Source of the DNA: Gymnodinialimonas sp. 202GB13-11
GTDB taxonomy: Bacteria > Pseudomonadota > Alphaproteobacteria > Rhodobacterales > Rhodobacteraceae
Direction of reading: 5' to 3'
Length of the DNA: 64,000 nt
NCBI RefSeq assembly: GCF_040932485.1
Contig: NZ_JBFRBH010000001.1
Location: 2,232,001-2,296,000, forward strand
Part shown: positions 1 to 64,000 of the stretch, one piece after another
How the letters are laid out: every line of letters begins with the position of its first letter
Numbering within the stretch: position 1 is the first letter of the stretch
Translations under genes and position numbers: made by a program
The notes under the pieces: generated by a model
Database searches by the model: none
Seen by the model: only the letters and a program-made list of their open reading frames with translations
Told to the model about the DNA's origin: nothing

Positions 1-751
1 CATCTGGCTGCTTATGCAGGAGGGCAGATTGCGGCGCCTCGGCCAAGGGCGGCTCGAACCAGAACCAGCGTTCAGTCGGGAAATCGGCGGTCATGCGAAC
101 GTCGGCGATCAGGAAATTGTCTTCGAACACACGGCCATCGAAGCTGAGGCCCAACATCTCGCGCGTCGGAGACCGCGCGCCATCGCAGGCAATGACGTAG
201 TCGGCGTTCAGTTGGTACGGCCCGTCAGGCGTGTCTATGTCGAGGGTGACCTTGTCACCGTCTTGCGTGAGTCCCGTCACGACATTGCGGCCGCGGATTT
301 CGATGGGCTTACCATCGTTTTCCGCGCGGCGAAGCGCGTCGATTAGGAATTTCTCGAAATAGGGTTGCTGGAGGTTGATGAAAGCTGGGTTCTTATGGCC
401 GTCCTCGGGCAGAAGATTGAAGTTGAATACCTCGCCATCGCCATGGAAGACGCGGCCCAAATTCCACACGACGCCCTTGTCGACCATGCCGGCCCCTGCC
501 CCAAGCCGATCTGCAATCTCCAGCGTGCGCTTGGCAAAACAGATCGCGCGGGAGCCCTGGCCGACGCCTTCGTGGTCATCAAGGATCAACGCGGGCGTGC
601 CCTTCTGTGCCAGATCAAGGCCAGTCGCTACGCCAACCGGGCCGCCGCCGATGATGACGACGGGGTGATGCCCGGCCCGCGCGGTGACCGGGTTGAAAGG
701 ATAGAGTTCGTGAGCAAGGGCGTAGGTGGCACCGACCATTTTCTTCTCCAT
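1..751 (-). CDS. FAD-dependent aromatic-ring hydroxylase, N-terminal part (runs off window)
   Basis: This is the N-terminal 250 residues of a flavoprotein monooxygenase of the PHBH/UbiH/MhpA class; the C-terminus lies beyond base 1. The FAD-binding Rossmann motif IIGGGPVG is at residues 33-40 and the second FAD/NADPH motif CDGARSPTRE at about 189-198. Members hydroxylate phenolic rings using NAD(P)H and O2. It is the last visible gene of the homogentisate operon, so it probably feeds or modifies an aromatic acid entering that pathway; which acid cannot be told from sequence. Two in-frame starts are possible, at 751 (chosen) and 739; the second follows a GGAGAAG stretch and may be the real one. 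The N-terminus before the Rossmann fold, about 28 residues, is a little longer than usual. Confidence 0.8.
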   Translation of the reverse strand, partial: MEKKMVGATYALAHELYPFNPVTARAGHHPVVIIGGGPVGVATGLDLAQKGTPALILDDHEGVGQGSRAICFAKRTLEIADRLGAGAGMVDKGVVWNLGRVFHGDGEVFNFNLLPEDGHKNPAFINLQQPYFEKFLIDALRRAENDGKPIEIRGRNVVTGLTQDGDKVTLDIDTPDGPYQLNADYVIACDGARSPTREMLGLSFDGRVFEDNFLIADVRMTADFPTERWFWFEPPLAEAPQSALLHKQPD

Positions 752-813
752 CTTTTGGGCGTCAGCCCCTCCTCGGCTCAGCATCCTGACGGGGCGCAAA
801 AACGCCTCGCAGC

Positions 814-1764
814 TTAGCCCTGCAACGCCTCCCACATCTCAATATCGCGCTTGTCGGTCCAGATACGCGGGTGGTCCAGACCGCGGGCCTCGTCATAAGC
901 GCGAGCGACGTTGAAGGGGAGACAGTGTTCGTAGATCGCGTAATCCGCAAATTTTGGATCGCAGGCCTCGCGCACCGCATCCCACGCATCTTTGAGCGAG
1001 CCGTTTTTTGCGGCCACGCGGGCGGCAGGGCGGTAAGTGCTATCGACGAAATCGCGCGTGGATTCGATGGCTTTGTTCACCATGTCCTGTCCTATTAGTG
1101 CATCGCCGCGGCCCGGCGCGATGGCATCCACGTCAAAGGCCTTGATGGCGTCGAGGGTGGTACCCCAATCGGCGAAGTGACCGTCTCCGCAATAACAGGC
1201 CGAGTGATATTCGACGATGTCACCGGTGAACATCACGTTGGCGTCCGGTACATGGATCACGGCATCGCCCGCCGTGTGGGCGCGGCCCAGATGCTTGATG
1301 TCGATGCGCCGGTTGCCGAGATAGACCGTCATAGCGTCGGAGAAGGTCGTGGTCGGGTAGGTCAAGCCGGGAATGCTCTCATGGCCTTCGAACAGGCGCG
1401 GGAACCGTTGGAATTCGCTGTCCCAATCCTCCTGCCCACGCTCCACAACCATGGAACGGGCCGTGTCAGACATGATGATCTGATCCGCTCCATAGGCAGA
1501 TGCGCCGAGGACACGGACGGCATGGTAGTGGGTGAGCACGAGGTGGGAGATCGGCTTGTCGGTTACCGTGCGGACGCAGTCGATGACCTTTTGCGCCAGT
1601 CGCGGGGTGGCCTGCGCCTCAACGATCATAACGCTGTCGTCGCCGATGATGACACCGGAATTGGGATCGCCCTCGGCTGTGAAAGCATAAAGCCCATCCC
1701 CGATCTCATCGAAGGTAATCTTCTTCTCGGTCATATCCCCTTGGGAGGCGAAGGCTTTTGCCAT
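814..1764 (-). CDS. Metallo-beta-lactamase-fold protein with degenerate metal site
   Basis: A 316-residue MBL-fold protein in the homogentisate operon, between fahA and the FAD hydroxylase. The canonical HxHxDH motif is present only in half: H79 and H81 are kept, but the Asp and His are Val83 and Arg84. H163 (RAHTAGD) and D182 (FTGD) are kept, while the PGHG-type distal His is Arg219 (PGRG). The first metal site (three His) therefore looks intact and the second is gone. Such a protein could bind one metal, or be a non-hydrolytic or quinone/thiol-related MBL derivative. The start at 1764 has an upstream AGGA; Met12 at 1731, preceded by AAGGGG, is an alternative. No specific function can be assigned; membership of the aromatic catabolic operon is the best clue. 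Confidence 0.85.
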   Translation of the reverse strand: MAKAFASQGDMTEKKITFDEIGDGLYAFTAEGDPNSGVIIGDDSVMIVEAQATPRLAQKVIDCVRTVTDKPISHLVLTHYHAVRVLGASAYGADQIIMSDTARSMVVERGQEDWDSEFQRFPRLFEGHESIPGLTYPTTTFSDAMTVYLGNRRIDIKHLGRAHTAGDAVIHVPDANVMFTGDIVEYHSACYCGDGHFADWGTTLDAIKAFDVDAIAPGRGDALIGQDMVNKAIESTRDFVDSTYRPAARVAAKNGSLKDAWDAVREACDPKFADYAIYEHCLPFNVARAYDEARGLDHPRIWTDKRDIEMWEALQG

Positions 1765-1842
1765 GGCATGTTGTCCTGTTTCGGTTTTTCTGGGGCCAGT
1801 GGCAGACGCCTCTGGCAGGTATAGTGTGGGAAAAAAGCTTGC

Positions 1843-3093
1843 TCAGTGTGCGAATGGGTCTTCGGCGGCTGCAAGGACTGTACCGACGCAGTGGCCGAAG
1901 CCGATGCGGTAGCCGTTGCCGTGGGCACTGCCATGCAGGGCGAGGGTGTCGCCATCCTCAATGAAGGAGCGGGGGCCGGAATCAGTTTCAATCGGTTCTT
2001 TTCCGCCCCAGGACAGTTCGAGGAGCGAGCCGCGTTGGTGCTTTTCTGGCCCTGAAATCGTGCCAGACCCCAACAAATCACCCGCACGCATCGGGCAGCC
2101 GGAGGTCGTGTGATGGGCCAGTTGTTGTGCGGCTGAATAGTAAAGCTCGTTCGCGTTGGTCTCGGCTATGGTCTCGTCATTCAAGCTGACGGACAGCGCG
2201 ATGTCGTGGTTCATCGGCGTGGTATCAGCCAGATGCGGCAGCAGCGGCTTTTCGCGCGCGGGCGTGGCGGTGCGGAAGGGGGCCAACGCCTCGGCGGTGA
2301 CGATCCATGGGCTGATGGTGGTGGCTGTTGCCTTGGCCTGGAACGGTCCAAGGGGCTGGTATTCCCAGGCCTGAATGTCGCGGGCGGACCAATCGTTCAG
2401 CAGAACGTAGCCGAAGATATGCTCACAAGCCTCATCGACCGTCAGTGGCCGGTCGGAGGGTTGTCCGACGATGGCACCCATCTCCAACTCAATATCGAAG
2501 CGCTTTGATGGGGCGAAGACGGGGGCCTCGGAATCAGGGGCTTTCAGTTGACCCCAGGGGCGGTGCACATCGGTGCCAGACACCACTACCGAAGATGCTC
2601 GCCCGTTATAACCGATGGGAATGTGCAGCCAGTTCGGCGGCAAGGCGTTTTCGGCGCCCCGGAACATAGTGCCGACGTTGGTGGCGTGGTGGCGGCCGGC
2701 GTAAAAGTCGGTGTATTCGGCCACGCGGAAGGGCATGTGCAGGGTCGCAGCTGCCATCGGAACGGAGTAGGTGGTGATGATGTCCTGTACCCCGTCCGAG
2801 GCGTCTTCGGCCAGCATCGCCGTCAGGGCAACGCGGTAGGCCGACCATGCAGCGGGACCCAATTCCATGAAATCGTTCCAATAGGGCGCATCGAGAACAT
2901 CGGCGTCCGCGTCGGCGCGCAAATGGCCCGCAGCCTCAAGCCCCGTTGCATCAATGATCCGATCGCCCAGTGCCACGCCGCAACGCATATCCCCGTCATC
3001 TACGGAAAAGACGCCATAAGGCAGGTTGTTGAGCGGGAAATCGGTGTCCGGCACATTGGCACTTTCCAGCCAGGACCGTTTTAGTTCAGACAT
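1843..3093 (-). CDS. fahA: Fumarylacetoacetase
   Basis: Last enzyme of homogentisate/tyrosine catabolism, splitting fumarylacetoacetate into fumarate and acetoacetate in the cytoplasm. The 416-residue length fits the family (about 420). The catalytic segment DFYAGRHHATNVGTMF at about 129-144 matches the eukaryotic enzyme's His-containing loop, with H136 as the likely general base. Acidic metal ligands lie in FDIELEMG and in LLNDWSARDIQAWEY. The start overlaps the maiA stop as TGATG, so the two are translationally coupled. hmgA, maiA and fahA together give a complete glutathione-type route from homogentisate; hpd, which makes homogentisate, is not in the window. Confidence 0.97.
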   Translation of the reverse strand: MSELKRSWLESANVPDTDFPLNNLPYGVFSVDDGDMRCGVALGDRIIDATGLEAAGHLRADADADVLDAPYWNDFMELGPAAWSAYRVALTAMLAEDASDGVQDIITTYSVPMAAATLHMPFRVAEYTDFYAGRHHATNVGTMFRGAENALPPNWLHIPIGYNGRASSVVVSGTDVHRPWGQLKAPDSEAPVFAPSKRFDIELEMGAIVGQPSDRPLTVDEACEHIFGYVLLNDWSARDIQAWEYQPLGPFQAKATATTISPWIVTAEALAPFRTATPAREKPLLPHLADTTPMNHDIALSVSLNDETIAETNANELYYSAAQQLAHHTTSGCPMRAGDLLGSGTISGPEKHQRGSLLELSWGGKEPIETDSGPRSFIEDGDTLALHGSAHGNGYRIGFGHCVGTVLAAAEDPFAH

Positions 3094-3731
3094 CAGCTTT
3101 TCTCCGCTTCTGGTTGCGCGTCGGGAGCCGCAGCGGCAATTTCAGGCACGGCAAGGCAGTTGGCCTCAATCCGTGCCACTTTGGGATACGGATCAAGCGA
3201 CAAACCGAAGCGGTGCGCATTTACGCATTGTACCACGATGCAAATATCCGCCAGGTCCGGCGTGTTGCCAAAGGCGTATTCGACACCGCCCGGCAGTAAT
3301 GCCTCCAGCGCCGAAAAGCCTTCGGCCATCCAATGCCGCATCCAACTGACCTTGTCGTCCGCGTTGGCTCCAAACTGGCCCTCAAGCCGTGACAGAACGC
3401 GCAAGTTGTTGACCGGGTGCACATCTGTGGCCACCGTTAACGCCGCGGCCAATTGCTTCGCGCGCAAGGCAGGATCAGACGAGACCATAGGTGGTTCAGG
3501 GAACGTTGCGTCGAGATAGTCGATGATTGCGAGGCTCTGGGTCAAAACAGTGCCGTCATTCAGTTGCAGTGCAGGTACCCCGTACCCGGGATTGACCGCG
3601 CGATAGACGTCACCGTGCTGTTCTCCTGCAACTAAATCTACGGAAACGAGCGTGTAATCCACCTTCTTGAGGTTGAGGGCGGCCCGCACCCGAAACGAGG
3701 TCGTGGAACGCCAGTAGGAATACAGGATCAT
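3093..3731 (-). CDS. maiA: Maleylacetoacetate isomerase (zeta-class GST)
   Basis: Zeta-class glutathione transferase of 212 residues that isomerises maleylacetoacetate to fumarylacetoacetate using glutathione as a cofactor. The N-terminal thioredoxin-fold domain has the zeta signature region SYWRSTTSFRVRAAL at about 5-19; the usual Ser-Ser-Cys is Ser-Thr-Thr here, so the family Cys is replaced. VPALQL and the QSLAIIDYLD glutathione-binding segment follow, then an all-helical C-terminal domain with the cap DLADICIV. It lies between the 45-residue membrane peptide (ATGA overlap) and fahA (TGATG overlap) in a tightly coupled operon. Assignment is firm from motif, size and neighbours. Confidence 0.95.
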   Translation of the reverse strand: MILYSYWRSTTSFRVRAALNLKKVDYTLVSVDLVAGEQHGDVYRAVNPGYGVPALQLNDGTVLTQSLAIIDYLDATFPEPPMVSSDPALRAKQLAAALTVATDVHPVNNLRVLSRLEGQFGANADDKVSWMRHWMAEGFSALEALLPGGVEYAFGNTPDLADICIVVQCVNAHRFGLSLDPYPKVARIEANCLAVPEIAAAAPDAQPEAEKS

Positions 3732-3865
3732 TCGTCACCCTTTTCCGGTGCCACACCCGGACCACTGCCCTGCCCCATGCTGCGCGCAATGGCCACCAAC
3801 ACAACCGGGAACGCGATGGACACGGCAACCGCAAGGCCGATCAAGATCCAGAACGTACTGCTCAT
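3728..3865 (-). CDS. 45-residue single-span membrane peptide inside the homogentisate operon
   Basis: An open frame of 46 codons reads [20 protein letters not shown] and continues with a hydrophobic stretch to about residue 28, then a polar tail ending KGDE. Its ATG overlaps the hmgA stop as ATGA (3862-3865), and its own stop overlaps the maiA start as ATGA (3728-3731). It therefore fills the hmgA-maiA gap exactly and is coupled on both sides, which is strong evidence that it is translated. The topology suggests one transmembrane helix with a short soluble tail. I recognise no family. It could be a small partner of a transporter or of HmgA, or serve mainly to pass ribosomes along. Confidence 0.75.
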
Positions 3866-5217
3866 TTCTTGCCCGGCGTGCCGTCGAACTTCTTCTCAAG
3901 CGAGGTCCAGCAATCGATGTAGTCGTCCTGCAGCGGGGCCTCGTTCGCAGCGAAGGCGGTCAGGTGTTGAGGGAAGCGGGTCTCGAACATGAACGACATC
4001 GTGTTGTCGAGCTTCTCGGCCTTCAGATCAGCATTCGACGCGCCCTCGAAGGCGATCTTGTCGGGGCCATGGGGCAGCATCATGTTGTGCAGTGAGATGC
4101 CGCCGGGGATGAACCCCTTTGGCTTAGCGTCGTACTGGCCGTAGATGTTGCCCATCAGCTCGGACATGATGTTCTTGTGATACCAAGGCGGGCGGAAGGT
4201 ATCCTCTGCCACCATCCAGCGTTCTCGGAACAGCACAAAGTCGATATTGGCCACCCCCGGCTGACCGCTTGGCGCGGTTAAGACCGTGAAGATCGAAGGA
4301 TCGGGGTGATCAAACAGGATTGCGCCCACGGGGCAGTAGGTTTTCAAGTCATACTTCAAGGGCGCGTAGTTGCCGTGCCACGCCACGACATCCAGCGGGC
4401 TTTGCGCAATCTGGCTCGTGTGGAATTGGCCGCACCATTTGATGGTGATTGTAGAAGGCACTTCTCGGTCTTCATAGGCCGCGACGGGGGCCTTGAAATC
4501 ACGCGGGTTGGCCATGCAATTGGCCCCGATTGGGCCACGGCCCGGCATCTCAAACTTGGCGCCGTAGTTCTCGCAAACAAAGCCGCGGGCGGGACCGTCG
4601 AGGACCTCCACCCGGTAGACGAGACCACGGGGGAGGATGGCGATTTCCTGCGGCTCCACATCGATGATCCCCAACTCTGTGCAGAACCGCAGCCGGCCTT
4701 CTTGGGGAACGACTAGCAGTTCACTGTCGGCGGAGTAGAAGTACTCATCCACCATGCTCTGAGTGACCAGATAGACATGGGTCGCCATGCCCACTTGCGT
4801 GTTTACGTCGCCCGCGGTGGTCATCGTGCGCATGCCCGTCAGCCAAGTCAGCGGCGTGTCCTGGTGGGGCACAGGATCCCACCTATACTGCCCAAGAGAG
4901 ATCACATCCGGGTCCACGTGGGGCGCCGATTTCCAATAGGGCAGATCGATCTTCTCATAGCGGTGCGAGTGTTTCACGGATGGCCGAATGCGGTAGCACC
5001 ACGTGCGTTCCGGACGGACATCGGTGAAGGCGGTGCCGGAAAGCTGCTCACCATAGAGGCCGTAATTCACCTTCTGGGGCGAGTTCATGCCTTGCGGAAG
5101 GGCACCGGGCAGCGCCTCGGTCTCAAAATCGTTGCCGAAACCGGGCATGTAGCCCTCATGTGCGCCGGGATGGCTTGGGGCCTGAATCATCGGACGTGGC
5201 GTGGATTGTTCGGTCAT
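3862..5217 (-). CDS. hmgA: Homogentisate 1,2-dioxygenase
   Basis: Ring-cleaving non-haem Fe(II) dioxygenase converting homogentisate to maleylacetoacetate. The protein is 451 residues from the start at 5217 (MTEQSTPRP), chosen over the longer frame because AAGGGGAG precedes it at good spacing. The iron ligands are visible and spaced as in the human enzyme: H347 (PPWYHKNI), E353 (MSELMG) and H383 (MLPHGPD). The N-terminal [16 protein letters not shown] motif is typical. It is the first gene of the catabolic operon, with a divergent acyl-CoA synthetase upstream and a GTTAC inverted repeat just before it. Confidence 0.98.
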
Positions 5218-5530
5218 GGCGCTCCCCTTCAGGTGGCGACAGCTATCAGTTACTTTTGTAACCAACAAGACCAATTGTGGTCACTTCCGGCACTGAAATT
5301 TTGCGGAAATTATGCATTCAACCGGCCTGTAGCAGCGGCCAGCTGGCTGGTCAGATGACTAAGGCCACGCTACCAGTGACTTGTGAAAACAGTGCATATC
5401 GCCCGGGAAAAGCCACCAAGGTGTTGGACGCCAGCGTAATCGGCCTACGCTTTCACCTGCAATTGGGCGAAATACTAATGGGCAAAGGCCCAAATCCGTG
5501 CCCAAAAAACTGGAAGACGGGAGCGAAAAC
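5218..5530. promoter_or_regulatory. Divergent control region between hmgA and the acyl-CoA synthetase; inverted repeat at 5249-5262
   Basis: This 313-bp gap carries no convincing gene. A perfect inverted repeat, GTTAC-TTTT-GTAAC, lies at 5249-5262, 32 bases before the hmgA start, where a repressor of the hmg operon would sit. A weaker ACCA-ATTG-TGGT repeat follows at 5270-5281. No regulator gene is adjacent, so the binding protein is unknown. The rest of the gap up to the ribosome-binding site of the synthetase shows nothing I can name. Confidence 0.5.
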
Positions 5531-7063
5531 ATGACAACCACCCTTGCCGCACTCTGGATGGCTCAAGACCAAACCGCACCCGCCATCGGCGCGCCAGGCC
5601 AGGACTGGTTGAGCTATGGCGGGCTGCGCACCCTTGCCGATCAGACTGCATCGGCGCTGCATGATGCAGGCATCGGGCGCGGCGACAGGGTTGCGATTGT
5701 TCTACCCAACGGCCCCGAAATGGCAGCGGCATTTGTGTGCGTTGCCAACGTGGCGACGACCTGCCCACTAAACCCCGCCTACAAGGTTGATGAGTTCGCC
5801 TTCTATCTGGACGACCTCAAGGCCAAAGCGATTATCCTTGCTGAAGGCGAGGCAGGTCCAGCGTTTGAGGCTGCTAAGTCGCAAGGACTTCTGGTGCTCC
5901 GCTTGGGCACCGAAGCGGGCTCTCCGGCTGGCCAGTTCACGCTGCGCGCGGAAGGCATTGGCGGCACGTCAGATCGTAACGCTCCTGAAGCCGGTGATGT
6001 CGCGCTGATTTTGCACACTTCGGGCACCACATCCCGCCCCAAGATCGTGCCGCTATTGCAATCCAACATTGCCGCCTCTGCCGGCAACATTGGCACCTCC
6101 TTGGATCTGACGGCAAAGGATCGCTGCCTGAACGTCATGCCGCTTTTCCACATCCACGGGCTGATCGCAGCCGTGTCGGCGACGCTGGCATCTGGCGGTT
6201 CGGTCTGGTGCGCGCCGGGCTTTGACGCGCTCAAGTTCTTCGGCTGGATGCGTGAGGCGCAGCCAACTTGGTACACCGCGGTTCCTACAATGCACCAAAC
6301 CATCCTCAGCCGGGCCAGCCGCAACGCCGATACGATTACCGATGTGCCGCTGCGCTTCCTGCGATCCTCCTCCGCCTCCCTGCCCGGCCCGGTGATGGAG
6401 GCCTTGGCCGAAACGTTCAACGCCCCAGTAATCGAAGGCTATGGGATGACCGAAGCGACCCACCAAATGGCTTCCAACCCCCTCCCGCCCCGCGCGCAAA
6501 AACCCGGCGCGGTCGGCGTTGAAGCCGGGCCCCTGGTCCGAATTGCGCACGAGGCGGAGAACCACCTGATCGACGGCGTCGGTGAAATCGTCATATCGGG
6601 TCCGAACGTGACGCCCGGCTATGAGGGCAATCCTGACGCCAACGCCAAAAGCTTCTTTGAGGCGGACGGAAAACGTTGGTTCCGCACTGGCGATCAAGGC
6701 CAGTTCGACGATGAAGGCTACCTGACTCTCACGGGTCGACTGAAAGAGATCATCAACCGTGGTGGCGAAAAGGTCTCCCCCTTGGAGGTGGACGGTGTCC
6801 TCTCTGCTCATCCTGCAGTCGCGCAGGTTGTGACCTTTGCCCTGCCCCACTCGAAACTGGGCGAGGAGGTTGCCGCGGCAGCCGTGTTGAAAGAGGGCGC
6901 AGAGGCTAGCGAAGCCGACATCCGCGCGTTCGCTTCAGAACGGCTTGCGGGGTTTAAGGTACCGCGTAAGGTTGTGATCCTCGACGAAATCCCAAAAGGC
7001 GCAACAGGTAAACTGCAGCGGATCGGCTTGGCTGATAAGCTTGGCCTGACCGAGGGGGCGTAG
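5531..7063 (+). CDS. AMP-forming acyl-CoA synthetase, oxalate-CoA ligase (AAE3/Pcs60)-like
   Basis: ANL-superfamily adenylating enzyme of 510 residues; the start at 5531 (MTTTLAAL) follows GGGAGCG and is preferred over the in-frame start at 5498. The AMP-binding P-loop TSGTTSRPK is at about 163-171, followed by MPLFHIHGL, GYGMTEATHQMASNPLPP and WFRTGD; the catalytic C-terminal lysine lies in PKGATGK. The Ser in TSGTTSRPK and the TEATHQMxSNPLP block are features of the oxalyl-CoA synthetase branch (plant AAE3, yeast Pcs60). It would make an acyl-CoA, possibly oxalyl-CoA, from the free acid, ATP and CoA. It is followed after one base by the PanE-like reductase, so the two are probably co-transcribed. 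Substrate is inferred from motif resemblance only. Confidence 0.85.
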   Translation: MTTTLAALWMAQDQTAPAIGAPGQDWLSYGGLRTLADQTASALHDAGIGRGDRVAIVLPNGPEMAAAFVCVANVATTCPLNPAYKVDEFAFYLDDLKAKAIILAEGEAGPAFEAAKSQGLLVLRLGTEAGSPAGQFTLRAEGIGGTSDRNAPEAGDVALILHTSGTTSRPKIVPLLQSNIAASAGNIGTSLDLTAKDRCLNVMPLFHIHGLIAAVSATLASGGSVWCAPGFDALKFFGWMREAQPTWYTAVPTMHQTILSRASRNADTITDVPLRFLRSSSASLPGPVMEALAETFNAPVIEGYGMTEATHQMASNPLPPRAQKPGAVGVEAGPLVRIAHEAENHLIDGVGEIVISGPNVTPGYEGNPDANAKSFFEADGKRWFRTGDQGQFDDEGYLTLTGRLKEIINRGGEKVSPLEVDGVLSAHPAVAQVVTFALPHSKLGEEVAAAAVLKEGAEASEADIRAFASERLAGFKVPRKVVILDEIPKGATGKLQRIGLADKLGLTEGA

Positions 7064-7064
7064 G

Positions 7065-8042
7065 ATGAAGATTTGCATCTTCGGGGCGGGCGCCATTGGC
7101 GGCTACATGGGCGCAAAGCTGGCCGAAGCTGGGGCCGATGTCAGCCTTGTCGCACGGGGACCGCATCTTGCTGCGATGCAGGGCGATGGCCTGACCTTGA
7201 TTGAGGATGGTGTGCGCAAAACGGTCCCGGTCACCGCGTCCGACAATGCTGCTGATCTTGGTGTTCAGGACTATGTGATTGTAACACTCAAAGCCCATTC
7301 CGTTCCCCCTGTTGTTCCCAAAATGGCCCCGCTCATTGGGTCTGAGACCACAATCGTGTCGGGCGTGAACGGTGTGCCTTGGTGGTATTTCCACGGCCTC
7401 GAGGGCCCTTATGAGGGAACGCGTTTGCAAACAGTTGATCCTGGCAATGCGCAATGGGATGGCTTCGGCCCCGACCGCGTATTGGGGTGCGTGGTTTATC
7501 CCGCCGCCGAGGTGGCCGAGCCCGGCGTGATCAATCACATTGAAGGCAATCGCTTCTCTTTGGGCGAACCTGATGGCTCCAAGTCTGAACGTGCCATGCG
7601 CCTGTCCAAAGCGTTGATGGCAGCCGGCCTCAAGGCCCCGGTGCGCCCGCGTCTGCGCGATGAAATCTGGGTCAAATTATGGGGCAACCTGTCATTCAAC
7701 CCGATCTCAGCGCTCACCCACGCGACGCTTGATGTCCTCTGCACCGATCCCGGAACACGGGCCGTGGCACGCAACATGATGCTGGAGGCGCAGACCATTG
7801 CGGAGGCCTTGGGCGTGAAATTCCCCATCGACGTGGACCGCCGGATTGACGGCGGCGCGGCCGTTGGCGCCCATCGCACCTCGATGCTTCAGGACCTCGA
7901 TGCGGGCCGACCGATGGAGATTGATGCACTGCTGGGGTCTGTGCAGGAACTTGGCCGGATCACCGGGCACGCAACGCCGACAATTGATACGGTTCTGGCC
8001 CTCACGCAACTGCGCGGGCGGGTGGCGGGTCTGTATTCCTGA
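7065..8042 (+). CDS. 2-dehydropantoate 2-reductase-family (PanE/ApbA-like) oxidoreductase
   Basis: A 325-residue NADPH-dependent reductase of the ketopantoate reductase family. The N-terminal GxGxxG motif is in CIFGAGAIGGYMGAKL (about 3-18). The C-terminal helical domain carries the family active-site lysine block EIWVKLWGNLSFNPISALT and a serine/asparagine-rich substrate pocket. The true PanE makes pantoate for CoA biosynthesis. The operon position with a CoA ligase suggests a possible catabolic role on another 2-oxo acid instead, because many Rhodobacterales genomes carry several paralogues. The gene ends convergently with the IMPase gene, 30 bp away. Confidence 0.85.
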   Translation: MKICIFGAGAIGGYMGAKLAEAGADVSLVARGPHLAAMQGDGLTLIEDGVRKTVPVTASDNAADLGVQDYVIVTLKAHSVPPVVPKMAPLIGSETTIVSGVNGVPWWYFHGLEGPYEGTRLQTVDPGNAQWDGFGPDRVLGCVVYPAAEVAEPGVINHIEGNRFSLGEPDGSKSERAMRLSKALMAAGLKAPVRPRLRDEIWVKLWGNLSFNPISALTHATLDVLCTDPGTRAVARNMMLEAQTIAEALGVKFPIDVDRRIDGGAAVGAHRTSMLQDLDAGRPMEIDALLGSVQELGRITGHATPTIDTVLALTQLRGRVAGLYS

Positions 8043-8072
8043 TGGATTAAAACTGCAAAACGAGCCGCCCGA

Positions 8073-8882
8073 TCAGTATTCGGGCGCAGGCAGTCCGCCA
8101 TCGAATTCAGACGCAACGATGCGTTCCAGATCATCCCAAACGCCCGGTGAGGCCCCCATGCAAAGCCCAAGGCGCGCGTCAGCGGGGTAAGGGTGGATTA
8201 CTCCTCCCGCCTCTTCGATCATGAGCAAGCCTGCCAAGCTATCCCACGGGTTCATCGCAAACTCCACGTAACCCGCAAGGCGCCCCGCCGCGACGCACGC
8301 CAGCATGTTCGCGCCCGAACCGTTGCGGTAATACATGCTGCCTGCGTCCATAAGCTGGGCGATGATCCCGACAGTCGGACCTGGCCCGGTGCGCGACGAC
8401 GCCCCAACAGCGACAAGGCCCTGATCAATCCGCTTGGATGGATCAAGCGCTAGGCGATTGCCATCAAGCGTCACCCCCTTTCCCGCGCGCGCCGCAAAAT
8501 GCTCGCCTGGGATCGGCACGTCGATCACGCCCAAATGGGTCTTCTTGCCCTCCACAAGAGTCAGCACCACGCACCAATGCGGCAGACCCATCAGGAAGGG
8601 CACAGTCCCATCAATCGGATCAATCACCCAGGTCAGGCCCGACGCGCCATCGGTTGCCCCCCCCTCTTCGCCCAATATCGCGTCATCGGGGAAGTGTTCG
8701 GCAATCGCGGTACGTATCATATCCTCCACCGCGCGGTCGGCGATGGAGACGAGATCCAACTCATCCTCCTTCGTCTCGACCACCAGCGTGTCGCGGTTGC
8801 GGTAGTAATCCAGCGCAAGCTGGCCCGCGCGCCGCGCAAGGTCTGAGGCCAGCTCGGCGCGGGCAGTGAGGGCATCGGCCAT
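8073..8882 (-). CDS. Inositol-monophosphatase-family phosphatase
   Basis: Mg-dependent sugar-phosphate phosphatase of 269 residues. The metal-binding motifs are all visible: GEEGG at 71-75, DPIDGT at 88-93 and the C-terminal WDSLAG block. The family hydrolyses inositol-1-phosphate, histidinol phosphate, fructose bisphosphate or related compounds, and sequence alone does not separate these. It is the last gene of the operon with the Fbp/Afu-type ABC transporter, only 12 bases after the ATPase gene. If that transporter imports sugar phosphates, this enzyme would be the natural cytoplasmic phosphatase for the cargo (inference). Confidence 0.9.
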   Translation of the reverse strand: MADALTARAELASDLARRAGQLALDYYRNRDTLVVETKEDELDLVSIADRAVEDMIRTAIAEHFPDDAILGEEGGATDGASGLTWVIDPIDGTVPFLMGLPHWCVVLTLVEGKKTHLGVIDVPIPGEHFAARAGKGVTLDGNRLALDPSKRIDQGLVAVGASSRTGPGPTVGIIAQLMDAGSMYYRNGSGANMLACVAAGRLAGYVEFAMNPWDSLAGLLMIEEAGGVIHPYPADARLGLCMGASPGVWDDLERIVASEFDGGLPAPEY

Positions 8883-8894
8883 GGGTCAGCCTTT

Positions 8895-9908
8895 CTATGG
8901 AACAAGGATCAGGTCAGCGGGGTCGATCTTGAGATCAACAGCATCACCGCTTTGATAACGCGGCTCGGAAATCGGGCGGGAGACGAGGAATTCCAGATCC
9001 TCATCCTGCACGACGTATTCCATGCGGCTTCCGAGGTAACTGGCCGACATGATTTTCGCGGCACCGCCAGCGGACAGCGCAATCCGTTCGGGCCGGATCG
9101 TGGCCGTTACGGTGCCATCGGGTGCATCGACGGGCAAATCCAGATGGGCGGCCAGGAACCGGCCAGAAGCAATCCGCCCCTCAATCAAGTTGGCGTCCCC
9201 GATGAAGTCCGCGACGAAGGACGAGGCCGGGCGTTCATACAACTCATCCGGCGTCCCGATCTGAGCGATCTGGCCCATCTTCATGACGACGATCCGGTCC
9301 GAGACCGCCAGTGCCTCTTCTTGGTCGTGGGTGACGTAAACAGCCGTCAGGCCAAAGCGCTGTTGCAGGTCGCGGATTTCAGCCCGGACCTTGCGGCGCA
9401 GCTTTGCGTCGACATTCGACAGCGGCTCATCGAACAACAAAACGTCCGGCTGCTGGACGATCGCGCGGGCGACAGCCACGCGCTGTTGTTGGCCGCCAGA
9501 GAGCTCCGACGGCAGGCGCGCGCCAAGGCCCGCGAGGCCCACTTGATCGAGGATTTCGGTCGCCCGCTCCCGCGCCTCGGCCTTCGAGACACCCCGGATC
9601 GTCGGCCCGTAGGCGACGTTTTCGAGTACAGTCATGTGCGGGAACAGCGCGTAGGACTGGAAGACCATGCCTACATTGCGTTCCGACGCAGGATCATTGC
9701 TCACGTCCCGCCCGGCGATCATCACTTGTCCTTCGGTCGGCAACTCCAGGCCCGCGATGAGCCGCAACGAGGTGGTTTTGCCGCAACCCGACGGGCCGAG
9801 GAACGTCACAAGCTCCCCTTTCTTGATCGAGAAGGAAATGCGGTCGACCGCCAGCGCCGTGCCGTATCGCTTGACCACATCTTTGAATTCGATGGCTGTG
9901 TCAGACAT
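8895..9908 (-). CDS. ABC transporter ATP-binding protein (FbpC/AfuC type)
   Basis: A 337-residue nucleotide-binding subunit of a periplasmic-binding-protein-dependent importer. Walker A GPSGCGKTT is near residues 38-46, the signature LSGGQQQRV and Walker B DVLLFDEP follow, and a C-terminal TOBE-like domain occupies about residues 240-337. Its closest look-alikes are FbpC/PotA/AfuC subunits. It sits 9 bases after the permease gene and powers the 728-residue permease encoded there. Annotation as ferric-iron ATPase would be routine, but the cargo is better judged from the binding protein. Confidence 0.92.
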   Translation of the reverse strand: MSDTAIEFKDVVKRYGTALAVDRISFSIKKGELVTFLGPSGCGKTTSLRLIAGLELPTEGQVMIAGRDVSNDPASERNVGMVFQSYALFPHMTVLENVAYGPTIRGVSKAEARERATEILDQVGLAGLGARLPSELSGGQQQRVAVARAIVQQPDVLLFDEPLSNVDAKLRRKVRAEIRDLQQRFGLTAVYVTHDQEEALAVSDRIVVMKMGQIAQIGTPDELYERPASSFVADFIGDANLIEGRIASGRFLAAHLDLPVDAPDGTVTATIRPERIALSAGGAAKIMSASYLGSRMEYVVQDEDLEFLVSRPISEPRYQSGDAVDLKIDPADLILVP

Positions 9909-9917
9909 GCCCGCCCC

Positions 9918-12104
9918 TTATTCCGCAGGTGCGGCTGCGCCGCCGCCCTGCAATTCCTTGCGCCGCCCCAATTTGCGGGTTCCGACGAGCAATTGGATGA
10001 TCACTACGCACAAGATCATCACGATCATGAGCACCGCCGAATAGGCGATGGCGAGCGCATATTCTCCGGCCTCCACCCTGCCCATGATGTAGGCCGTCGC
10101 CATGTTGTGCCGGGCCGAGACAAGGAAGATCACCGCCGAGACAGCCGTCATCGCCGTGACGAAGGAATAGACCAAGGCGGTGAAAATCGCCGGTCGGATC
10201 AAAGGCATCACGACCCGTCGCAAGGTCGTCGCCCCACCTGCCCCCATGGTCTGGCTCGCCTCCTCCATCGATTTGTCGATCTGCGCCAGCGCCGCAAGGC
10301 CGGCGCGCATCCCGACCGGCATGTTGCGAAAGACAAAGCAGATGATCAGGATCGCCGCCGTCCCGGTGATGTCCACGGGCGGGACGTTGAAGGCCGCGAC
10401 ATACGACACCCCTACGACCGTGCCGGGGATTGCAAAGGAGAGCATGGTGCCGAACTCGAAGGCCCGCCTGCCGGTAAAGTCCTGCCGCGCGACAAGCCAG
10501 GCCGTTAGAATGCCCACCAGAGTAGTCAGCGGCGCCGCGATACCCGCCACCCAAAGCGTGGTGATCATCGAGTCCCAAGCGGAGCCATAGAGCTCCAACC
10601 CGCTCTCCGCGAACTCAAATCGGAACGCGGTCGAGAGGTGATCGAAGGTCGGGGTCAGATCCCATCGCCCGATGTCGGTCACGAACCCACCCGCCGCAAT
10701 GATGATGTAGACCGCCAGCGTAAATACGATCCACGGCAGAACCACCGCAAAGACCCCGATCTTCAGGACCGGCGGCAGGGGTGCGGCGAGGCCCGCATCG
10801 GATTTGCCCGTTACCGTGACGTAGCTTTTCTTGCCCATCCAGCGCATTTGCAGCCAGAAGGCGATCAGTGTCAGCGCCAGCAGGATCATCGCCAGCGTGG
10901 CCGCGTTCCCAAGGTCATAGCGCGCGCCCACCACGGCGAAGAAAATCTTGACCGACAGCACCTCAAACCCGCCGCCAAGTACGATGGGATTGCCGAAATC
11001 GGCCAGGCTTTCGATGAACGCCAAAAGGAACGCTGCCGCGAGGCCCGGGCGAAGAAGCGGCCAGGTTACCGTCTTGAAGGTCTTCATCGACCGCGCACCG
11101 AGGGTGCGGGCAGCTTCCTCCAGAGTCGGATTGATCGCTTCCAACGTCGAAAGCAACACGAGGAACGTGACCGGTGCGAAGGCAAGAACCTGTGCGATCA
11201 GAATGCCCGGCAGGCCATAGACCCATCGGCCCGGGCGGACGCCAAGCAGGTCGGCCACGCCTGAGGTGATCAGGCCCGTGCGACCGAACAGTAGGATGAT
11301 GGCCACACCCACAACGAAGGGTGGCGTGATGATTGGCAGGATAGAAATCGCCCGCAACGCGCGCTTCATGCGGAAATCGGTGCGGTTGACCAATAGCGCA
11401 AGCGCCAGCCCCAGCAGCGTGGCCAATGTGGCCGACAGCACGCCAAGGATAACGGTATTCACAACGACGCCGCAACGCCCCTGACCGATCAGGCAGCCGA
11501 CACCCCACAGTTCAGACGCGGACAGTCGTTCGACGAAGGTGCCAAGGGCGAGGTTGCCATCTGTATCGACGAAAGCCGCCATGCCAAGCGAGATGATTGG
11601 AAAGAAGACAAAAGCGGTCAGCAGGCTCACGATGGCCGTGATGCAGAAGGACGAAAACCGCTCCCCCCTACAGAACCCGCGCGCCGCGATCAGGTCCGAG
11701 ATTAAGCCGATCAGGGCAACGCCCGCCATGAACCCGCCCCAGCCGAGGCCGGTCTGGCCTTCTGCGGCTTGTGGGAAGAGGCCGCCAACCCACTCCGCCG
11801 ACGGGCCGCGCAGGCCGACCGCGAAGCCTTGCCAGAGGTAGAGGATAAGGGCCGCCAGCGTCAGCCCCAGCGCGATGTTAGACCTCTGCCAGTTTCGGGT
11901 GAGCGCCAAGGCCCCAAGGGCCAACGTCACTACAATCAACGGCCAGAACCAGCCACGGCCCGACATAGCCTCGAACAAGGCCGAGGCCGCCGGTCCCGTT
12001 AGCAGCGAGGTGCCCTTGTACCAAGGTAATGCCGCCAGCGAGAGGGCAAGCAGGCCGAGCCACAAGGGCCCGGCCCGATCAGATGTCAAAGCGATGCGTG
12101 CCAA
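9918..12104 (-). CDS. ABC transporter fused permease (FbpB/AfuB type)
   Basis: A 728-residue integral membrane protein with two tandem binding-protein-dependent permease domains (roughly residues 200-410 and 500-710) and extra N-terminal membrane spans, about 14 predicted spans in all. The EAA-type cytoplasmic loops are visible as LEEAARTLGA (first half) and MEEASQTMGA (second half). Classical FbpB proteins are about 500-560 residues; the longer N-terminal membrane region fits the AfuB-type hexose-phosphate permeases better. The gene lies three bases after the binding-protein gene and nine before the ATPase. Confidence 0.9.
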   Translation of the reverse strand: MARIALTSDRAGPLWLGLLALSLAALPWYKGTSLLTGPAASALFEAMSGRGWFWPLIVVTLALGALALTRNWQRSNIALGLTLAALILYLWQGFAVGLRGPSAEWVGGLFPQAAEGQTGLGWGGFMAGVALIGLISDLIAARGFCRGERFSSFCITAIVSLLTAFVFFPIISLGMAAFVDTDGNLALGTFVERLSASELWGVGCLIGQGRCGVVVNTVILGVLSATLATLLGLALALLVNRTDFRMKRALRAISILPIITPPFVVGVAIILLFGRTGLITSGVADLLGVRPGRWVYGLPGILIAQVLAFAPVTFLVLLSTLEAINPTLEEAARTLGARSMKTFKTVTWPLLRPGLAAAFLLAFIESLADFGNPIVLGGGFEVLSVKIFFAVVGARYDLGNAATLAMILLALTLIAFWLQMRWMGKKSYVTVTGKSDAGLAAPLPPVLKIGVFAVVLPWIVFTLAVYIIIAAGGFVTDIGRWDLTPTFDHLSTAFRFEFAESGLELYGSAWDSMITTLWVAGIAAPLTTLVGILTAWLVARQDFTGRRAFEFGTMLSFAIPGTVVGVSYVAAFNVPPVDITGTAAILIICFVFRNMPVGMRAGLAALAQIDKSMEEASQTMGAGGATTLRRVVMPLIRPAIFTALVYSFVTAMTAVSAVIFLVSARHNMATAYIMGRVEAGEYALAIAYSAVLMIVMILCVVIIQLLVGTRKLGRRKELQGGGAAAPAE

Positions 12105-12107
12105 GAT

Positions 12108-13130
12108 TTACTGCGGCAGCGATCCGATATCGGCATCCCAGCGTTCCAGCAGGCGCGTGCGCTCTTCGCTGGAGCCGTAGAGGGCGAAATCATAGTCGAT
12201 CAGCTCGATATCTTCGAGCCGCGGCGCCTCTTCCGGCGTGGCCGCATTCACGTTGGACGGAATCTGGAAGCTATTGGCCGTGGCACCGATTTCCTGCGCC
12301 TCCGGCGTCAGGGCCCAGTCGTAGAACGCGCGAGCCGCATCGGGATTGGGGCCACCTTCGATGATCGACATGGAGCCGACTTCATAGCCCGTGCCCTCGC
12401 ACGGCGCGACCGCAACAATCGGGGCACCCTGCACCGTCTGCGCCACAGCGTCGTGCATAAAGACGATGCCAATTGCCGTTTCACCCGTCGCCGCCGCGCG
12501 GATCGGGGCTGAGCCCGACTGCGTGTACTGGCTTATATTGTTATGGAGGTTGGCGAGGTATTCAAATGCCTCATCCTCACCCATCAACTGAACCATCGTG
12601 GCCAGCATCGTATAGGATGTGCCCGACGAGTTCGGGTTTGCCACCTGCACGTCATCGGCAAAGCGCTCATCCAGCAGATCCGCCCAGCAGGACGGCGGGT
12701 TATCTGTCACGAGGTCGGAGTTGTATCCAAAGCCGAGGCCACCTGCGTAGATGCCGACCGTCCGGTTGCCCGAGGTCTCAGCCTGACGCTGCGCCCAATC
12801 TTGCAATTCGCCCAACATCGGCGAGCTGTATTCAGCCGTGAGCCCCTCTTGGGCCGCCTGAAGATGCGGGTCACCGGTGCCGCCCCACCACACGTCGCCA
12901 CGCGGCTGCTCAGACTCTGCCGCGATCTGGGCATAGGTCTCACCTGAGGACCGGCGCGTCATAAGAACATCAATCCCGGTTTCGCGCTGGAAAGCCTCAG
13001 ACATTGCGCGGCACCACTCCTCTTGCACCGAGCAGTAAAGCACCAATTCGTCAGCCTGCGCCGTTGCCGGAATGGCAACTGCGAAACCAGCAGCGATCAA
13101 AGCTGCAGCAGAAACGTTGGATTTAGTCAT
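12108..13130 (-). CDS. Periplasmic binding protein, Fbp/AfuA type (sugar-phosphate or ferric binding)
   Basis: A 340-residue secreted substrate-binding protein with an N-terminal signal peptide ending near ATAQA-DE (about 22-27). The mature protein opens LVLYCSVQEEW, typical of the ferric-binding cluster. The paired Tyr ligands of FbpA are not evident where expected. Instead H226, D227 and E250 reproduce the spacing (His, next residue Asp, Glu 24 further on) that I recall for the glucose-6-phosphate contacts of Actinobacillus AfuA, and RRSSGET at 59-65 could bind phosphate. I therefore favour hexose-phosphate uptake, with iron as the alternative. It is the first gene of the operon, and the 173-bp gap upstream, towards the LysR gene, should hold its promoter. 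Confidence 0.85.
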   Translation of the reverse strand: MTKSNVSAAALIAAGFAVAIPATAQADELVLYCSVQEEWCRAMSEAFQRETGIDVLMTRRSSGETYAQIAAESEQPRGDVWWGGTGDPHLQAAQEGLTAEYSSPMLGELQDWAQRQAETSGNRTVGIYAGGLGFGYNSDLVTDNPPSCWADLLDERFADDVQVANPNSSGTSYTMLATMVQLMGEDEAFEYLANLHNNISQYTQSGSAPIRAAATGETAIGIVFMHDAVAQTVQGAPIVAVAPCEGTGYEVGSMSIIEGGPNPDAARAFYDWALTPEAQEIGATANSFQIPSNVNAATPEEAPRLEDIELIDYDFALYGSSEERTRLLERWDADIGSLPQ

Positions 13131-13303
13131 GCGGTCCTCCCAAACCTTTTTTCTCTTTCACGGCGTCATTAGCTGCGCGTTGCGCCGTTCATTCAACATA
13201 TTTCTTCGCACCGGCCCGCTTTTGCCGCCGGAAACCGAAACGTGTCGGACAAGGTTTGGAGGGAACAGGGTGTCGGTTTGTTCATTGCCCAATGATGACG
13301 GGT

Positions 13304-14179
13304 CTAGTCTGAAGTCATCTCAACCAGCCTGAGCTGGAGGCTTGTCAGGAAGAGCTGTGCCGCCCGTGTCATCGGCACGCGCGCAGATCTCAAAACGCAA
13401 AGTTGCACCTCTCCCAAGTCCCACGGCAGCCGAATAAATTGCCCCCGTCGAACCGAATTCGGCAAAATGATCTCTGGGAAAAACACAATGCGATCGGGAT
13501 GTCCAAGATAGTCAACTGCTTGCGACGCCGGCTGCGACGAGACGGCATTCAACTCAAGGCGGTTGCGACGCAGCAAATGGATCAGCGCGACCCGGGACCC
13601 AGTGCCTTCGGGCGGTAAAAGCACGCGGGTTTGAGCCAGATCCCAAAGGCCAGAAGGCACGGCATTCTGGCCCTCGCTTTTCCACGCCACCAACTTGATG
13701 GATTGTGCATGGACCACCTCCGTTGCGTCGTCGGTGACGGGGTTGGTTAACAGGGCAAGATCAACCTGCCGCCGACGCAAACTGTCGATCCCGTCCTCGC
13801 AACGCACTTCGATGGAAAACCCTGGATGATCCGTTTCCATATCGGCAATCGCGGCGGACAATTGGCCCGCGAGCAAGTCACTTCCGACGCTGACCCTTAG
13901 TTCACCTGTCTCGCCATCGCGCAGCCGACCCAGCTGCCTTTGGAGTTCTCCGAATTCAATCAAATGTCGGTCAATGACGTTCAACAGCAATTCCCCGGCC
14001 TCCGACAACTCAACGCCAGAAGCCGTTCTTTGGAACACGGTGAACGACAATTCCTCTTCGAATGCCTGGACTGACCGATTGAGGGCAGAGGGCGAAACCG
14101 CAAGATCCTGTGCGGCCCGCCGGATGGAGCCGCTGCGATGGATCATTTGGATCGCCCTGTACATTTTTAGGTGACGCAT
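13304..14179 (-). CDS. LysR-family transcriptional regulator
   Basis: A 291-residue LysR-type regulator with an N-terminal winged helix-turn-helix (SGSIRRAAQDLAVSPSALNR, about 15-34) and a C-terminal effector-binding domain. The start at 14179 (MRHLKMYRAIQ) is preferred to the upstream in-frame ATG at 14212. It is divergent from the urea importer operon, with 129 bp between its start and urtA, the usual arrangement for a LysR controlling its neighbour. Control of urt by nitrogen or urea status is inference; the other neighbour, the Afu/Fbp-type operon, runs in the same direction downstream. Confidence 0.9.
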   Translation of the reverse strand: MRHLKMYRAIQMIHRSGSIRRAAQDLAVSPSALNRSVQAFEEELSFTVFQRTASGVELSEAGELLLNVIDRHLIEFGELQRQLGRLRDGETGELRVSVGSDLLAGQLSAAIADMETDHPGFSIEVRCEDGIDSLRRRQVDLALLTNPVTDDATEVVHAQSIKLVAWKSEGQNAVPSGLWDLAQTRVLLPPEGTGSRVALIHLLRRNRLELNAVSSQPASQAVDYLGHPDRIVFFPEIILPNSVRRGQFIRLPWDLGEVQLCVLRSARVPMTRAAQLFLTSLQLRLVEMTSD

Positions 14180-14308
14180 AAGGCACTTATAGGAATGGTG
14201 CAAAAAATGCACAACAGAGCGGCAAAAATAGTGGCAGACAACACCACCTCAATGCGTATCCATACCGCTGCACATGCGAAATACCTGTATACGCCTGAGG
14301 GGGCTCAA

Positions 14309-15574
14309 ATGAAAAAACTACTTCTTGCCAGCGCATTGTCATTGGTTTCTGCCCATGCTGCATCCGCAGAAATCCGCGTTGGCATCCTGCATTCTCTGAC
14401 CGGAACCATGGCAATTTCCGAGACCACGTTGCGCGATGTTATGCTGATGTTGATTGAACAGCAAAACGCGGCCGGCGGTCTTCTGGGTGAAGAAATCGTG
14501 CCGGTGGTCGTCGATCCCGCATCAGACTGGCCACTCTTCGCCGAGCGCGCGCGCGAGCTGTTGACCGTGCACGAAGTCGACGTGATTTTCGGCGCTTGGA
14601 CATCCGTTTCGCGCAAATCGGTACTTCCCGTGATCGAGGAATTGAACGGCCTGATGTTCTACCCGGTCCAGTACGAAGGCGAAGAAAGCTCTCGCAACGT
14701 CTTTTACACCGGCGCCGCACCGAACCAGCAGGCGATCCCGGCAGTTGATTACTTCCTCGAAGAACTGGGCGTCGAAACATTCGCGCTTCTGGGCACCGAC
14801 TACGTCTACCCTCGCACAACCAACCGCATCCTTGAGCAATATCTTCTGGATGCCGGCATTCCGCAGGAAAACATCTTCGTCAACTACACCCCCTTCGGCC
14901 ATTCCGACTGGTCTTCCATTGTGGCGGATGTGCAGGCGCTGGGTGAAGGTGGGCAGCAGGTTGGCGTGATCTCAACCATTAACGGCGACGCCAACATCGG
15001 CTTCTACAACGAGCTGGCTGCGGCGGGCATCGAGGCCGACGACATCCCCGTCGTGGCGTTCTCTGTGGGCGAAGAAGAGCTTGCAGGTCTTGATACCGGC
15101 CCTCTCGTCGGTCACCTCGCGGCATGGAACTACTTCCAGTCCGCTGACACGCCCGAAAATGAGGCCTTCATCAGCGCATGGCATGAGTTCATTGGCGACG
15201 AAAGCCGCCCCACAAATGACCCTATGGAGGCGCATTACATTGGCTTCAATATGTGGGTTCAGGCTGTCGAGGCCGCTGGCACCACCGACGTCGATGCCGT
15301 GCGCGAGGCGATGTACGGCCTTGAGGTTCCAAATCTGACAGGTGGCACTGCCGTGATGCTGCCCAATCACCACCTCGCCAAGCCCGTTCTGATTGGTGAG
15401 ATCGAGGCCGATGGTCAGTTCTCGATCATCAGCCAGACCGATCCGGTGCCGGGCGATGCCTGGACGGACTTCCTGCCCGAGTCAGCGGTTCTGGTGAGTG
15501 ATTGGCCTGGTCTGGAATGCGGGATGTACAACACCGAGACAGAGACCTGCGTGCAGATCCAGTCGAACTACTGA
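14309..15574 (+). CDS. urtA: Urea ABC transporter substrate-binding protein
   Basis: A 421-residue periplasmic binding protein of the amide/urea branch of the branched-chain amino acid family. Start 14309 gives a clean signal peptide (MKKLLLASALSLVSAHAASA) and has GAGGGGG upstream; longer in-frame starts would spoil the signal. The mature N-terminus IRVGILHSLTGTMAIS is diagnostic of UrtA, as are YPVQYEGEESSRNVFYTGA and PNHHLAKPVLIGEI. It delivers urea (or short amides, the FmdD alternative) to UrtBC. It heads a five-gene operon; no urease gene is present in the window. Confidence 0.94.
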   Translation: MKKLLLASALSLVSAHAASAEIRVGILHSLTGTMAISETTLRDVMLMLIEQQNAAGGLLGEEIVPVVVDPASDWPLFAERARELLTVHEVDVIFGAWTSVSRKSVLPVIEELNGLMFYPVQYEGEESSRNVFYTGAAPNQQAIPAVDYFLEELGVETFALLGTDYVYPRTTNRILEQYLLDAGIPQENIFVNYTPFGHSDWSSIVADVQALGEGGQQVGVISTINGDANIGFYNELAAAGIEADDIPVVAFSVGEEELAGLDTGPLVGHLAAWNYFQSADTPENEAFISAWHEFIGDESRPTNDPMEAHYIGFNMWVQAVEAAGTTDVDAVREAMYGLEVPNLTGGTAVMLPNHHLAKPVLIGEIEADGQFSIISQTDPVPGDAWTDFLPESAVLVSDWPGLECGMYNTETETCVQIQSNY

Positions 15575-15641
15575 TCGCTATGCGGCGGGCTGCGCACTCC
15601 GCGCGGCCCGCCATCACGACCCTCTGAGCAGGCCAAACCAT

Positions 15642-17603
15642 ATGCAACACGTCCTCCGCATCGCCATTACATTGGCGGTTTCCCTGTTCCTGACGCCTGC
15701 CGCACAGGCGCAGGGCGTGTCGCTTCAAGACATATTGCAGGACCATGCCGAACAGATCGCGGACCCGTCCCGGCGCACAGTTGGTGAAACGCTTGATGCG
15801 CTGGTGTCTACTGGCCACCCAGAGCTACCGGATTTTCTGACACGCTGGCAGAACAGAGAAGCTTATCAGCGCGATAGCGACGGTCTGTTTGTTTACGTGG
15901 AAGACGAAGATGCCGACCCGGTCGTTTTGCTCGACATTTCAACTGGCGAGGCAATCGGCACCGCAGTCTCGCGCGAGGTGACCCAATTGCGTCCCAACGG
16001 CGGGGTGCGCCGCGTAATCGGCGGGGCATTGGTGCAATTCCAGTTGGCCGCCGAAGAACCTAGCACGCGCCTTGCAGCGCTGGATGCTATCGCCGACGAC
16101 CCCGACGAAAGCTTCCTGCCATTGGTCGAAGCACGACTGGGTGTCGAAGAGGATCCGACAATTCTTGCTCGGCTGGAGGTTGTCTTGCCCGGTCTCGTTA
16201 TTGCCTTTGCGCAAGACGAGCAAACACGCATTGACGCCATCCGAACGCTTGACGGCAACGTAAGCCTTGATGCCCGCGCAACATTGAACCGCCTTCTGTC
16301 AACGCGCCGATATGTGGCTGAAACACTGCCAGATGACGCAAATATCGCGACAATCCTTGAACCGGGCAGCAGCGCGCTTAGCCGAGAAGACGCCTATGAC
16401 ATGCTGGTGCAAGCCGAACTGGCCCCGCCGCTGATTTCGCGCGCACAGCAACGCGATATCCTTGCCGCAAATGTCATTGACGGGCGCGTCGGTGGCATTC
16501 CAGTTGCAACGTTGAACACAGAGGCCGCACGCGACACAGCCTATGCTGCCCTGGTCGAAGCGGACCGTGCTTTGCCTATCCCCGCAGCCGCTGAGATTGA
16601 TGCAGCGCTTTCGGCCCACACGTTCTTCGACGCCTATGCGGAAGCCTCGCAGCCCGTCACAACAGCGGCTCGCCTTACGCTCGACGGCATCGAAACACGG
16701 GTCGGCATCTACCGCTTCTTTGATCTGTCGCTGGACGGTATTTCGCTGGCCTCGATTTACTTCCTTGCGGCCATCGGCCTAGCCATAACGTTCGGTGTGA
16801 TGGGCGTTATCAACATGGCCCATGGTGAGTTCATCATGATCGGGGCCTACACGGGCTACGTCGTGCAAACCCTCATATCTGACTACACGCTATCCATCGC
16901 GATCGCACTGCCGCTGGCGTTTCTTGTAACCTTCGCGCTTGGCGTTTTGATGGAACGCTCCGTCATTCGCTGGCTTTACCACCGCCCGCTAGAGACGCTT
17001 CTGGCCACCTTCGGCATTTCAATCGCCCTACAGCAGATAATACGCCAGATCTTCGGCACCCAAGCCCGCCCCTTCACGCCGCCCGACTGGCTGGCCGGTG
17101 CGGTGACCATCAATGATGTCGTCTCCATCAGCTCCATCCGCATCGCGATCTTCATTCTCGGGGCCATTTTCTTCGTTATGCTGTGGCTCATCCTCAACCG
17201 CACCCGATTGGGGCTGGAGGTTCGTGCCGTTACCCAAAACCCGTCCATGGCAGCGTCCATGGGTATCAACCCGGACCGGATCAACATGCTGACCTTCGGA
17301 CTTGGGTCCGGGATTGCCGGCGTGGCGGGCGTGGCCATCGGCCTTTTCGCGCAAGTTACGCCCGATATGGGCTCAAACTACATTGTGCAAAGCTTCATGA
17401 CTGTCGTCGTTGGCGGTGTCGGAAACATATTCGGCACGCTCATTGGCGCCGGCATGATCGGCTCCCTGCAAAAAGCGATCGAGTGGCTCAATCCCACCAA
17501 TACACTTGCCGCGCAGACCTACATGATCCTGTTCGTGATCCTCTTTATCCAGTTCCGGCCACGCGGGATGATTGCCCTGCGCGGACGGGCAGCGGGGGAT
17601 TGA
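15642..17603 (+). CDS. urtB: Urea ABC transporter permease UrtB
   Basis: A 653-residue permease. The N-terminal third, after a signal peptide (about 1-23, ending TPAAQAQG), is a periplasmic helical-repeat region typical of UrtB. The C-terminal part from about residue 365 is a LivH-like membrane domain with the GVINMAHGEFIMIGAY motif and a second conserved loop, MAASMGINPDRIN. The start at 15642 was chosen for the signal peptide. UrtB pairs with UrtC to form the membrane channel. The gap to urtC is four bases. Confidence 0.94.
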   Translation: MQHVLRIAITLAVSLFLTPAAQAQGVSLQDILQDHAEQIADPSRRTVGETLDALVSTGHPELPDFLTRWQNREAYQRDSDGLFVYVEDEDADPVVLLDISTGEAIGTAVSREVTQLRPNGGVRRVIGGALVQFQLAAEEPSTRLAALDAIADDPDESFLPLVEARLGVEEDPTILARLEVVLPGLVIAFAQDEQTRIDAIRTLDGNVSLDARATLNRLLSTRRYVAETLPDDANIATILEPGSSALSREDAYDMLVQAELAPPLISRAQQRDILAANVIDGRVGGIPVATLNTEAARDTAYAALVEADRALPIPAAAEIDAALSAHTFFDAYAEASQPVTTAARLTLDGIETRVGIYRFFDLSLDGISLASIYFLAAIGLAITFGVMGVINMAHGEFIMIGAYTGYVVQTLISDYTLSIAIALPLAFLVTFALGVLMERSVIRWLYHRPLETLLATFGISIALQQIIRQIFGTQARPFTPPDWLAGAVTINDVVSISSIRIAIFILGAIFFVMLWLILNRTRLGLEVRAVTQNPSMAASMGINPDRINMLTFGLGSGIAGVAGVAIGLFAQVTPDMGSNYIVQSFMTVVVGGVGNIFGTLIGAGMIGSLQKAIEWLNPTNTLAAQTYMILFVILFIQFRPRGMIALRGRAAGD

Positions 17604-17607
17604 TGCC

Positions 17608-18762
17608 ATGACACAGAACCGTTCCGTTCCCATTTTCATCGGCACGCTCGCGCTTTTCGCCCTTGCCGTGACCGTCATGTCCGAAGCCTACGGCACAGGT
17701 GCCCTATCAGTCAGCTTCACCAAGGTCCTTGGCATGACCCTGTGCCTGTGCCTCGCCGCTATGGCGATGGACCTGGTTTGGGGTTATTGCGGCATCCTTT
17801 CGCTTGGCCATTTCGCCTTCTTCGGGCTTGGGGGCTATGGCATCGGGATGTGGCTAATGACCGCGAGGACCGAAGCCGTTGTCCGAGCAAACCTTGCCAA
17901 TCAAGTGATCCCGCCGACAGAGGCCGAGGTCAGCGACGCAACCGCGCTGCAAATTTTTAGTGTCGTCGGAGGCGAGGATTGGCCATGGATGTGGGCGGCC
18001 TCCGACAGCCTGTTCCTTTCGCTCGTCCTGATCGTGCTTGTTCCGGGGCTGCTGGCGTTGGTCTTTGGCTGGCTCGCCTTCCGCAGCCGGGTGACGGGCG
18101 TCTACCTGTCCATCCTGACGCAAGCGATGACGCTGGCCCTGTCACTATACCTGTTCCAGAACGACACCGGCTTGCGCGGTAACAACGGCTTGTCGGGCTT
18201 GCAGAACATCCCCGGCGCGGAGCAGATCGGACAAGATCGCATCTCCATCTGGTTCTTCTGGGCCTCAGCCATTGCGTTGGGACTAAGTTACATAGGGGCG
18301 GCGTGGCTTGTCTCGGGCAAATTCGGCAATATCATCCGCGGCATCCGTGACGACGAACAACGCGTACGGTTCCTGGGTTACAAGGTAGAGGCCTACAAAC
18401 TCTTCGTTTTCACGCTAACGGGCATGCTGTGCGGTATCGCCGGTGCGCTCTACTATCCACAAGCGGGCATCATCAACCCCGATGAAATCGCGCCTATTGC
18501 ATCGATCTACCTTGCGGTTTGGGTCGCCATTGGCGGACGCGGCAGGCTGTATGGAGCTGTCATCGGCGCGGCCGTCGTTTCACTTCTTTCCACCTATTTT
18601 ACGGGCGGTCGGGCGCCCGACATCAACCTTGGCGCCTTCGCAATCGAATGGGTGGATTGGTGGCCCGTCCTGTTGGGCCTTGGCTTCGTTCTGGTCACGC
18701 TCTTCGCGCCGAAGGGGCTCGGCGGCTTGGTCGACTACATCGTTCGGAAGGAAAGGACATGA
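17608..18762 (+). CDS. urtC: Urea ABC transporter permease UrtC
   Basis: A 384-residue LivM-like permease with about ten membrane spans. The motif CGILSLGHFAFFGLGGY near residue 64 and the cytoplasmic loop IIRGIRDDEQRVRFLGY at about 243-259 are typical of UrtC. Its stop overlaps the urtD start as ATGA. The start at 17608 follows the urtB stop directly. It completes the membrane part of the urea importer. Confidence 0.94.
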   Translation: MTQNRSVPIFIGTLALFALAVTVMSEAYGTGALSVSFTKVLGMTLCLCLAAMAMDLVWGYCGILSLGHFAFFGLGGYGIGMWLMTARTEAVVRANLANQVIPPTEAEVSDATALQIFSVVGGEDWPWMWAASDSLFLSLVLIVLVPGLLALVFGWLAFRSRVTGVYLSILTQAMTLALSLYLFQNDTGLRGNNGLSGLQNIPGAEQIGQDRISIWFFWASAIALGLSYIGAAWLVSGKFGNIIRGIRDDEQRVRFLGYKVEAYKLFVFTLTGMLCGIAGALYYPQAGIINPDEIAPIASIYLAVWVAIGGRGRLYGAVIGAAVVSLLSTYFTGGRAPDINLGAFAIEWVDWWPVLLGLGFVLVTLFAPKGLGGLVDYIVRKERT

Positions 18763-19499
18763 ACAGTCTTCTGGAGGTTCAGGGCATCTCGGTTACGTTT
18801 GACGGCTTCAAAGCCATCAACGATCTGAGTTTTGAGATCAGCCTTCCCGAACTGCGCGCGATCATTGGTCCGAACGGTGCCGGAAAAACCACGTTCATGG
18901 ATATTGTCACCGGCAAGACACGACCAGACGAAGGAACGGTCCGTTGGGGCGAGCTCGGGCATTCTCTGCTTTCGAAATCGGAGGCCCAGATCGCACAGGA
19001 AGGCATTGGCCGGAAGTTCCAGCGCCCCACTGTATTTGAAGACCAGACCGTCTGGGACAACCTTCGCCTGTCCCTCAAAAAGCCCCGGGGTCCCATCGCT
19101 GCGATATTTGACCGTGTATCCGAACGTGATCGGACCCGCATTGCAGAGATTGCTGGGGAAATCGGCCTGACCGAGCGCCTGAAAGATCCGGCCAGCATCC
19201 TCAGCCACGGACAAAAGCAATGGTTGGAGATCGGGATGCTGCTTGCGCAGGACCCGAAACTATTGCTTGTGGATGAACCGGCAGCAGGCATGACAACAGA
19301 AGAGCGGGAACATACCACCACCCTTTTGAAGCGCTTGGCAGAAAGCCATGCCGTCGTTGTTGTGGAACACGACATGGAATTTGTCCGCCGTCTGGATTGC
19401 CGGGTCACCGTTTTGCATGAGGGGTCCGTTCTGGCCGAAGGATCACTCGATCACGTCATGGCCGACGAGCGGGTCATCGAAGTCTATCTGGGGCGCTGA
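18759..19499 (+). CDS. urtD: Urea ABC transporter ATP-binding protein UrtD
   Basis: A 246-residue LivG-type ATPase. Walker A is GPNGAGKTT (about 40-48), the signature is the degenerate LSHGQKQWLEIGM characteristic of UrtD, and Walker B is KLLLVDEP. It opens MNSLLEVQGISVTF from an ATG overlapping the urtC stop, preceded by GGAAAGGAC. Together with UrtE it drives the importer. Confidence 0.94.
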   Translation: MNSLLEVQGISVTFDGFKAINDLSFEISLPELRAIIGPNGAGKTTFMDIVTGKTRPDEGTVRWGELGHSLLSKSEAQIAQEGIGRKFQRPTVFEDQTVWDNLRLSLKKPRGPIAAIFDRVSERDRTRIAEIAGEIGLTERLKDPASILSHGQKQWLEIGMLLAQDPKLLLVDEPAAGMTTEEREHTTTLLKRLAESHAVVVVEHDMEFVRRLDCRVTVLHEGSVLAEGSLDHVMADERVIEVYLGR

Positions 19500-19502
19500 A
19501 CG

Positions 19503-20198
19503 ATGTTGCAGACAAAAGACCTGACACTGCACTACGGCAGTAGCCAAATCCTCAACGGCCTTTCGGTACGGGCCGAAATTGGGGAAGTCACCTGCATCAT
19601 GGGCACAAATGGCGTTGGGAAAACGTCCTTGCTCAACGCGATTTCCGGCACTCATCCCATATCCGGGGGCGACGTGATGCTGGAAGGAAAGCCCATTGCA
19701 AAACGCGCCGCTCATCAGCTGGCCAGCCTTGGCATCGGCTATGTGCCACAGGGGCGGATGATCTTTCCCCTCCTGACCGTGCGCGAAAACCTCGAAACCG
19801 GGCTGGCCTGCTTGCCAAAATCCGAACGCATCGTTCCGGATCGGATTTTCGAGCTGTTCCCCGTGCTAAAGGACATGGAAAAACGGCGCGGCGGGGACCT
19901 GTCCGGTGGGCAACAACAACAACTCGCCATCGGTCGCGCCTTGGTAACGCGCCCCAAGGTCTTGCTGATGGACGAGCCAACCGAGGGCATCCAACCCAAC
20001 ATCATCCAGCTCATAGGCCGCGTGATCGCTCAGTTACGCGATGAAGGCGAGATGGCTGTAATTCTTGTCGAACAGTATTTCGACTTCGCCTTCAATCTCG
20101 CCGATCGTTTCTACGTCATGCGACGCGGACAAATCAGTTTCGAGGCGGAAAAATCGAAGACCACGCGAGATGCGGTTCAGGCGGCCTTCAGCCTCTGA
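19503..20198 (+). CDS. urtE: Urea ABC transporter ATP-binding protein UrtE
   Basis: A 231-residue LivF-type ATPase: Walker A GTNGVGKTS, signature LSGGQQQQLAIGRAL, Walker B VLLMDEPTEGIQPNII. The EGIQPNIIQ segment is typical of UrtE. It is the last gene of the operon; 61 bp separate it from the convergent class II aldolase gene. No clear hairpin terminator was found in that gap. Confidence 0.94.
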   Translation: MLQTKDLTLHYGSSQILNGLSVRAEIGEVTCIMGTNGVGKTSLLNAISGTHPISGGDVMLEGKPIAKRAAHQLASLGIGYVPQGRMIFPLLTVRENLETGLACLPKSERIVPDRIFELFPVLKDMEKRRGGDLSGGQQQQLAIGRALVTRPKVLLMDEPTEGIQPNIIQLIGRVIAQLRDEGEMAVILVEQYFDFAFNLADRFYVMRRGQISFEAEKSKTTRDAVQAAFSL

Positions 20199-20259
20199 TG
20201 CAAACCCGCAAAGCGCACTGCATTTAACGCGCGTCAAAGCTTATCGAGACGCCCCCTCC

Positions 20260-20928
20260 TCACGCACTGGCCAGTTTTGCCTCCGCTGCGGTTCCGTATT
20301 GCGGCAGGTCGGCCTGCGTCTTTCCATGGGCCGCCATCAAAGTGTCGCGGACATAGGCGATATGGGCGGTCTCTTCGATGATCTCGGCCAGGTATTGGGC
20401 CGCCATCAGCGTCGGGCCCGCGCCAATTGTGCCGTGATTGGCCAGCACCGCCGCGCGGATATTCGGATCGCGGAAAACCGGGCTGATCTCGACTTCGGTC
20501 TGTGGGCCGCCATTCGCTGAAAGCGGGATCAACGGCATCCGCCCGATCTTCTCGATCGTCTGCACTGTCAGACACGGAATCTCGATACCCGCACTGGCGT
20601 AGCCCGTCGCCCATGGAGAGTGGCAATGCACGATGGCGTTGATGTCCTCGCGAATCCGGTAAAGGTCGAGGTGAAAGTCGAGATCCTTGGAGGGTTTCAA
20701 CGCTACATCAGACGGCAGGATTGTGCCGTCGAGCATGACCACCTGCAAATTGTTTCGAGTGCATTCATTGAACCCGACACCAGACGGCTTGATGACAATC
20801 GCATCGCGGCTGTCCAACCGCACAGACAGATTGCCGCCCGCATTTGTCTGGAGCCCCCCGTTAAAGCAGCGCTTCGCCGTGGCAATCAGGGCATCCATCT
20901 TATCGTGCAGGTCAGGGAAATCAGGCAT
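20260..20928 (-). CDS. Class II aldolase/adducin-family protein
   Basis: A 222-residue fuculose-phosphate-aldolase-like enzyme. Zinc-binding histidines are in VHCHSPWATGY and the C-terminal LANHGTIGAG; the glycine-rich phosphate loop is TNAGGNLSVR, followed by KPSGVGF. Family members cleave or decarboxylate 3-oxo or ketose phosphates to two- or three-carbon units. It is the last gene of the leftward arm of the GntR-controlled sugar operon and overlaps the Tm-1-like gene by eight bases (ATGCCTGA). Exact substrate unknown; aldolase, epimerase or decarboxylase activity are all possible for this fold. Confidence 0.88.
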   Translation of the reverse strand: MPDFPDLHDKMDALIATAKRCFNGGLQTNAGGNLSVRLDSRDAIVIKPSGVGFNECTRNNLQVVMLDGTILPSDVALKPSKDLDFHLDLYRIREDINAIVHCHSPWATGYASAGIEIPCLTVQTIEKIGRMPLIPLSANGGPQTEVEISPVFRDPNIRAAVLANHGTIGAGPTLMAAQYLAEIIEETAHIAYVRDTLMAAHGKTQADLPQYGTAAEAKLASA

Positions 20929-22060
20929 CTTCGGTCCTTTTGCTCATGGCATGTTGCAGCGCATCGACGGCGGCCTGGGCCGCTTCGGTTGTGTTGATGT
21001 GGTCGGGAATGCGGGCGACGGTATAGGCCTGCGCCTCCGCCTCCAGTACCTCTGCCGCGACAACGCGCAGATGCGCGTCCTCGATGGCCCCGCCGATCCT
21101 GTCCTCATGGCTGAACCCACCCATGGGCAGGATCACATGGCACGGCGCTTTGGCTTCGTTCAGCAGCCCCGCCAAGGCCTGGGCTTGGCTCGCCATCTCG
21201 GCCTCGGTCAGCTTGATATGCGTGAAATAGGCCGAATGCCGGTAATGCGGTCGCTCCAGATGCTCCGGCGGCACGGTCGCGATCTCGCCTAAACCGATGA
21301 AGTTCAATCCGCCGGGCAGCACCACGCGCGGCAATGTGTTGGCGCAGGAAAACCGTGTGGGCATCGGCACATGCGCCCCCGCCAAACGTAGCCGCCCCAA
21401 CTCGTGAACGTTGAGGTCGATGACCCCCGCCACCGGGCTTTCCGCGACGAACCGCGCAAAGGCCGCCCCGCCATAGCCATTGGCGTGAAAGACGGTCGGC
21501 TCATAGCCCTGATCGCCCAATAGCCGCGCCACCTCGGCCCCGGCCCGGCCCGTAGCCCCAAGCGTGGTGACGGCCACCGCTGTTGCGCGGTCCGCCGTGG
21601 GGATCTGTGCGCGGTAGAGGCCCGCCACCATGGAGGCCGCATTCTCGAACACCTGCCGCAGCATGGGGTTCAGGCCCTCGATATCGCACAAGGTCGGCAC
21701 AAGGGTGATCGCCGTATCGGCCAAAGCCGCACGCGGATCGAAGGCCATCGTGGTGATCAGCACTTTGGGGTAAACCGCTGGCAAACCCTTCAAAGCTGCC
21801 AACACGATCTCACCGCCCGTGCCGCCGCCTACGCCAAGCGCCACGTAGCATTCGTCGCACATCGCCGCGATATGGGCCGCAGCGGCCTTCGCGCGTTCTT
21901 CCATGCGCTTGAGCTTTTCGGCCCCCGATAGAACCGTGCCCCCGGCCCCAAGCGAGACGTCCACACGCTCCACATCCAGCCCGTTGCGCGCGAGCGCGTC
22001 GGACAGGTAGCCAAGCTCGACACCCTTGGTTTCGAACGTTCCGATCAGCAGGACCTTCAT
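20921..22060 (-). CDS. Tm-1-like / UPF0261 ATP-binding domain protein
   Basis: A 379-residue protein of the UPF0261 family, related to the plant resistance protein Tm-1. The opening KVLLIGTFETKGVELGYL is diagnostic, followed by the glycine-rich GVGGGTGGEIVLAAL and, near the C-terminus, LPMGGFSHEDRIGGAI. Biochemical roles for bacterial members are poorly defined. Its position between a sugar ABC importer and a class II aldolase, overlapping the latter, argues for a catabolic role on the imported carbohydrate. It may form a functional pair with that aldolase (inference). Confidence 0.88.
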   Translation of the reverse strand: MKVLLIGTFETKGVELGYLSDALARNGLDVERVDVSLGAGGTVLSGAEKLKRMEERAKAAAAHIAAMCDECYVALGVGGGTGGEIVLAALKGLPAVYPKVLITTMAFDPRAALADTAITLVPTLCDIEGLNPMLRQVFENAASMVAGLYRAQIPTADRATAVAVTTLGATGRAGAEVARLLGDQGYEPTVFHANGYGGAAFARFVAESPVAGVIDLNVHELGRLRLAGAHVPMPTRFSCANTLPRVVLPGGLNFIGLGEIATVPPEHLERPHYRHSAYFTHIKLTEAEMASQAQALAGLLNEAKAPCHVILPMGGFSHEDRIGGAIEDAHLRVVAAEVLEAEAQAYTVARIPDHINTTEAAQAAVDALQHAMSKRTEDA

Positions 22061-22064
22061 TGGG

Positions 22065-23000
22065 TCAGCCTTTCACCGCACCAGCTGTCATACCAGTGAT
22101 GATCTGCCGCGAGGCGAACAGCGTGAACAAGATCGGTGGAATGGCCAGCAACATGCCAGTGGCGAAGATCGTGCCAAGCCCGTCGAATTCGGAGGCGTTA
22201 TTCACGATCAGGATCGGCACGGTCATCGTATCCCGATCCGCCAGCGCGCTGGCCAGAAGGTATTCGTTCCACGCGATGCGGAAGGTGAAGATGGACGCCG
22301 CCGCAAGGCCCGGCTTGATCAGGGGAAGCACGACGAGGAAGAACACCTGGAACGGCCCCGCCCCATCGACGCGCGCGGCTTCTTCCAGTGATTTCGGGAC
22401 CTGCACGATGAAGCTCTGCAAGATCCAGATCACAAAGGGCAGGTTCATCGCCACGTAGACGATGATGATGCCGGAATGCGTCCCCGCAAGGCACACATCC
22501 CCGCGCCCACCGAACGTGTCACGGATCCATTCGCCCACGCCGTAGTCGTTGTCCAAACAGAACGCGTTGTTCCAAAGCCCGAAGACCGGCACCAGCAGAA
22601 CCGCAGGCGGGATCATCCGCACGGCCAGCGTGGACAGAGATACCGTATCGCGCCCCATGAACTTGAACCGCACTAGCGCATAGGCCGCCATGCAGCCGAA
22701 GATCAGCGTCAGCGCGGTAGAAATCAGCGCAATGATGATCGAATTGATGAACGCCCCGCCAAAACGGATCTGGCAGAACCGCAAGTGTTCAGGCTCATAC
22801 CACAAGATGTCGCACAACGCCGTTTCATAGTTGCGGATCGTCGGCATGAAGATCAGCCCGCCCACGCCCGAGGTGATGTCCACATCCAGCCGCATCGAGT
22901 TGGCCAGAAGGATGATCACCGGCCCGACGCTCATCAGGATCAGGATCGCGATCAGGACATAGAAGGCCGGGTTCTGGCGCTCATACGTGGTGTCAGCCAT
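22065..23000 (-). CDS. CUT1-type sugar ABC transporter permease (MalG/UgpE-like)
   Basis: A 311-residue inner-membrane permease with six main spans. The EAA loop is LEEAARVDGAGPFQVFFLVVLP in the C-terminal half. A periplasmic insertion with two cysteines (NAFCLDN and GDVCLAG), plus another pair near residues 62 and 75, is somewhat unusual and could form disulfides. It pairs with the permease encoded three bases upstream and is followed four bases later by the Tm-1-like gene. Confidence 0.93.
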   Translation of the reverse strand: MADTTYERQNPAFYVLIAILILMSVGPVIILLANSMRLDVDITSGVGGLIFMPTIRNYETALCDILWYEPEHLRFCQIRFGGAFINSIIIALISTALTLIFGCMAAYALVRFKFMGRDTVSLSTLAVRMIPPAVLLVPVFGLWNNAFCLDNDYGVGEWIRDTFGGRGDVCLAGTHSGIIIVYVAMNLPFVIWILQSFIVQVPKSLEEAARVDGAGPFQVFFLVVLPLIKPGLAAASIFTFRIAWNEYLLASALADRDTMTVPILIVNNASEFDGLGTIFATGMLLAIPPILFTLFASRQIITGMTAGAVKG

Positions 23001-23003
23001 GGC

Positions 23004-23939
23004 TCAACCCTCCTCCTCTGCGGCGAATTTCAACTTGCGCGAACGCGCCTCGGTCCACCGGTTGAAGGCGAACATGCCAAGCGTCAGCAGCATCAGCAGC
23101 ATCAGCAGGTAATTCGACATCGCCGCCGCCTCACCTAATTCGCGGAACTCCCGCGCCGTCCGCGCGATCCGCAGGGCTAGGATTTCTGTCGACAGGCCCG
23201 GCCCGCCGCCGGTCATCACCAGGATCACTTCAAGCACTTTGAAGGCATCGATCAGGCGCAGCAGCATGGTCACAACCAGAACAGGCGCCATCAGCGGCAG
23301 TTTGATGAACCAGACCTGCTGCCAACCGGTCGCGCCGTCGATGCGTGCAGCCTCCAAAGCTGAGCGCGGCAAAGACTGCAACGCGGCGAGGCTGAGGATG
23401 AAGATGAATGGCGTCCACTGCCAGATATCGGCGATGATGACGCTCAGAAGCGGGTTCTGACCCAGCCAATCGACCGGCTGGATGGGCGACTCGATGCCGA
23501 GCCATTCCCAAATCCGCCAACCCGCAATCCAGTCCAGGAAACGGTTAAACGTGCCGTAGGTCTGATGAAACATGAACCGCCAGACGAGACCCACAACCAC
23601 CGGCGCGATCATCATTGGCAGGATAAACAGCGTGCGTAGCACCGACATGCCACGAATGTTGCGGTCCAGCAGCAGCGCCAGACCGACCCCGATCACCATC
23701 TCGACCACCACAACCGTGAAGGCGAAGATCAGCGTGACCGAGAAACTTTCCCAGAAAAAGGCGTCGCCCCAGAGGCGCACATAGTTGGCCATGCCAACGA
23801 ATTCGGTTTCCGAGATATTCTGCGTCGGGTCCCAGTCCCGGAAGCTGCCCCACATCATGTAGCCGATGGGGTAGAACAGCGCCAAAGCCATGACCAATGC
23901 GGCGGGGGCGATGAACATGTACGGCGTCATGCGGTTCAT
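23004..23939 (-). CDS. CUT1-type sugar ABC transporter permease (MalF/UgpA-like)
   Basis: A 311-residue permease with six spans; the EAA loop reads LEAARIDGATGWQQVWFIKLP. Length and topology match MalF-type subunits without the large MalF periplasmic loop. It lies downstream of the binding-protein gene, from which it is separated by 109 bp including a stable hairpin (24008-24034), and directly upstream of the MalG-like gene. Confidence 0.93.
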   Translation of the reverse strand: MNRMTPYMFIAPAALVMALALFYPIGYMMWGSFRDWDPTQNISETEFVGMANYVRLWGDAFFWESFSVTLIFAFTVVVVEMVIGVGLALLLDRNIRGMSVLRTLFILPMMIAPVVVGLVWRFMFHQTYGTFNRFLDWIAGWRIWEWLGIESPIQPVDWLGQNPLLSVIIADIWQWTPFIFILSLAALQSLPRSALEAARIDGATGWQQVWFIKLPLMAPVLVVTMLLRLIDAFKVLEVILVMTGGGPGLSTEILALRIARTAREFRELGEAAAMSNYLLMLLMLLTLGMFAFNRWTEARSRKLKFAAEEEG

Positions 23940-24007
23940 GGATGGTGTCCTTGGGGCCTTGAGCGGAACCCCCGGGCGCGTACTGGACGGTCCGGGGGCC
24001 GGGAGAA

Positions 24008-24034
24008 GACCCGCCGCAATGCGCGCGGCGGGTC
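24008..24034 (-). other. Intercistronic hairpin after the sugar-binding-protein gene
   Basis: A perfect 10-bp stem (arms 24008-24017 and 24025-24034, GC-rich) with a 7-base loop lies between the binding-protein stop and the permease start. There is no following T run. Such hairpins commonly protect the upstream message, or partly terminate, so that more binding protein than permease is made; this role is inferred. Confidence 0.6.
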
Positions 24035-24048
24035 CAAAGGTAAATGGC

Positions 24049-25383
24049 TTACTGCCAGGTGTAGTAGCCTTCTTCTTCCATCAGCGCGCGGGTGCGCTCG
24101 GCGATGCCGTCCAGGGCTTCCTGCGGGTCGAGACCCTCGGTCAGAACCTGACTCATCGTCGTGCCGATATCGGCATTGATGCGACCCCATGGCGGGATGA
24201 TCGGACGCCAATCCGGATCGGCATCGGCCAGCGCCTCTCCAAACGTCGCGGACCAGGGGTACTGCGCGTTCAGCTCTTCGTTGGCATAGGTCGAGAAGCG
24301 TGATGGGTTACCACCGGCCATGGCCACGGCAAGGTCACCTTCACGGCTGGTCAGCCACTGCATCAGCAGGAAGGCTGCTTCAGGGTTGGCACCATTGCGT
24401 GGAATGGCAATGCCGAAACCACCGGTCTGCGACGCGGCGCGGACACCCACGGGGTGCGGGGCCCAACCGACATTGCCGGTCACGGTCGACCGGCTTTCAT
24501 CCTCAAACGTTGCCGCGAAAGCAATCGAGTCGAGGAACATGGCCGCCTGGCCTTGCGCAAACGCATTGGCTGCTTCCGCCGGACCAAACGCTGACGAGCC
24601 TTCCGGACCACACTCGACGATGGAGCGCAGAGCTTCTGCTGCGGCTACACCTTCGGGCGAGTTGATGGTCGGCTCCCAACCGTCGCCGAACACACGACCG
24701 CCAAGCGGCGCGAGATGGAGAAGGAATGCGTGCGAGGCCTGGTGCCCCGATGCCGCGCGGGAGGCAACGCCACCCATGCCCGGCTCAAGCTCGGGGATCA
24801 GGCAAGCCAATTCCAGGAAATCATCATAGGTTTCCGGCACTTCAAGACCGTGCTCCTCGAAGATGTCCGTGCGGTAGTACAGCACCGACGTCTCCGAGCC
24901 GAACGGCAGACCGTAAAGCGACCCCGTCGGACCCGGCAGATAGCCACGCTCACCACCGGCCACACCGATGTTCTGAACATAACCGTCGATCAGGTCTTCG
25001 GCGTCATAGTTCGGATCCGCCAGACGAGGGTTCATGAAGAACGGCGCAAGGTTGAGAATCTGATCGGCATAGACGTAATCGGCCTTCGAGAAGACCACAT
25101 AGGCGATCATATCATAAGCGCCCTCGTCCAGGGCCAGCTCAAGCGTCTGACGCTCGCGCATGTCGAGGTAGGGAAGCATATCCACCTCAACCTCGATCCC
25201 CGTCTGTGCCGTGAATTCCGGCAGCACTTCCATCACGGCGTTGTAATGGGGGTGCGCGGGGAAGTTCACGACAAGCGTCGTCCCTTCATATTCCGCATAC
25301 GGGTTGGAATGCCCGTCTGCGAAGGCCGCGCCGGTCATTGCGACCCCGGCGACCATCGTTGTTGTGAGAAGTCTTTTCAGCAT
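24049..25383 (-). CDS. CUT1-type sugar ABC transporter substrate-binding protein
   Basis: A 444-residue periplasmic solute-binding protein of the carbohydrate family 1. The start at 25383 (MLKRLLTTTMVAG) sits six bases after GGGAGG, better than the ATG immediately adjoining it or the one at 25413. The signal peptide ends about AAFA-DGH. Family features include TLVVNFPAHPHYNAVMEVLP and TGGFGIAIPRNGANPEAAFLLMQWL. It lies second in the operon after the ATPase gene. Cargo is unknown; the downstream enzymes suggest a sugar or sugar acid that ends as a kinase/aldolase substrate. Confidence 0.92.
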   Translation of the reverse strand: MLKRLLTTTMVAGVAMTGAAFADGHSNPYAEYEGTTLVVNFPAHPHYNAVMEVLPEFTAQTGIEVEVDMLPYLDMRERQTLELALDEGAYDMIAYVVFSKADYVYADQILNLAPFFMNPRLADPNYDAEDLIDGYVQNIGVAGGERGYLPGPTGSLYGLPFGSETSVLYYRTDIFEEHGLEVPETYDDFLELACLIPELEPGMGGVASRAASGHQASHAFLLHLAPLGGRVFGDGWEPTINSPEGVAAAEALRSIVECGPEGSSAFGPAEAANAFAQGQAAMFLDSIAFAATFEDESRSTVTGNVGWAPHPVGVRAASQTGGFGIAIPRNGANPEAAFLLMQWLTSREGDLAVAMAGGNPSRFSTYANEELNAQYPWSATFGEALADADPDWRPIIPPWGRINADIGTTMSQVLTEGLDPQEALDGIAERTRALMEEEGYYTWQ

Positions 25384-25416
25384 ACTCATCCTCCCAGTTT
25401 GCTGATCGGGCACCGT

Positions 25417-26505
25417 TTACAGTGCCGTTTCCGTTGTCTTGTCGAACAGGTGCAGCCCCTCCGGGCGCACCGCAAAGCGCAGGGTTTCCCCAAGCGCGAT
25501 AGGTGTTTCTGATTTCAGCTCAACCGTGACCTTCGCGCCGCCGCAGTCACAGATCAGGACCGATTGCGCGCCGATGTATTCCGAGACCACGACATTCAGA
25601 TCGAGGCTCTGGTCGATGGGCGCATTGGCGTCGAACTCAAGATCCGAGGGGCGCAGGCCAAGCGTTGCTTGATGCACACCCTTGCCTTTGACCCGCGCGG
25701 CCAGTGCATCGGGCAACCGGATATCAAACCCCTGCCCCTTCGCGCGGAGATCACCACCATCCTCGACCAATTCGGCCTCAAGGAAATTCATCGGGGGTGA
25801 GCCAAGAAAGCCCGCCACGAACTTGTTGACCGGGTTCTTAAACAACTCGGTCGGCGTGCCCTGTTGCTGGATATGCCCGCCATGCATCACAACGATCCGG
25901 TCGGCCAACGTCATAGCCTCGATCTGATCGTGGGTGACGTAGATCATGTTCTTCTTCACGTTCTGACGCATCAGCGCCAGCTCGGCCCGCATTTGCCCGC
26001 GCAGTTTCGCGTCGAGGTTCGACAGCGGCTCATCAAACAGGAAGGTGCCCGCGTCTCGGCAGAGCGCACGGCCCATGGCAACGCGCTGTCGCTGACCACC
26101 CGACAGCTCGCCGGGTTTGCGTGCGAGGAAATCCGAAAGGCCAAGCATCTCGGCCACTTCCTTCACCTTCTTGTCGATGATGGCTTGCGGTGTCTTCTGA
26201 AGGCGCAGGCTGAACGACATATTCCGCGCGACGTTCATGTGCGGGTAGAGCGCGTAATCCTGAAACACCATCGCGATGTCGCGATCCTTTGGGTCTTTCG
26301 CGCTGATCGGCTGATCGTTCATGTAGATCTCGCCGTCCGAGACCGTCTCCAAACCCGCAAGCATCCGCAGCGTCGTGGACTTGCCGCAGCCCGAAGGGCC
26401 GACCAGCACCGTGAATTCATGCTCGGCCATCTCAAGCTCAATGCCATGCAGGACTTCCACAGCCCCGTAGCGCTTGACCAAATTCTCAAGGCGAATAGTC
26501 GGCAT
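25417..26505 (-). CDS. CUT1-type ABC transporter ATP-binding protein (UgpC/MalK-like)
   Basis: A 362-residue ATPase. Walker A GPSGCGKST, signature LSGGQRQRVAMGRAL and Walker B TFLFDEPLSN are present, with the C-terminal regulatory TOBE domain from about residue 240. The start at 26505 (MPTIRLENLVKRYG) follows GGGAAGGGAATCG; the longer frame to 26664 would overlap the promoter and the gntR region. It is the first gene of the leftward operon, and a TGTATACAAAC element lies 33 bases upstream of its start. Confidence 0.93.
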   Translation of the reverse strand: MPTIRLENLVKRYGAVEVLHGIELEMAEHEFTVLVGPSGCGKSTTLRMLAGLETVSDGEIYMNDQPISAKDPKDRDIAMVFQDYALYPHMNVARNMSFSLRLQKTPQAIIDKKVKEVAEMLGLSDFLARKPGELSGGQRQRVAMGRALCRDAGTFLFDEPLSNLDAKLRGQMRAELALMRQNVKKNMIYVTHDQIEAMTLADRIVVMHGGHIQQQGTPTELFKNPVNKFVAGFLGSPPMNFLEAELVEDGGDLRAKGQGFDIRLPDALAARVKGKGVHQATLGLRPSDLEFDANAPIDQSLDLNVVVSEYIGAQSVLICDCGGAKVTVELKSETPIALGETLRFAVRPEGLHLFDKTTETAL

Positions 26506-26537
26506 CGATTCCCTTCCCGAACTTTCAAACAGCATTC

Positions 26538-26548
26538 TGTATACAAAC
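26538..26548. promoter_or_regulatory. Putative GntR operator, leftward arm
   Basis: TGTATACAAAC, containing the 8-bp palindrome TGTATACA (26538-26545), lies between the ABC operon and gntR. The same eleven bases, followed in both places by a base and then TGA, recur at 27348-27358 before the MBL gene. TGTATACA-type palindromes are typical targets of FCD-type GntR regulators. Confidence 0.6.
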
Positions 26549-26633
26549 TTGATTGTAAATATCCAAAATTGCCTTTTTCGGAAATGCGGGCTAAGGATGA
26601 ACTCCAGAAACGCCCCAGCGAAAGCGGCCACAC

Positions 26634-27299
26634 ATGGCGAAAGCATCGGAAAAACAGGCACCAAACGGGCGCGGCTCGACGGTTCGCAGGATCGAGACCG
26701 CCTTGACCGAGGAAATCTCGGCCGGCGCGCTGTCGCCCGGCGAACGGATTGATGAAGTAAAGCTGACCGAACGCTTCGGCGTGTCCCGCACGCCCGTGCG
26801 CGAAGCCCTGTCGCGCCTGGTCGCCCAAGGCATCCTTATCCCGGGCGAAAAACGGGGCGTCCGTGTTGCAGAATATACACGAGAGCAATTGGCTCAAATC
26901 TTTGAAGCCATGCACGAAATTGAGGCTGCATGCGCCCGCGTCGCCGCCCAGCGCCTGACCCTTTTGGCCCGCGTGGAGATTGAAGCAGCGCAGGCCGACT
27001 GCATGGCCGCCGCCGAGGCCGGGGACCGTCCCGGATATCTCAAGGCAAATGAGGCTTTCCACCTCGCGATCTACAAGGCAACGGGCAACCCTTATATGGC
27101 GGAAATCGCCTCGGAATTCCGCAACCGAACCGGCGCCGCGCGCGCCAAGAAGTTCGCCAAGCCCGAGGATTTGCTGGCCTCCGCGAAAAGCCACGAGAAG
27201 CTGATCGCACTCATTTTCTCTGAGGATTCGGACGCCGCATCGGACGGTATGCGCGAACATATGGCGCAGTCTTTCAAGCAAACTTTGGCGGTCAACTAG
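26634..27299 (+). CDS. GntR-family (FCD domain) transcriptional regulator
   Basis: A 221-residue regulator with an N-terminal winged helix (GALSPGERIDEVKLTERFGVSR followed by TPVREAL, about 32-60) and an all-helical FCD ligand-binding domain (about 85-215) with the metal-binding His region ANEAFHLAIYKATGN. It lies between the two arms of the sugar regulon, and each arm begins with the same palindromic element. It is therefore very likely the repressor (or switch) of both, responding to a pathway sugar acid or intermediate. Confidence 0.93.
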   Translation: MAKASEKQAPNGRGSTVRRIETALTEEISAGALSPGERIDEVKLTERFGVSRTPVREALSRLVAQGILIPGEKRGVRVAEYTREQLAQIFEAMHEIEAACARVAAQRLTLLARVEIEAAQADCMAAAEAGDRPGYLKANEAFHLAIYKATGNPYMAEIASEFRNRTGAARAKKFAKPEDLLASAKSHEKLIALIFSEDSDAASDGMREHMAQSFKQTLAVN

Positions 27300-27344
27300 A
27301 CCGGCCCGCACTTTTCGGCTTGCATTCGCACACACAGATGGCAC

Positions 27345-27356
27345 TTTGTATACAAA
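27345..27356. promoter_or_regulatory. Putative GntR operator, rightward arm
   Basis: TTTGTATACAAA, a perfect 12-bp palindrome, lies 30 bases upstream of the MBL start and 46 bases after the gntR stop. It is the stronger of the two matching elements. Confidence 0.65.
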
Positions 27357-27385
27357 CGTGACTCGATCTGCGAAGGGATGTGCAA

Positions 27386-28321
27386 ATGGGCGTTCAGGAA
27401 ACCAAGATCTACCCGATCAACACCGGCTGGCTTGAGGCCGACCTTGGCACCTACACCTTCTGGAAGGGCCCCGCCGGCAAGAAGTTCTGGAACCCCGTCT
27501 ACTGCCACTACGTCGACACCGGTGAGCACAAGATCCTCGTCGACACCGGCCTCTGCGATGAAGAACGCGCCACGAAATACCACCACAAATGTCAGAAGCG
27601 CGGCTGCCTCCAGGTCCACGAACATCTCGAACAGAAGCTCGGCGTGCATCCCGATGAGATTGACGCAATCGTCTTCACCCACCTGCACTGGGACCACGTG
27701 CAGAACATGAAGCTGTTCAAGAACGCCCGCTACATCGCCCCCAAGGCCGAGATCGAAATGGCCTACAATCCCCTGCCCCTCTACTACCGCACCTACGAAT
27801 CCGGCTATCTAGGGATCGAGCCTGCCTATGCCGGTTGCGTGTTCGAGGCGGTCGATGACGAATGTGAGGTCCTGCCAGGCATCACGATGTTCCACACGCC
27901 CGGCCACTCCGTTGGCCACATGGCCGTCACCGTCGCCACCTCCGCCGGTGACATTGTTCTGGCGGGCGACGCCATCTTCCAGGAACGCAACTTAGAGCCC
28001 TGCAAAGCCGAAGGCTGGCGCTACTGGGTCCCCGCCCGCTTCGTGAACTCCTTCGAAGGGTGGAAATCGGTAGAAGAGCTCGACAAACGCGCCGACGTCA
28101 TCCTGCCTTGTCATGACGAAGCGGCCAACGCACGCTCAGACGTCTTCCCCTACGAAGGCATGCCATTACGCAAGCGCCGCCAATTCATCCCCGGCTTCCA
28201 ATTCTACTTCGGCGACATGCCCGCAGGCAGCGTCGGCAAAGCCGCTCCGGCGATGAAGCCCGAAGAGGTCGACGCCTATCTCGACAGCCTCACCGACCCC
28301 AAGGACATGGCCGAAAGCTAG
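27386..28321 (+). CDS. Lactonase-like MBL-fold hydrolase (N-acyl-homoserine-lactonase family)
   Basis: A 311-residue metallo-beta-lactamase-fold hydrolase of the AttM/AiiB type. Both metal sites are complete: H99-L-H101-W-D103-H104, H174 (TPGHS), D195 (LAGD) and H243 (PCHD). The start ATG at 27386 follows GAAGGGA; a GTG two codons upstream is possible. Proteins of this group are usually labelled quorum-quenching lactonases. As first gene of the rightward arm of a sugar regulon, a sugar-lactone hydrolase is more likely here (inference). Four bases separate it from the HAD gene. Confidence 0.88.
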   Translation: MGVQETKIYPINTGWLEADLGTYTFWKGPAGKKFWNPVYCHYVDTGEHKILVDTGLCDEERATKYHHKCQKRGCLQVHEHLEQKLGVHPDEIDAIVFTHLHWDHVQNMKLFKNARYIAPKAEIEMAYNPLPLYYRTYESGYLGIEPAYAGCVFEAVDDECEVLPGITMFHTPGHSVGHMAVTVATSAGDIVLAGDAIFQERNLEPCKAEGWRYWVPARFVNSFEGWKSVEELDKRADVILPCHDEAANARSDVFPYEGMPLRKRRQFIPGFQFYFGDMPAGSVGKAAPAMKPEEVDAYLDSLTDPKDMAES

Positions 28322-28325
28322 GCCC

Positions 28326-29126
28326 ATGCAGGCGCTCGACAGCCTGATGGACGTGGCCGATCAATTCGACGCCATCGTCCTCGACCAATGGGGCGTGCTG
28401 CATGACGGCACCACGCCCTATCCCGGTGCAGTCGACGCCCTTCATGCTTTAAGGTCGACGGGCAAACCACTGGCAGTCTTATCAAATTCCGGAAAACGCG
28501 CCTCACCCAACGCGGACCGCATCACGGCCATGGGCTTCCCGGCCGACGCCTTTCATACCGTGATGACCTCCGGTGAAGCCCTCTGGCAGGACATCGCCGC
28601 TGGCCGTGTCCCACACAGCCGGTTCACGGCGATCACGCGCGACGAAGGCGATGCGGAACGATGGGCTGAGGGGCTCTCCATCACGCTCACCGACACCGAC
28701 CCCGATGCGGTCCTCCTCATGGGTCTGCCCGACGCAGGCGCCGACCACAGCCTCTCCGACCTGCCGGTCTACTGCACCAACCCCGACCGCGCCTCGCCGC
28801 GTGCGGGCGGTGCCACGGTCGTCTCCCCCGGCGCGTTGGCCCATGCCCACAAGGACGCGGGCGGCGATGTCACGTTCTACGGCAAACCGCACGCGCCGAT
28901 CTTCCGCGCGGTTGAGGCCGCCCTTGGCACCACGAACCTGCTGATGGTCGGCGACAGCCTCGAACACGACATCGCGGGCGGTCACGGCGCAGGCTGGTCC
29001 ACCGCCTTTATCCGGGGCGGCCTGCATGCCAGCGCCTTCACCGGCGACGATGACGCCACTATCCGTGATCTCGCGGCATCTGAAAACGCGCCGCTTCCCA
29101 CATTTCACCTCGCCCATCTAGGTTAG
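28326..29126 (+). CDS. HAD-superfamily class IIA phosphatase (TIGR01459-like)
   Basis: A 266-residue HAD hydrolase. Motif I is IVLDQWGVLHDG, in which the second catalytic Asp position is Trp-Gly as in the TIGR01459 group; motif II is LSNSGK; motif III Lys is in YGKPH; motif IV is VGDSLEHDIAGG. The fold suits dephosphorylation of a small sugar phosphate. It is embedded in the GntR-controlled operon four bases after the MBL gene and five before the aldolase gene. The variant motif I, with Gln where many HADs have the general acid/base Asp, is a family trait but leaves activity uncertain. Confidence 0.85.
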   Translation: MQALDSLMDVADQFDAIVLDQWGVLHDGTTPYPGAVDALHALRSTGKPLAVLSNSGKRASPNADRITAMGFPADAFHTVMTSGEALWQDIAAGRVPHSRFTAITRDEGDAERWAEGLSITLTDTDPDAVLLMGLPDAGADHSLSDLPVYCTNPDRASPRAGGATVVSPGALAHAHKDAGGDVTFYGKPHAPIFRAVEAALGTTNLLMVGDSLEHDIAGGHGAGWSTAFIRGGLHASAFTGDDDATIRDLAASENAPLPTFHLAHLG

Positions 29127-29130
29127 CTCC

Positions 29131-30099
29131 ATGTCCCAACCCGCTGAATTCGAAGCGTTCCGCGCCCTTTCCGCCCGCCTTGGCCAAGATCCCCTCCGCG
29201 TGCAGGGGCCCGGCGGCAACACCTCGATCAAGGACGTTGGGACGATGTGGATCAAGGCCTCCGGCACCGAACTCGCCGATGCGGAAACCAAGGATATCTT
29301 CGTCGCAGTCAACCGCGAGGCGGCAAAAGCCGAGGCCCACGGCGCGGGTGATGGCACCTGCAAGGCGACCGTTCTGGACCCCGCGCAAACCCTGCGGCCC
29401 TCCATCGAAACTACTTTCCACGCCGCGCTCGACTGGCCCATCGTCGCCCACACCCATTCCATCGCCACGCTCACCCACGGCGTCAGCGCCAAGGGCCGCG
29501 CCGCTGCCGCTGAAAAGCTGGCCGGTCTGCCCTTCGTCTCGGTGCCCTATGCCAAGCCGGGCCTGCCGCTCACCGAACAGATCCTCGCGCGCGTCACGCC
29601 CGAGACGCAGATCTTCATTCTGGAAAATCACGGGCTTATCATCTGCGGCTCAACCGTTGCGGAGGTGCACGACCTGACGGAAACGGTCGAAGATCGCCTT
29701 GCCATGCAACCGCTCGCGCAGATGATTGAGGCCGACATCACCCACCATCCGCCCGAGGGTTTCCATTGGGCCGAGGAAAGCTGGATCGCCCGCGACCCGC
29801 GTGCCTGCGCGCTCGCAGAAAACGGCTCCTATTACCCCGACCATGTCGTCTTTCTTGGCCCCGCTCTGCCCACACGGGACAGCGATGCAAACCCGCCTGC
29901 CACCCTGCACCCCGGCAACGGCATCGCGCTGCGCGATGACGCCACCCCTAGTCAGCGCGCCATGCTGCGCTGCCTGAGCGATCTGTTGATCCGCCTGCCC
30001 AAAGACTGGGTGCCCGAGGCTATTGGCCACGACGCGGAAGCGGATTTGCTGAACTGGGACGCCGAGAAGTATCGCCAGGCGCTGGCGGCGCGCACATGA
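29131..30099 (+). CDS. Class II aldolase/adducin-family protein, long form
   Basis: A 322-residue protein with an N-terminal class II aldolase domain (about 5-215) related to the aldolase part of RhaD-type proteins. The phosphate-binding loop is QGPGGNTSIK, and zinc-type histidines are in AHTHSIATL and LENHGLIICG. A C-terminal extension of about 100 residues follows. It is the second class II aldolase of this regulon; the other, at 20260-20928, is much shorter and not closely similar. The stop overlaps the kinase start as ATGA, so aldolase and kinase are coupled. Confidence 0.87.
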   Translation: MSQPAEFEAFRALSARLGQDPLRVQGPGGNTSIKDVGTMWIKASGTELADAETKDIFVAVNREAAKAEAHGAGDGTCKATVLDPAQTLRPSIETTFHAALDWPIVAHTHSIATLTHGVSAKGRAAAAEKLAGLPFVSVPYAKPGLPLTEQILARVTPETQIFILENHGLIICGSTVAEVHDLTETVEDRLAMQPLAQMIEADITHHPPEGFHWAEESWIARDPRACALAENGSYYPDHVVFLGPALPTRDSDANPPATLHPGNGIALRDDATPSQRAMLRCLSDLLIRLPKDWVPEAIGHDAEADLLNWDAEKYRQALAART

Positions 30100-31376
30100 C
30101 CGGGCTGTCGCTTGGATTGGACCTTGGAACATCCGGCGTCCGGTCAGCTGTTATCGACGACACAGGGACGGTCTTGTCGCAAGCACGCGGCAGTTATCCA
30201 GACGCGTCCGGTGCCAACGCCGAAAGTTGGTGGTCAGGTGCGTGGGCTTGTTTACACACGCAAATGGCGCAGCTGCGAACAGACGGAGGCAATCCTGCCG
30301 ACATCGCCAGAATGGCCGTAGATGGAACCTCGGGCAGTGTCGTTTTGCTCGATGAAGCGCTGCAACCCGTTACACGGGCATTGATGTACCACGACAGCGG
30401 CTTCACCGACGAGGCAGACCAGATCGCACGTTTTGCGCCTGATCCGCACATCACGCGCGGGCCCGGTTCGGCGCTGGCCCGGGTCATGCGGCTGCAAGCA
30501 GAGGCGGATCCCGGAGCAGCCAAACATCTTGCGCATCAAGCCGATTTTATCGCCGCTCGGCTCTCTGGAGTGGCGGGAACATCTGACCATAACAATGCCC
30601 TCAAAACAGGGTTCGATCCCGAAACAGGAACATGGCCGGACTGGTTCGCAGAGGCCGGAGTGAGCGTTTCACTTTTGCCAAAGGTTTTACCAGTCGGCGC
30701 GCCGGTCGCCCAAATTCAATCCGACCTCGGCGCGCAACTTGGCCTCTCGCCCGACGTTGTGATCCATGCTGGCACCACTGATAGCATCGCAGCCTTCCTC
30801 GCAGCAGCGCCGCTGCGGTTGGGCGCCGCCGTTACCTCTCTCGGTACGACGCTGGCTATCAAGACCCTCGGCACGAAACGCATCGATGCGCCAGAGATTG
30901 GCCTCTACTCTCACCGGTTGGGAGACCTGTGGCTTGTGGGCGGTGCATCGAACACCGGTGGTGGCGTCCTTGCGCACTATTTCACGCCAGAGGAAATCGT
31001 CGCGCTGTCGGACAGAATTGATCCAGCCATTGCGAGTGAGTTGGACTATTATCCATTGATCAAATCCGGCGAGCGTTTCCCAATCAATGACCCGGATTTG
31101 CAGCCCAAGCTATCGCCGCGCCCCGTTGACGACTCCCTCTTTCTTGGGGGCCTGTTTGAGGGCATCGCCCGGATTGAGGCCCAGTGTTACACCGCTATTC
31201 GGGACCGCGGCGGCGAAATGCCGACTGAATTGTTCACAGCCGGGGGCGGCGCACAAAACGCTGTTTTCACCGCCATCCGTGAACGTGTTCTGGGAATGCC
31301 CATCTCAGTGGCTGAATCAGCGGAGGCCGCGATTGGAACTGCAAGGCTTGCACGGCTCGGAAGCAAGCGTAGCTGA
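30096..31376 (+). CDS. FGGY-family carbohydrate kinase (D-ribulokinase/SePSK-like)
   Basis: A 426-residue sugar kinase, short for FGGY kinases (about 480-550) and matching the length I recall for the cyanobacterial SePSK/plant XK-1 branch. Phosphate-1 motif LDLGTSGVRSAVID is at about 9-22. VDGTSGSVV, then TSDHNNALKTGFD, HAGTTDSIAAFL and the adenosine motif GGGAQN follow. The catalytic Asp/Glu region is in TSDHNN. It would phosphorylate a ketopentose or similar sugar released by the upstream enzymes. It is the last gene of the rightward arm. Base use looks slightly less GC-rich than in the aldolase gene before it. Confidence 0.88.
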   Translation: MTGLSLGLDLGTSGVRSAVIDDTGTVLSQARGSYPDASGANAESWWSGAWACLHTQMAQLRTDGGNPADIARMAVDGTSGSVVLLDEALQPVTRALMYHDSGFTDEADQIARFAPDPHITRGPGSALARVMRLQAEADPGAAKHLAHQADFIAARLSGVAGTSDHNNALKTGFDPETGTWPDWFAEAGVSVSLLPKVLPVGAPVAQIQSDLGAQLGLSPDVVIHAGTTDSIAAFLAAAPLRLGAAVTSLGTTLAIKTLGTKRIDAPEIGLYSHRLGDLWLVGGASNTGGGVLAHYFTPEEIVALSDRIDPAIASELDYYPLIKSGERFPINDPDLQPKLSPRPVDDSLFLGGLFEGIARIEAQCYTAIRDRGGEMPTELFTAGGGAQNAVFTAIRERVLGMPISVAESAEAAIGTARLARLGSKRS

Positions 31377-31443
31377 GCAGGTCGCCCCAAAGCATCAGGT
31401 TTGTTCAATTGAAGCTGCTATGTTGTCGGCACATCGACGGCAA

Positions 31444-32142
31444 TTACTGCGGCTCTTCGTCAAACTGACGAAGACCCAATCGCGTCAGGACTTCTTTCTG
31501 CGTCGCATCTGTCAGCCAGCTTACAAATTCTCGGGTTGCGGCGTCCGCTTGGGACTCAACGCAGAATGCGAGATCAACCTGAACATCCATCTCAAGCGGG
31601 CAAACAACTTTCGGGCAGATTCCGGGCGTCGACACTATGTTAGATAGCGGCAACACGGCCAATCCGACCTTACCGTTCTGCAGTTCCTTTGCAGGCCCAC
31701 CTCCAGGAAGCCATCGCAGCTTGTGCTCAATTTCGGCAGTGAGCCCAAGGTTTCGCACAAGCTTGGCAAATTGCGCGCTACTCGTGCCACCTTTCGTGAG
31801 GGCAATTGTTTCCGCATCGTCCAAAACATCAGCGACCATTTGAAAATCGACGGTCTGCCCGGGGCCTGTGCGCGCACGCTCTGCAAGACAAAGCGGCGAA
31901 TATGCAAGCATATGGACGCTGCCCTGCGTCGTGGCATCATCAAAGACCCCTTGCAGGTATTCCGGGTTGGAAAAAGCGATCGACCAAGACGCCCCCGATG
32001 CGATGTAAGCCGGAACCTCTGGATTGAGCATCAAAGCCACGTCAAATTCGTGCCCGGTTTCATAAGTGAACGCTGGTGCGATCGTATCGAACACTTCTTT
32101 CAGCGCGACAGGCAAAACAACGCGGATAACGTCGCAAGACAT
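31444..32142 (-). CDS. Substrate-binding-protein-like domain without signal peptide (ModA-like)
   Basis: A 232-residue protein resembling type 2 periplasmic binding proteins of the molybdate/ModA group: IRVVLPVALKEVFDTIAPAF at the start, then VHMLAYSPLCLAERA, TSSAQFAKLVRNLGL and KVGLAVLPLSNIVSTPG. From the start at 32142 (MSCDVIRVV), preceded by AAGAGCC, there is no signal peptide, and the longer frame to 32229 adds none. It is therefore probably cytoplasmic. No permease or ATPase genes are adjacent. A sensor role, or a remnant of a transport operon, are both possible. Confidence 0.75.
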   Translation of the reverse strand: MSCDVIRVVLPVALKEVFDTIAPAFTYETGHEFDVALMLNPEVPAYIASGASWSIAFSNPEYLQGVFDDATTQGSVHMLAYSPLCLAERARTGPGQTVDFQMVADVLDDAETIALTKGGTSSAQFAKLVRNLGLTAEIEHKLRWLPGGGPAKELQNGKVGLAVLPLSNIVSTPGICPKVVCPLEMDVQVDLAFCVESQADAATREFVSWLTDATQKEVLTRLGLRQFDEEPQ

Positions 32143-32396
32143 CGTAGGCTCTTTCACTGGTGTATTTTCATTGAGGTCGATGATGTTCCATTTCCTCGTT
32201 GGGATGCCATGGCATTGCTGCCAGCACAATTCGAGCCAGTCTCACTTCGAGCCTATTCCTTCCAGAGACCGCCGAGCGTACGAAACAAAGAGAAATGGAT
32301 ATCTTAAAAACGACCGCTTGCGGGCAACTGATTTGCGGAAAAAAGCGTGGCGATGGCCTTCCCCTTTGAAGGCGAACCATATGTGGAAGCGGACGC
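32143..32396. other. Intergenic region with no recognised gene
   Basis: Together with the adjoining terminator this separates the ModA-like gene from csbD by about 300 bases. It should contain the promoter of the ModA-like gene. A 12-bp palindrome, ATGCCATGGCAT, is at 32204-32215; its significance is unclear. I see no EcfG promoter match, RNA gene or convincing open frame. Confidence 0.5.
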
Positions 32397-32424
32397 AAAA
32401 AAGGCCCTCACGAGGAGGGCCTTT
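32397..32424 (-). terminator. Rho-independent terminator of the csbD transcript
   Basis: Nine-base arms AAAGGCCCT (32400-32408) and AGGGCCTTT (32416-32424), 7-base loop, followed on the minus strand by further T residues. It lies 24 bases after the csbD stop. Confidence 0.85.
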
Positions 32425-32447
32425 CAACTCTTGTCAGCTTGACGATG

Positions 32448-32645
32448 TTAGATGCTCTTGAGCACCTTATCGACCGTTTCACGAACCTCGGCTTTCGATT
32501 TTCCGAGCTTTTGCTGCAAAACGCCTTCCATCTGCTCACGGTCGCCTTTTGCGGCTTCGAGATCATCGTCGGTCAGATCTCCGTAGCTTTCGCGGAGCTT
32601 GCCTTTGATTTCGGTCCATTTGCCTTCGATTTGGTCGCGATTCAT
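32448..32645 (-). CDS. CsbD-family stress protein
   Basis: A 65-residue hydrophilic helical protein of the CsbD family: MNRDQIEGKWTEIKGKLRE, then a GDLTDDDL block and a helical tail. CsbD proteins are induced by general stress regulators in many bacteria, but their molecular role is unknown. It is the second gene of a two-gene unit with the 78-residue membrane protein, whose upstream region has an EcfG-type promoter, and is followed by a strong terminator. Confidence 0.93.
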   Translation of the reverse strand: MNRDQIEGKWTEIKGKLRESYGDLTDDDLEAAKGDREQMEGVLQQKLGKSKAEVRETVDKVLKSI

Positions 32646-32691
32646 AGCGTCTCTCCTTCAAGCATAGTTGCGGTTTGGCGGAACGGTTGCA

Positions 32692-32928
32692 TCAGTTGGA
32701 TGCGATGTCGTCGTTCTCTGGCGGGGTGATCTCGATGCCCGGCACGGTCACGGTTTCTTCAGTGACCTCGACCGAGCCGACTTCTGCGTCGAACTCCGGC
32801 AGATTGCCGCCCTCGATGGTCACGTCGGGCAATGCAGCCTCTTCCGTCTGGTCGATGTCGATCATGTAGACGCCAACAACGGCGACGATTGCGGCGATGG
32901 CAATGGCGAGAATGGTTCCGGTTTTCAT
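32692..32928 (-). CDS. Small single-span membrane or secreted protein
   Basis: A 78-residue protein with one hydrophobic helix (about 5-22, TILAIAIAAIVAVVGVYM) and a very acidic tail rich in Val, Glu, Asp and Pro. It probably anchors in the inner membrane with the acidic tail in the periplasm. GAAGGAGATTGAGAC precedes the start. No family recognised. The EcfG-type promoter upstream and the downstream csbD place it in the general stress response. Confidence 0.8.
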   Translation of the reverse strand: MKTGTILAIAIAAIVAVVGVYMIDIDQTEEAALPDVTIEGGNLPEFDAEVGSVEVTEETVTVPGIEITPPENDDIASN

Positions 32929-32957
32929 GTCTCAATCTCCTTCGTTTCTGAGCGATC

Positions 32958-32983
32958 AACGGCCCAGCCACTAGAAGGTTCCC
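32958..32983 (-). promoter_or_regulatory. EcfG-type promoter for the 78-residue protein and csbD
   Basis: On the minus strand GGGAAC (32983-32978) is followed after 17 bases by GTT (32960-32958), fitting the EcfG consensus GGAAC-N16/17-cGTT with the preferred C before GTT. The start codon is 30 bases downstream. Confidence 0.7.
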
Positions 32984-33021
32984 AAAATTTTTGGCTTTAA
33001 AACAATCGGATAAAAGAAAAA

Positions 33022-33054
33022 GGGCGAACGATCACGAGGTCAGATCGTTCGCCC
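33022..33054 (-). terminator. Terminator of the DUF1328 gene
   Basis: Perfect 12-bp arms GGGCGAACGATC (33022-33033) and GATCGTTCGCCC (33043-33054), 9-base loop, flanked by A-rich sequence on the left and CTTTT on the right. It should terminate in both directions; the gene it serves is the DUF1328 gene to its right. Confidence 0.85.
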
Positions 33055-33084
33055 CTTTTCGGGCAACGCTTGTTGCGAATGGTG

Positions 33085-33252
33085 TCAGCTTCGTCCACTC
33101 ACAGCCCGCGCCAGTAAAGAGATGACGAACAGGACAATGAACACGAAGAACAGGATCTGTGCGATCCCTGCGGATGCGCCAGCGATCCCTCCGAAGCCGA
33201 AGAGTGCGGCGATCAACGCGATGATCAGAAATGTGACGGCCCAGCGTAGCAT
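33085..33252 (-). CDS. DUF1328 (YtjA) family small membrane protein
   Basis: A 55-residue protein with two hydrophobic helices: [20 protein letters not shown], then [20 protein letters not shown] and a basic end, ARAVSGRS. This is the DUF1328/YtjA family, widespread in Proteobacteria and often stress-linked, of unknown function. An AAGGAG ribosome-binding site precedes it, an EcfG-type promoter lies 31-55 bases upstream, and a strong terminator follows. Confidence 0.92.
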
Positions 33253-33282
33253 GGTGTGTCTCCTTATCGATTACACACCTCC

Positions 33283-33307
33283 AACCCTTGTCCCTACAAA
33301 CAGTTCC
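33283..33307 (-). promoter_or_regulatory. EcfG-type promoter for the DUF1328 gene
   Basis: Minus strand GGAAC (33307-33303), 17-base spacer, GTT (33285-33283), in the 64-bp gap before the start codon. Confidence 0.65.
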
Positions 33308-33316
33308 GAAAAACCC

Positions 33317-33706
33317 TCAAAAAATCCGCAAATCGGTTAACAGCTCGATAACGTCCTCTGTACGGAACGGCTCTTCCAGGACGTGAAGACCGAACTTGGC
33401 CGCGTCCTCGGATCTTTGTCCGACGTCGAGCAGCACGACCGGCGTACCGTTGCGACCCCACGCATCGAATCGCTCTGCCCGCAATGTGCGTTCAAGACCG
33501 CCAGACGCAATGACCAGCGCGGCCACGTCTTCCTTGATTGCGGCAAAGTCGCTGTACACCACCACATCCTGCGCCCCTGCGTTCATCAGGATGTCCCGCA
33601 AATCCTCGGCCACCAAAACGTTGGAATGAACGATGATGCACGGTGCATCTAAACGCCCTGTCGGCGGGTCTACCGTATCCTTGGGTCTGCTGGGGCGCGA
33701 TTTCAT
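33317..33706 (-). CDS. Degenerate response-regulator receiver (pseudo-receiver)
   Basis: A 129-residue protein whose core aligns with stand-alone receivers: CIIVHSNVLVAEDLRDIL at about 23-40 corresponds to the usual V-E/D-D-E segment. The acidic pair is His27-Ser28, no Asp stands at the phosphoacceptor strand (ALVIASGG, about 63-70), and the conserved Lys before Pro is Glu112 (EEPF). It should not be phosphorylated by the normal route. It lies among general-stress genes about 3 kb from phyR, suggesting a binding or titrating role (inference). The start lacks a strong ribosome-binding site. Confidence 0.7.
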   Translation of the reverse strand: MKSRPSRPKDTVDPPTGRLDAPCIIVHSNVLVAEDLRDILMNAGAQDVVVYSDFAAIKEDVAALVIASGGLERTLRAERFDAWGRNGTPVVLLDVGQRSEDAAKFGLHVLEEPFRTEDVIELLTDLRIF

Positions 33707-33772
33707 CGTGCCATTTGGAACGATTTCAACCGCCGTGCATTAAACTAGGACATAGCAACGACGAAAAGAGAC

Positions 33773-34501
33773 ATGGTTACTGATTGTGCAAATTGCCCGC
33801 TTCGCAAACGCGAGGCCTACGACACTCTAAACAATGAAGACATCGCCTTCATGCGACGCTTCAAGGTGGGCGAGCTGAAAGTCGACCCCGGCACGACCTT
33901 GCTGATGGAGGGCTCGAACAGCCCGCAATTGTTCACCGTTCTCAAGGGTATGGGCCTGAGATACAAGCTTCTGCCCAACGGGCGGAGGCAGGTTGTGAAC
34001 TTTGCGTTGCCAGGCGGATTTCTGGGCCTTCAGGCTGGTGTCATGGGGGAGATGAAGCACTCGGTTGAGGCGACCACGCCGATGGTTCTGTGTGTCTTCG
34101 ACCGGGCCGAGCTGTGGAACCTCTTTAAAACTGAGCCAGAGCGCGCATTTGACCTCACGTGGCTATCCGCTATGGATGAGCATTTTTTGGGTGAGGCTTT
34201 GGCATCTGTCGGACAGATGAGTGCGATCGAACGGATGTGTTGGGGCTTACTGCGCTTTTACACGCGGTGCGATGATCTTGGCCTGACCGACGGAGACCAT
34301 TGCCCATTTCCATTTCGCCAGCAGGATCTGGCCGATGCGCTAGGGCTTTCCCTTGTTCATACCAACAAGACATTGATGAAGCTGCGGGACAAACAAATCC
34401 TTTCGCTAGAGGATGGGATGTTGGGGCTGCACGACCGCGAAAAAATGGAAGAACTGGCGATGATCGAGATTGATCGACCCGCGCGGCGTCCTTTGATCTG
34501 A
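33773..34501 (+). CDS. Crp/Fnr-family transcriptional regulator
   Basis: A 242-residue regulator with an N-terminal cyclic-nucleotide-binding-like beta barrel (about 25-145) and a C-terminal winged helix (QQDLADALGLSLVHTNKTLMKL, about 181-202). C5 and C8 in DCANCPLRK recall the FNR Fe-S cluster start, but a complete FNR-like Cys set is not obvious, so oxygen sensing is uncertain. A strong terminator follows. A GGAAC at 33717 upstream has CATT rather than GTT at the right distance, so EcfG control is doubtful. Confidence 0.9.
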   Translation: MVTDCANCPLRKREAYDTLNNEDIAFMRRFKVGELKVDPGTTLLMEGSNSPQLFTVLKGMGLRYKLLPNGRRQVVNFALPGGFLGLQAGVMGEMKHSVEATTPMVLCVFDRAELWNLFKTEPERAFDLTWLSAMDEHFLGEALASVGQMSAIERMCWGLLRFYTRCDDLGLTDGDHCPFPFRQQDLADALGLSLVHTNKTLMKLRDKQILSLEDGMLGLHDREKMEELAMIEIDRPARRPLI

Positions 34502-34521
34502 GCTGCACAGCGCGGATGCGG

Positions 34522-34557
34522 AAAAGGGCTGCCCCGAAATCTCGGGGCAGCCCTTTT
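34522..34557 (+). terminator. Rho-independent terminator after the Crp/Fnr gene
   Basis: Perfect 16-bp arms (34522-34537 and 34542-34557), 4-base loop, A run on the left and T run on the right; it can serve both the plus-strand regulator and the minus-strand 59-residue gene, whose stop lies 12 bases beyond. Confidence 0.9.
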
Positions 34558-34569
34558 CTGCATTAGTGC

Positions 34570-34749
34570 CTACTGCGTCGTGTCAGTCGCCGCTGGAACG
34601 CCGGCCGCTTGTTCATCGGCGGGTACGCCTTCGACAAGAAATGCCGTGATTGCGAAGATCGCAGCAGCCCCTACGGCTATGGCAATTCCCCACAACGCGG
34701 GTTTGTGACGGCGGGCTTGACGGTCAAGGTTGGTATCCGGTGCGGACAT
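34570..34749 (-). CDS. 59-residue single-span membrane protein
   Basis: A 60-codon frame opens MSAPDTNLDRQARRHKPALW, followed by a hydrophobic helix (GIAIAVGAAAIFAITAFLV, about 21-39) and a polar tail. AGAAGGAGAACGCAC precedes the ATG, an excellent ribosome-binding site. An EcfG-type promoter lies in the 67-bp gap after the FNT gene, and a terminator follows. No family recognised; likely a stress-induced inner-membrane protein. Confidence 0.8.
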   Translation of the reverse strand: MSAPDTNLDRQARRHKPALWGIAIAVGAAAIFAITAFLVEGVPADEQAAGVPAATDTTQ

Positions 34750-34777
34750 GTGCGTTCTCCTTCTGGTTCACGAAGGT

Positions 34778-34803
34778 AACGCCTGACGTTGGCTTGCGGT
34801 TCC
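34778..34803 (-). promoter_or_regulatory. EcfG-type promoter for the 59-residue membrane protein
   Basis: Minus strand GGAAC (34803-34799), 17 bases, then CGTT (34781-34778), 29 bases from the start codon. The spacer is one base longer than in most others here but within the accepted range. Confidence 0.6.
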
Positions 34804-34816
34804 TCCTGCGCGGGAT

Positions 34817-35617
34817 CTAGTCCTCTTCCTCGATCTCCGCTTTGACTTGGCCCCACGCCAGCAGTGCGAACACCAGCGTGCCGCCGACGATGTTGCCTGC
34901 CAGAACGGGAAGGAAGAAACCGAACAGCGCGGGATGGACCGTGAGTTCGCCCTGCAGGATCAACACCCACATCTCGACCGAGCCTGCAATGATGTGCGTG
35001 AAATCGCCCGCTGCGATCAGCCAGGTGAAGATCACGATCAGCACAACCTCACCACCGTTTTGGCTTGGCATCATCCAAACGATCGAGGCGACAAGTATGC
35101 CAGCCGGTATCGCGCGCAAGAAGCCCTCTGAGGGCGCAAAGCCGGTCGCGTGGTGCGACAGCCCGTTGATTGTTCCGAGAAGGTCGGGCGCAATCCCACT
35201 GGTTTGGGTCATGAATGCCGCAGCGACTAGCGCGCCGATAATGTTGGCCGCAAGCACGATACCCCACAGCCGTGCGACGGCTGCCAGGCACGTACCGGAG
35301 CGTTCTGCAACAAGGGGCAGGATCGTTGTGATCGTGTTTTCGGTGAACAGTTGCATCCGGCCAAGGATCACGAGGAGGAACCCAAAGCTATAGCCAAGGT
35401 TTTCAACCAAGAAACGCCATGGTGCGTCTGGCAGGTAGGTTCGAAAAATCGCCTCCCCCAAAACCGAGAATGAGATCAGGATGCCAGCCGCGACCCCGGA
35501 CCAGATCAGTGAGCGAGTGGGCCGCTCCAGCTCTTCCTCGCCGTCACGCCGGATCACCTCATAGATTAGTTTGGAACTGAGGCGCGTCGCCTCGCGAACG
35601 GCCATCTCTTCGCGCAT
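34817..35617 (-). CDS. Formate/nitrite transporter (FNT) family channel, YfdC-like
   Basis: A 266-residue membrane channel subunit with six spans and a soluble N-terminal segment of about 40 residues (EEELERPTRSLIWSGVAAGI marks the first span). The FNT signatures are LVILGRMQLFTENTITTILP and VWMMPSQNGGEVVLIVIFTWLI; the pore Asn region is present. It belongs to the YfdC-like subgroup rather than FocA/NirC, so its substrate is uncertain. Divergent from dps; both have EcfG-type promoters in the 114-bp gap. Confidence 0.9.
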   Translation of the reverse strand: MREEMAVREATRLSSKLIYEVIRRDGEEELERPTRSLIWSGVAAGILISFSVLGEAIFRTYLPDAPWRFLVENLGYSFGFLLVILGRMQLFTENTITTILPLVAERSGTCLAAVARLWGIVLAANIIGALVAAAFMTQTSGIAPDLLGTINGLSHHATGFAPSEGFLRAIPAGILVASIVWMMPSQNGGEVVLIVIFTWLIAAGDFTHIIAGSVEMWVLILQGELTVHPALFGFFLPVLAGNIVGGTLVFALLAWGQVKAEIEEED

Positions 35618-35640
35618 TTCGGGTCCTTTTCTTCCGCTTT

Positions 35641-35666
35641 AACGCGCGCAAACCGTTGAGAGTTCC
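35641..35666 (-). promoter_or_regulatory. EcfG-type promoter for the FNT channel gene
   Basis: Minus strand GGAAC (35666-35662), 17 bases, CGTT (35644-35641); start codon 23 bases downstream. Confidence 0.65.
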
Positions 35667-35679
35667 ACAAATTTTCTGC

Positions 35680-35704
35680 GGAACTTCGGCGCGCGCCGCG
35701 GGTT
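35680..35704 (+). promoter_or_regulatory. EcfG-type promoter for dps
   Basis: GGAAC (35680-35684), 17 GC-rich bases, GTT (35702-35704), 27 bases before the dps start. It stands back-to-back with the FNT promoter, the two -35 elements being 13 bases apart. Confidence 0.7.
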
Positions 35705-35731
35705 GGTCAGCTGAAGAGAAAGGAGACACTC

Positions 35732-36229
35732 ATGTCTGACACATTGAAAGTCATCCCCACTGCCGACGACGTTTCCACGGGCGTCCGCGATAAGGTCGCT
35801 GTTGCCGAAGGTCTCGCCGATATTCTGGCGGACACCTATCGCATGACGTTCAAAACGCATGCCTACCATTGGAACGTGACCGGCCCTGCGTTTTACTCGA
35901 TCCACAAACTGACGGACGAGCATTACGAGAACATGTTCGCGGCCGCCGATGAGCTGGCCGAACGCATCCGCGCGCTTGGTGAATTGGCCCCAATGCGCAT
36001 GAACGACATCATGAAGCGGTCCCGCGTTGAGGATCTGGAAGAGATGCCGTCTGCCCGCGAAATGATGGAAGACTTGGCAAACGACCATCAAAAGTTGGCC
36101 CATCGCCTGCATGCGCTGGTCGAGTTGTCGGGAAATCACAAGGATCCGGTGACGGAAGACCTCGCCACAGAGCGCAGTTCGTTCCACGAGGAAGCCGCCT
36201 GGATGCTGCGCGCCATTGCTGCCGATTGA
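35732..36229 (+). CDS. dps: Dps-family DNA-protection ferritin
   Basis: A 165-residue mini-ferritin that forms dodecamers, oxidises Fe(II) with peroxide and protects DNA. The inter-subunit ferroxidase residues are H46 (AYHWN), H58, D73 and E77, with exactly the spacing of E. coli Dps (12, 15 and 4). AAAGGAGACACTC precedes the start. Promoter of EcfG type upstream and a terminator after the stop show a monocistronic stress-induced gene. Confidence 0.96.
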   Translation: MSDTLKVIPTADDVSTGVRDKVAVAEGLADILADTYRMTFKTHAYHWNVTGPAFYSIHKLTDEHYENMFAAADELAERIRALGELAPMRMNDIMKRSRVEDLEEMPSAREMMEDLANDHQKLAHRLHALVELSGNHKDPVTEDLATERSSFHEEAAWMLRAIAAD

Positions 36230-36250
36230 TTGGCAGCTCCCGCAAACACG

Positions 36251-36278
36251 AAAGCCCCGACCAAACAGTCGGGGCTTT
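36251..36278 (+). terminator. Rho-independent terminator after dps
   Basis: Perfect 11-bp arms AAAGCCCCGAC (36251-36261) and GTCGGGGCTTT (36268-36278), 6-base loop, ending in TTTT. It also sits after the convergent phyR stop. Confidence 0.88.
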
Positions 36279-36302
36279 TGTTATGCGCATGCGATACGTG
36301 CG

Positions 36303-37130
36303 TCAGGCGTCAACGCCCATACGTTCGGTTGTTGCGAAGAACATGGCTTGGCTAACGGCGGCGCGGACCTGATCCTCGGAATAAGGCTTCGTGATCAGAA
36401 ACGCAGGCTCTGGCCTCTCGCCCGTCAAAAGCCGTTCCGGGAAGGCCGTAATGAAAATGACCGGACGATCCCCGAGATCTTCCAGCAGCGCATTCACCGC
36501 GTCGATGCCTGAGGATTTGTCTGCAAGCTGAATGTCCGCAAGGATCAGATCCGGTACCTTTGCCTTACCCTTCGCAATCGCGTCGTCGCGGGTGCGGGCA
36601 ACGTCAGTCACACTGTGGCCCATATCGGTGACGATGGATTTCAAATCCATCGCAATGATCCCCTCGTCCTCGATGATCAAAATGTTACCGGCAACCATGT
36701 CGCCCATCTCGGACATGGCACGCGACACCAGTTCTTCAGCTTCAGACTGTGAGGCATCCATGATCCGCGCGATGGCCTCGAACCCGAAACCCTCAACCGT
36801 GTGCAGCAGCAGCGCCTCGCGCGTGTTCGCGGTTAACTTCGCAAGACGCCATTGCGCACGCACTTCCAGAAGGTCGGTGTTCTCGCCCTCATCCGCACTG
36901 GGTGACCCAGAACTGGACCAGATGCCATGGAAGATGCGGAACAGGCCGATCTTGGTCGTTGGATCATCTGAAACGCTGGACGGGTCGGCAACAATCGCCT
37001 CCAACGTGGCCATTGCGTAGCGGTCGCCTGTGTCCTGCGCGCCTGTCAGCGCACGTGCATACCGGCGCAGGAATGGCAGATCTTCCATCAAATCAGTGCT
37101 CAGATCCCGCGTGTTTTCGGTAGATCCCAT
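36303..37130 (-). CDS. phyR: General stress response regulator PhyR
   Basis: A 275-residue protein with an N-terminal sigma-like domain (about 10-140) and a C-terminal receiver (about 148-268). When phosphorylated, its sigma-like domain captures NepR and frees EcfG. Receiver residues are complete: E154/D155, phosphoacceptor D199 (LILADIQL), T228 in FITAFPE (the FAT GUY-type motif) and K248 (ITKPY). The start at 37130 (MGSTENT) has GAGGAGAAG upstream and is preferred over the frame to 37277, which would cover the promoter. Divergent from nepR; the two share one promoter element. Confidence 0.97.
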   Translation of the reverse strand: MGSTENTRDLSTDLMEDLPFLRRYARALTGAQDTGDRYAMATLEAIVADPSSVSDDPTTKIGLFRIFHGIWSSSGSPSADEGENTDLLEVRAQWRLAKLTANTREALLLHTVEGFGFEAIARIMDASQSEAEELVSRAMSEMGDMVAGNILIIEDEGIIAMDLKSIVTDMGHSVTDVARTRDDAIAKGKAKVPDLILADIQLADKSSGIDAVNALLEDLGDRPVIFITAFPERLLTGERPEPAFLITKPYSEDQVRAAVSQAMFFATTERMGVDA

Positions 37131-37158
37131 GCTAACTTCTCCTCGTGCACATTTTATT

Positions 37159-37187
37159 GGGAACTTTTTCCGCGCTGATTGGTTCCC
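37159..37187. promoter_or_regulatory. Overlapping face-to-face EcfG promoters for phyR and nepR
   Basis: GGGAAC (37159-37164) and GTTCCC (37182-37187) are inverted copies separated by 17 bases. Read rightwards, GGAAC-N17-GTT points at nepR (start 38 bases after the GTT). Read leftwards, the same element gives GGAAC-N17-GTT pointing at phyR (start 32 bases beyond). The -35 box of each promoter contains the -10 box of the other, so two EcfG-polymerases could not sit on it at once. Confidence 0.75.
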
Positions 37188-37221
37188 ACCAAGACGACAA
37201 ATTTTTTGGTACCGGTGAGAC

Positions 37222-37380
37222 ATGGCCTCAGACAGCAAGAAATCCAGGGTGGAGCAGCAGATCGATGAGAACCTCAAACGCGTCTACGACGATGCGATGA
37301 AGGACGAATTGCCCGATCGGTTCCTCGATCTGATTGCCCAACTCAAGGCAAGTGAAGGGGCCGCAAAAGATGGCAAATGA
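37222..37380 (+). CDS. nepR: Anti-sigma factor NepR
   Basis: A 52-residue protein that binds EcfG and is released by phosphorylated PhyR. Two helices characteristic of NepR are seen: QQIDENLKRVYDDAMKDELP and the following DRFLDLIAQLKASEG. The position between phyR and ecfG is diagnostic. Its stop lies inside ecfG (11-base overlap), coupling anti-sigma and sigma synthesis. GGTGAGA precedes the ATG. Confidence 0.95.
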   Translation: MASDSKKSRVEQQIDENLKRVYDDAMKDELPDRFLDLIAQLKASEGAAKDGK

Positions 37381-37918
37381 TCCCCGCGATGAGATTGTTG
37401 AGCATCTCACGTCGCTGCGGGCATTTGCCCGTTCGCTGACGCGCAATCACGCGGCTGCTGACGACCTGGTGCAAGATACCGTCGTCAAAGCATGGTCAAA
37501 TATCGACAAGTTTCAGGCCGGCACGAACATGCGCGCCTGGCTGTTCACGATCCTGCGCAACACGTTCTACTCGTCTCGCCGCAAGGTGAAGCGCGAAGTC
37601 GCAGACGTGGACGGAGCAATGACGGCTCAGCTTTCTGAAAAGCCCGCCCATGACGGTCGGCTTGCCATGAAAGATTTCGCCGTGGCCTTCGCCGAATTGC
37701 CGGATGAACAGCGCGAAGCGTTGCTTTTGGTCGGTGCATCGGGCTTTTCCTACGAGGAGGCCGCCGATATGTGCGACTGTGCCGTCGGCACGATCAAAAG
37801 CCGTGTGAACCGAGCCCGCAAACGTTTGACGGAGCTACTGGAGCTTGATGAAGACGACGCCTTGGAATTGACCGATGCCGCGACCGTTGCTGTCATTTCG
37901 GGACCAGCTGCTGCATGA
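37370..37918 (+). CDS. ecfG: General stress sigma factor EcfG
   Basis: A 182-residue ECF sigma factor of the EcfG group. Region 2 (about 10-75) includes [15 protein letters not shown] and [16 protein letters not shown]; region 4 (about 105-155) includes [21 protein letters not shown] and the recognition helix [15 protein letters not shown]. It recognises GGAAC-N16/17-GTT promoters, several of which lie nearby, including its own. The start at 37370 (MANDPRDE) overlaps nepR. The stop overlaps the kinase start (ATGA). Confidence 0.96.
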
Positions 37919-39672
37919 AGCCACTCGAACGCTTATGGGACAGCGTCACGTCGCTCAAATGGCGGTTGGCGCTGTTTTTGAGCCTTGCCATTCTGCCGCT
38001 GGGCATGATTGCCGTCGTCCAAACGGCAGCCGTTGTACGCGACGCACGAACGCTTGAACAACTTGATATTCTGGCGCGCACGGCGCAGGCGGCCAGCACT
38101 GAGCGGGCACTGTTGCGTCGCGCTCACGGTGCTGCCTCAGCCCTTGGCGCAAGCGCCGTCGAGGCGGCCGATGACCCGCTTCTTTGTGAGCGTATCATGC
38201 AACGGTTCGTGGACCGCGCCGAGGCGTATGCCTTCGCAAGCTTCACGACAGCAGAGGGCCAAACGACGTGTTCTTCGACCGGAGAGCAGATGGACCTTTC
38301 TGACGACCCTGTATGGCAAGAATACATCGAACGCCCAACGCCGAATGTGACCATCGGCCTTGAGACCGAGATGAGCGATCAATCGATGTTGACGGTTGTG
38401 TCTCCGATTTTCGACTCTGAAAGTGGTGAATTTCTAGGGGCAACCTCGGTCGCTCTGCCACACAGCTTAACTGACACGCTGCTGGCTGCGCAGGTGGAAG
38501 AAGTAGATCTCGCCTTGATAAGCGAAGCGGGAGATGTCCTCTCAGCCAGCACCGGGATCACTGACGCAGGCATCTTCGAGGCGCTTAACCTTGAACCCGA
38601 AACCCTGGCGCTTTCGCCGCGCGGCCTGACCTTTAATGTTGTACATCAGGACGGATCGGAGCAATTGGCAGCGCTCGTTCCCTTGATCGAAGACCGGGTC
38701 TACGTTGTGGGCCTTTGGAATGGGTCCATCCAGAATTACGCTGTCCCCATCTTTGGCACTCTCACGCCGCTTTTCCCGGTTTTGATGTGGATCGTGGCAT
38801 TCGGGATCAGCTTTCTGGCGCTGGATCGCTTGGTGCTGCAACACCTGCGCGAAATCCGGCAACGGATGGGGGCATTTTCATTTGACGATCCGGGTTCAGG
38901 GTTTGCGATGCTCGACAACCCGCCTGCCGAATTCAAACAAATCGCGGGAACCTACAACCGGATGATTGACCGGATGTTGGGCGACCGGGCCGACCTTGCC
39001 GAAAGCCTCGAAGAAAAAGAGCTTTTGTTGCGCGAAGTACATCACAGGGTGAAGAACAATCTTCAGCTGATCGGATCCATCCTGAACATGCAAATGCGCA
39101 GTGTGCCCGATGGCGATGCCCGCCGTGTGCTGCGCCGCGTCCAGGACCGCGTCATGAGCCTGTCGACGATCCACAAAGCGCTTTATACGGGCACTACTAT
39201 GGCGCATGTGCGCGGCGACAAGTTGCTGAGTGAGGTTGTTCAGGCCTCATTCCGCGCTGGTATCCCTCAAGGCAAAGGTGTCATCACTTCTCTCGAGCTT
39301 GACAAGGTCGATCTTGATCCCGATCAGGCTGTGCCCTTGGCGTTGTTGGCCAATGAAACCGTAACAAACGCCATCAAATACATAGGCGCACCGGAGACCG
39401 GCACACCGCCGAAAATCTCGGTGCGTTTGACGGCAGATGAGGATCGCAAGATCAATCTGATCGTTGAGAATACGCTCGGCCGCGCGGTGCAAGACGAAGT
39501 CGCCGGTGATGGAACAGGCTTGGGTGGGCGGCTGGTGGAAGCCTTCGTAGCGCAACTCGGCGGCACGTCTGATGTCTCACAGGACGAGGATATTTACCGG
39601 TTCGAAGCAACATTCACCGCATTCGCCGCGCCGCAAGCGGATGATGGCGACGTTTCACCAATGACGCCGTAG
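37915..39672 (+). CDS. Membrane sensor histidine kinase, HisKA_2/HWE type
   Basis: A 585-residue kinase. Transmembrane helices at about 16-40 and 280-303 flank a periplasmic sensor of about 240 residues resembling a dCache/CHASE fold. A HAMP-like linker follows, then the HisKA_2 dimerisation helix with [13 protein letters not shown] (phosphoacceptor H377) and an ATPase domain with [11 protein letters not shown] (N-box) and [14 protein letters not shown] (G-box). Such kinases phosphorylate PhyR. Coupling to ecfG through an ATGA overlap makes it the probable cognate kinase; the periplasmic signal is unknown. Confidence 0.93.
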
Positions 39673-39678
39673 CCAGTC

Positions 39679-41172
39679 ATGAAACCGAAGCATCATACCG
39701 ACCAGGACCCGATCAGTGAGTTAGAAGTCCACTTCACGGCAAGCGAGGCATTCCCGGCCTTCGAAAGGCTGTGTCTGGCGGCAAGTAAGACAATCTGCGG
39801 ATGTTTCCGTGTTTTCGACCCCTCGACCGCCCTTCACAGCGATGAAGCTCGGGAAATCGGCACGACTTGGTTCGAGCTTCTGCTGCACGTTCTGAACAGG
39901 GGCGTGAAGATCGACCTGACAGTCAGTGACTTCGATCCGATCATTGCCACCGAAGATCATCGCCGGTCCTGGCAGACCGCGCGGCAATTGGCAGCACTCA
40001 ATGAATTGTCGACCGGGGCGCGTCTAACTTTTGCCATCGCGATGCATCCAGCGCGCGTTGGCTATGTGCCACGACGCGTCTTGCATGCCAAAACAGCGGA
40101 CGAATTGGAGCAGACGAACGCAGATCCCCTCACACCTGGATTAGACGGAGTTGAGCTGAAGGATGACCTGCCGATGGTGCCGGCAACACACCACCAGAAG
40201 CTGGCGGTCATAGATGATGAAGCGCTCTACATCGGTGGGCTGGATCTAAACGATCGACGATACGACACGCTCGACCACGATCAGCCCTCAATCGGTACAT
40301 GGCAGGACATCCAAGCCATTGCGCGCGGTCCGGTTGTGCACGCTGCTGCCGCGCATCTTGCAAGCTTTCAGGCCGTGACCGAGACGGTAGAGGACCCTCC
40401 ACCTCAGGCGCCAGGCTTTTTGCGCACGTTATCGACCAAGCGCGCGCAAGATTTGATCCACATCGCGCCGAAGCCTTTGGTCAACGAGATAGAACAGGCC
40501 CATCTGGACGCTGTCGCGCGGTGTCGGGGTCTGCTTTACTTGGAAACGCAATTCTTCCGCCACAAGCCGTTGGCCAAGGCGCTGGTGAAGGCGGCCGCAG
40601 AGCACGATGACCTTGCATGTATCCTTGTCTTGCCAGCCGCACCGGAAGACGTCGCCTTCGAGGGGAACGAAGCCGAAGACGCTCAATTCGGCGCACAGGT
40701 CCAAATGGAGGCACTGGAAATCCTCAGTGACGGGCTAGGAGATCGTTTGGCTTTGGCCTCGCCGGCCAAGGCTCGGCCCGCAACCGATGAGCCTGACACC
40801 GCAATCGTTCATGATGCTCCATTGATCTACGTACACTCCAAGCTTTCCCTCTTTGGACAAGACGAGGCGATCCTGTCCTCTGCCAATCTCAACGGACGCA
40901 GTTTTCGTTGGGATACCGAAGCGGGTCTGCATCTGACGAACAGGGCGCATGTCGCGCCGCTTTGGCCCCGGGTGTTCGCGCATTGGCTCGGCGACGATGC
41001 CCCTGATCCAACGGCAGAACCTCGCGCGGTCGTCGACCGGATTAACACGCTTCTTAAACAGGCGCGCGATACGTCACCTCAGGACCGAAGCCACTTCTTG
41101 TTGCCCTTTGACCCCGAGGCGCAAGCACGGTTGGCCAAGCCTTTGCCGTTCGTCCCCGACGAAATGGTCTAG
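39679..41172 (+). CDS. Phospholipase D-family protein
   Basis: A 497-residue PLD-superfamily protein with two HKD-type motifs. The first, H172-Q-K174-LAVI-D179 followed by GGLDLNDRRYD, is complete. In the second, H386-S-K388-LSLF-G393, the Asp position is Gly, while SSANLNGRS after it is normal. It may cleave or transfer phosphatidyl groups (cardiolipin synthase-like) with the His-Lys pairs. No signal peptide is visible. It starts six bases after the kinase stop, so it belongs to the nepR-ecfG operon and probably acts in membrane remodelling under stress (inference). Confidence 0.85.
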   Translation: MKPKHHTDQDPISELEVHFTASEAFPAFERLCLAASKTICGCFRVFDPSTALHSDEAREIGTTWFELLLHVLNRGVKIDLTVSDFDPIIATEDHRRSWQTARQLAALNELSTGARLTFAIAMHPARVGYVPRRVLHAKTADELEQTNADPLTPGLDGVELKDDLPMVPATHHQKLAVIDDEALYIGGLDLNDRRYDTLDHDQPSIGTWQDIQAIARGPVVHAAAAHLASFQAVTETVEDPPPQAPGFLRTLSTKRAQDLIHIAPKPLVNEIEQAHLDAVARCRGLLYLETQFFRHKPLAKALVKAAAEHDDLACILVLPAAPEDVAFEGNEAEDAQFGAQVQMEALEILSDGLGDRLALASPAKARPATDEPDTAIVHDAPLIYVHSKLSLFGQDEAILSSANLNGRSFRWDTEAGLHLTNRAHVAPLWPRVFAHWLGDDAPDPTAEPRAVVDRINTLLKQARDTSPQDRSHFLLPFDPEAQARLAKPLPFVPDEMV

Positions 41173-41204
41173 CCGAAAAAACCGGCATCCACGCGCGAAT
41201 TGGT

Positions 41205-41229
41205 GGAACCTTCGCGCCCCGCAACCGTT
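41205..41229 (+). promoter_or_regulatory. EcfG-type promoter for the envelope-stress trio
   Basis: GGAAC (41205-41209), 17 bases, GTT (41227-41229) between the phospholipase D gene and the three following genes. The leader to the first start codon is about 115 bases and contains no convincing gene. Confidence 0.65.
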
Positions 41230-41352
41230 ACCCCTCCATAAACAAGCACAAGCAGATGAGACGCGTTGCAGGTTTGGCCCCGCCAGACCTAATCGGAGGA
41301 CGTTTGTCCAAAAAGCCCGCGCAGTTTGCAGCGAAATCGAAGGAGTTCGACA

Positions 41353-41829
41353 ATGACACGCTCGACAGCGTCGAAGATGGCCGACACGGCCAAAGACACC
41401 GCAAAAGAGGTGACCGAGACCGCCAAGGCAAAGGCATCCGTCAAGGCCGAAGCCGCTAAGGAAGAGGTCGCCAGCCGCGTTGCCGAACAGGCCGACAACT
41501 TCCGCGAGGCCAGCACCGCGTTTGAGGGGAACGACCTCGCCTCGGACGCCGTGAAGTATCTGGGCGACAATCTTGCCCATGCCGCCTCCGCCGTGCGCGA
41601 CATGGACCTGACCCACATTCAACAGGATGTGACGCACTTCGCGCGCCGCAATCCGTTGGTGTTCTTCGGTGGCGCTGCGGCGCTTGGTTTCCTTGCGGCT
41701 CGCGCAATGAAGGCGTCCGAACGTGCAGGTGCCGTGGCGACCGCGCCGGATCGGCACAATTACCCCGGCGTTCCGGAGAACCAAGCCGCCTACCCGGATC
41801 AAAACGCACGTCGGTGGGGGTACTCGTGA
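41353..41829 (+). CDS. Alanine/lysine-rich membrane-anchored helical protein (YqjD/DUF883-like)
   Basis: A 158-residue protein with a long charged amphipathic helix (about 8-60, repeated KAE/AKE-type heptads) and one hydrophobic span near residues 100-116 (NPLVFFGGAAALGFLAARAM). The Asn-Pro-hydrophobic layout resembles C-tail anchored ElaB/YqjD/DUF883 proteins, some of which bind ribosomes in stationary phase. The start at 41353 (MTRSTASK) follows AGGAG. Its stop overlaps the next start as TGATG. Under an EcfG-type promoter. Confidence 0.8.
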   Translation: MTRSTASKMADTAKDTAKEVTETAKAKASVKAEAAKEEVASRVAEQADNFREASTAFEGNDLASDAVKYLGDNLAHAASAVRDMDLTHIQQDVTHFARRNPLVFFGGAAALGFLAARAMKASERAGAVATAPDRHNYPGVPENQAAYPDQNARRWGYS

Positions 41830-42230
41830 TGTACTCCGATCACGGAACCGGAAGGGGCACAGCTCAGCTTGTGACCGACGTGGTCAGCCAGATTGGCCGT
41901 ATCCTGCGTAAGGAGGCGGCTCTGGCTAAGGCGGAGGTAGGTGAAAACCTGTCCCGCGCCGGGCTCGCTATAGGTCTTCTCGTGGGCGCAGTCGTGCTTG
42001 GCCTCGTCGCATTGGGCGTGCTTGCCGGTGCCGGTGTCTCGGCCCTTGTTGCGATTGGTTGGGCCATCCACTGGGCCGCATTGGCCGTCGGAGGTGGCAT
42101 CGTGCTGCTTGCAGCCATTCTCGCCGCAAAGGGGATCCATGATCTTAAGCCCAAGCGCCTGATGCCCAGCCGCAGCATTGCCAACGTCAAGCAGGACGTT
42201 GCGCTGATGAAGGAGCAGATCAATGCCTAG
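41829..42230 (+). CDS. Phage-holin-superfamily III-like (DUF1469/YqjE) membrane protein
   Basis: A 133-residue protein with an N-terminal amphipathic helix (TDVVSQIGRILRKEAALAKAEVG) and two transmembrane helices at about 43-68 and 71-96, followed by a basic tail. This layout is typical of YqjE/DUF1469 proteins, which occur next to YqjD-type genes in many Proteobacteria. No phage genes are nearby, so it is not a lysis holin. It overlaps both neighbours (TGATG before, eight bases after). Confidence 0.85.
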   Translation: MYSDHGTGRGTAQLVTDVVSQIGRILRKEAALAKAEVGENLSRAGLAIGLLVGAVVLGLVALGVLAGAGVSALVAIGWAIHWAALAVGGGIVLLAAILAAKGIHDLKPKRLMPSRSIANVKQDVALMKEQINA

Positions 42231-43086
42231 TCCCAAGCAGCTTGAAACCGAATTGCAAACCGAACGCGACGTTCTGCGTTCGCAGCTTACCGAGTTGGAA
42301 GCACAGTTCGCTCCGGCAGAACTGGTCGCCCGTGCCAGCGGCCTTCTGGGCCAAGCCGGAGAAGGCGCTGTAAAGACAGCGCGTCGCAATCCAGGGCCTT
42401 TGGCTGTGACTGGCGCAGGCCTTGCTTGGATGGCGTTCAAGGCCGCCACGCGCAGCACTGGCCCACGCGTCGCTTACGATGAAGCCTCTCACCCAACGGT
42501 TGGTGGGCTTCGGCAGCCGACGCCGCCAATGGCTGGCTTCGACGCCCGCGTGGCGGCTGCAGACAGCGCCATCAGAGCCGATCAACCCGACAGCATTCTG
42601 GAAGGAGACCTCTCCATGACCGACGAAACGCAAACCAACACCCGCTTGGACGCCGCCAAAGAGCGCCTGTATGACACTGCCGACAGCCTGCGCGCCCGGA
42701 TCGAGGATGGTCTGGACGGCCTGCCCGATGGCGCCAAGGATCGTATCCGCCAAGCGCGCGAAGCTGCGATCTCCGTTCACGCCCGCGCCGAGGCGGAGGC
42801 CGCACGTGCAGCGCAAGCCGCCCGCACGACGGCGCACGACAATCCTTTGCTGGTCGGTGGCCTCGCCTTGGCCGCGGGTGCTGCGCTGGCGATGATGCTG
42901 CCGCGCACGCAGGTCGAAGACCGAACAATCGGCTCACATCGTGACCGCCTCTTCGATGAAGCGGATCGCGTGTTTCAGGCTGAAAAAGCCAAGCTCAAGG
43001 CAGCCGCTGAAGACGCAGTGGCCGAAGGTCAGAAACGCGTGAAAGAGACGTTGAAGTCCGACGACACGGTGGACGAGGCAGCCTGA
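42223..43086 (+). CDS. DUF3618-like membrane-associated helical protein
   Basis: A 287-residue protein. The N-terminal third carries a coiled helix (LETELQTERDVLRSQLTELE, about 7-26) and an Asn-Pro-hydrophobic segment (ARRNPGPLAVTGAGLAW). A second, longer region repeats the theme with alanine/arginine helices and HDNPLLVGGLALAAGAALAM. It therefore looks like two membrane-associated helical units in tandem, as in DUF3618 proteins. It is the last gene of the EcfG-controlled trio and is followed by a terminator. Function unknown. Confidence 0.8.
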   Translation: MPSPKQLETELQTERDVLRSQLTELEAQFAPAELVARASGLLGQAGEGAVKTARRNPGPLAVTGAGLAWMAFKAATRSTGPRVAYDEASHPTVGGLRQPTPPMAGFDARVAAADSAIRADQPDSILEGDLSMTDETQTNTRLDAAKERLYDTADSLRARIEDGLDGLPDGAKDRIRQAREAAISVHARAEAEAARAAQAARTTAHDNPLLVGGLALAAGAALAMMLPRTQVEDRTIGSHRDRLFDEADRVFQAEKAKLKAAAEDAVAEGQKRVKETLKSDDTVDEAA

Positions 43087-43112
43087 CGCCAAGCAACTTC
43101 GAAAACAGTTTT

Positions 43113-43147
43113 GGCCTCCATCCCAGGCGCGGATGGGGGCCTTTTTT
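43113..43147 (+). terminator. Rho-independent terminator after the envelope-stress trio
   Basis: Eleven-pair stem (43113-43123 with 43131-43141, one G-T pair), 7-base loop, followed by a six-T run. Confidence 0.9.
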
Positions 43148-43361
43148 GATGCGCGATAAAGAACGGAAGACGGCGAGAAGCAGTTGAGGAAACCCGCCTG
43201 CCAGCCAAGAGATCGGCCACTATGTCGTAGACTTCGGTTGGATGCGCTGCAGATCGCGCAACACGCTGGCATCTATGGACGTGGCAATGTCAAACGCGGG
43301 CGCGCTGGATGCCGGCGATGGCCGAACGGCCCCGGGGGGCGGGCTGCATCAACCAGCGCAG

Positions 43362-44447
43362 CTAAGCCGCCTCATCCAATGGTGCGGGTTCCGGAACGTT
43401 ATCGTCGTTTCCGCCTGACAGAATGAAACGCAGCCAAACCAGCAGCGGGATCGCAACCAACCCGCCAATCGGGCCCCAGAGCCACAGCCAAAAGACCAGC
43501 GACAAGAACACCATCAACGGGTTCAGGGCCATTTGACGGCCCACAAAGGTGGGCGTCACGAACTGCGACTCGATCATGTTGAGAAAGATGAACGCCGCCA
43601 TCGGAACGACGGACATCGCCCCGTCAAACGTAATGACGCCGACGAGTAGAAGAGACAGCGCAATCAAACCTGGTCCGAGATAAAGCACGAAGTTCAGTAG
43701 GAAAGCGGCCAGCCCCCACATGATCGGCTGCGGCATTCCAAGCAATGACATTACGATCATCACGGCAATGCCGAAGCCTGCATTCACCAATGCAATGGAC
43801 AGGAAGTAGCGCGATACCCGGACCTCTGCGTCACGCAGAAGCGCTTCGGACATGAGAGGTATGAAGCGGGCGACACGCGCATAAACATCGCGGCGCGTGG
43901 CTAGAAAGAAGTAAAGCGTGCCGACGAAAATAAGCACACCACCCAGAACCGTTGGCCCATACGTCAAGGCATCAAGCAGGTTCGGAACCGGCACCGCAGC
44001 TGCATCCGCTTCAGGGTCTTCGCCGTCGGTTAGGGCATCTGCGACGGTTTCCTGCAGCTCCTGCACGCCCTCCACGGCCCCTCGTAGGCTTTCAAACAGC
44101 GTCCTCATCTCGGACCATATGATTGGGGCGTTTCGGATAGCTTCGCTGATCGTTGGCTCCACGATCAGGTAGATCAGGGCAACGGCACACAAAAAGACCG
44201 CCATGATCATCATGGCGGCCGCGGCACTTGGAATGCGCCATCTTTCCAGCATGTTACAGAACGGGGCTAGGACAACGCCCAACACGATTGCACTGATAAT
44301 CGGCGCAAAAAGCCCCTGTGCTTGGTCTAGTATGACAAAGAGCATAAGAACAACCAGGGCGATAAGCGCGAGGTTGCCAATTCGTGCAGAGAAAAAGGAG
44401 GTGTTCATCTGAACGAAACGCCGCTCGCGGGCATTCAGTTCCAACAT
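43362..44447 (-). CDS. AI-2E family (TqsA/PerM-type) transporter
   Basis: A 361-residue membrane protein with about eight spans in the arrangement typical of this family: LFAPIISAIVLGVVLAPFCNM early, a soluble coiled insertion at about 105-155, and the C-terminal signature FIFLNMIESQFVTPTFVGRQMALNPL followed by WLWLWGPIGGLVAIPLL. Members export small molecules or ions, including autoinducer-2 and Na+/Li+; substrate here is unknown. No strong ribosome-binding site precedes the start at 44447; Met14 (44408) is possible. Confidence 0.9.
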   Translation of the reverse strand: MLELNARERRFVQMNTSFFSARIGNLALIALVVLMLFVILDQAQGLFAPIISAIVLGVVLAPFCNMLERWRIPSAAAAMMIMAVFLCAVALIYLIVEPTISEAIRNAPIIWSEMRTLFESLRGAVEGVQELQETVADALTDGEDPEADAAAVPVPNLLDALTYGPTVLGGVLIFVGTLYFFLATRRDVYARVARFIPLMSEALLRDAEVRVSRYFLSIALVNAGFGIAVMIVMSLLGMPQPIMWGLAAFLLNFVLYLGPGLIALSLLLVGVITFDGAMSVVPMAAFIFLNMIESQFVTPTFVGRQMALNPLMVFLSLVFWLWLWGPIGGLVAIPLLVWLRFILSGGNDDNVPEPAPLDEAA

Positions 44448-44841
44448 TAACCGTCACGACCCTGCCTTTTGCGGGATCTCTCCGAGGTTTCGACGGAGCC
44501 ACTCACATTTACTTTCCCTACGACGAGAAAACGCGGTGGCATTTGCGAGGAAGACCGTTCCCAATCCCGCAGCTCAGTGCCGAGGGAACCTCGCGGCATG
44601 TAGAGCATGTGGGTTCAGTGAAGATCCCGCGAACGTGCTTGCAGCCCTTAAAACTCAATAGACAGCACGGGCAGTACCCTTGGGTGCAGCGGAACCCGTA
44701 CGCCCTGCGCCGAAAAGTTTGCTCGTTTTTCACATCTTGGCTTGGAGAGAAGACCGCACTCCCATCAACACCGCCGCGACGCAGGCGCTCCCGAATATCC
44801 TCGAGCGCTCATTCCCAGGCGCTGCTCGCTTTAAGAGTTGT
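44448..44841. other. 394-bp intergenic region with no recognised gene
   Basis: The gap between the AI-2E gene and tRNA-Ser holds short open frames on both strands, none with a good ribosome-binding site, membrane span or known motif. Promoters of the AI-2E gene should be on its left side. No EcfG match with correct spacing was found. Confidence 0.5.
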
Positions 44842-44931
44842 TGGCGGAGGAGGTGGGATTCGAACCCACGGTACGCTTTCACGCACGCCGGTTTTCAAGA
44901 CCGGTGCATTCGACCACTCTGCCACTCCTCC
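44842..44931 (-). tRNA. tRNA-Ser (anticodon TGA)
   Basis: A 90-base serine tRNA with encoded CCA. The acceptor stem pairs GGAGGAG with CTCCTCC, the anticodon loop CTTGAAA lies between CCGGT and ACCGG, and the long variable arm (about 14 bases) is typical of class II tRNA. The T loop GGTTCGAATCC is normal. It reads UCA and related codons. Confidence 0.97.
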
Positions 44932-45147
44932 GGCGGGTCTGCGCAACGCGATACTGTGACATGTGTGATTCTGAAACCCGCCCTGTGAGGCCTTCTTTCA
45001 CAAGCCACCTTTTCAGAAGCGAATCACTTCGCTATCTTGCACGCAATACAGGTGTGTCCGCCAAAAGGGCACGAACCGGCAACGACCGGAAAACCAATAA
45101 AACACCGCGCGCTCGACGTGCGGGAAATGAGTGCAGAGATGAGCAGT

Positions 45148-46020
45148 ATGACACAACACCGCCCCACGCCCCGAATCCGTCTGGCGCTTGCGCTTGTGCC
45201 ACTGATGGCCCTGTCCGCCTGTATGGGTGAGGACGGCGAATTCTTCGGCTCCCGCAATGCTGATGCCGACGGCCCCGCGCCCATCGGTGCAACCCGCCTT
45301 GTCGAACGCGACGTCGAGGCACCTGAAATCTTTGAAGAAACCACCGAAGGCCTGTGGGATGGACGCCCCTCGCTGGGTGGTGTCTGGGTCGCGCACCCCG
45401 ATGTTGGCGACCCCGAGCGCGTGATCATCCGCAACGATGAAAACGGTCGTTTCGTGATCGGCGCGCTCTTCCGCCGCGAACGCGATCACCCTGGCCCGAC
45501 GCTCCAGATCTCGTCTGATGCCGCCGCCGCACTCGGCGTTCTGGCAGGCGATCCAACCATCTTGAACGTCACAGCCCTCCGCCGCGAAGAAGTGGCTGAG
45601 ACCGCCGAAGGCGCGCCTGACGCACTGGCCCCGGGCGAAGACATCGCAGCCTCCGCCGCAGCAGCCGAGATCACGGCAACCCCGCTGGACGGCGCAGAAG
45701 ACATCGCAAGCGCGGCCGCAGCCGCCATTGATGCAGCAGATCCGGCACCGCAGCCGGAAGCCGCGCGCACCCCGGCAGCCAGCGATCTTGAGAACCCTTA
45801 CGTTCAGATCGGCATCTTCTCTGTGCAAGAAAACGCCACCAATACCGGGCAGGCCTTGCGCAGCGTTGGTCTAGAGCCCACAATCTATGACCAGTCGAGC
45901 AACGGTCGCCAATTCTGGCGCGTCGTGGTGGGCCCCGCAAATACTGCGGAAACCCGCGATGCGATCCTCGAAAGCGTGCAGGGGCTTGGCTTTGACGATG
46001 CCTTTTTCGTAAGTCGATAG
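45148..46020 (+). CDS. SPOR-domain lipoprotein
   Basis: A 290-residue protein from the start at 45148 (MTQHRPTPR); in-frame ATGs at 45127 and 45139 are possible. A lipoprotein signal ends LMALSAC, with the Cys at about 25. A Gly-Trp-rich region (LWDGRPSLGGVWVAHPD) and an Ala/Glu/Pro linker follow, and the C-terminal 75 residues form a SPOR domain (YVQIGIFSVQENATNTGQAL to the end), which binds denuded septal peptidoglycan. The adjacent D,D-carboxypeptidase supports a cell-wall role. Confidence 0.88.
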   Translation: MTQHRPTPRIRLALALVPLMALSACMGEDGEFFGSRNADADGPAPIGATRLVERDVEAPEIFEETTEGLWDGRPSLGGVWVAHPDVGDPERVIIRNDENGRFVIGALFRRERDHPGPTLQISSDAAAALGVLAGDPTILNVTALRREEVAETAEGAPDALAPGEDIAASAAAAEITATPLDGAEDIASAAAAAIDAADPAPQPEAARTPAASDLENPYVQIGIFSVQENATNTGQALRSVGLEPTIYDQSSNGRQFWRVVVGPANTAETRDAILESVQGLGFDDAFFVSR

Positions 46021-46026
46021 GACGCC

Positions 46027-47238
46027 ATGCACAGCGCACTTCTGATCAGACCCGCCGCGACACTCCTCGCGGCGGTTTTGTTTTTGCTCACCGCCGTCAC
46101 GCATCTCGCGGCGCAAGGCTATGAAACCCAGGCCCGCGCGGCCTATGTCTATGACCATGCATCGGGCCAAGTCCTGCTGGAGCTGAACGCAGATGAGGCC
46201 CTGCCGCCGGCTTCAATGTCCAAGCTGATGACGCTTCTGATGACGTTTGAAGCCCTTCGCGATGGCCGCCTGACGCTGGAAACCCGCGTGCCAGTCTCGG
46301 AACATGCGATGAGCTTTGGCGGCTCCACCATGTTCCTCAACACGCAAGACCGCCCAACGATCGAGGAATTGATCCGCGGCGTTGTGATCGTATCAGGCAA
46401 TGACGCGTCAGTCGCACTCGGCGAAGCCCTCAGCCCCGATGGAACGGAAGAAGGCTTTGCCGAGATGATGACCCAACGCGCACGGCAGTTGGGCATGATG
46501 AACTCGACTTTCGCCAATGCCTCGGGCTGGCCAGCGGAAGGCCACCGCATGTCGATGCGCGACCTCGGCATTCTGTCGGTTCGCTTGATCGAAGAGTTCC
46601 CGGAATACTACCACTACTTTCAGGAAACCGAATTCGATTACGAAAACCGCTCCCCTGCCAATCGGTTCAACCGCAATCCCCTTCTAGGGCTGGGGATCGG
46701 CGCAGACGGTCTGAAAACCGGCCACACGTCCGAAGCGGGCTATGGCCTTGCAGGCTCTGCCATACAGGGCGATCGCCGTGTGACCTTTGTGATCACCGGC
46801 CTGCCTTCATCCGAGGCACGCGCCGCAGAATCCGAACGCATCGTGACATGGGCCTTCCGCCAATTCGTGATGGAAGACGTGGTCGAACCGGGTGTTGAAA
46901 TCGCGCGTGCGCCCGTATTCCTTGGTGCGGAAGAGAGTGTTGGACTTGCCCCGGCCGAAGGTGTCGAAATGCTGGTCCCCGCCCTGCTGGACCCTGAGAT
47001 CGAGGCCAATATCACTTACACCAGCCCCCTGCCCGCGCCTGTAGCCGCAGGCGACGTGGTGGGTGAACTGCACATCGTGCAGGGCGTTCTGGGGTTCGAG
47101 GCTCGCGTGCCTGTGGTTGCCATGGCCGACGTCGCGCGCGGTGGCCCAATGGTCCGCCTGCGCACCGCTTGGGGTGACGTGATGGGCATGGTCGGCGGTG
47201 GTGATGAGGCCCCGGTGGCAGAGGCTGCCGCAAACTAG
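46027..47238 (+). CDS. dacC: D-alanyl-D-alanine carboxypeptidase (PBP5/6 type)
   Basis: A 403-residue penicillin-binding protein removing the terminal D-Ala of peptidoglycan stem peptides. A signal peptide ends near HLAAQG (about 30). The active-site motifs are S63-M-S-K66, SGNDAS and LKTGHT. The C-terminal PBP5 beta domain occupies about 275-380. It starts six bases after the SPOR gene. The symbol is by type; dacA/dacC cannot be separated from sequence alone. Confidence 0.93.
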   Translation: MHSALLIRPAATLLAAVLFLLTAVTHLAAQGYETQARAAYVYDHASGQVLLELNADEALPPASMSKLMTLLMTFEALRDGRLTLETRVPVSEHAMSFGGSTMFLNTQDRPTIEELIRGVVIVSGNDASVALGEALSPDGTEEGFAEMMTQRARQLGMMNSTFANASGWPAEGHRMSMRDLGILSVRLIEEFPEYYHYFQETEFDYENRSPANRFNRNPLLGLGIGADGLKTGHTSEAGYGLAGSAIQGDRRVTFVITGLPSSEARAAESERIVTWAFRQFVMEDVVEPGVEIARAPVFLGAEESVGLAPAEGVEMLVPALLDPEIEANITYTSPLPAPVAAGDVVGELHIVQGVLGFEARVPVVAMADVARGGPMVRLRTAWGDVMGMVGGGDEAPVAEAAAN

Positions 47239-47351
47239 AAAGCCGTCGCCCACACCAACGCACCCGCGCGCCAAGGCCATCCGCTTGCCCCGGCGCAAAG
47301 GGCATGTAAAGCCTGTCCACGCACGTCACTTCGCAAGGTCATCACCCGGAC

Positions 47352-47981
47352 ATGTCTGCTCACCTAGGTAAGTTCATCAGCCTTGAAGGCATCGACGGGT
47401 CCGGCAAGTCCACCCAAGCGCGCCGATTAGCCGATTGGCTGAACACTCAGGGGCGTACTGCGGTTTTGACGCGAGAGCCCGGTGGCGCTCCGGGGGCCGA
47501 GGATATCCGGCGTCTGCTGGTCGAAGGCGATCCCGACCGCTGGAGCCCTGAGACCGAAATCCTTCTTTTCACTGCCGCGCGTCGCGATCATCTGGAACGC
47601 ACTATCCGCCCGGCTCTTGAAGCTGGCAGGGACGTCGTGACCGACAGATTTGCCGACTCCACCCGCGTGTATCAAGGTGCCACGCGCGGCGACTTACGGG
47701 GACTCGTGGACCAAATCCACGACGACGCCATCGGAGTGGAGCCTGACTTGACCCTGATCCTCGATATGGACCCTGCCGTTGCATTGGAACGCGGGCTGGC
47801 ACGGCAAAGTGGCGAGGATCGGTTCGAAGACTTCGGCCTGCCGTTCCAGCAAAAGCTGCGAGCCGGCTTTCTGGCCTTGGCGAAGGATTATCCGGATCGT
47901 TGTGTGGTGATCGATGCCAACACTGATCCGGACACCATCGCAGACGCAATCGCCCAAGTGGTGGCCAAGCATCTGGCGTAA
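47352..47981 (+). CDS. tmk: Thymidylate kinase
   Basis: A 209-residue dTMP kinase. The P-loop is EGIDGSGKSTQARR (about 13-26), the DRx motif TDRFADSTRVYQG and the lid region follow. It makes dTDP for DNA synthesis. The tmk-holB-tatD-MBL order is a common conserved bacterial cluster, which supports each assignment. Confidence 0.97.
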   Translation: MSAHLGKFISLEGIDGSGKSTQARRLADWLNTQGRTAVLTREPGGAPGAEDIRRLLVEGDPDRWSPETEILLFTAARRDHLERTIRPALEAGRDVVTDRFADSTRVYQGATRGDLRGLVDQIHDDAIGVEPDLTLILDMDPAVALERGLARQSGEDRFEDFGLPFQQKLRAGFLALAKDYPDRCVVIDANTDPDTIADAIAQVVAKHLA

Positions 47982-48032
47982 CCGCCCCTCTTTTCACCTG
48001 CCCCTGCCCCGCACCCGTGCTACATCCCTTCC

Positions 48033-49157
48033 ATGTCCGACGACGCTCCACTCGAATCCGATCGCCTTGACGGTGCGCCTCACCCGCGTGAGACAAAGCG
48101 GCTCTTTGGTCATGCGGGGCCAGAGGCAGAGTTTCTGAGCGCCGCCACTTCTGGCCGCCTGCCCCATGGCTGGCTGTTGACCGGCCCGAGGGGCATTGGA
48201 AAGGCAACCTTCGCCTGGCGCGCGGCGCGGTTTCTGTTGGCGACACCGCCGGTCAGTGATGACGACATGTTCGGCGCACCGCCACCGCCTGAAAGCCTCG
48301 ATATCGACCCCGAGCATCCCGTTGCCCGCCGGATGCTGGCTTTGTCCGAACCGGGGTTGTTCCTGCTCCGCCGCCCAGTGGACGACAAGGACCCCAAGAA
48401 GCTCAAAACGGTCATCACGGTTGACGAGGTCCGGGGCCTCAAGGGCTTCTTCCAGATGTCCGCAGGGGACGGCCGTCGTGTTGTGATCGTGGACAGCGCC
48501 GATGAGATGAACCCATCCGCCGCCAATGCGCTCTTGAAAGAGCTGGAGGAGCCACCCGAAGGCGCCGTCCTCTTCCTGATCTCCCACCGCCCCTCTGGCC
48601 TTTTGCCCACGATCCGCTCCCGCTGCCGTACCCTTCGGTTCAACGCGCTTGAAGATGCAGACCTCGCCGCGGCGCTCACTCAAGCCGGGTCGGAGCCACC
48701 CGAAGGCGCGGCACTGGCCACACTGGCGCAAGGCTCCGTCGGCGCGGCCATCACGCTTGCCGAGCAAGGCGGCCCGGCGCTCTATGCCGACATCACGCAC
48801 CTACTGGAAACCCTGCCCAACATGGACCGCGCGCTGGCCCTCAAACTCGCCGAAAGCACGGCAGGCAAAGCCAATGAGGCTCGCTTCGACCTGACCCTCT
48901 CGCTTCTGGAAACCGCCCTTTCCCGCGCCGCCCGGCTCGGCGCCACAGGTCAGGCCCCCATCGAGATCGTCCAGAACGAAGCCGCAATCCTCGCCCGCCT
49001 CGCCCCGGACCCGCACAGGGCGCGCGACTGGGCCAACCTCGCGCAGTCCCTGACCGCCCGCGCCCGCCGCGGCAAGGCGGTCAACCTTGACCCCGCCGCG
49101 CTCATCTTCGATATCTTCCTCGATCTGGACCGCACCGCGGCCCGCCTTGCCGCGTGA
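48033..49157 (+). CDS. holB: DNA polymerase III subunit delta'
   Basis: A 374-residue clamp-loader subunit. It has a P-loop-like GPRGIGKATFAWRAARFLL, then VDEVRGLKGFFQMSAGDGRR, DSADEMNPSAANALLKELEEPP and the sensor-1 region LISHRPSGLLPTIRSRCR. The four Cys of the zinc module seen in enterobacterial delta' are absent, as commonly in Alphaproteobacteria. It directly precedes tatD. Confidence 0.95.
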   Translation: MSDDAPLESDRLDGAPHPRETKRLFGHAGPEAEFLSAATSGRLPHGWLLTGPRGIGKATFAWRAARFLLATPPVSDDDMFGAPPPPESLDIDPEHPVARRMLALSEPGLFLLRRPVDDKDPKKLKTVITVDEVRGLKGFFQMSAGDGRRVVIVDSADEMNPSAANALLKELEEPPEGAVLFLISHRPSGLLPTIRSRCRTLRFNALEDADLAAALTQAGSEPPEGAALATLAQGSVGAAITLAEQGGPALYADITHLLETLPNMDRALALKLAESTAGKANEARFDLTLSLLETALSRAARLGATGQAPIEIVQNEAAILARLAPDPHRARDWANLAQSLTARARRGKAVNLDPAALIFDIFLDLDRTAARLAA

Positions 49158-49163
49158 GTGCCC

Positions 49164-49967
49164 ATGTCAGAGCCCCAAATCGTCGACAGCCACTGCCACC
49201 TCGATTTCGACAGCCTTGCGTCTGAGCTGCCCGAAATCGTCTCCCGCGCCCTCGACGCAGGCGTCACCCGCATGGTCACCATCTGCACCCGCCTGCGCAA
49301 CGCGCCGCAAGTCCAAGCCATTGCAGACACCCACGCCCCCGTCTTCTGGGCCGGTGGCACCCACCCCATGTCCGCCGCCGAGGAGCCTTTGGCCACCGTC
49401 GAAGACCTCACCACCCTCGCCGCGCACCCCAAGTTCGTGGGCATCGGTGAGACCGGCCTCGACTACCACTACACGGCTGAAAGCAAGGCGATCCAACAGG
49501 AAAGCCTCCGCATCCATATTGAGGCCGCGCGCCAGACCAACCTGCCCCTCATCATCCATTCCCGCGATGCCGATGACGACATGGCCCGCATCCTGACCGA
49601 AGAACACCGCGCAGCCCCCTACACCTGCGTCATGCACTGCTTCAGCTCTTCGCCTGAGCTGGCCCAAGCCGCCCTCGACCTCGGCTTCTACCTCTCCATG
49701 TCCGGCATCGCCGCTTTCCCCAAATCGCAACCCCTCCGCGATATCTTCGCGAGCGCACCTGTCGACCGCATCCTCGTGGAAACCGACAGCCCCTACCTCG
49801 CCCCACCGCCCCATCGCGGCAAACGCAATGAGCCCGCCTTCACGGCCCACACCGCCCGCGTCGGCGCCGAAATCTTCGGCCTCTCCTACGAAGACTTCGC
49901 GGCCCAGACCTCCGCCAATTTTGATCGGCTGTTCTGGAAAGCCGCAACCGCGACAAAGGCCGCCTGA
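49164..49967 (+). CDS. TatD-family metal-dependent hydrolase
   Basis: A 267-residue TIM-barrel deoxyribonuclease-type hydrolase. Metal ligands are in DSHCHLDF, IGETGLDYHY, IIHSRD, VMHCFSS and VETDSPYL. A GTG at 49158 would add two residues; ATG 49164 is chosen. Family members have 3'-5' exonuclease or peptidyl-deacylase-like roles. It ends one base before the MBL gene. Confidence 0.95.
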   Translation: MSEPQIVDSHCHLDFDSLASELPEIVSRALDAGVTRMVTICTRLRNAPQVQAIADTHAPVFWAGGTHPMSAAEEPLATVEDLTTLAAHPKFVGIGETGLDYHYTAESKAIQQESLRIHIEAARQTNLPLIIHSRDADDDMARILTEEHRAAPYTCVMHCFSSSPELAQAALDLGFYLSMSGIAAFPKSQPLRDIFASAPVDRILVETDSPYLAPPPHRGKRNEPAFTAHTARVGAEIFGLSYEDFAAQTSANFDRLFWKAATATKAA

Positions 49968-50765
49968 ATGGCCACGCTGCGCTTCACCATCCTAGGTTGC
50001 GGCTCCTCCGGCGGCGTCCCGCGCCTCGGCGGCCATTGGGGTGCCTGCGATCCTGACAACCCGAAAAACACCCGCCGCCGCTGTTCGCTCCTCGTCGAAC
50101 GCGAAACCGAAAACGGCACCACCGCCGTCCTCATCGACACCTCGCCTGACTTGCGAACGCAGCTGCTCGACGCCGGTATCGGCCGCCTCGACGCCGTCCT
50201 CTACACCCACGCCCATGCCGACCACGTCCACGGCCTCGATGACCTGCGCATGATCGTCTTCAACATGCGCGCCCGCTTGCCCGTCTACGCCGATGGCCCC
50301 ACCACAAACGATCTGCTCAACCGTTTCGGTTACGCCTTCGTGCAGCCCCCCGGCTCGGCTTACCCACCGATCCTCGACATCAATTCCATCGATGGCGATG
50401 TCACAATCGACGGCCCCGGCGGGCCCATCACCTTCACACCCTTCGAAGTCACCCACGGCAATATCGACGCCCTCGGCTTCCGCATCGGCAAAGTCGCCTA
50501 CCTCCCCGATGTCTCCGACATCCCCGACACAATCTGGCCCGCGCTCGAAGGCCTCGACGTCTGGATCCTCGACGCACTCCGCCGCGATCCGCATCCTTCC
50601 CACAGCCATCTGGCCAACTCGCTGGAATGGATCGCCCGCGCCGCGCCCAAACGCGCCGTGCTCACCAACATGCACATCGACTTGGACTACGAGACCGTGC
50701 TCGCCGAGACACCGGACAACGTCGAACCCGCTTATGACGGGATGCAGATTGAAGTCGCGGGCTAA
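49968..50765 (+). CDS. PhnP-like MBL-fold hydrolase
   Basis: A 265-residue metallo-beta-lactamase-fold phosphodiesterase-like protein. LGCGSSGGVPRLGG opens the protein; the metal motif THAHADHVHG is complete, followed by a VTHGN block, LPDVSDIPD, HSHL and TNMHIDLDY. This resembles the phosphoribosyl cyclic phosphate phosphodiesterase group often found after tatD. The true substrate is unknown. Confidence 0.9.
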   Translation: MATLRFTILGCGSSGGVPRLGGHWGACDPDNPKNTRRRCSLLVERETENGTTAVLIDTSPDLRTQLLDAGIGRLDAVLYTHAHADHVHGLDDLRMIVFNMRARLPVYADGPTTNDLLNRFGYAFVQPPGSAYPPILDINSIDGDVTIDGPGGPITFTPFEVTHGNIDALGFRIGKVAYLPDVSDIPDTIWPALEGLDVWILDALRRDPHPSHSHLANSLEWIARAAPKRAVLTNMHIDLDYETVLAETPDNVEPAYDGMQIEVAG

Positions 50766-50898
50766 TTGCGCCCAATTTGGGCAAGGCCGAACGCCAACCC
50801 GGCTTCGCGACGAATAATGAAAGCTGCGAAGACGGCCGCAGGCCGGAGGAGGGGCGCCATCGTTTCCCTTTGCGCCGCAAACCCGCTAAGCCCTTCCC

Positions 50899-51825
50899 AT
50901 GCTTGACCTTCTCGCCATCGTCCTCCCGGTCTTCCTCGTCGTGGGCGCGGGCTATGCCGCTGTCTGGCGGGGTCTTTTCAAAGACAGCGCCGTTGATGGC
51001 CTGATGACCTTCACCCAGAAATTCGCCATCCCCTGTCTGCTCTTCTCCGCCATCGCCACACTGGACCTCGGCGCGCAGCTGAACCTCCGCCTCCTGATCT
51101 CCTTCTACGCGGGCTCCACCCTGTGTTTCTTCGCAGGCCTCTTCGGCGCGCGCCTCATCTTTGGCCGCCCCTGGACCGATAGCGTCGCCATCGGCTTTGC
51201 CGCACTTTTCGCCAACACCGTCCTTCTGGGCCTGCCCATCTCCGAACGTGCCTACGGTAGCGACGCCCTCGGCCCCAACTACGCGATCATCGCCTTCCAC
51301 GCGGCCTTCTGCTACCTGCTCGGCATCACCACGATGGAGATCATTCGCGCTGAGACCCGGGGCCTCCGCCTCGCCGGCACAGTCGCCAAGGCTATGTTCC
51401 AGAATTCCCTGATGATCGGCATCGGCCTCGGCTTCATCGTGAACCTCTCAGGCCTGCCGATCCCAAACGTTCTGCGCGAAGCCCTCGATCTGATGATCCG
51501 CGCCGCTTTGCCCGCCGCGCTCTTCGGCCTCGGCGGCGTCCTCTACCGTTACAAACCCGAAGGCGACGCGGGCGTGATCGCCATGATCTGCGGCCTGTCC
51601 CTGCTGGTCCACCCCATCGTCACCTACAGCCTCGGCACCGGCCTGAACCTTAGCCAGCCACAACTCCAATCCGCCGTCCTCACGGCCGCCATGGCGCCGG
51701 GCGTTAATACTTACATCTTTGCGGATATGTACGGCTGTGCCCGCCGCGTAGCGGCGACCTCGGTGCTAGTGGGTACGGCCCTGACGGTCGTCACAGCAGC
51801 AGTGTGGATTGCAGTTCTGGGCTAG
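50899..51825 (+). CDS. AEC-family (auxin efflux carrier-like) transporter
   Basis: A 308-residue membrane protein with about ten spans. Features are FTQKFAIPCLLFSAIA, FANTVLLGLPISERAYG and the C-terminal MAPGVNTYIFADMYGCARRV, typical of AEC transporters (MdcF/YfdV) for organic acids. Its stop codon shares CTAG with the stop of the convergent Hint gene. The 133 bp upstream hold no gene. Confidence 0.92.
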   Translation: MLDLLAIVLPVFLVVGAGYAAVWRGLFKDSAVDGLMTFTQKFAIPCLLFSAIATLDLGAQLNLRLLISFYAGSTLCFFAGLFGARLIFGRPWTDSVAIGFAALFANTVLLGLPISERAYGSDALGPNYAIIAFHAAFCYLLGITTMEIIRAETRGLRLAGTVAKAMFQNSLMIGIGLGFIVNLSGLPIPNVLREALDLMIRAALPAALFGLGGVLYRYKPEGDAGVIAMICGLSLLVHPIVTYSLGTGLNLSQPQLQSAVLTAAMAPGVNTYIFADMYGCARRVAATSVLVGTALTVVTAAVWIAVLG

Positions 51826-52865
51826 GCCACGAGGATAGAGCGGGCCTCTGCCGCCGTCAGTGCCAGCCGCTCCAACGATGCCCGCTCGAACATGTCAGGG
51901 AACAAGCGTTCAAGCTCGGCCCGCGTTTCCGCATCCAACGCGCCGCGGGCCACGTCTCCGGGATGCAGGCTTTCAGCGGCCACACCTTCGGCCGTCAAGG
52001 TACGATGCCCGTCCATCAGGATATGGAAGTATTCAACGTCACCGCCTTCAGCGACATAGACGTCGTCGCGGCCAAGGAAGTGAATGGCAGGGACCCAAAC
52101 CGCATCCGTGCCGAAATGCAGCTCCGCCTGCCAGCCCGTCAGCAAAAGGCGGTGCTGGCGCGAGACTCGCAGTTCGCGTTTGTTGCCGATTGCCCCAGCC
52201 TTGAAGACGACCGGCGCACATGATCCGATGGCTGAAAACGTCCGCCGCCCGATCCACCGGATCGGCTCGGCCCCACCCTCTTCGGTCATCACGAAACCGC
52301 CGACGCTCAAATTCTCAATGGCGAGCTCACCCGTTGGTGTCGCGATCATCGTGCCAGCGGCAAAGCAGATCGGCGTCGCATAGCTCGACGCGGCCGGGTT
52401 CGGACCCTCTTGGTTCGAGATGACGGTCAGCGGCACGTTGATCGGCGGGAAGCCACCCTGTGGCCCGATAAAGGCAAGGCCTTCGACATTGCCGTAGCTG
52501 TTGTTGTCGCCCGACTGGCGAATGTTGAACGCCACTAACGTGTATTGATTGCCGTCCGGGTCTTCGACGACAACGCTGTATTCCGCCTCCGCAACGGAGT
52601 TCGCCGGGTAGGTCGTTCCATTGAAGCTTTCGGAATTGATCAAGCGTTGCGAGGTATCGCTGTCGCCAAAATTGCTATCGTCATCGGTAATCTCGATTTC
52701 CTGCCAGGCATTCGACGTCAGGGTGATCGTGGCACCCGGATTGCCGCCGCTTGGCGCAAGATGCACGCCGCTGCCCTGGCTCTGTCCATCAAGGCCCGAA
52801 CCACCATTGGTGCCCGTCACCGTGATCAGGTCTTCGGGCAGGACGAATATTGAATAATCCGGCAT
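51822..52865 (-). CDS. Hint-domain protein
   Basis: A 347-residue protein. The N-terminal 160 residues are beta-rich, acidic and Gly/Ser/Asn-rich, without signal peptide, resembling secreted roseobacter proteins. A Hint_2 domain begins at C167 (CFAAGTMIATPTG) and continues through RVSRQHRLLLTG and EYFHILMDGHRTLTAEG to about 305, with a short helical tail. C167 is the candidate nucleophile for self-cleavage. It lacks the intein C-terminal Asn extein junction, so splicing is not expected. Export may be type I (inference). Confidence 0.88.
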   Translation of the reverse strand: MPDYSIFVLPEDLITVTGTNGGSGLDGQSQGSGVHLAPSGGNPGATITLTSNAWQEIEITDDDSNFGDSDTSQRLINSESFNGTTYPANSVAEAEYSVVVEDPDGNQYTLVAFNIRQSGDNNSYGNVEGLAFIGPQGGFPPINVPLTVISNQEGPNPAASSYATPICFAAGTMIATPTGELAIENLSVGGFVMTEEGGAEPIRWIGRRTFSAIGSCAPVVFKAGAIGNKRELRVSRQHRLLLTGWQAELHFGTDAVWVPAIHFLGRDDVYVAEGGDVEYFHILMDGHRTLTAEGVAAESLHPGDVARGALDAETRAELERLFPDMFERASLERLALTAAEARSILVA

Positions 52866-53016
52866 GTTCGCACTCCTCGCGCCTTGCCTACAGGCGCAGT
52901 GCGGCAGCGTTCAGGGGGAAATACGGCACCATTGTGGCAGCGGCATTGACAGATCGTTGCCGCCACGTGGTTTCTGGACGGCCACCAAAACCCGATAATC
53001 CAATACTATCAGACAG

Positions 53017-53052
53017 TTGACCCCTCTGCTCACGCGTGAGCAGAGGGGTCAA
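53017..53052. repeat. Perfect 36-bp palindrome at the end of the polyamine ABC operon
   Basis: Each arm is 18 bp and there is no central loop; the centre is ACGCGT (53032-53037). It begins TTGACCCC and ends GGGGTCAA, and it overlaps the stop codon (53049-53051) of the last permease gene. No T run follows, so a simple terminator is unlikely. It could bind a dimeric protein or form an mRNA 3' hairpin that stabilises the transcript. Confidence 0.75.
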
Positions 53053-54062
53053 TGCGGGGCAATCCCACGTAGCCGCTCTGACCGACGCCTCAGCATCTCC
53101 ACCGTCGCCAGCAGGATGATCGAGATCGCCACAAGGATCGTCGCCGCCGCCAGAATGACCGGACTGATCTGCTCGCGCAGACCGGTGAACATCTGCCATG
53201 GCAGCGTTTGCTGCCCTGCAGAGCCCACAAAGATCACCACAACCACCTCGTCGAACGAGGTGATGAAGGCAAACAACCCGCCCGAGATCACCCCAGGCAG
53301 GATTAGTGGCATCTGGATGCGGAAGAAGGTCGTCACCGGGTTCGCGCCCAGATTGGCCGCAGCCCGCGTTAGTGAGCGGTCAAAGCCCACCAAAGTCGCC
53401 GTCACTGTGATGATGACGAACGGAATGCCCAAGGCTGCATGGGCCAGCACAACGCCCCAATAGGTGCCCTGCAGGCCAATCCGGCTGTAGAAGAAATACA
53501 TGCCAGCCGCCGAGATGATCAGCGGCACGATCATGGGCGAGATCAGGATCGCCATGATCGCCCCCTTGAACGGCACATGAGTCTGGCTCAATCCAATGGC
53601 GGCCAGCGTCCCGAACCCCACCGAAAGGATCGTCGCCACCGGCGCAATCATCAGCGAGTTGCGGAGCGGTGTCATCCACTCCTCCCCCTCAAGGCCGGTC
53701 AGCTTACCGATAACGAGGCCAAAAATGGCGCCGATCAGGATCGGAAACAGGTTCAGGCTCCCCTTCACCAGCTTCAGGATCACGGTCAAAACGGCTCCGA
53801 CCACGATACCAATCAGCAGCCCGAGCCACGGATATCCGTCTTCCCCGAAGAAGTCCTGGTAATGGTGCAGGCTGTAGGCCTCGGGATCCAGCGCCAGCAT
53901 GCCCGGCGTGAAGGTAAAGAAGTCCTCGGCATTAAAGCTGAGCGGAATGATGATGATGATCGGCGCGATCAGGAAGAAGAAGATCAGCCCACACAACACT
54001 CGGAACCCATAGAACCAGACACGCTGCCCAAACGTGGCATAGGGGGGAAGTTTCGTGTCCAT
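53049..54062 (-). CDS. Polyamine-type ABC transporter permease (PotC-like)
   Basis: A 337-residue permease. The first span (about 12-35) is followed by an extended region with two extra hydrophobic segments (WLGLLIGIVVGAVLTVILKL and FPILIGAIFGLVIGKLTG) not found in classical PotC (about 264 residues). The standard permease core then starts at about 130, with the EAA-type loop LTRAAANLGANPVTTFFRIQMP. It is the last gene of the five-gene operon. Confidence 0.9.
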   Translation of the reverse strand: MDTKLPPYATFGQRVWFYGFRVLCGLIFFFLIAPIIIIIPLSFNAEDFFTFTPGMLALDPEAYSLHHYQDFFGEDGYPWLGLLIGIVVGAVLTVILKLVKGSLNLFPILIGAIFGLVIGKLTGLEGEEWMTPLRNSLMIAPVATILSVGFGTLAAIGLSQTHVPFKGAIMAILISPMIVPLIISAAGMYFFYSRIGLQGTYWGVVLAHAALGIPFVIITVTATLVGFDRSLTRAAANLGANPVTTFFRIQMPLILPGVISGGLFAFITSFDEVVVVIFVGSAGQQTLPWQMFTGLREQISPVILAAATILVAISIILLATVEMLRRRSERLRGIAPH

Positions 54063-54068
54063 GGTCGC

Positions 54069-55703
54069 TTACCCCAGCTTCACGTTGTCGATGCCCACGA
54101 TCCGGTCGTAGAGCCAGTAGAGAACCAGAACCACCGCCAGCAGGATCGAGCCAAGCGCCGCCGCCAGACCCCAGTTCAGGCTCGACGAAATGTGGAACGC
54201 AATCCGGTTGGAGATGAACGTCCCCGTCCGTCCGCCCACCAGTTCCGGCGTGATGTAATAGCCGATGGCGAGGATGAAGACGAGGATACAGCCTGCCCCG
54301 ATCCCCGGGATCGACTGCGGGAAGTAGACCCGCCAGAACGCCGTCCAATTCGTCGCGCCAAGCGATTTCGCCGCCCGCACATAGCTGGGTGGGATCGTCT
54401 TCATGACCGAGAACATCGGAAGGATCATGAACGGCAACAGGATGTGCGTCATGGCGATGATCGTACCAGTCTGGTTGTTGATAAGCGCCAATCGGCTGTC
54501 ATCGGCCACCAAGCCGATCCACACAAGGATATCGTTGATCACGCCTTGCTGTTGCAGAAGTACCTTCCAAGCGGACGTCCGCACCAGGAGCGAGGTCCAG
54601 AAGGGCAGCAGGACAAGGATCAGAAGCAGGTTCGACGTGCGCGTCGGCAGGTTCGACAGCAGATAGGCAATCGGATAGCCAAGCAGGATGCAGCTGATCG
54701 TGATGACACCCGACATGAACAGCGTCCGCCAGAACAGCAGCAGGTAAAGGCGCTGATCCTCTGGCTGCGCCTCGATACCCTGAGGCGTCAGTTGCAGATC
54801 CACGGACGACAGGAAATAGCCAGCCGTGAACGGGTCCGAGAAGGCCTCGATCGTGCCCCAGACCTCAAGGTCCAGCCAATCTTCGTCGATATCCTCGAAG
54901 GCTGCGCGATAGCTTTGGGTTTCAAAACCCGGAACGGCCTCCAACGCCTCGACAAAGACCGGCCCATCAAAGCGCCCCAGGCCCTCGGCCCCTGCACCGC
55001 TTTCGTGGATCGCCATCAGGTCGTGGTAGAGGGCGGCATAGACAAGGTGCCATGGCTCCTCTTCCGCCGGATCGTCCCCATCGGTTTGCTGAATAGTGCG
55101 CGCGAAGGTCTCATAGGCTTCCGCCGCACGGGGGAAGCTCGCCTCGAACTCAGCGTCGATGCGGAACAACGATAGCGGGCGATCTTCGCCCTCGGCGGGA
55201 CGGCTGGACAGCCACCCGGAGTCGGACACCAGAGGAAGCCAGAAAAGCGGGTCTTCCCATCGCTCGTTCAGGTCGACGAATTGGTCGGTGTAGATTTCGC
55301 CAATATCATCCACGCCGCGCCCGGTTTTGCGAAACAGCGACGACATGCCCGTCGTCTCATAGTTCAGCCGGCTTCCCAGCCGGGTATGTTCGCGACGCTC
55401 GGTTGCAGCATAGAAATCCAGCGCCAGCGCCGCATAGACATCATCTTCGGGCACATCGGACGGGTCCCATTCATCCAGCGCGACAACGGTGCGCGGCAGA
55501 GTTTCCGACACGATCTGATTCTCGACCGAGCGGAACAGCATATCCACAATCGGCGCGATAAAGGTCACGAGGATGAAGATCAGCAAAGGCGCGATCAGCA
55601 TCAGTGCGCGGAGCTTTTGGGCACGCAGCGCGCGGGCCAGCGACCGCTTTAGCGGGCGACCATCGGCGGCCAGCATCGGCCCGTCTTGGGTTGCGTCGCT
55701 CAT
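54069..55703 (-). CDS. Polyamine-type ABC transporter permease with large periplasmic insertion (PotB-like)
   Basis: A 544-residue permease, about twice the PotB length. One N-terminal span (about 31-55, ALMLIAPLLIFILVTFIAPIV) is followed by about 240 hydrophilic, acidic residues before the permease core resumes near residue 330 (LFWRTLFMSGVITISCILLGYP), with the EAA-type loop YVRAAKSLGATNWTAFWRVYFP. The insertion should lie in the periplasm and could act as a docking or substrate-filter domain. The start overlaps the DUF1330 stop (ATGA). Confidence 0.9.
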   Translation of the reverse strand: MSDATQDGPMLAADGRPLKRSLARALRAQKLRALMLIAPLLIFILVTFIAPIVDMLFRSVENQIVSETLPRTVVALDEWDPSDVPEDDVYAALALDFYAATERREHTRLGSRLNYETTGMSSLFRKTGRGVDDIGEIYTDQFVDLNERWEDPLFWLPLVSDSGWLSSRPAEGEDRPLSLFRIDAEFEASFPRAAEAYETFARTIQQTDGDDPAEEEPWHLVYAALYHDLMAIHESGAGAEGLGRFDGPVFVEALEAVPGFETQSYRAAFEDIDEDWLDLEVWGTIEAFSDPFTAGYFLSSVDLQLTPQGIEAQPEDQRLYLLLFWRTLFMSGVITISCILLGYPIAYLLSNLPTRTSNLLLILVLLPFWTSLLVRTSAWKVLLQQQGVINDILVWIGLVADDSRLALINNQTGTIIAMTHILLPFMILPMFSVMKTIPPSYVRAAKSLGATNWTAFWRVYFPQSIPGIGAGCILVFILAIGYYITPELVGGRTGTFISNRIAFHISSSLNWGLAAALGSILLAVVLVLYWLYDRIVGIDNVKLG

Positions 55704-55990
55704 TCCACGCCCTCGACAACAAGGATCACGCTATCGGCTGTGCGACGGCGGATCTCGGCAACTTCTTGGTATTCGGGGTCGTTGTAGGCCGCCATCGCAG
55801 CCTCATACGACTCAAACTCAAACACGACATGGCGCTGGAAGGTCTCCCCTTCCAAAATCTCGGACTTGCCGCCGCGCACAATCGGCTTGGCCCCATGGCT
55901 CAGCAGGATCGGCGTGTCCCGTTCGATGTACTCCTGGTACGCCTCGGGATCGTTCACCGTGATGTGGCCGATGATATAGCCTTTGGGCAT
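55700..55990 (-). CDS. DUF1330 family protein
   Basis: A 96-residue ferredoxin-fold (dimeric alpha-beta barrel) protein: GYIIGHITVNDPEAYQEYI and FEFESYEAAMAAYNDPEYQE are diagnostic of DUF1330. Function unknown. It is unusual inside an ABC transporter operon, between the binding-protein gene and the large permease gene, and overlaps the latter. It may act on the imported compound. Confidence 0.9.
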   Translation of the reverse strand: MPKGYIIGHITVNDPEAYQEYIERDTPILLSHGAKPIVRGGKSEILEGETFQRHVVFEFESYEAAMAAYNDPEYQEVAEIRRRTADSVILVVEGVE

Positions 55991-56017
55991 TGGACCGCCT
56001 TGTCGCCTCGGAAGGGT

Positions 56018-56044
56018 GTCAGGGCAACACGAGGCCGCCCTGAC
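56018..56044 (-). other. Intercistronic hairpin after the polyamine-binding-protein gene
   Basis: Eight-base arms GTCAGGGC (56018-56025) and GCCCTGAC (56037-56044) with an 11-base loop, 10 bases after the stop codon. As with the sugar operon hairpin at 24008-24034, it lies directly downstream of the binding-protein gene. Confidence 0.6.
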
Positions 56045-56054
56045 GAAAGTTGAC

Positions 56055-57170
56055 TTACTGGGCCAGCCACGCCTGGAAGCGTGCGTCCATGTCGTCCCGA
56101 TAATCCGCCCACCATTCGTAGTTGAACAGGAACGTGTTCTCGGAGTTGGCCGGATCGGTCGGCATGTGCGGCGCCATTGCGATGCCTAGGTCAGCGTGGT
56201 TGCCAACCAGCGGTGCGGACGACGCGCGGGTCGGACCGTAGGAGATGTAGAGCGCCTGATCGGCCAGACGCTGCGTGTCCGTGGCGAAGCGCACGAAGTC
56301 GAGCGTACGGGCCAGACGATCTTCCGGCAGACCGGCAGGAATGATCCAGCCATCAAGGTCGAACATCTGCCAATCCCAGAGCATGTTGACCGGCTGGCCC
56401 TGCTCTTCGATCAGGCTGAACAGACGACCGTTGTAGGTCGAACCGATCACAACTTCGCCGTCAGCCAGAAGCTGCGGCGTGTCGGCGCCAGCGGACCACC
56501 AGACGGTCTGGTCCTTGATGGTGTCGAGCATCGCGAACGCGCGGTCGAGGCCTTCTTCGGTCTCCAGCGTGTCGTAGACATCTTCGATTGCCACACCGTC
56601 ACAGATCAGCGCCCATTCCAGGTTCGCGATCGGGCGACGCTCCAGCGAGCGCTGGCCGGGGAAGGTTTCAGTGTCGAAGACGGCGCAAACGCTGTCAGGC
56701 TCAGCACCGTTCCACTCAGCCACATCGTTGCGGTAACCGAAGGTGGTCGAATACACGATCTGCGGGATGAAGCAGTCGGACACGATGAACTCGCCAAAGT
56801 CTTCCGAGGCAGGCGTGCCATCGGGGGCCGGGGCCAGAACTTCGTCATGGTCGATTTCCATCGCCAGGCCTTCGTCGCACAGACGCATGGCGTCAGCGGC
56901 CACAACGTCAACGAGGTCCCAGGTGATGTTGCCGGCCTCATTCATAGCGCGCAGACGGGCAACGGCTTCGGCCGAGCTTTCGTCCCAGATCACTTCCAGG
57001 CCTTCATGCATCTCTGCATAGGGCTCGGAATAGGCACGCTGCTGGCTGATCTGATAGGCACCGCCCCACGACACGAGGGTCATGGAACCTGCCATGTGAC
57101 CGTCGGCCATAGCACCCGTCGTTGCGAGGGCTGCGCCAGTGGTCAGGAGCATAAGGCTCTTGATTTTCAT
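56055..57170 (-). CDS. Polyamine-type ABC transporter substrate-binding protein (PotD-like)
   Basis: A 371-residue periplasmic protein. The start at 57170 (MKIKSLMLLTTGAA) is preceded by AAGGAGAGACCAC; the signal peptide ends about GAMA-DGH. The mature protein opens MTLVSWGGAYQISQQRAYSEPY, typical of the PotD/putrescine group, and has four Cys in the region about 100-180 plus a C-terminal WW-rich tail. Cargo could be a polyamine or another small cationic or amino-acid-like compound. Confidence 0.9.
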   Translation of the reverse strand: MKIKSLMLLTTGAALATTGAMADGHMAGSMTLVSWGGAYQISQQRAYSEPYAEMHEGLEVIWDESSAEAVARLRAMNEAGNITWDLVDVVAADAMRLCDEGLAMEIDHDEVLAPAPDGTPASEDFGEFIVSDCFIPQIVYSTTFGYRNDVAEWNGAEPDSVCAVFDTETFPGQRSLERRPIANLEWALICDGVAIEDVYDTLETEEGLDRAFAMLDTIKDQTVWWSAGADTPQLLADGEVVIGSTYNGRLFSLIEEQGQPVNMLWDWQMFDLDGWIIPAGLPEDRLARTLDFVRFATDTQRLADQALYISYGPTRASSAPLVGNHADLGIAMAPHMPTDPANSENTFLFNYEWWADYRDDMDARFQAWLAQ

Positions 57171-57229
57171 GTGGTCTCTCCTTGGTTGGACTTCGGTTTT
57201 CCCGTGGTTTTTGCGCCCCTTACGGGACG

Positions 57230-58327
57230 TTATGCATCCAGTGCCCGGCAATCCTGCGGACGCCAGCCAATCTCGATGCTCTCCCCCGGGGTCAGCCTGC
57301 GCTGATCGGGGGCATTTCGTGTCTTGATGATGAAATCATCGGTTCCCGCAACGCTCAGGCGTGTGCGGTAAATATCGCCCATGTAGACGAATTCCTTCAC
57401 CTCAGCCTTCAACGTGTGCGCGCCGGGGGTCAGACGGTTGGGGTCCATCTCTACCCGTTCGGGCCGGATCGACACTTGGGTCTTCTCCCCCACGGCGCTG
57501 ACATTTACAGGCACCGCGTCGATGATCGACCCATCTTCCAACGTCACTTCGCACATATCGCCAGCCATCTTGCTGACAGTGCCCTGCAACGTGTTGTTTT
57601 CACCAATGAACTGCGCAACGAAGCTGTTCTGCGGCTCCTCATAGAGCGTATCCGGAGCGGCCAGCTGCTGGATGCGCCCGTCGTCGAACACCGCCACTCG
57701 GTCCGACATGGTCAGCGCTTCGGTCTGGTCGTGGGTTACGTAGACCGTGGTGATCCCAAGCTCATGGGCCAGGTTCGTGATCTCGAACTGCAAGGTCTCG
57801 CGCAGCTGTTTGTCGAGCGCGCCGAGCGGTTCATCCATCAGAACCAGTTCCGGCTCGAACACCAGGGCGCGCGCCAATGCGATCCGCTGCTGCTGACCGC
57901 CTGAAAGCTGCGCGGGACGGCGATTGATGAAATCACCCATCTGCACCATGTCGAGCGCACGCTTGATCTTTTCCTCGCGATCCGACTTGCCCATGCCACG
58001 CACTTCCAGCGGGAAAGACAGGTTCTCACCCACCGTCATGTGCGGGAACAACGCATAGTTCTGGAACACCATGCCAATGCCGCGCTTGTGCGGTGGAATG
58101 TTGTTGATCGGTTTGCCGTCCAGCGTGATCTCGCCGTGAGTGGCAGTCTCGAACCCGGCCAACATCATCAGGCAGGTCGTTTTACCGGACCCCGAAGGCC
58201 CAAGCATCGTCAGGAACTCGCCCCGCCCGATGTGAAGATTGAGGTCTTTGACGACGAGCACTTCGCCATCATAACTTTTTTGCACGCGGTCGAAGGCGAC
58301 GAACGCTTCCGTCTGGTCTGAGGTCAA
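57230..58327 (-). CDS. Polyamine-type ABC transporter ATP-binding protein (PotA-like)
   Basis: A 365-residue ATPase with Walker A GPSGSGKTT (about 39-47), signature LSGGQQQRIALARAL, Walker B LVLMDEPLGALD and a C-terminal TOBE domain (about 275-360). It is the first gene of the operon potA-potD-DUF1330-potB-potC. The 264-bp gap upstream separates it from the divergent exporter gene and should hold both promoters; nothing else is recognisable there. Confidence 0.93.
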   Translation of the reverse strand: MTSDQTEAFVAFDRVQKSYDGEVLVVKDLNLHIGRGEFLTMLGPSGSGKTTCLMMLAGFETATHGEITLDGKPINNIPPHKRGIGMVFQNYALFPHMTVGENLSFPLEVRGMGKSDREEKIKRALDMVQMGDFINRRPAQLSGGQQQRIALARALVFEPELVLMDEPLGALDKQLRETLQFEITNLAHELGITTVYVTHDQTEALTMSDRVAVFDDGRIQQLAAPDTLYEEPQNSFVAQFIGENNTLQGTVSKMAGDMCEVTLEDGSIIDAVPVNVSAVGEKTQVSIRPERVEMDPNRLTPGAHTLKAEVKEFVYMGDIYRTRLSVAGTDDFIIKTRNAPDQRRLTPGESIEIGWRPQDCRALDA

Positions 58328-58591
58328 ACCCCACTCCCCTGTTGTCTTGCTGCAGTGTCTCCGGGTTTACCCGTGCCTGCGCTTATCCGGGCGAAGACTA
58401 ATCGCGGATTACCCGCAGTTTCAACCAAAGCCTTGGCGAACTGTATCTTCAAACTGGAATTTCCTGCTGACAAAGGGGAAATGCGGCCATTCAGAACCAA
58501 AAAGCGGCGCGATCGGGCAATCTGCCCGTGCCTTGTGCGCTCTCTGCAAAGCGCGTAACCCTTGCCTCAAGGCAGGTATTGACCCGCAAGG

Positions 58592-60391
58592 ATGGCCTTT
58601 TTTGCCGAATTTTTCCCAATCACTGGACCGCGCTTGACCGAGAATATCGTCCAAAATGGCACCGGCGCAAAGCTATGGCGCAGGCTCTGGTCCGAGCATA
58701 TCCGGCGCTTCTGGCCTGTGCTTCTTCTTGCCGTTTTTCTGATGAGTCTTGAAGGGGCGGCGATCGGCGCCTTTGCATGGGCCGTCCAACCCATGTTCGA
58801 CACGCTGTTCACGGCCGGATCCATGGACGGTGTCACATGGGTCGCGCTATTGATCGGCGGGCTTTTTCTGTTGCGGGCAACGGCCGGGTTCTTCCAACGC
58901 ATCCTTGTGGTTGGCGTTGGGTTGCGCGTCGTGGCCAGCCTCCAACGACGTCTGTTGGGCCATCTACTGACGCTGGATATGGCCTTCTTCCAGGGTAACC
59001 CGCCCGGCGCGCTGATCGAGCGTGTGCGCGGCGACACGTCAGCGCTTCAATCGGTCTCGTCCGCTGCGCTTATGTCGCTTGGGCGAGATGTCATTACTCT
59101 GATCTCGCTGCTGACCGTCATGCTGGTCACCGATTGGCGATGGACCCTTTTCGCCCTTCTTGGCGTGCCAGCCCTGATCCTTCCGTTACTTGCCGTCCAA
59201 GCCTTCATCAAACGAACCGCCCGTACAGCACGGGAGGCCGCGGCCACATTGTCCGCACGGCTGGATGAGATTTTTCACGGCATTCAAACGATCAAGCTGA
59301 ACCGCCTTGAGACCCATGAGAAAACGCGGTTTCGAGATGAGATTACAGCGTTCTTGCGTCCGTCCATCCGGGCCCAGATCGGAGTAGCGTCAAACCCCGC
59401 CATGATTGATGTCGTGGCGGCTTTGGGCTTCGTGGCCGTCCTTTATGTCGGTGGGCAGGACATTATCGAGGGCGAGAAAACACTTGGCCAATTCATGTCG
59501 TTCTTCACGGCCTTGGGATTGCTGTTTGAACCGTTGCGCCGCCTGTCGAGCATCGCCGGCCAAGTTCAAACCGCAGGCGCATCGCTCGAACGAATATATG
59601 GCGTGCTGGAAACCCTGCCGACCATAAATGATGTCAATGACGCGAAACCGTTGTCGGCAGGCGACGTGGCCTTCGATAACGTCCACTTTTCTTACGGCGA
59701 CGCACCTGTCCTGCGCGGCCTTACCTTCAGCGCGCGCGCGGGACAGACGACAGCCCTTGTTGGGGCATCCGGCGCTGGCAAAACGACCGTGTTCGCGGCC
59801 CTAACGCGATTGCTGGATGCGTCTGAGGGCACGATTTCCATCGGCGGCATGCCAATCATCGAAGCTGAGACCGCCAGCCTGCGCGACACGATCGCAGTGG
59901 TGGGTCAGGAAACCGCTTTGTTTGATGAAAGCATTGCCGCCAACATCCGCATGGGCGCACTGGGTGCTACAGATGCTGAGGTCGAAGCGGCCGCAAAAGC
60001 CGCCGAAGTCATGGAATTCGCGCAGAACTTTCCAAATGGCCTCGCCACCGAGGTGGGGCCGCGCGGCTCTGGCCTGTCGGGTGGCCAGCGCCAGCGGGTC
60101 GCCATCGCGCGCGCCATGCTCAAGGCCGCTCCTATCTTGCTGCTGGACGAGCCGACATCAGCACTGGATGCCAAATCCGAAAAGCTGGTCGGTGCTGCGT
60201 TGGACCGTCTGGCCGAAGGCCGTACCACATTGGTGATCGCCCACCGCCTTTCCACGATCCGCAATGCCGACAAGATCATCGTTATGGATCAGGGGCGCGT
60301 GGTCGAAGAAGGAACGCATGATGAATTGCTGGCCCAGAACGGAGCCTATGCCCGCCTGCACGCCCTTCAGATCACAGGCGTTGAGGTTTAG
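58592..60391 (+). CDS. MsbA-like ABC exporter (fused membrane and ATPase domains)
   Basis: A 599-residue half-transporter. The six-span membrane domain covers about 40-325, and the ATPase domain covers about 355-595 with Walker A GASGAGKTT, signature LSGGQRQRVAIARAM, Walker B ILLLDEPTSALD and H-loop IAHRLSTI. It resembles MsbA/LmrA-type lipid and multidrug flippases. Its stop overlaps the stop of the convergent membrane-protein gene by four bases. Confidence 0.92.
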   Translation: MAFFAEFFPITGPRLTENIVQNGTGAKLWRRLWSEHIRRFWPVLLLAVFLMSLEGAAIGAFAWAVQPMFDTLFTAGSMDGVTWVALLIGGLFLLRATAGFFQRILVVGVGLRVVASLQRRLLGHLLTLDMAFFQGNPPGALIERVRGDTSALQSVSSAALMSLGRDVITLISLLTVMLVTDWRWTLFALLGVPALILPLLAVQAFIKRTARTAREAAATLSARLDEIFHGIQTIKLNRLETHEKTRFRDEITAFLRPSIRAQIGVASNPAMIDVVAALGFVAVLYVGGQDIIEGEKTLGQFMSFFTALGLLFEPLRRLSSIAGQVQTAGASLERIYGVLETLPTINDVNDAKPLSAGDVAFDNVHFSYGDAPVLRGLTFSARAGQTTALVGASGAGKTTVFAALTRLLDASEGTISIGGMPIIEAETASLRDTIAVVGQETALFDESIAANIRMGALGATDAEVEAAAKAAEVMEFAQNFPNGLATEVGPRGSGLSGGQRQRVAIARAMLKAAPILLLDEPTSALDAKSEKLVGAALDRLAEGRTTLVIAHRLSTIRNADKIIVMDQGRVVEEGTHDELLAQNGAYARLHALQITGVEV

Positions 60392-61050
60392 TGCGTTACG
60401 GCTGACCAAATCCCGAACAGACCCACCAGCACAAGGCTCAGCGCCCAAACCAGATCAAGGTTGAACCACGTCTTCGACAGGAACTTCAGCCCCAGCCACA
60501 GGTAGATGAACACCGCGATCACGGCGCCTGCCCCCGTCATGGCCAGCGTGTGCAACCCTGCGACAGCGACCGCCACACCAAGGTCGTTCTGCATCAACGA
60601 TTGCGCGGCCAGATGCCCGGTGTCCTCCGGCGCAATCGCGCAGATACCCAGATAGATCGGTACCAGCATAAGCCCCGCCCCGTGGGCCAGTGCCGCAAGG
60701 AATGACCACAAGGCCAGACGCGCCGGATGCACCCGCGCCAGGAACCTCGGATGGCGGCGGTTGATCAGCAGGTAGCCACCCATCGCCACCACGATCACGC
60801 CTGCCCCAATCCGGATCTCGCTCTCGTATTCCACCAACGTGATCATCAGTGAAAACGGCAGAAGAATCGCCAGCATTGACAGGAAATGCCCAAGCGCCAG
60901 AAGCCCCAGCGCCTTTGGCAGGGCTGAGGTCTTTCGTTCCATCAACGCGGCAGAAACCGCCAAGGGCCATCCCATCCCGGGGTTCAACCCGTGATAGAGG
61001 CCCGAGGCGATGACGGCCCACCAAAGGGCCGCCACGGAAAGCTCTTCCAT
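60388..61050 (-). CDS. Six-span membrane protein downstream of the methanethiol oxidase gene
   Basis: A 220-residue integral membrane protein with about six spans. Histidines and polar residues in membrane segments stand out: SGLYHGLNPGMGWPLAVSAA, LLALGHFLSM, LAALAHGAGLM and VAGLHTLAMTGAG. This His-in-helix pattern (GxxHGxxPGMGW) resembles metal-transport-related families such as nickel/cobalt permeases or sulfite-exporter relatives. No family is certain. It is co-directional with the SBP56 gene, six bases after its stop, so a role in copper supply to that enzyme is conceivable. Confidence 0.75.
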   Translation of the reverse strand: MEELSVAALWWAVIASGLYHGLNPGMGWPLAVSAALMERKTSALPKALGLLALGHFLSMLAILLPFSLMITLVEYESEIRIGAGVIVVAMGGYLLINRRHPRFLARVHPARLALWSFLAALAHGAGLMLVPIYLGICAIAPEDTGHLAAQSLMQNDLGVAVAVAGLHTLAMTGAGAVIAVFIYLWLGLKFLSKTWFNLDLVWALSLVLVGLFGIWSAVTH

Positions 61051-61056
61051 GCCCGC

Positions 61057-62454
61057 TTAGACGTTCGGGTAGCAGAAGCTGTCGGTCGAACAATCTCCAC
61101 CTTCAAGGCGGATCTGGTGCGAACGGTAGCCCTTGGGGAAGTCGATGTAGAAGTCTTCCGCCAGCCGGAAGCCTTTCTCATCGTTATGGGCCATGACCAT
61201 CTGGCCGCCTTCGTCATCCGGGTAGAACTGATCATCCCAGGTCGAATAGAGCGAGTTGGTCCAGTAAACGCGCTTCCCGTCGCGGGAGACTTCCACCATC
61301 TGCGGGCCATAGACAAACGGCTTGCCATTGGGGTGCGCCGTGCCTTTGGCGATGCCGCCGACCTCTACCTTGCCGACGAGCTTCGGATTCATCGGGTCGG
61401 ACACATCGTATTGATGCATTTCACCCAGACCCCAGCAGGCGACGTAGAGGTATTTGTCATCAAGGCTCAGGTCGATATCCGTCACCAGCGGTGGCACCGC
61501 CTCGAACCCTTGCAACAGCGGCGGCAGGTTCTCGGGCTTCTCAGGCCTTGGGTCGATGGTGATGACCTTTTTGGCCTTCCACGTCCCGTCGTCATCGCGC
61601 CACCACGTGAAGATCGCGCCTTGCAGATTGGTCGTGTCGACCACAACGCCGCAGAACCCGTAGCTCTTGGTCGGGTCGTGCGCGGGCCGGATTTCCAGCG
61701 CCATCTGGTAATTCTCACCAAAGTCGATGGTCTGCACGTTCTTACGCGCGCGCAGGTCCCAGAAGTGGATCGAGTGGCCGTATTTGTTGGACAGAAGATC
61801 CTCTGGCACCACGCCATTCTCGAACTGCGGCGGCAGACCCCATTCCGAGGATACCATGTAATCCTGCGGCAGGTTCCACCAGAAATCGTAGTGCTTGTCC
61901 TGCGGGCCGCGGTCCATCTCGTAGCGCCCGATTACGTCGAAGGTCTCGCAATCCATGATGAAGATGCCCGGCGGTCCATCGGTGCCATCTTCGCCGCCAC
62001 CGCCAAGGGTGGAGACGTAGATGCCCTCAGGCCCGCAATGGATCGTGTGCGGGCGGGAATAGCCGGTCTTGGCGAAGATCTCTTCCGGCTCAATGATCTT
62101 GTGGATCTTGGCCTCCAGCGGCTCTTTCACATCGATCACGTAAACACGGGACGACCGGATGCCCGGCACGATCAGATAACGGCGCTCAAGAAAGGCGTGG
62201 CCCGTCAGTGGCGACAACGACGAAGAACAAGCGTTCCAACCGAAATGGTGAAATTCGTCGCCCTTGTTGGGCACGATCACCTGATGGACGATCTCGCCAT
62301 AAGTCTTCGATTTCGGATCAAGGTCCACAACAGCGATGCCGTCGGGTTGGGAGCCATCGGGGCTCAGCATCACGGTGAAGCCATAGGTCTCAATCGGCGC
62401 TTCCATCGCCAGCTTCGCGGATGCGTGGAATGTGGGGTCTGGTCTCAGGTTCAT
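61057..62454 (-). CDS. mtoX: SBP56-family protein, probable methanethiol oxidase
   Basis: A 465-residue selenium-binding-protein-family enzyme (human SELENBP1 is about 472). Copper-dependent members oxidise methanethiol to formaldehyde, H2S and H2O2. Conserved blocks are FHHFGWNACSSS (with the reactive Cys position), SRPHTIHCGPEG, KHYDFWWNLPQDY, NKYGHSIHFWDL, DIDLSLDDKYLYVACWG and the end DSFCYPNV. The start at 62454 (MNLRPDPTF) follows GGGAGG; the longer frame to 62592 is rejected. No signal peptide is visible, unlike the periplasmic Hyphomicrobium enzyme as I recall it. Methanethiol arises from DMSP in marine roseobacters, which fits the likely lifestyle. Confidence 0.88.
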   Translation of the reverse strand: MNLRPDPTFHASAKLAMEAPIETYGFTVMLSPDGSQPDGIAVVDLDPKSKTYGEIVHQVIVPNKGDEFHHFGWNACSSSLSPLTGHAFLERRYLIVPGIRSSRVYVIDVKEPLEAKIHKIIEPEEIFAKTGYSRPHTIHCGPEGIYVSTLGGGGEDGTDGPPGIFIMDCETFDVIGRYEMDRGPQDKHYDFWWNLPQDYMVSSEWGLPPQFENGVVPEDLLSNKYGHSIHFWDLRARKNVQTIDFGENYQMALEIRPAHDPTKSYGFCGVVVDTTNLQGAIFTWWRDDDGTWKAKKVITIDPRPEKPENLPPLLQGFEAVPPLVTDIDLSLDDKYLYVACWGLGEMHQYDVSDPMNPKLVGKVEVGGIAKGTAHPNGKPFVYGPQMVEVSRDGKRVYWTNSLYSTWDDQFYPDDEGGQMVMAHNDEKGFRLAEDFYIDFPKGYRSHQIRLEGGDCSTDSFCYPNV

Positions 62455-62762
62455 AATCGTCCTCCCATTGCAGTGTGGTGCAGTCCTCTTGGGCGGGACC
62501 TTTGCGTCATCAGGCACAGCGCCTCCAGTGCAGTCCCGGAGGCAATCCGGGCCGCTCGCCATGCGTTTCGTCAAATGTCTGACAATTGACACGCTGCCTC
62601 AGAATCACTGTTCCGCAAAGCGTTTTTTACAACCGGCAGTGGAATGCCGTCTGCACAATTCCTGCACGTAATGCCACCGCCCCCTGCACGGACCCCACGC
62701 ACCCTGCGCAATCCGTTCCGGCAAAATCGCTGCATTGAGACGCAAGATAGCGGAGAAAACAA
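62455..62762. other. 308-bp divergent intergenic region
   Basis: This gap between mtoX and the DUF4153-type gene should contain both promoters. I see no inverted repeat of note, no RNA gene and no EcfG-type element. Confidence 0.5.
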
Positions 62763-64000
62763 ATGAGCGGACAGTTCACAATCCGGGGCCTTCCCGATCG
62801 CCTGAAACACGATGCTTGGTGGATGATTGATGCGCCCGCCAACGCCAACGCGCGCCCCGAACCCGGCCTCGGCGCGCGCATTTCAGATGGCAAGGCCGCC
62901 CTGCTGGCGCTTCTGATTTTGATCGTGCTGGCCGATATCAGTTTCTGGGATCAGACGCCGGGCCTCTCCATGGCTTTGTTCTGCATGGGCCTGTCCGCGG
63001 CTATGATCGCCTTCAAACCGGTCAAGGCCACGCGCCGCGAATGGGCCATCGCCATGGGCTTCGCGTTGGTTTGCAACCTGCCGGTGATCGAGCACGCGCA
63101 ACCGCTCTCCTACGCGTTCAGCGTCGGCGGCATCGCATCCCTTCTTGCGTGGGTAGCCCAAGGCACCCTGATCCGTTGGTCCGAGGCGCTGACCCCTTTC
63201 ATCCGCGCCTCCTCCGACGGCTTGATCCTGCTGCCGACCCGCGTGATCGGCGCCGCGCGCAGCCGCAAATTCGGAACCGACTGGAAAGCGCTGGCCCGCG
63301 CGTACCTGCTGCCCATATCCGTCGCCCAGATCTTCGTCGCCCTCTTCGCCGTCGCCAACCCGCTGTTCGAACGCACATTGGCCAGTGCGACCGACATCGG
63401 CCCCCTGCGCGGTGAAACGCTTCTGCGCATCCTTTTCTGGGGTGCCGCCGCCTGCATCCTCTGGCCCTACCTGAACACGCGCGCCCTGCGGCAGGACGCG
63501 GCCTTCGACATAGCACTGCCGAATGGCGATCTCTCCGCTGGCTTCCTCAACGCAGGCTCCGTCCGCCTGTCGCTGATCCTGTTCAACGCCATCTTCGCTG
63601 TGCAAACCCTGTCGGACCTGACCATCCTGACCGGCGGCGTCGCCTTGCCCGAAGGCATGACCTACGCCGAATACGCCCATCGCGGCGCCTATCCCTTGCT
63701 GGTTACAGCGCTCCTCGCAGGCCTCTTCGCCGCGCTGACCCACAAGATGGTGGCAGAGGACAAGCGGATGCGCTGGCTCGTCTATGCCTGGCTCGGCCAG
63801 ACCCTGCTGCTGGTCTGCACCGCCGCCTTCCGCCTGTCACTTTACGTGCAGGCCTATGCGCTCACCCACCTGCGCATCGCGGCGTTCATCTGGATGGGGC
63901 TGATTGCCTTGGGCCTGATCCTCGTCGTCATCCAGATCGTGCAGGCCCGCTCCCTCGGCTGGCTGATCCGCTGGAACGCGGCCACGGCTCTGGCCACGCT
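62763..64000 (+). CDS. DUF4153/DUF4173-type polytopic membrane protein (partial, runs off window)
   Basis: The first 412 codons of a large membrane protein with a hydrophilic N-terminus of about 40 residues and at least eight spans visible. LNTRALRQDAAF, FNAIFAVQTLSDLTIL, YAEYAHRGAYPLLVTALLAG and LTHLRIAAFIWMGLIALGLI match the DUF4153/DUF4173 family, which is of unknown function. The start at 62763 follows GCGGAG. The C-terminus is beyond the window. Confidence 0.85.
   Translation, partial: MSGQFTIRGLPDRLKHDAWWMIDAPANANARPEPGLGARISDGKAALLALLILIVLADISFWDQTPGLSMALFCMGLSAAMIAFKPVKATRREWAIAMGFALVCNLPVIEHAQPLSYAFSVGGIASLLAWVAQGTLIRWSEALTPFIRASSDGLILLPTRVIGAARSRKFGTDWKALARAYLLPISVAQIFVALFAVANPLFERTLASATDIGPLRGETLLRILFWGAAACILWPYLNTRALRQDAAFDIALPNGDLSAGFLNAGSVRLSLILFNAIFAVQTLSDLTILTGGVALPEGMTYAEYAHRGAYPLLVTALLAGLFAALTHKMVAEDKRMRWLVYAWLGQTLLLVCTAAFRLSLYVQAYALTHLRIAAFIWMGLIALGLILVVIQIVQARSLGWLIRWNAATALAT

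Follow-up and report, generated by a model that had tools for sequence, protein, structure and literature searches.

The divergent locus of phyR and nepR-ecfG with EcfG-type promoters on both sides is established in Alphaproteobacteria, and both units have been described as EcfG-driven (PMC4814048, PMC8103513). In S. meliloti, the mapped transcription starts of rsiA1 and rsiB1 lie behind RpoE2-dependent promoters (PMC3616915). Co-regulation of the three proteins has been proposed to be advantageous because it keeps them in proportion (PMC4814048). Promoters of the EcfG/RpoE2 type (ECF15) read GGAAC-N16-CGTT (PMC7083833, PMC3892343). Bidirectional promoters that share a -10 element are also established. 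At these sites, described in E. coli and other prokaryotes, pseudo-symmetric DNA accepts polymerase in two exclusive orientations and yields divergent RNAs, whose starts are commonly 18, 10 or 23 bp apart (Warman et al.; PMC12825309). Exclusion between polymerases was reported for the housekeeping bidirectional promoters of E. coli, and the level of polymerase left the forward:reverse ratio unchanged (PMC12825309).

We analyzed a stretch of 64,000 nucleotides from Gymnodinialimonas sp. 202GB13-11 (hereafter the window), which carries a locus with the same genes, layout, and two-sided EcfG-type promoter motifs. The phyR gene (36303–37130, minus strand) encodes a protein of 275 residues with sigma-like and receiver domains (Pfam PhyR_sigma2). 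On the plus strand, nepR (37222–37380, Pfam PF18557) encodes an anti-sigma factor of 52 residues, and ecfG (37370–37918, Pfam Sigma70_r2 and r4_2) encodes an ECF-type sigma factor of 182 residues; the start of ecfG overlaps the end of nepR (37370 versus 37380). A gene for a HisKA_2/HWE sensor kinase identified by Pfam (37915–39672, plus strand) lies nearby, so that the window has the arrangement of a general stress response locus; the presence of such a kinase was examined at the window locus alone. The kinase is a candidate input to PhyR, and its match to the Cache sensor domain dCache_1 scores below the curated cut-off.

The gap between phyR and nepR is 91 bases long and houses an exact inverted repeat. 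Its arms are TGGGAAC (37158–37164) and GTTCCCA (37182–37188), with 17 bases in between. The initial annotation had described the 6-bp core of this repeat, GGGAAC (37159–37164) and GTTCCC (37182–37187), as inverted copies 17 bases apart, and this holds exactly, with arms that extend even to 7 bp. It had also read a full EcfG-type promoter on each strand, and the pattern GGAAC-N17-GTT indeed matches both ways. The predicted nepR-ecfG promoter (37160–37184, plus strand) has its -35 element in the left arm (GGAAC, 37160–37164) and its -10 element in the right arm (GTT, 37182–37184). The predicted phyR promoter (37162–37186, minus strand) has its -35 element in the right arm (GGAAC, 37186–37182 on the opposite strand), and its -10 GTT is the complement of AAC at 37162–37164 in the left arm. 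The arms exchange functions between the strands because GTTCC, the reverse complement of GGAAC, itself contains GTT. Each -35 element therefore contains the -10 element of the opposite strand, and the boxes overlap reciprocally within a common 27 bp. The overlap had been called convergent, but the layout is divergent, since each -10 element lies on the side of its own gene, inside the -35 element of the other promoter. Judged by the usual distance between the -10 element and the start site, transcription of nepR-ecfG would begin at about 37191; the corresponding start of phyR would be at about 37155. A simple scan of the gap region (37060–37300), which weak or unusual promoters could escape, found no housekeeping promoter. 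The presumed leader of nepR contains the stretch GACGACAAATTTTTTGG at 37193–37209, and a similar stretch (GAC, then A, C or G, then AC and at least four A/T) occurs in 9 of the 12 gaps from the same genus.

The element shares the -35 sequence, the spacer, and the GTT core with the ECF15 type: on both strands of the window, GGAAC is followed by GTT at the 17–18 bases of that type. The distance to CGTT in that type is 16–17 bases. However, a similar promoter is superposed on it on the opposite strand, and GGTT (forward) and AGTT (reverse) stand in the window where the published motif has CGTT; the base expected ahead of GTT is C, or else G. The known descriptions of phyR and nepR-ecfG assign one promoter to each unit and, in their accessible text, mention no overlap (PMC4814048, PMC8103513), whereas here both promoters would occupy the same 25–33 bp. 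We propose that, as in the bidirectional promoters of Warman et al., polymerase would bind in two exclusive orientations and produce divergent RNAs. In contrast to that class, the -10 elements are distinct (37162–37164 and 37182–37184) and not shared, an ECF sigma factor is expected, the -35 and -10 elements swap roles, and the expected starts are about 36 bp apart. The element is thus proposed to work like the known bidirectional class while departing from its shared -10 element. In the accessible text of the open-licence literature that was searched, we found no description of superposed phyR and nepR promoters, nor of any ECF promoter in which the -35 and -10 elements swap roles on opposite strands.

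The motif itself is not enriched in this genome. The pattern GGAAC-N17-GTT has 53 and 63 matches on the two strands, versus 107 and 107 for the pattern read backwards. GGAAC-N17-GTTCC occurs at three places, versus 12 for the backwards control, and one of the two places other than the phyR-nepR gap sits within an open frame of 294 codons. Within the whole window, seven matches to GGAAC-N17-GTT were found versus 1.6 expected, and two of the seven are the phyR-nepR pair. The bare motif is unremarkable genome-wide; it is the location in the 91-base gap, together with the conservation there, that exceeds chance. The search of the genus covered 13 genomes including that of the window, and 12 of them contained a full PhyR (G398, which is 83% complete, gave no full-length PhyR and is absent from the 12 loci). 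All ten arm bases of GGAAC and GTTCC are invariant in these 12 loci, while the spacer columns hold 0.04–1.59 bits and 3 of 24 flanking columns are also invariant. One species of the genus has an extra base in the spacer, and both promoter motifs are retained, now with N18. The closest named relative among the matches listed is an uncultured Roseicyclus (L170).

We then compared the regions upstream of phyR at 120 loci of the family, which comprise the 12 of the same genus and 108 others. The latter were taken from the top PhyR matches in a search of 394 genomes rather than sampled at random; a second PhyR copy in G221 was excluded. Matches to nepR and ecfG are both divergent from phyR in 114 of the 120 loci, and three loci with no nepR or ecfG match beside phyR (L068, L069, and L101) are still counted. 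Exact GGAAC-N15..19-GTT was found in both directions at 102 loci, in the forward direction only at nine, and in the reverse direction only at nine. Although spacers of 15–19 bases were permitted, the matches have 17 or 18 bases, with the exception of one secondary match of 15. Overlapping opposed EcfG-type promoter motifs with spacers of 16–18 bases are present at 102 of the 120 loci, whereas in 100 dinucleotide shuffles the count averaged 0.08 and never exceeded 1.

The arms are arranged in two geometries. In the staggered form, found at 98 of the 120 loci, the arm spacing is 21–24 bases, the sequence reads GGAACCAAACGC...GCGTTTGGTTCC, and each -10 element lies two bases within the opposite -35 element. 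At this fixed two-base offset, C precedes the inner GTT in 73% of the 98 loci on the phyR side and in 52% on the nepR side. The superposed form, which has the 17–18 spacing alone, is limited to 14 loci, namely those of the genus of the window plus L006 and L013. Two of the 98 staggered loci also hold a second pair spaced 17 or 18 bases, and no such exact arm pair was found in 8 of the 120 loci. The initial annotation had raised the question whether the inverted repeat with its 17-base gap is conserved across Rhodobacterales. The symmetric element does persist across most of the family, but the 17-base gap is not a family rule. The box-on-box overlap is thus a lineage-specific variant of a broader theme. 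When the 120 family genomes were searched for a strict staggered pattern, 23 of them had a single match each, whereas the reversed control matched in 1 of 120. All 23 sites adjoin phyR, 18 by the PhyR coordinates and five (L252 and L256–L259) by tblastn placement; the pattern is absent genome-wide from the genome of the window, which has the superposed form. In an EcfG tree of 129 rows, whose deep support is weak and whose bootstrap had not settled, the superposed label needs four changes and its loci lie near the base of the family; a single origin of this form may be compatible with such a tree.

The length of the gap was estimated at 110 loci that have both the arms and a nepR match, with gene starts extrapolated from tblastn. 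The estimates range from 81 to 240 bp with a standard deviation of 25.8, while that of the staggered arm spacing is 0.55, and the correlation between the two is -0.07. As the arm spacing does not follow the gap length, the overlap is not mere crowding. An explanation by short gaps was discarded also because 21 of the 110 measured loci have gaps of at least 120 bp and retain the element.

Among 80 loci of named genomes, which are partly the same genomes as the 120 family loci, 57 have the motif in both directions, 14 in the forward direction only, five in the reverse direction only, and four in neither. Those with both directions include Pseudooceanicola nanhaiensis, Celeribacter halophilus, Rhodobacter maris, Thioclava pacifica, and Sulfitobacter aestuariivivens. 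In Paracoccus, all 11 loci of this set (L179, L183, L184, L186, L189, L195, L197–L200, and L202) keep the nepR-side promoter motif and are without a match on the phyR side. Paracoccus is, by this motif content, a natural uncoupled clade, and because the nepR side alone is kept in every one of these loci, the coupling proposed below would be dispensable. Eight of the 11 loci carry an exact GTGCGCACAAG shortly past the forward -10 element, and the other three have a similar stretch.

Outside the family, we inspected 28 loci (L142–L169) from other alphaproteobacterial families, which were the best matches of a class-wide search of 240 genomes. The commonest paired form there is a pair of back-to-back -35 elements between phyR and ecfG (GTTCC-N8-GGAAC), present at 7 of the 28 loci (L145, L150, L151, L153, L155, and L156 with N8, and L143 with N6). 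The gap between these elements is nearly constant, at eight bases, or six in L143. L153 has a superposed pair in addition to the back-to-back pair. In L157, the superposed form precedes an open reading frame that was judged NepR-like by eye, and a tblastn match to nepR is absent. L148, as read by eye, has the staggered form apart from a single mismatch in a -35 element. In L158, GTTCC-N5-GGAAC lies outside the divergent gap and was excluded from the count. The rest of the 28 loci have no close paired motif, a single direction, or a different gene order.

These features are best explained by a bidirectional EcfG promoter that polymerases occupy in a mutually exclusive manner; such exclusion would fix the ratio of PhyR to NepR-EcfG, and we regard this reading as probable. 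The promoter activity of both readings is predicted from the motifs. The rightward reading would drive nepR-ecfG and perhaps also the kinase gene, and the leftward reading would drive phyR. One EcfG-polymerase could occupy the element in either orientation but never in both, and steric exclusion of two polymerases on the shared 27 bp can be soundly inferred. Active EcfG would raise PhyR, NepR, and EcfG together, which amounts to positive autoregulation. How initiations are divided between PhyR and NepR-EcfG would depend solely on how strong the two orientations are relative to each other, and this division would stay constant at every sigma level, which we call a ratio lock. In a simple binding model with a fourfold difference in affinity, the ratio stayed at 4.0 on a shared element, while it fell from 3.88 to 1.01 with separate promoters. 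EcfG dependence of both directions, exclusion, and the ratio lock are all inferred here, and exclusion may be relevant at high induction only. Several observations count against this reading: the bare motif is not enriched in the genome, 18 of the 120 family loci have no exact match in one direction and 23 of the 80 named loci have none in one or both, the -10 elements of the window depart from CGTT, the Paracoccus loci are one-sided, and phyR mRNA did not follow ecfG mRNA in R. sphaeroides under membrane stress (PMC5830050).

The rival that survives best assumes two overlapping promoters without functional coupling, on which firing is too rare for collisions and the symmetry is kept for the sake of each gene separately. 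It is consistent with findings in E. coli, where the five bidirectional promoters under test fired too rarely at basal level to compete until they were activated (PMC12825309), and with the single-direction loci of Paracoccus. However, the overlap is retained though the estimated gap length varies threefold, and the seven back-to-back loci of other families place the promoters side by side, which indicates that overlap is unnecessary to drive both genes. We therefore consider uncoupled overlap possible but rather unlikely.

Only one of the two directions might be a working EcfG promoter, with the match in the other incidental. GTT is a short element, single-direction loci occur among both the 120 family loci and the 80 named loci, and in R. 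sphaeroides under membrane stress ecfG mRNA rose while phyR mRNA did not (PMC5830050). Against these points stand the invariance of both GGAAC and GTTCC in all 12 loci of the genus and the presence of both directions at 102 of the 120 loci, and this explanation is improbable.

The initial annotation had suggested a compact switch, in which exclusion would make the cell choose between the production of PhyR and that of NepR-EcfG. Two polymerases presumably cannot share 27 bp at the same time, as such a switch would need. However, the same sigma factor is expected to serve both directions, so that exclusion would split the initiations in a constant ratio and choose no state, and the products would accumulate over many firings. 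In a toy model with tight NepR binding, basal leak, and random parameters, which is a model and not data, 17 of 3000 sets had three fixed points when the element was shared, versus 58 of 3000 for separate promoters. The model does not favor a bistable switch, and we consider such a switch very unlikely. Even less credible is a dimeric transcription factor site in place of two promoters, as the near-perfect palindromes of 32–33 bp in many genera might suggest: between lineages the arm spacing differs by roughly half a turn of the helix (~5 bp; 17–18 versus 21–24), which would put the half-sites on other helix faces, while the spacing from -35 to -10 stays steady (17 or 18 in both directions at 88 of the 98 staggered loci), and the internal bases agree with the published EcfG -10 element (PMC7083833, PMC3892343).

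A broader and more tentative generalization of the bidirectional EcfG promoter may also be considered. The element may represent a kind of bidirectional promoter not described so far, which could be called a mirror promoter, in which the -35 and -10 elements exchange roles between the strands. It would have been kept across the family in two geometries about 5 bp apart that may interconvert, and it would serve as a ratio lock for the loop of anti-anti-sigma, anti-sigma, and sigma factors. Such a promoter could arise from any GGAAC-N17-GTT if the two positions that follow GTT became CC. L153 and L157 would then be intermediates or independent gains.

Partner-switching loops need the sigma factor, the anti-sigma factor, and its antagonist in proportion. 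If the ratio lock is true, a single promoter that splits initiations would hold this proportion at any induction without an extra regulator. The superposed, staggered, back-to-back, and one-sided (Paracoccus) forms provide a natural series in which the cost of uncoupling could be measured. The underlying sequence rule, a -35 element whose complement contains the -10 element, makes other ECF sigma factors searchable for the same trick.

The window contains another divergent pair of EcfG-type motifs, at 35641–35666 (minus strand) and 35680–35704 (plus strand). The two motifs stand back to back, their -35 elements separated by 13 bp, and they form a non-overlapping contrast to the phyR-nepR pair. 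They precede a formate/nitrite transporter gene (34817–35617, minus strand) and a ferritin-fold Dps-like gene (35732–36229, plus strand). The minus-strand motif has an N18 spacer; as a class, N18 matches show no enrichment within the window (4 versus 1.6, and 11 of 100 shuffles reach 4). The EcfG-type motifs cluster around phyR between 32448 and 41229, seven with N17 and two with N18; at least one of them (35377), inside the transporter gene, is probably no promoter. CsbD-like, Dps-like, and PLD-like genes lie near this cluster, which looks like a local stress-response island.
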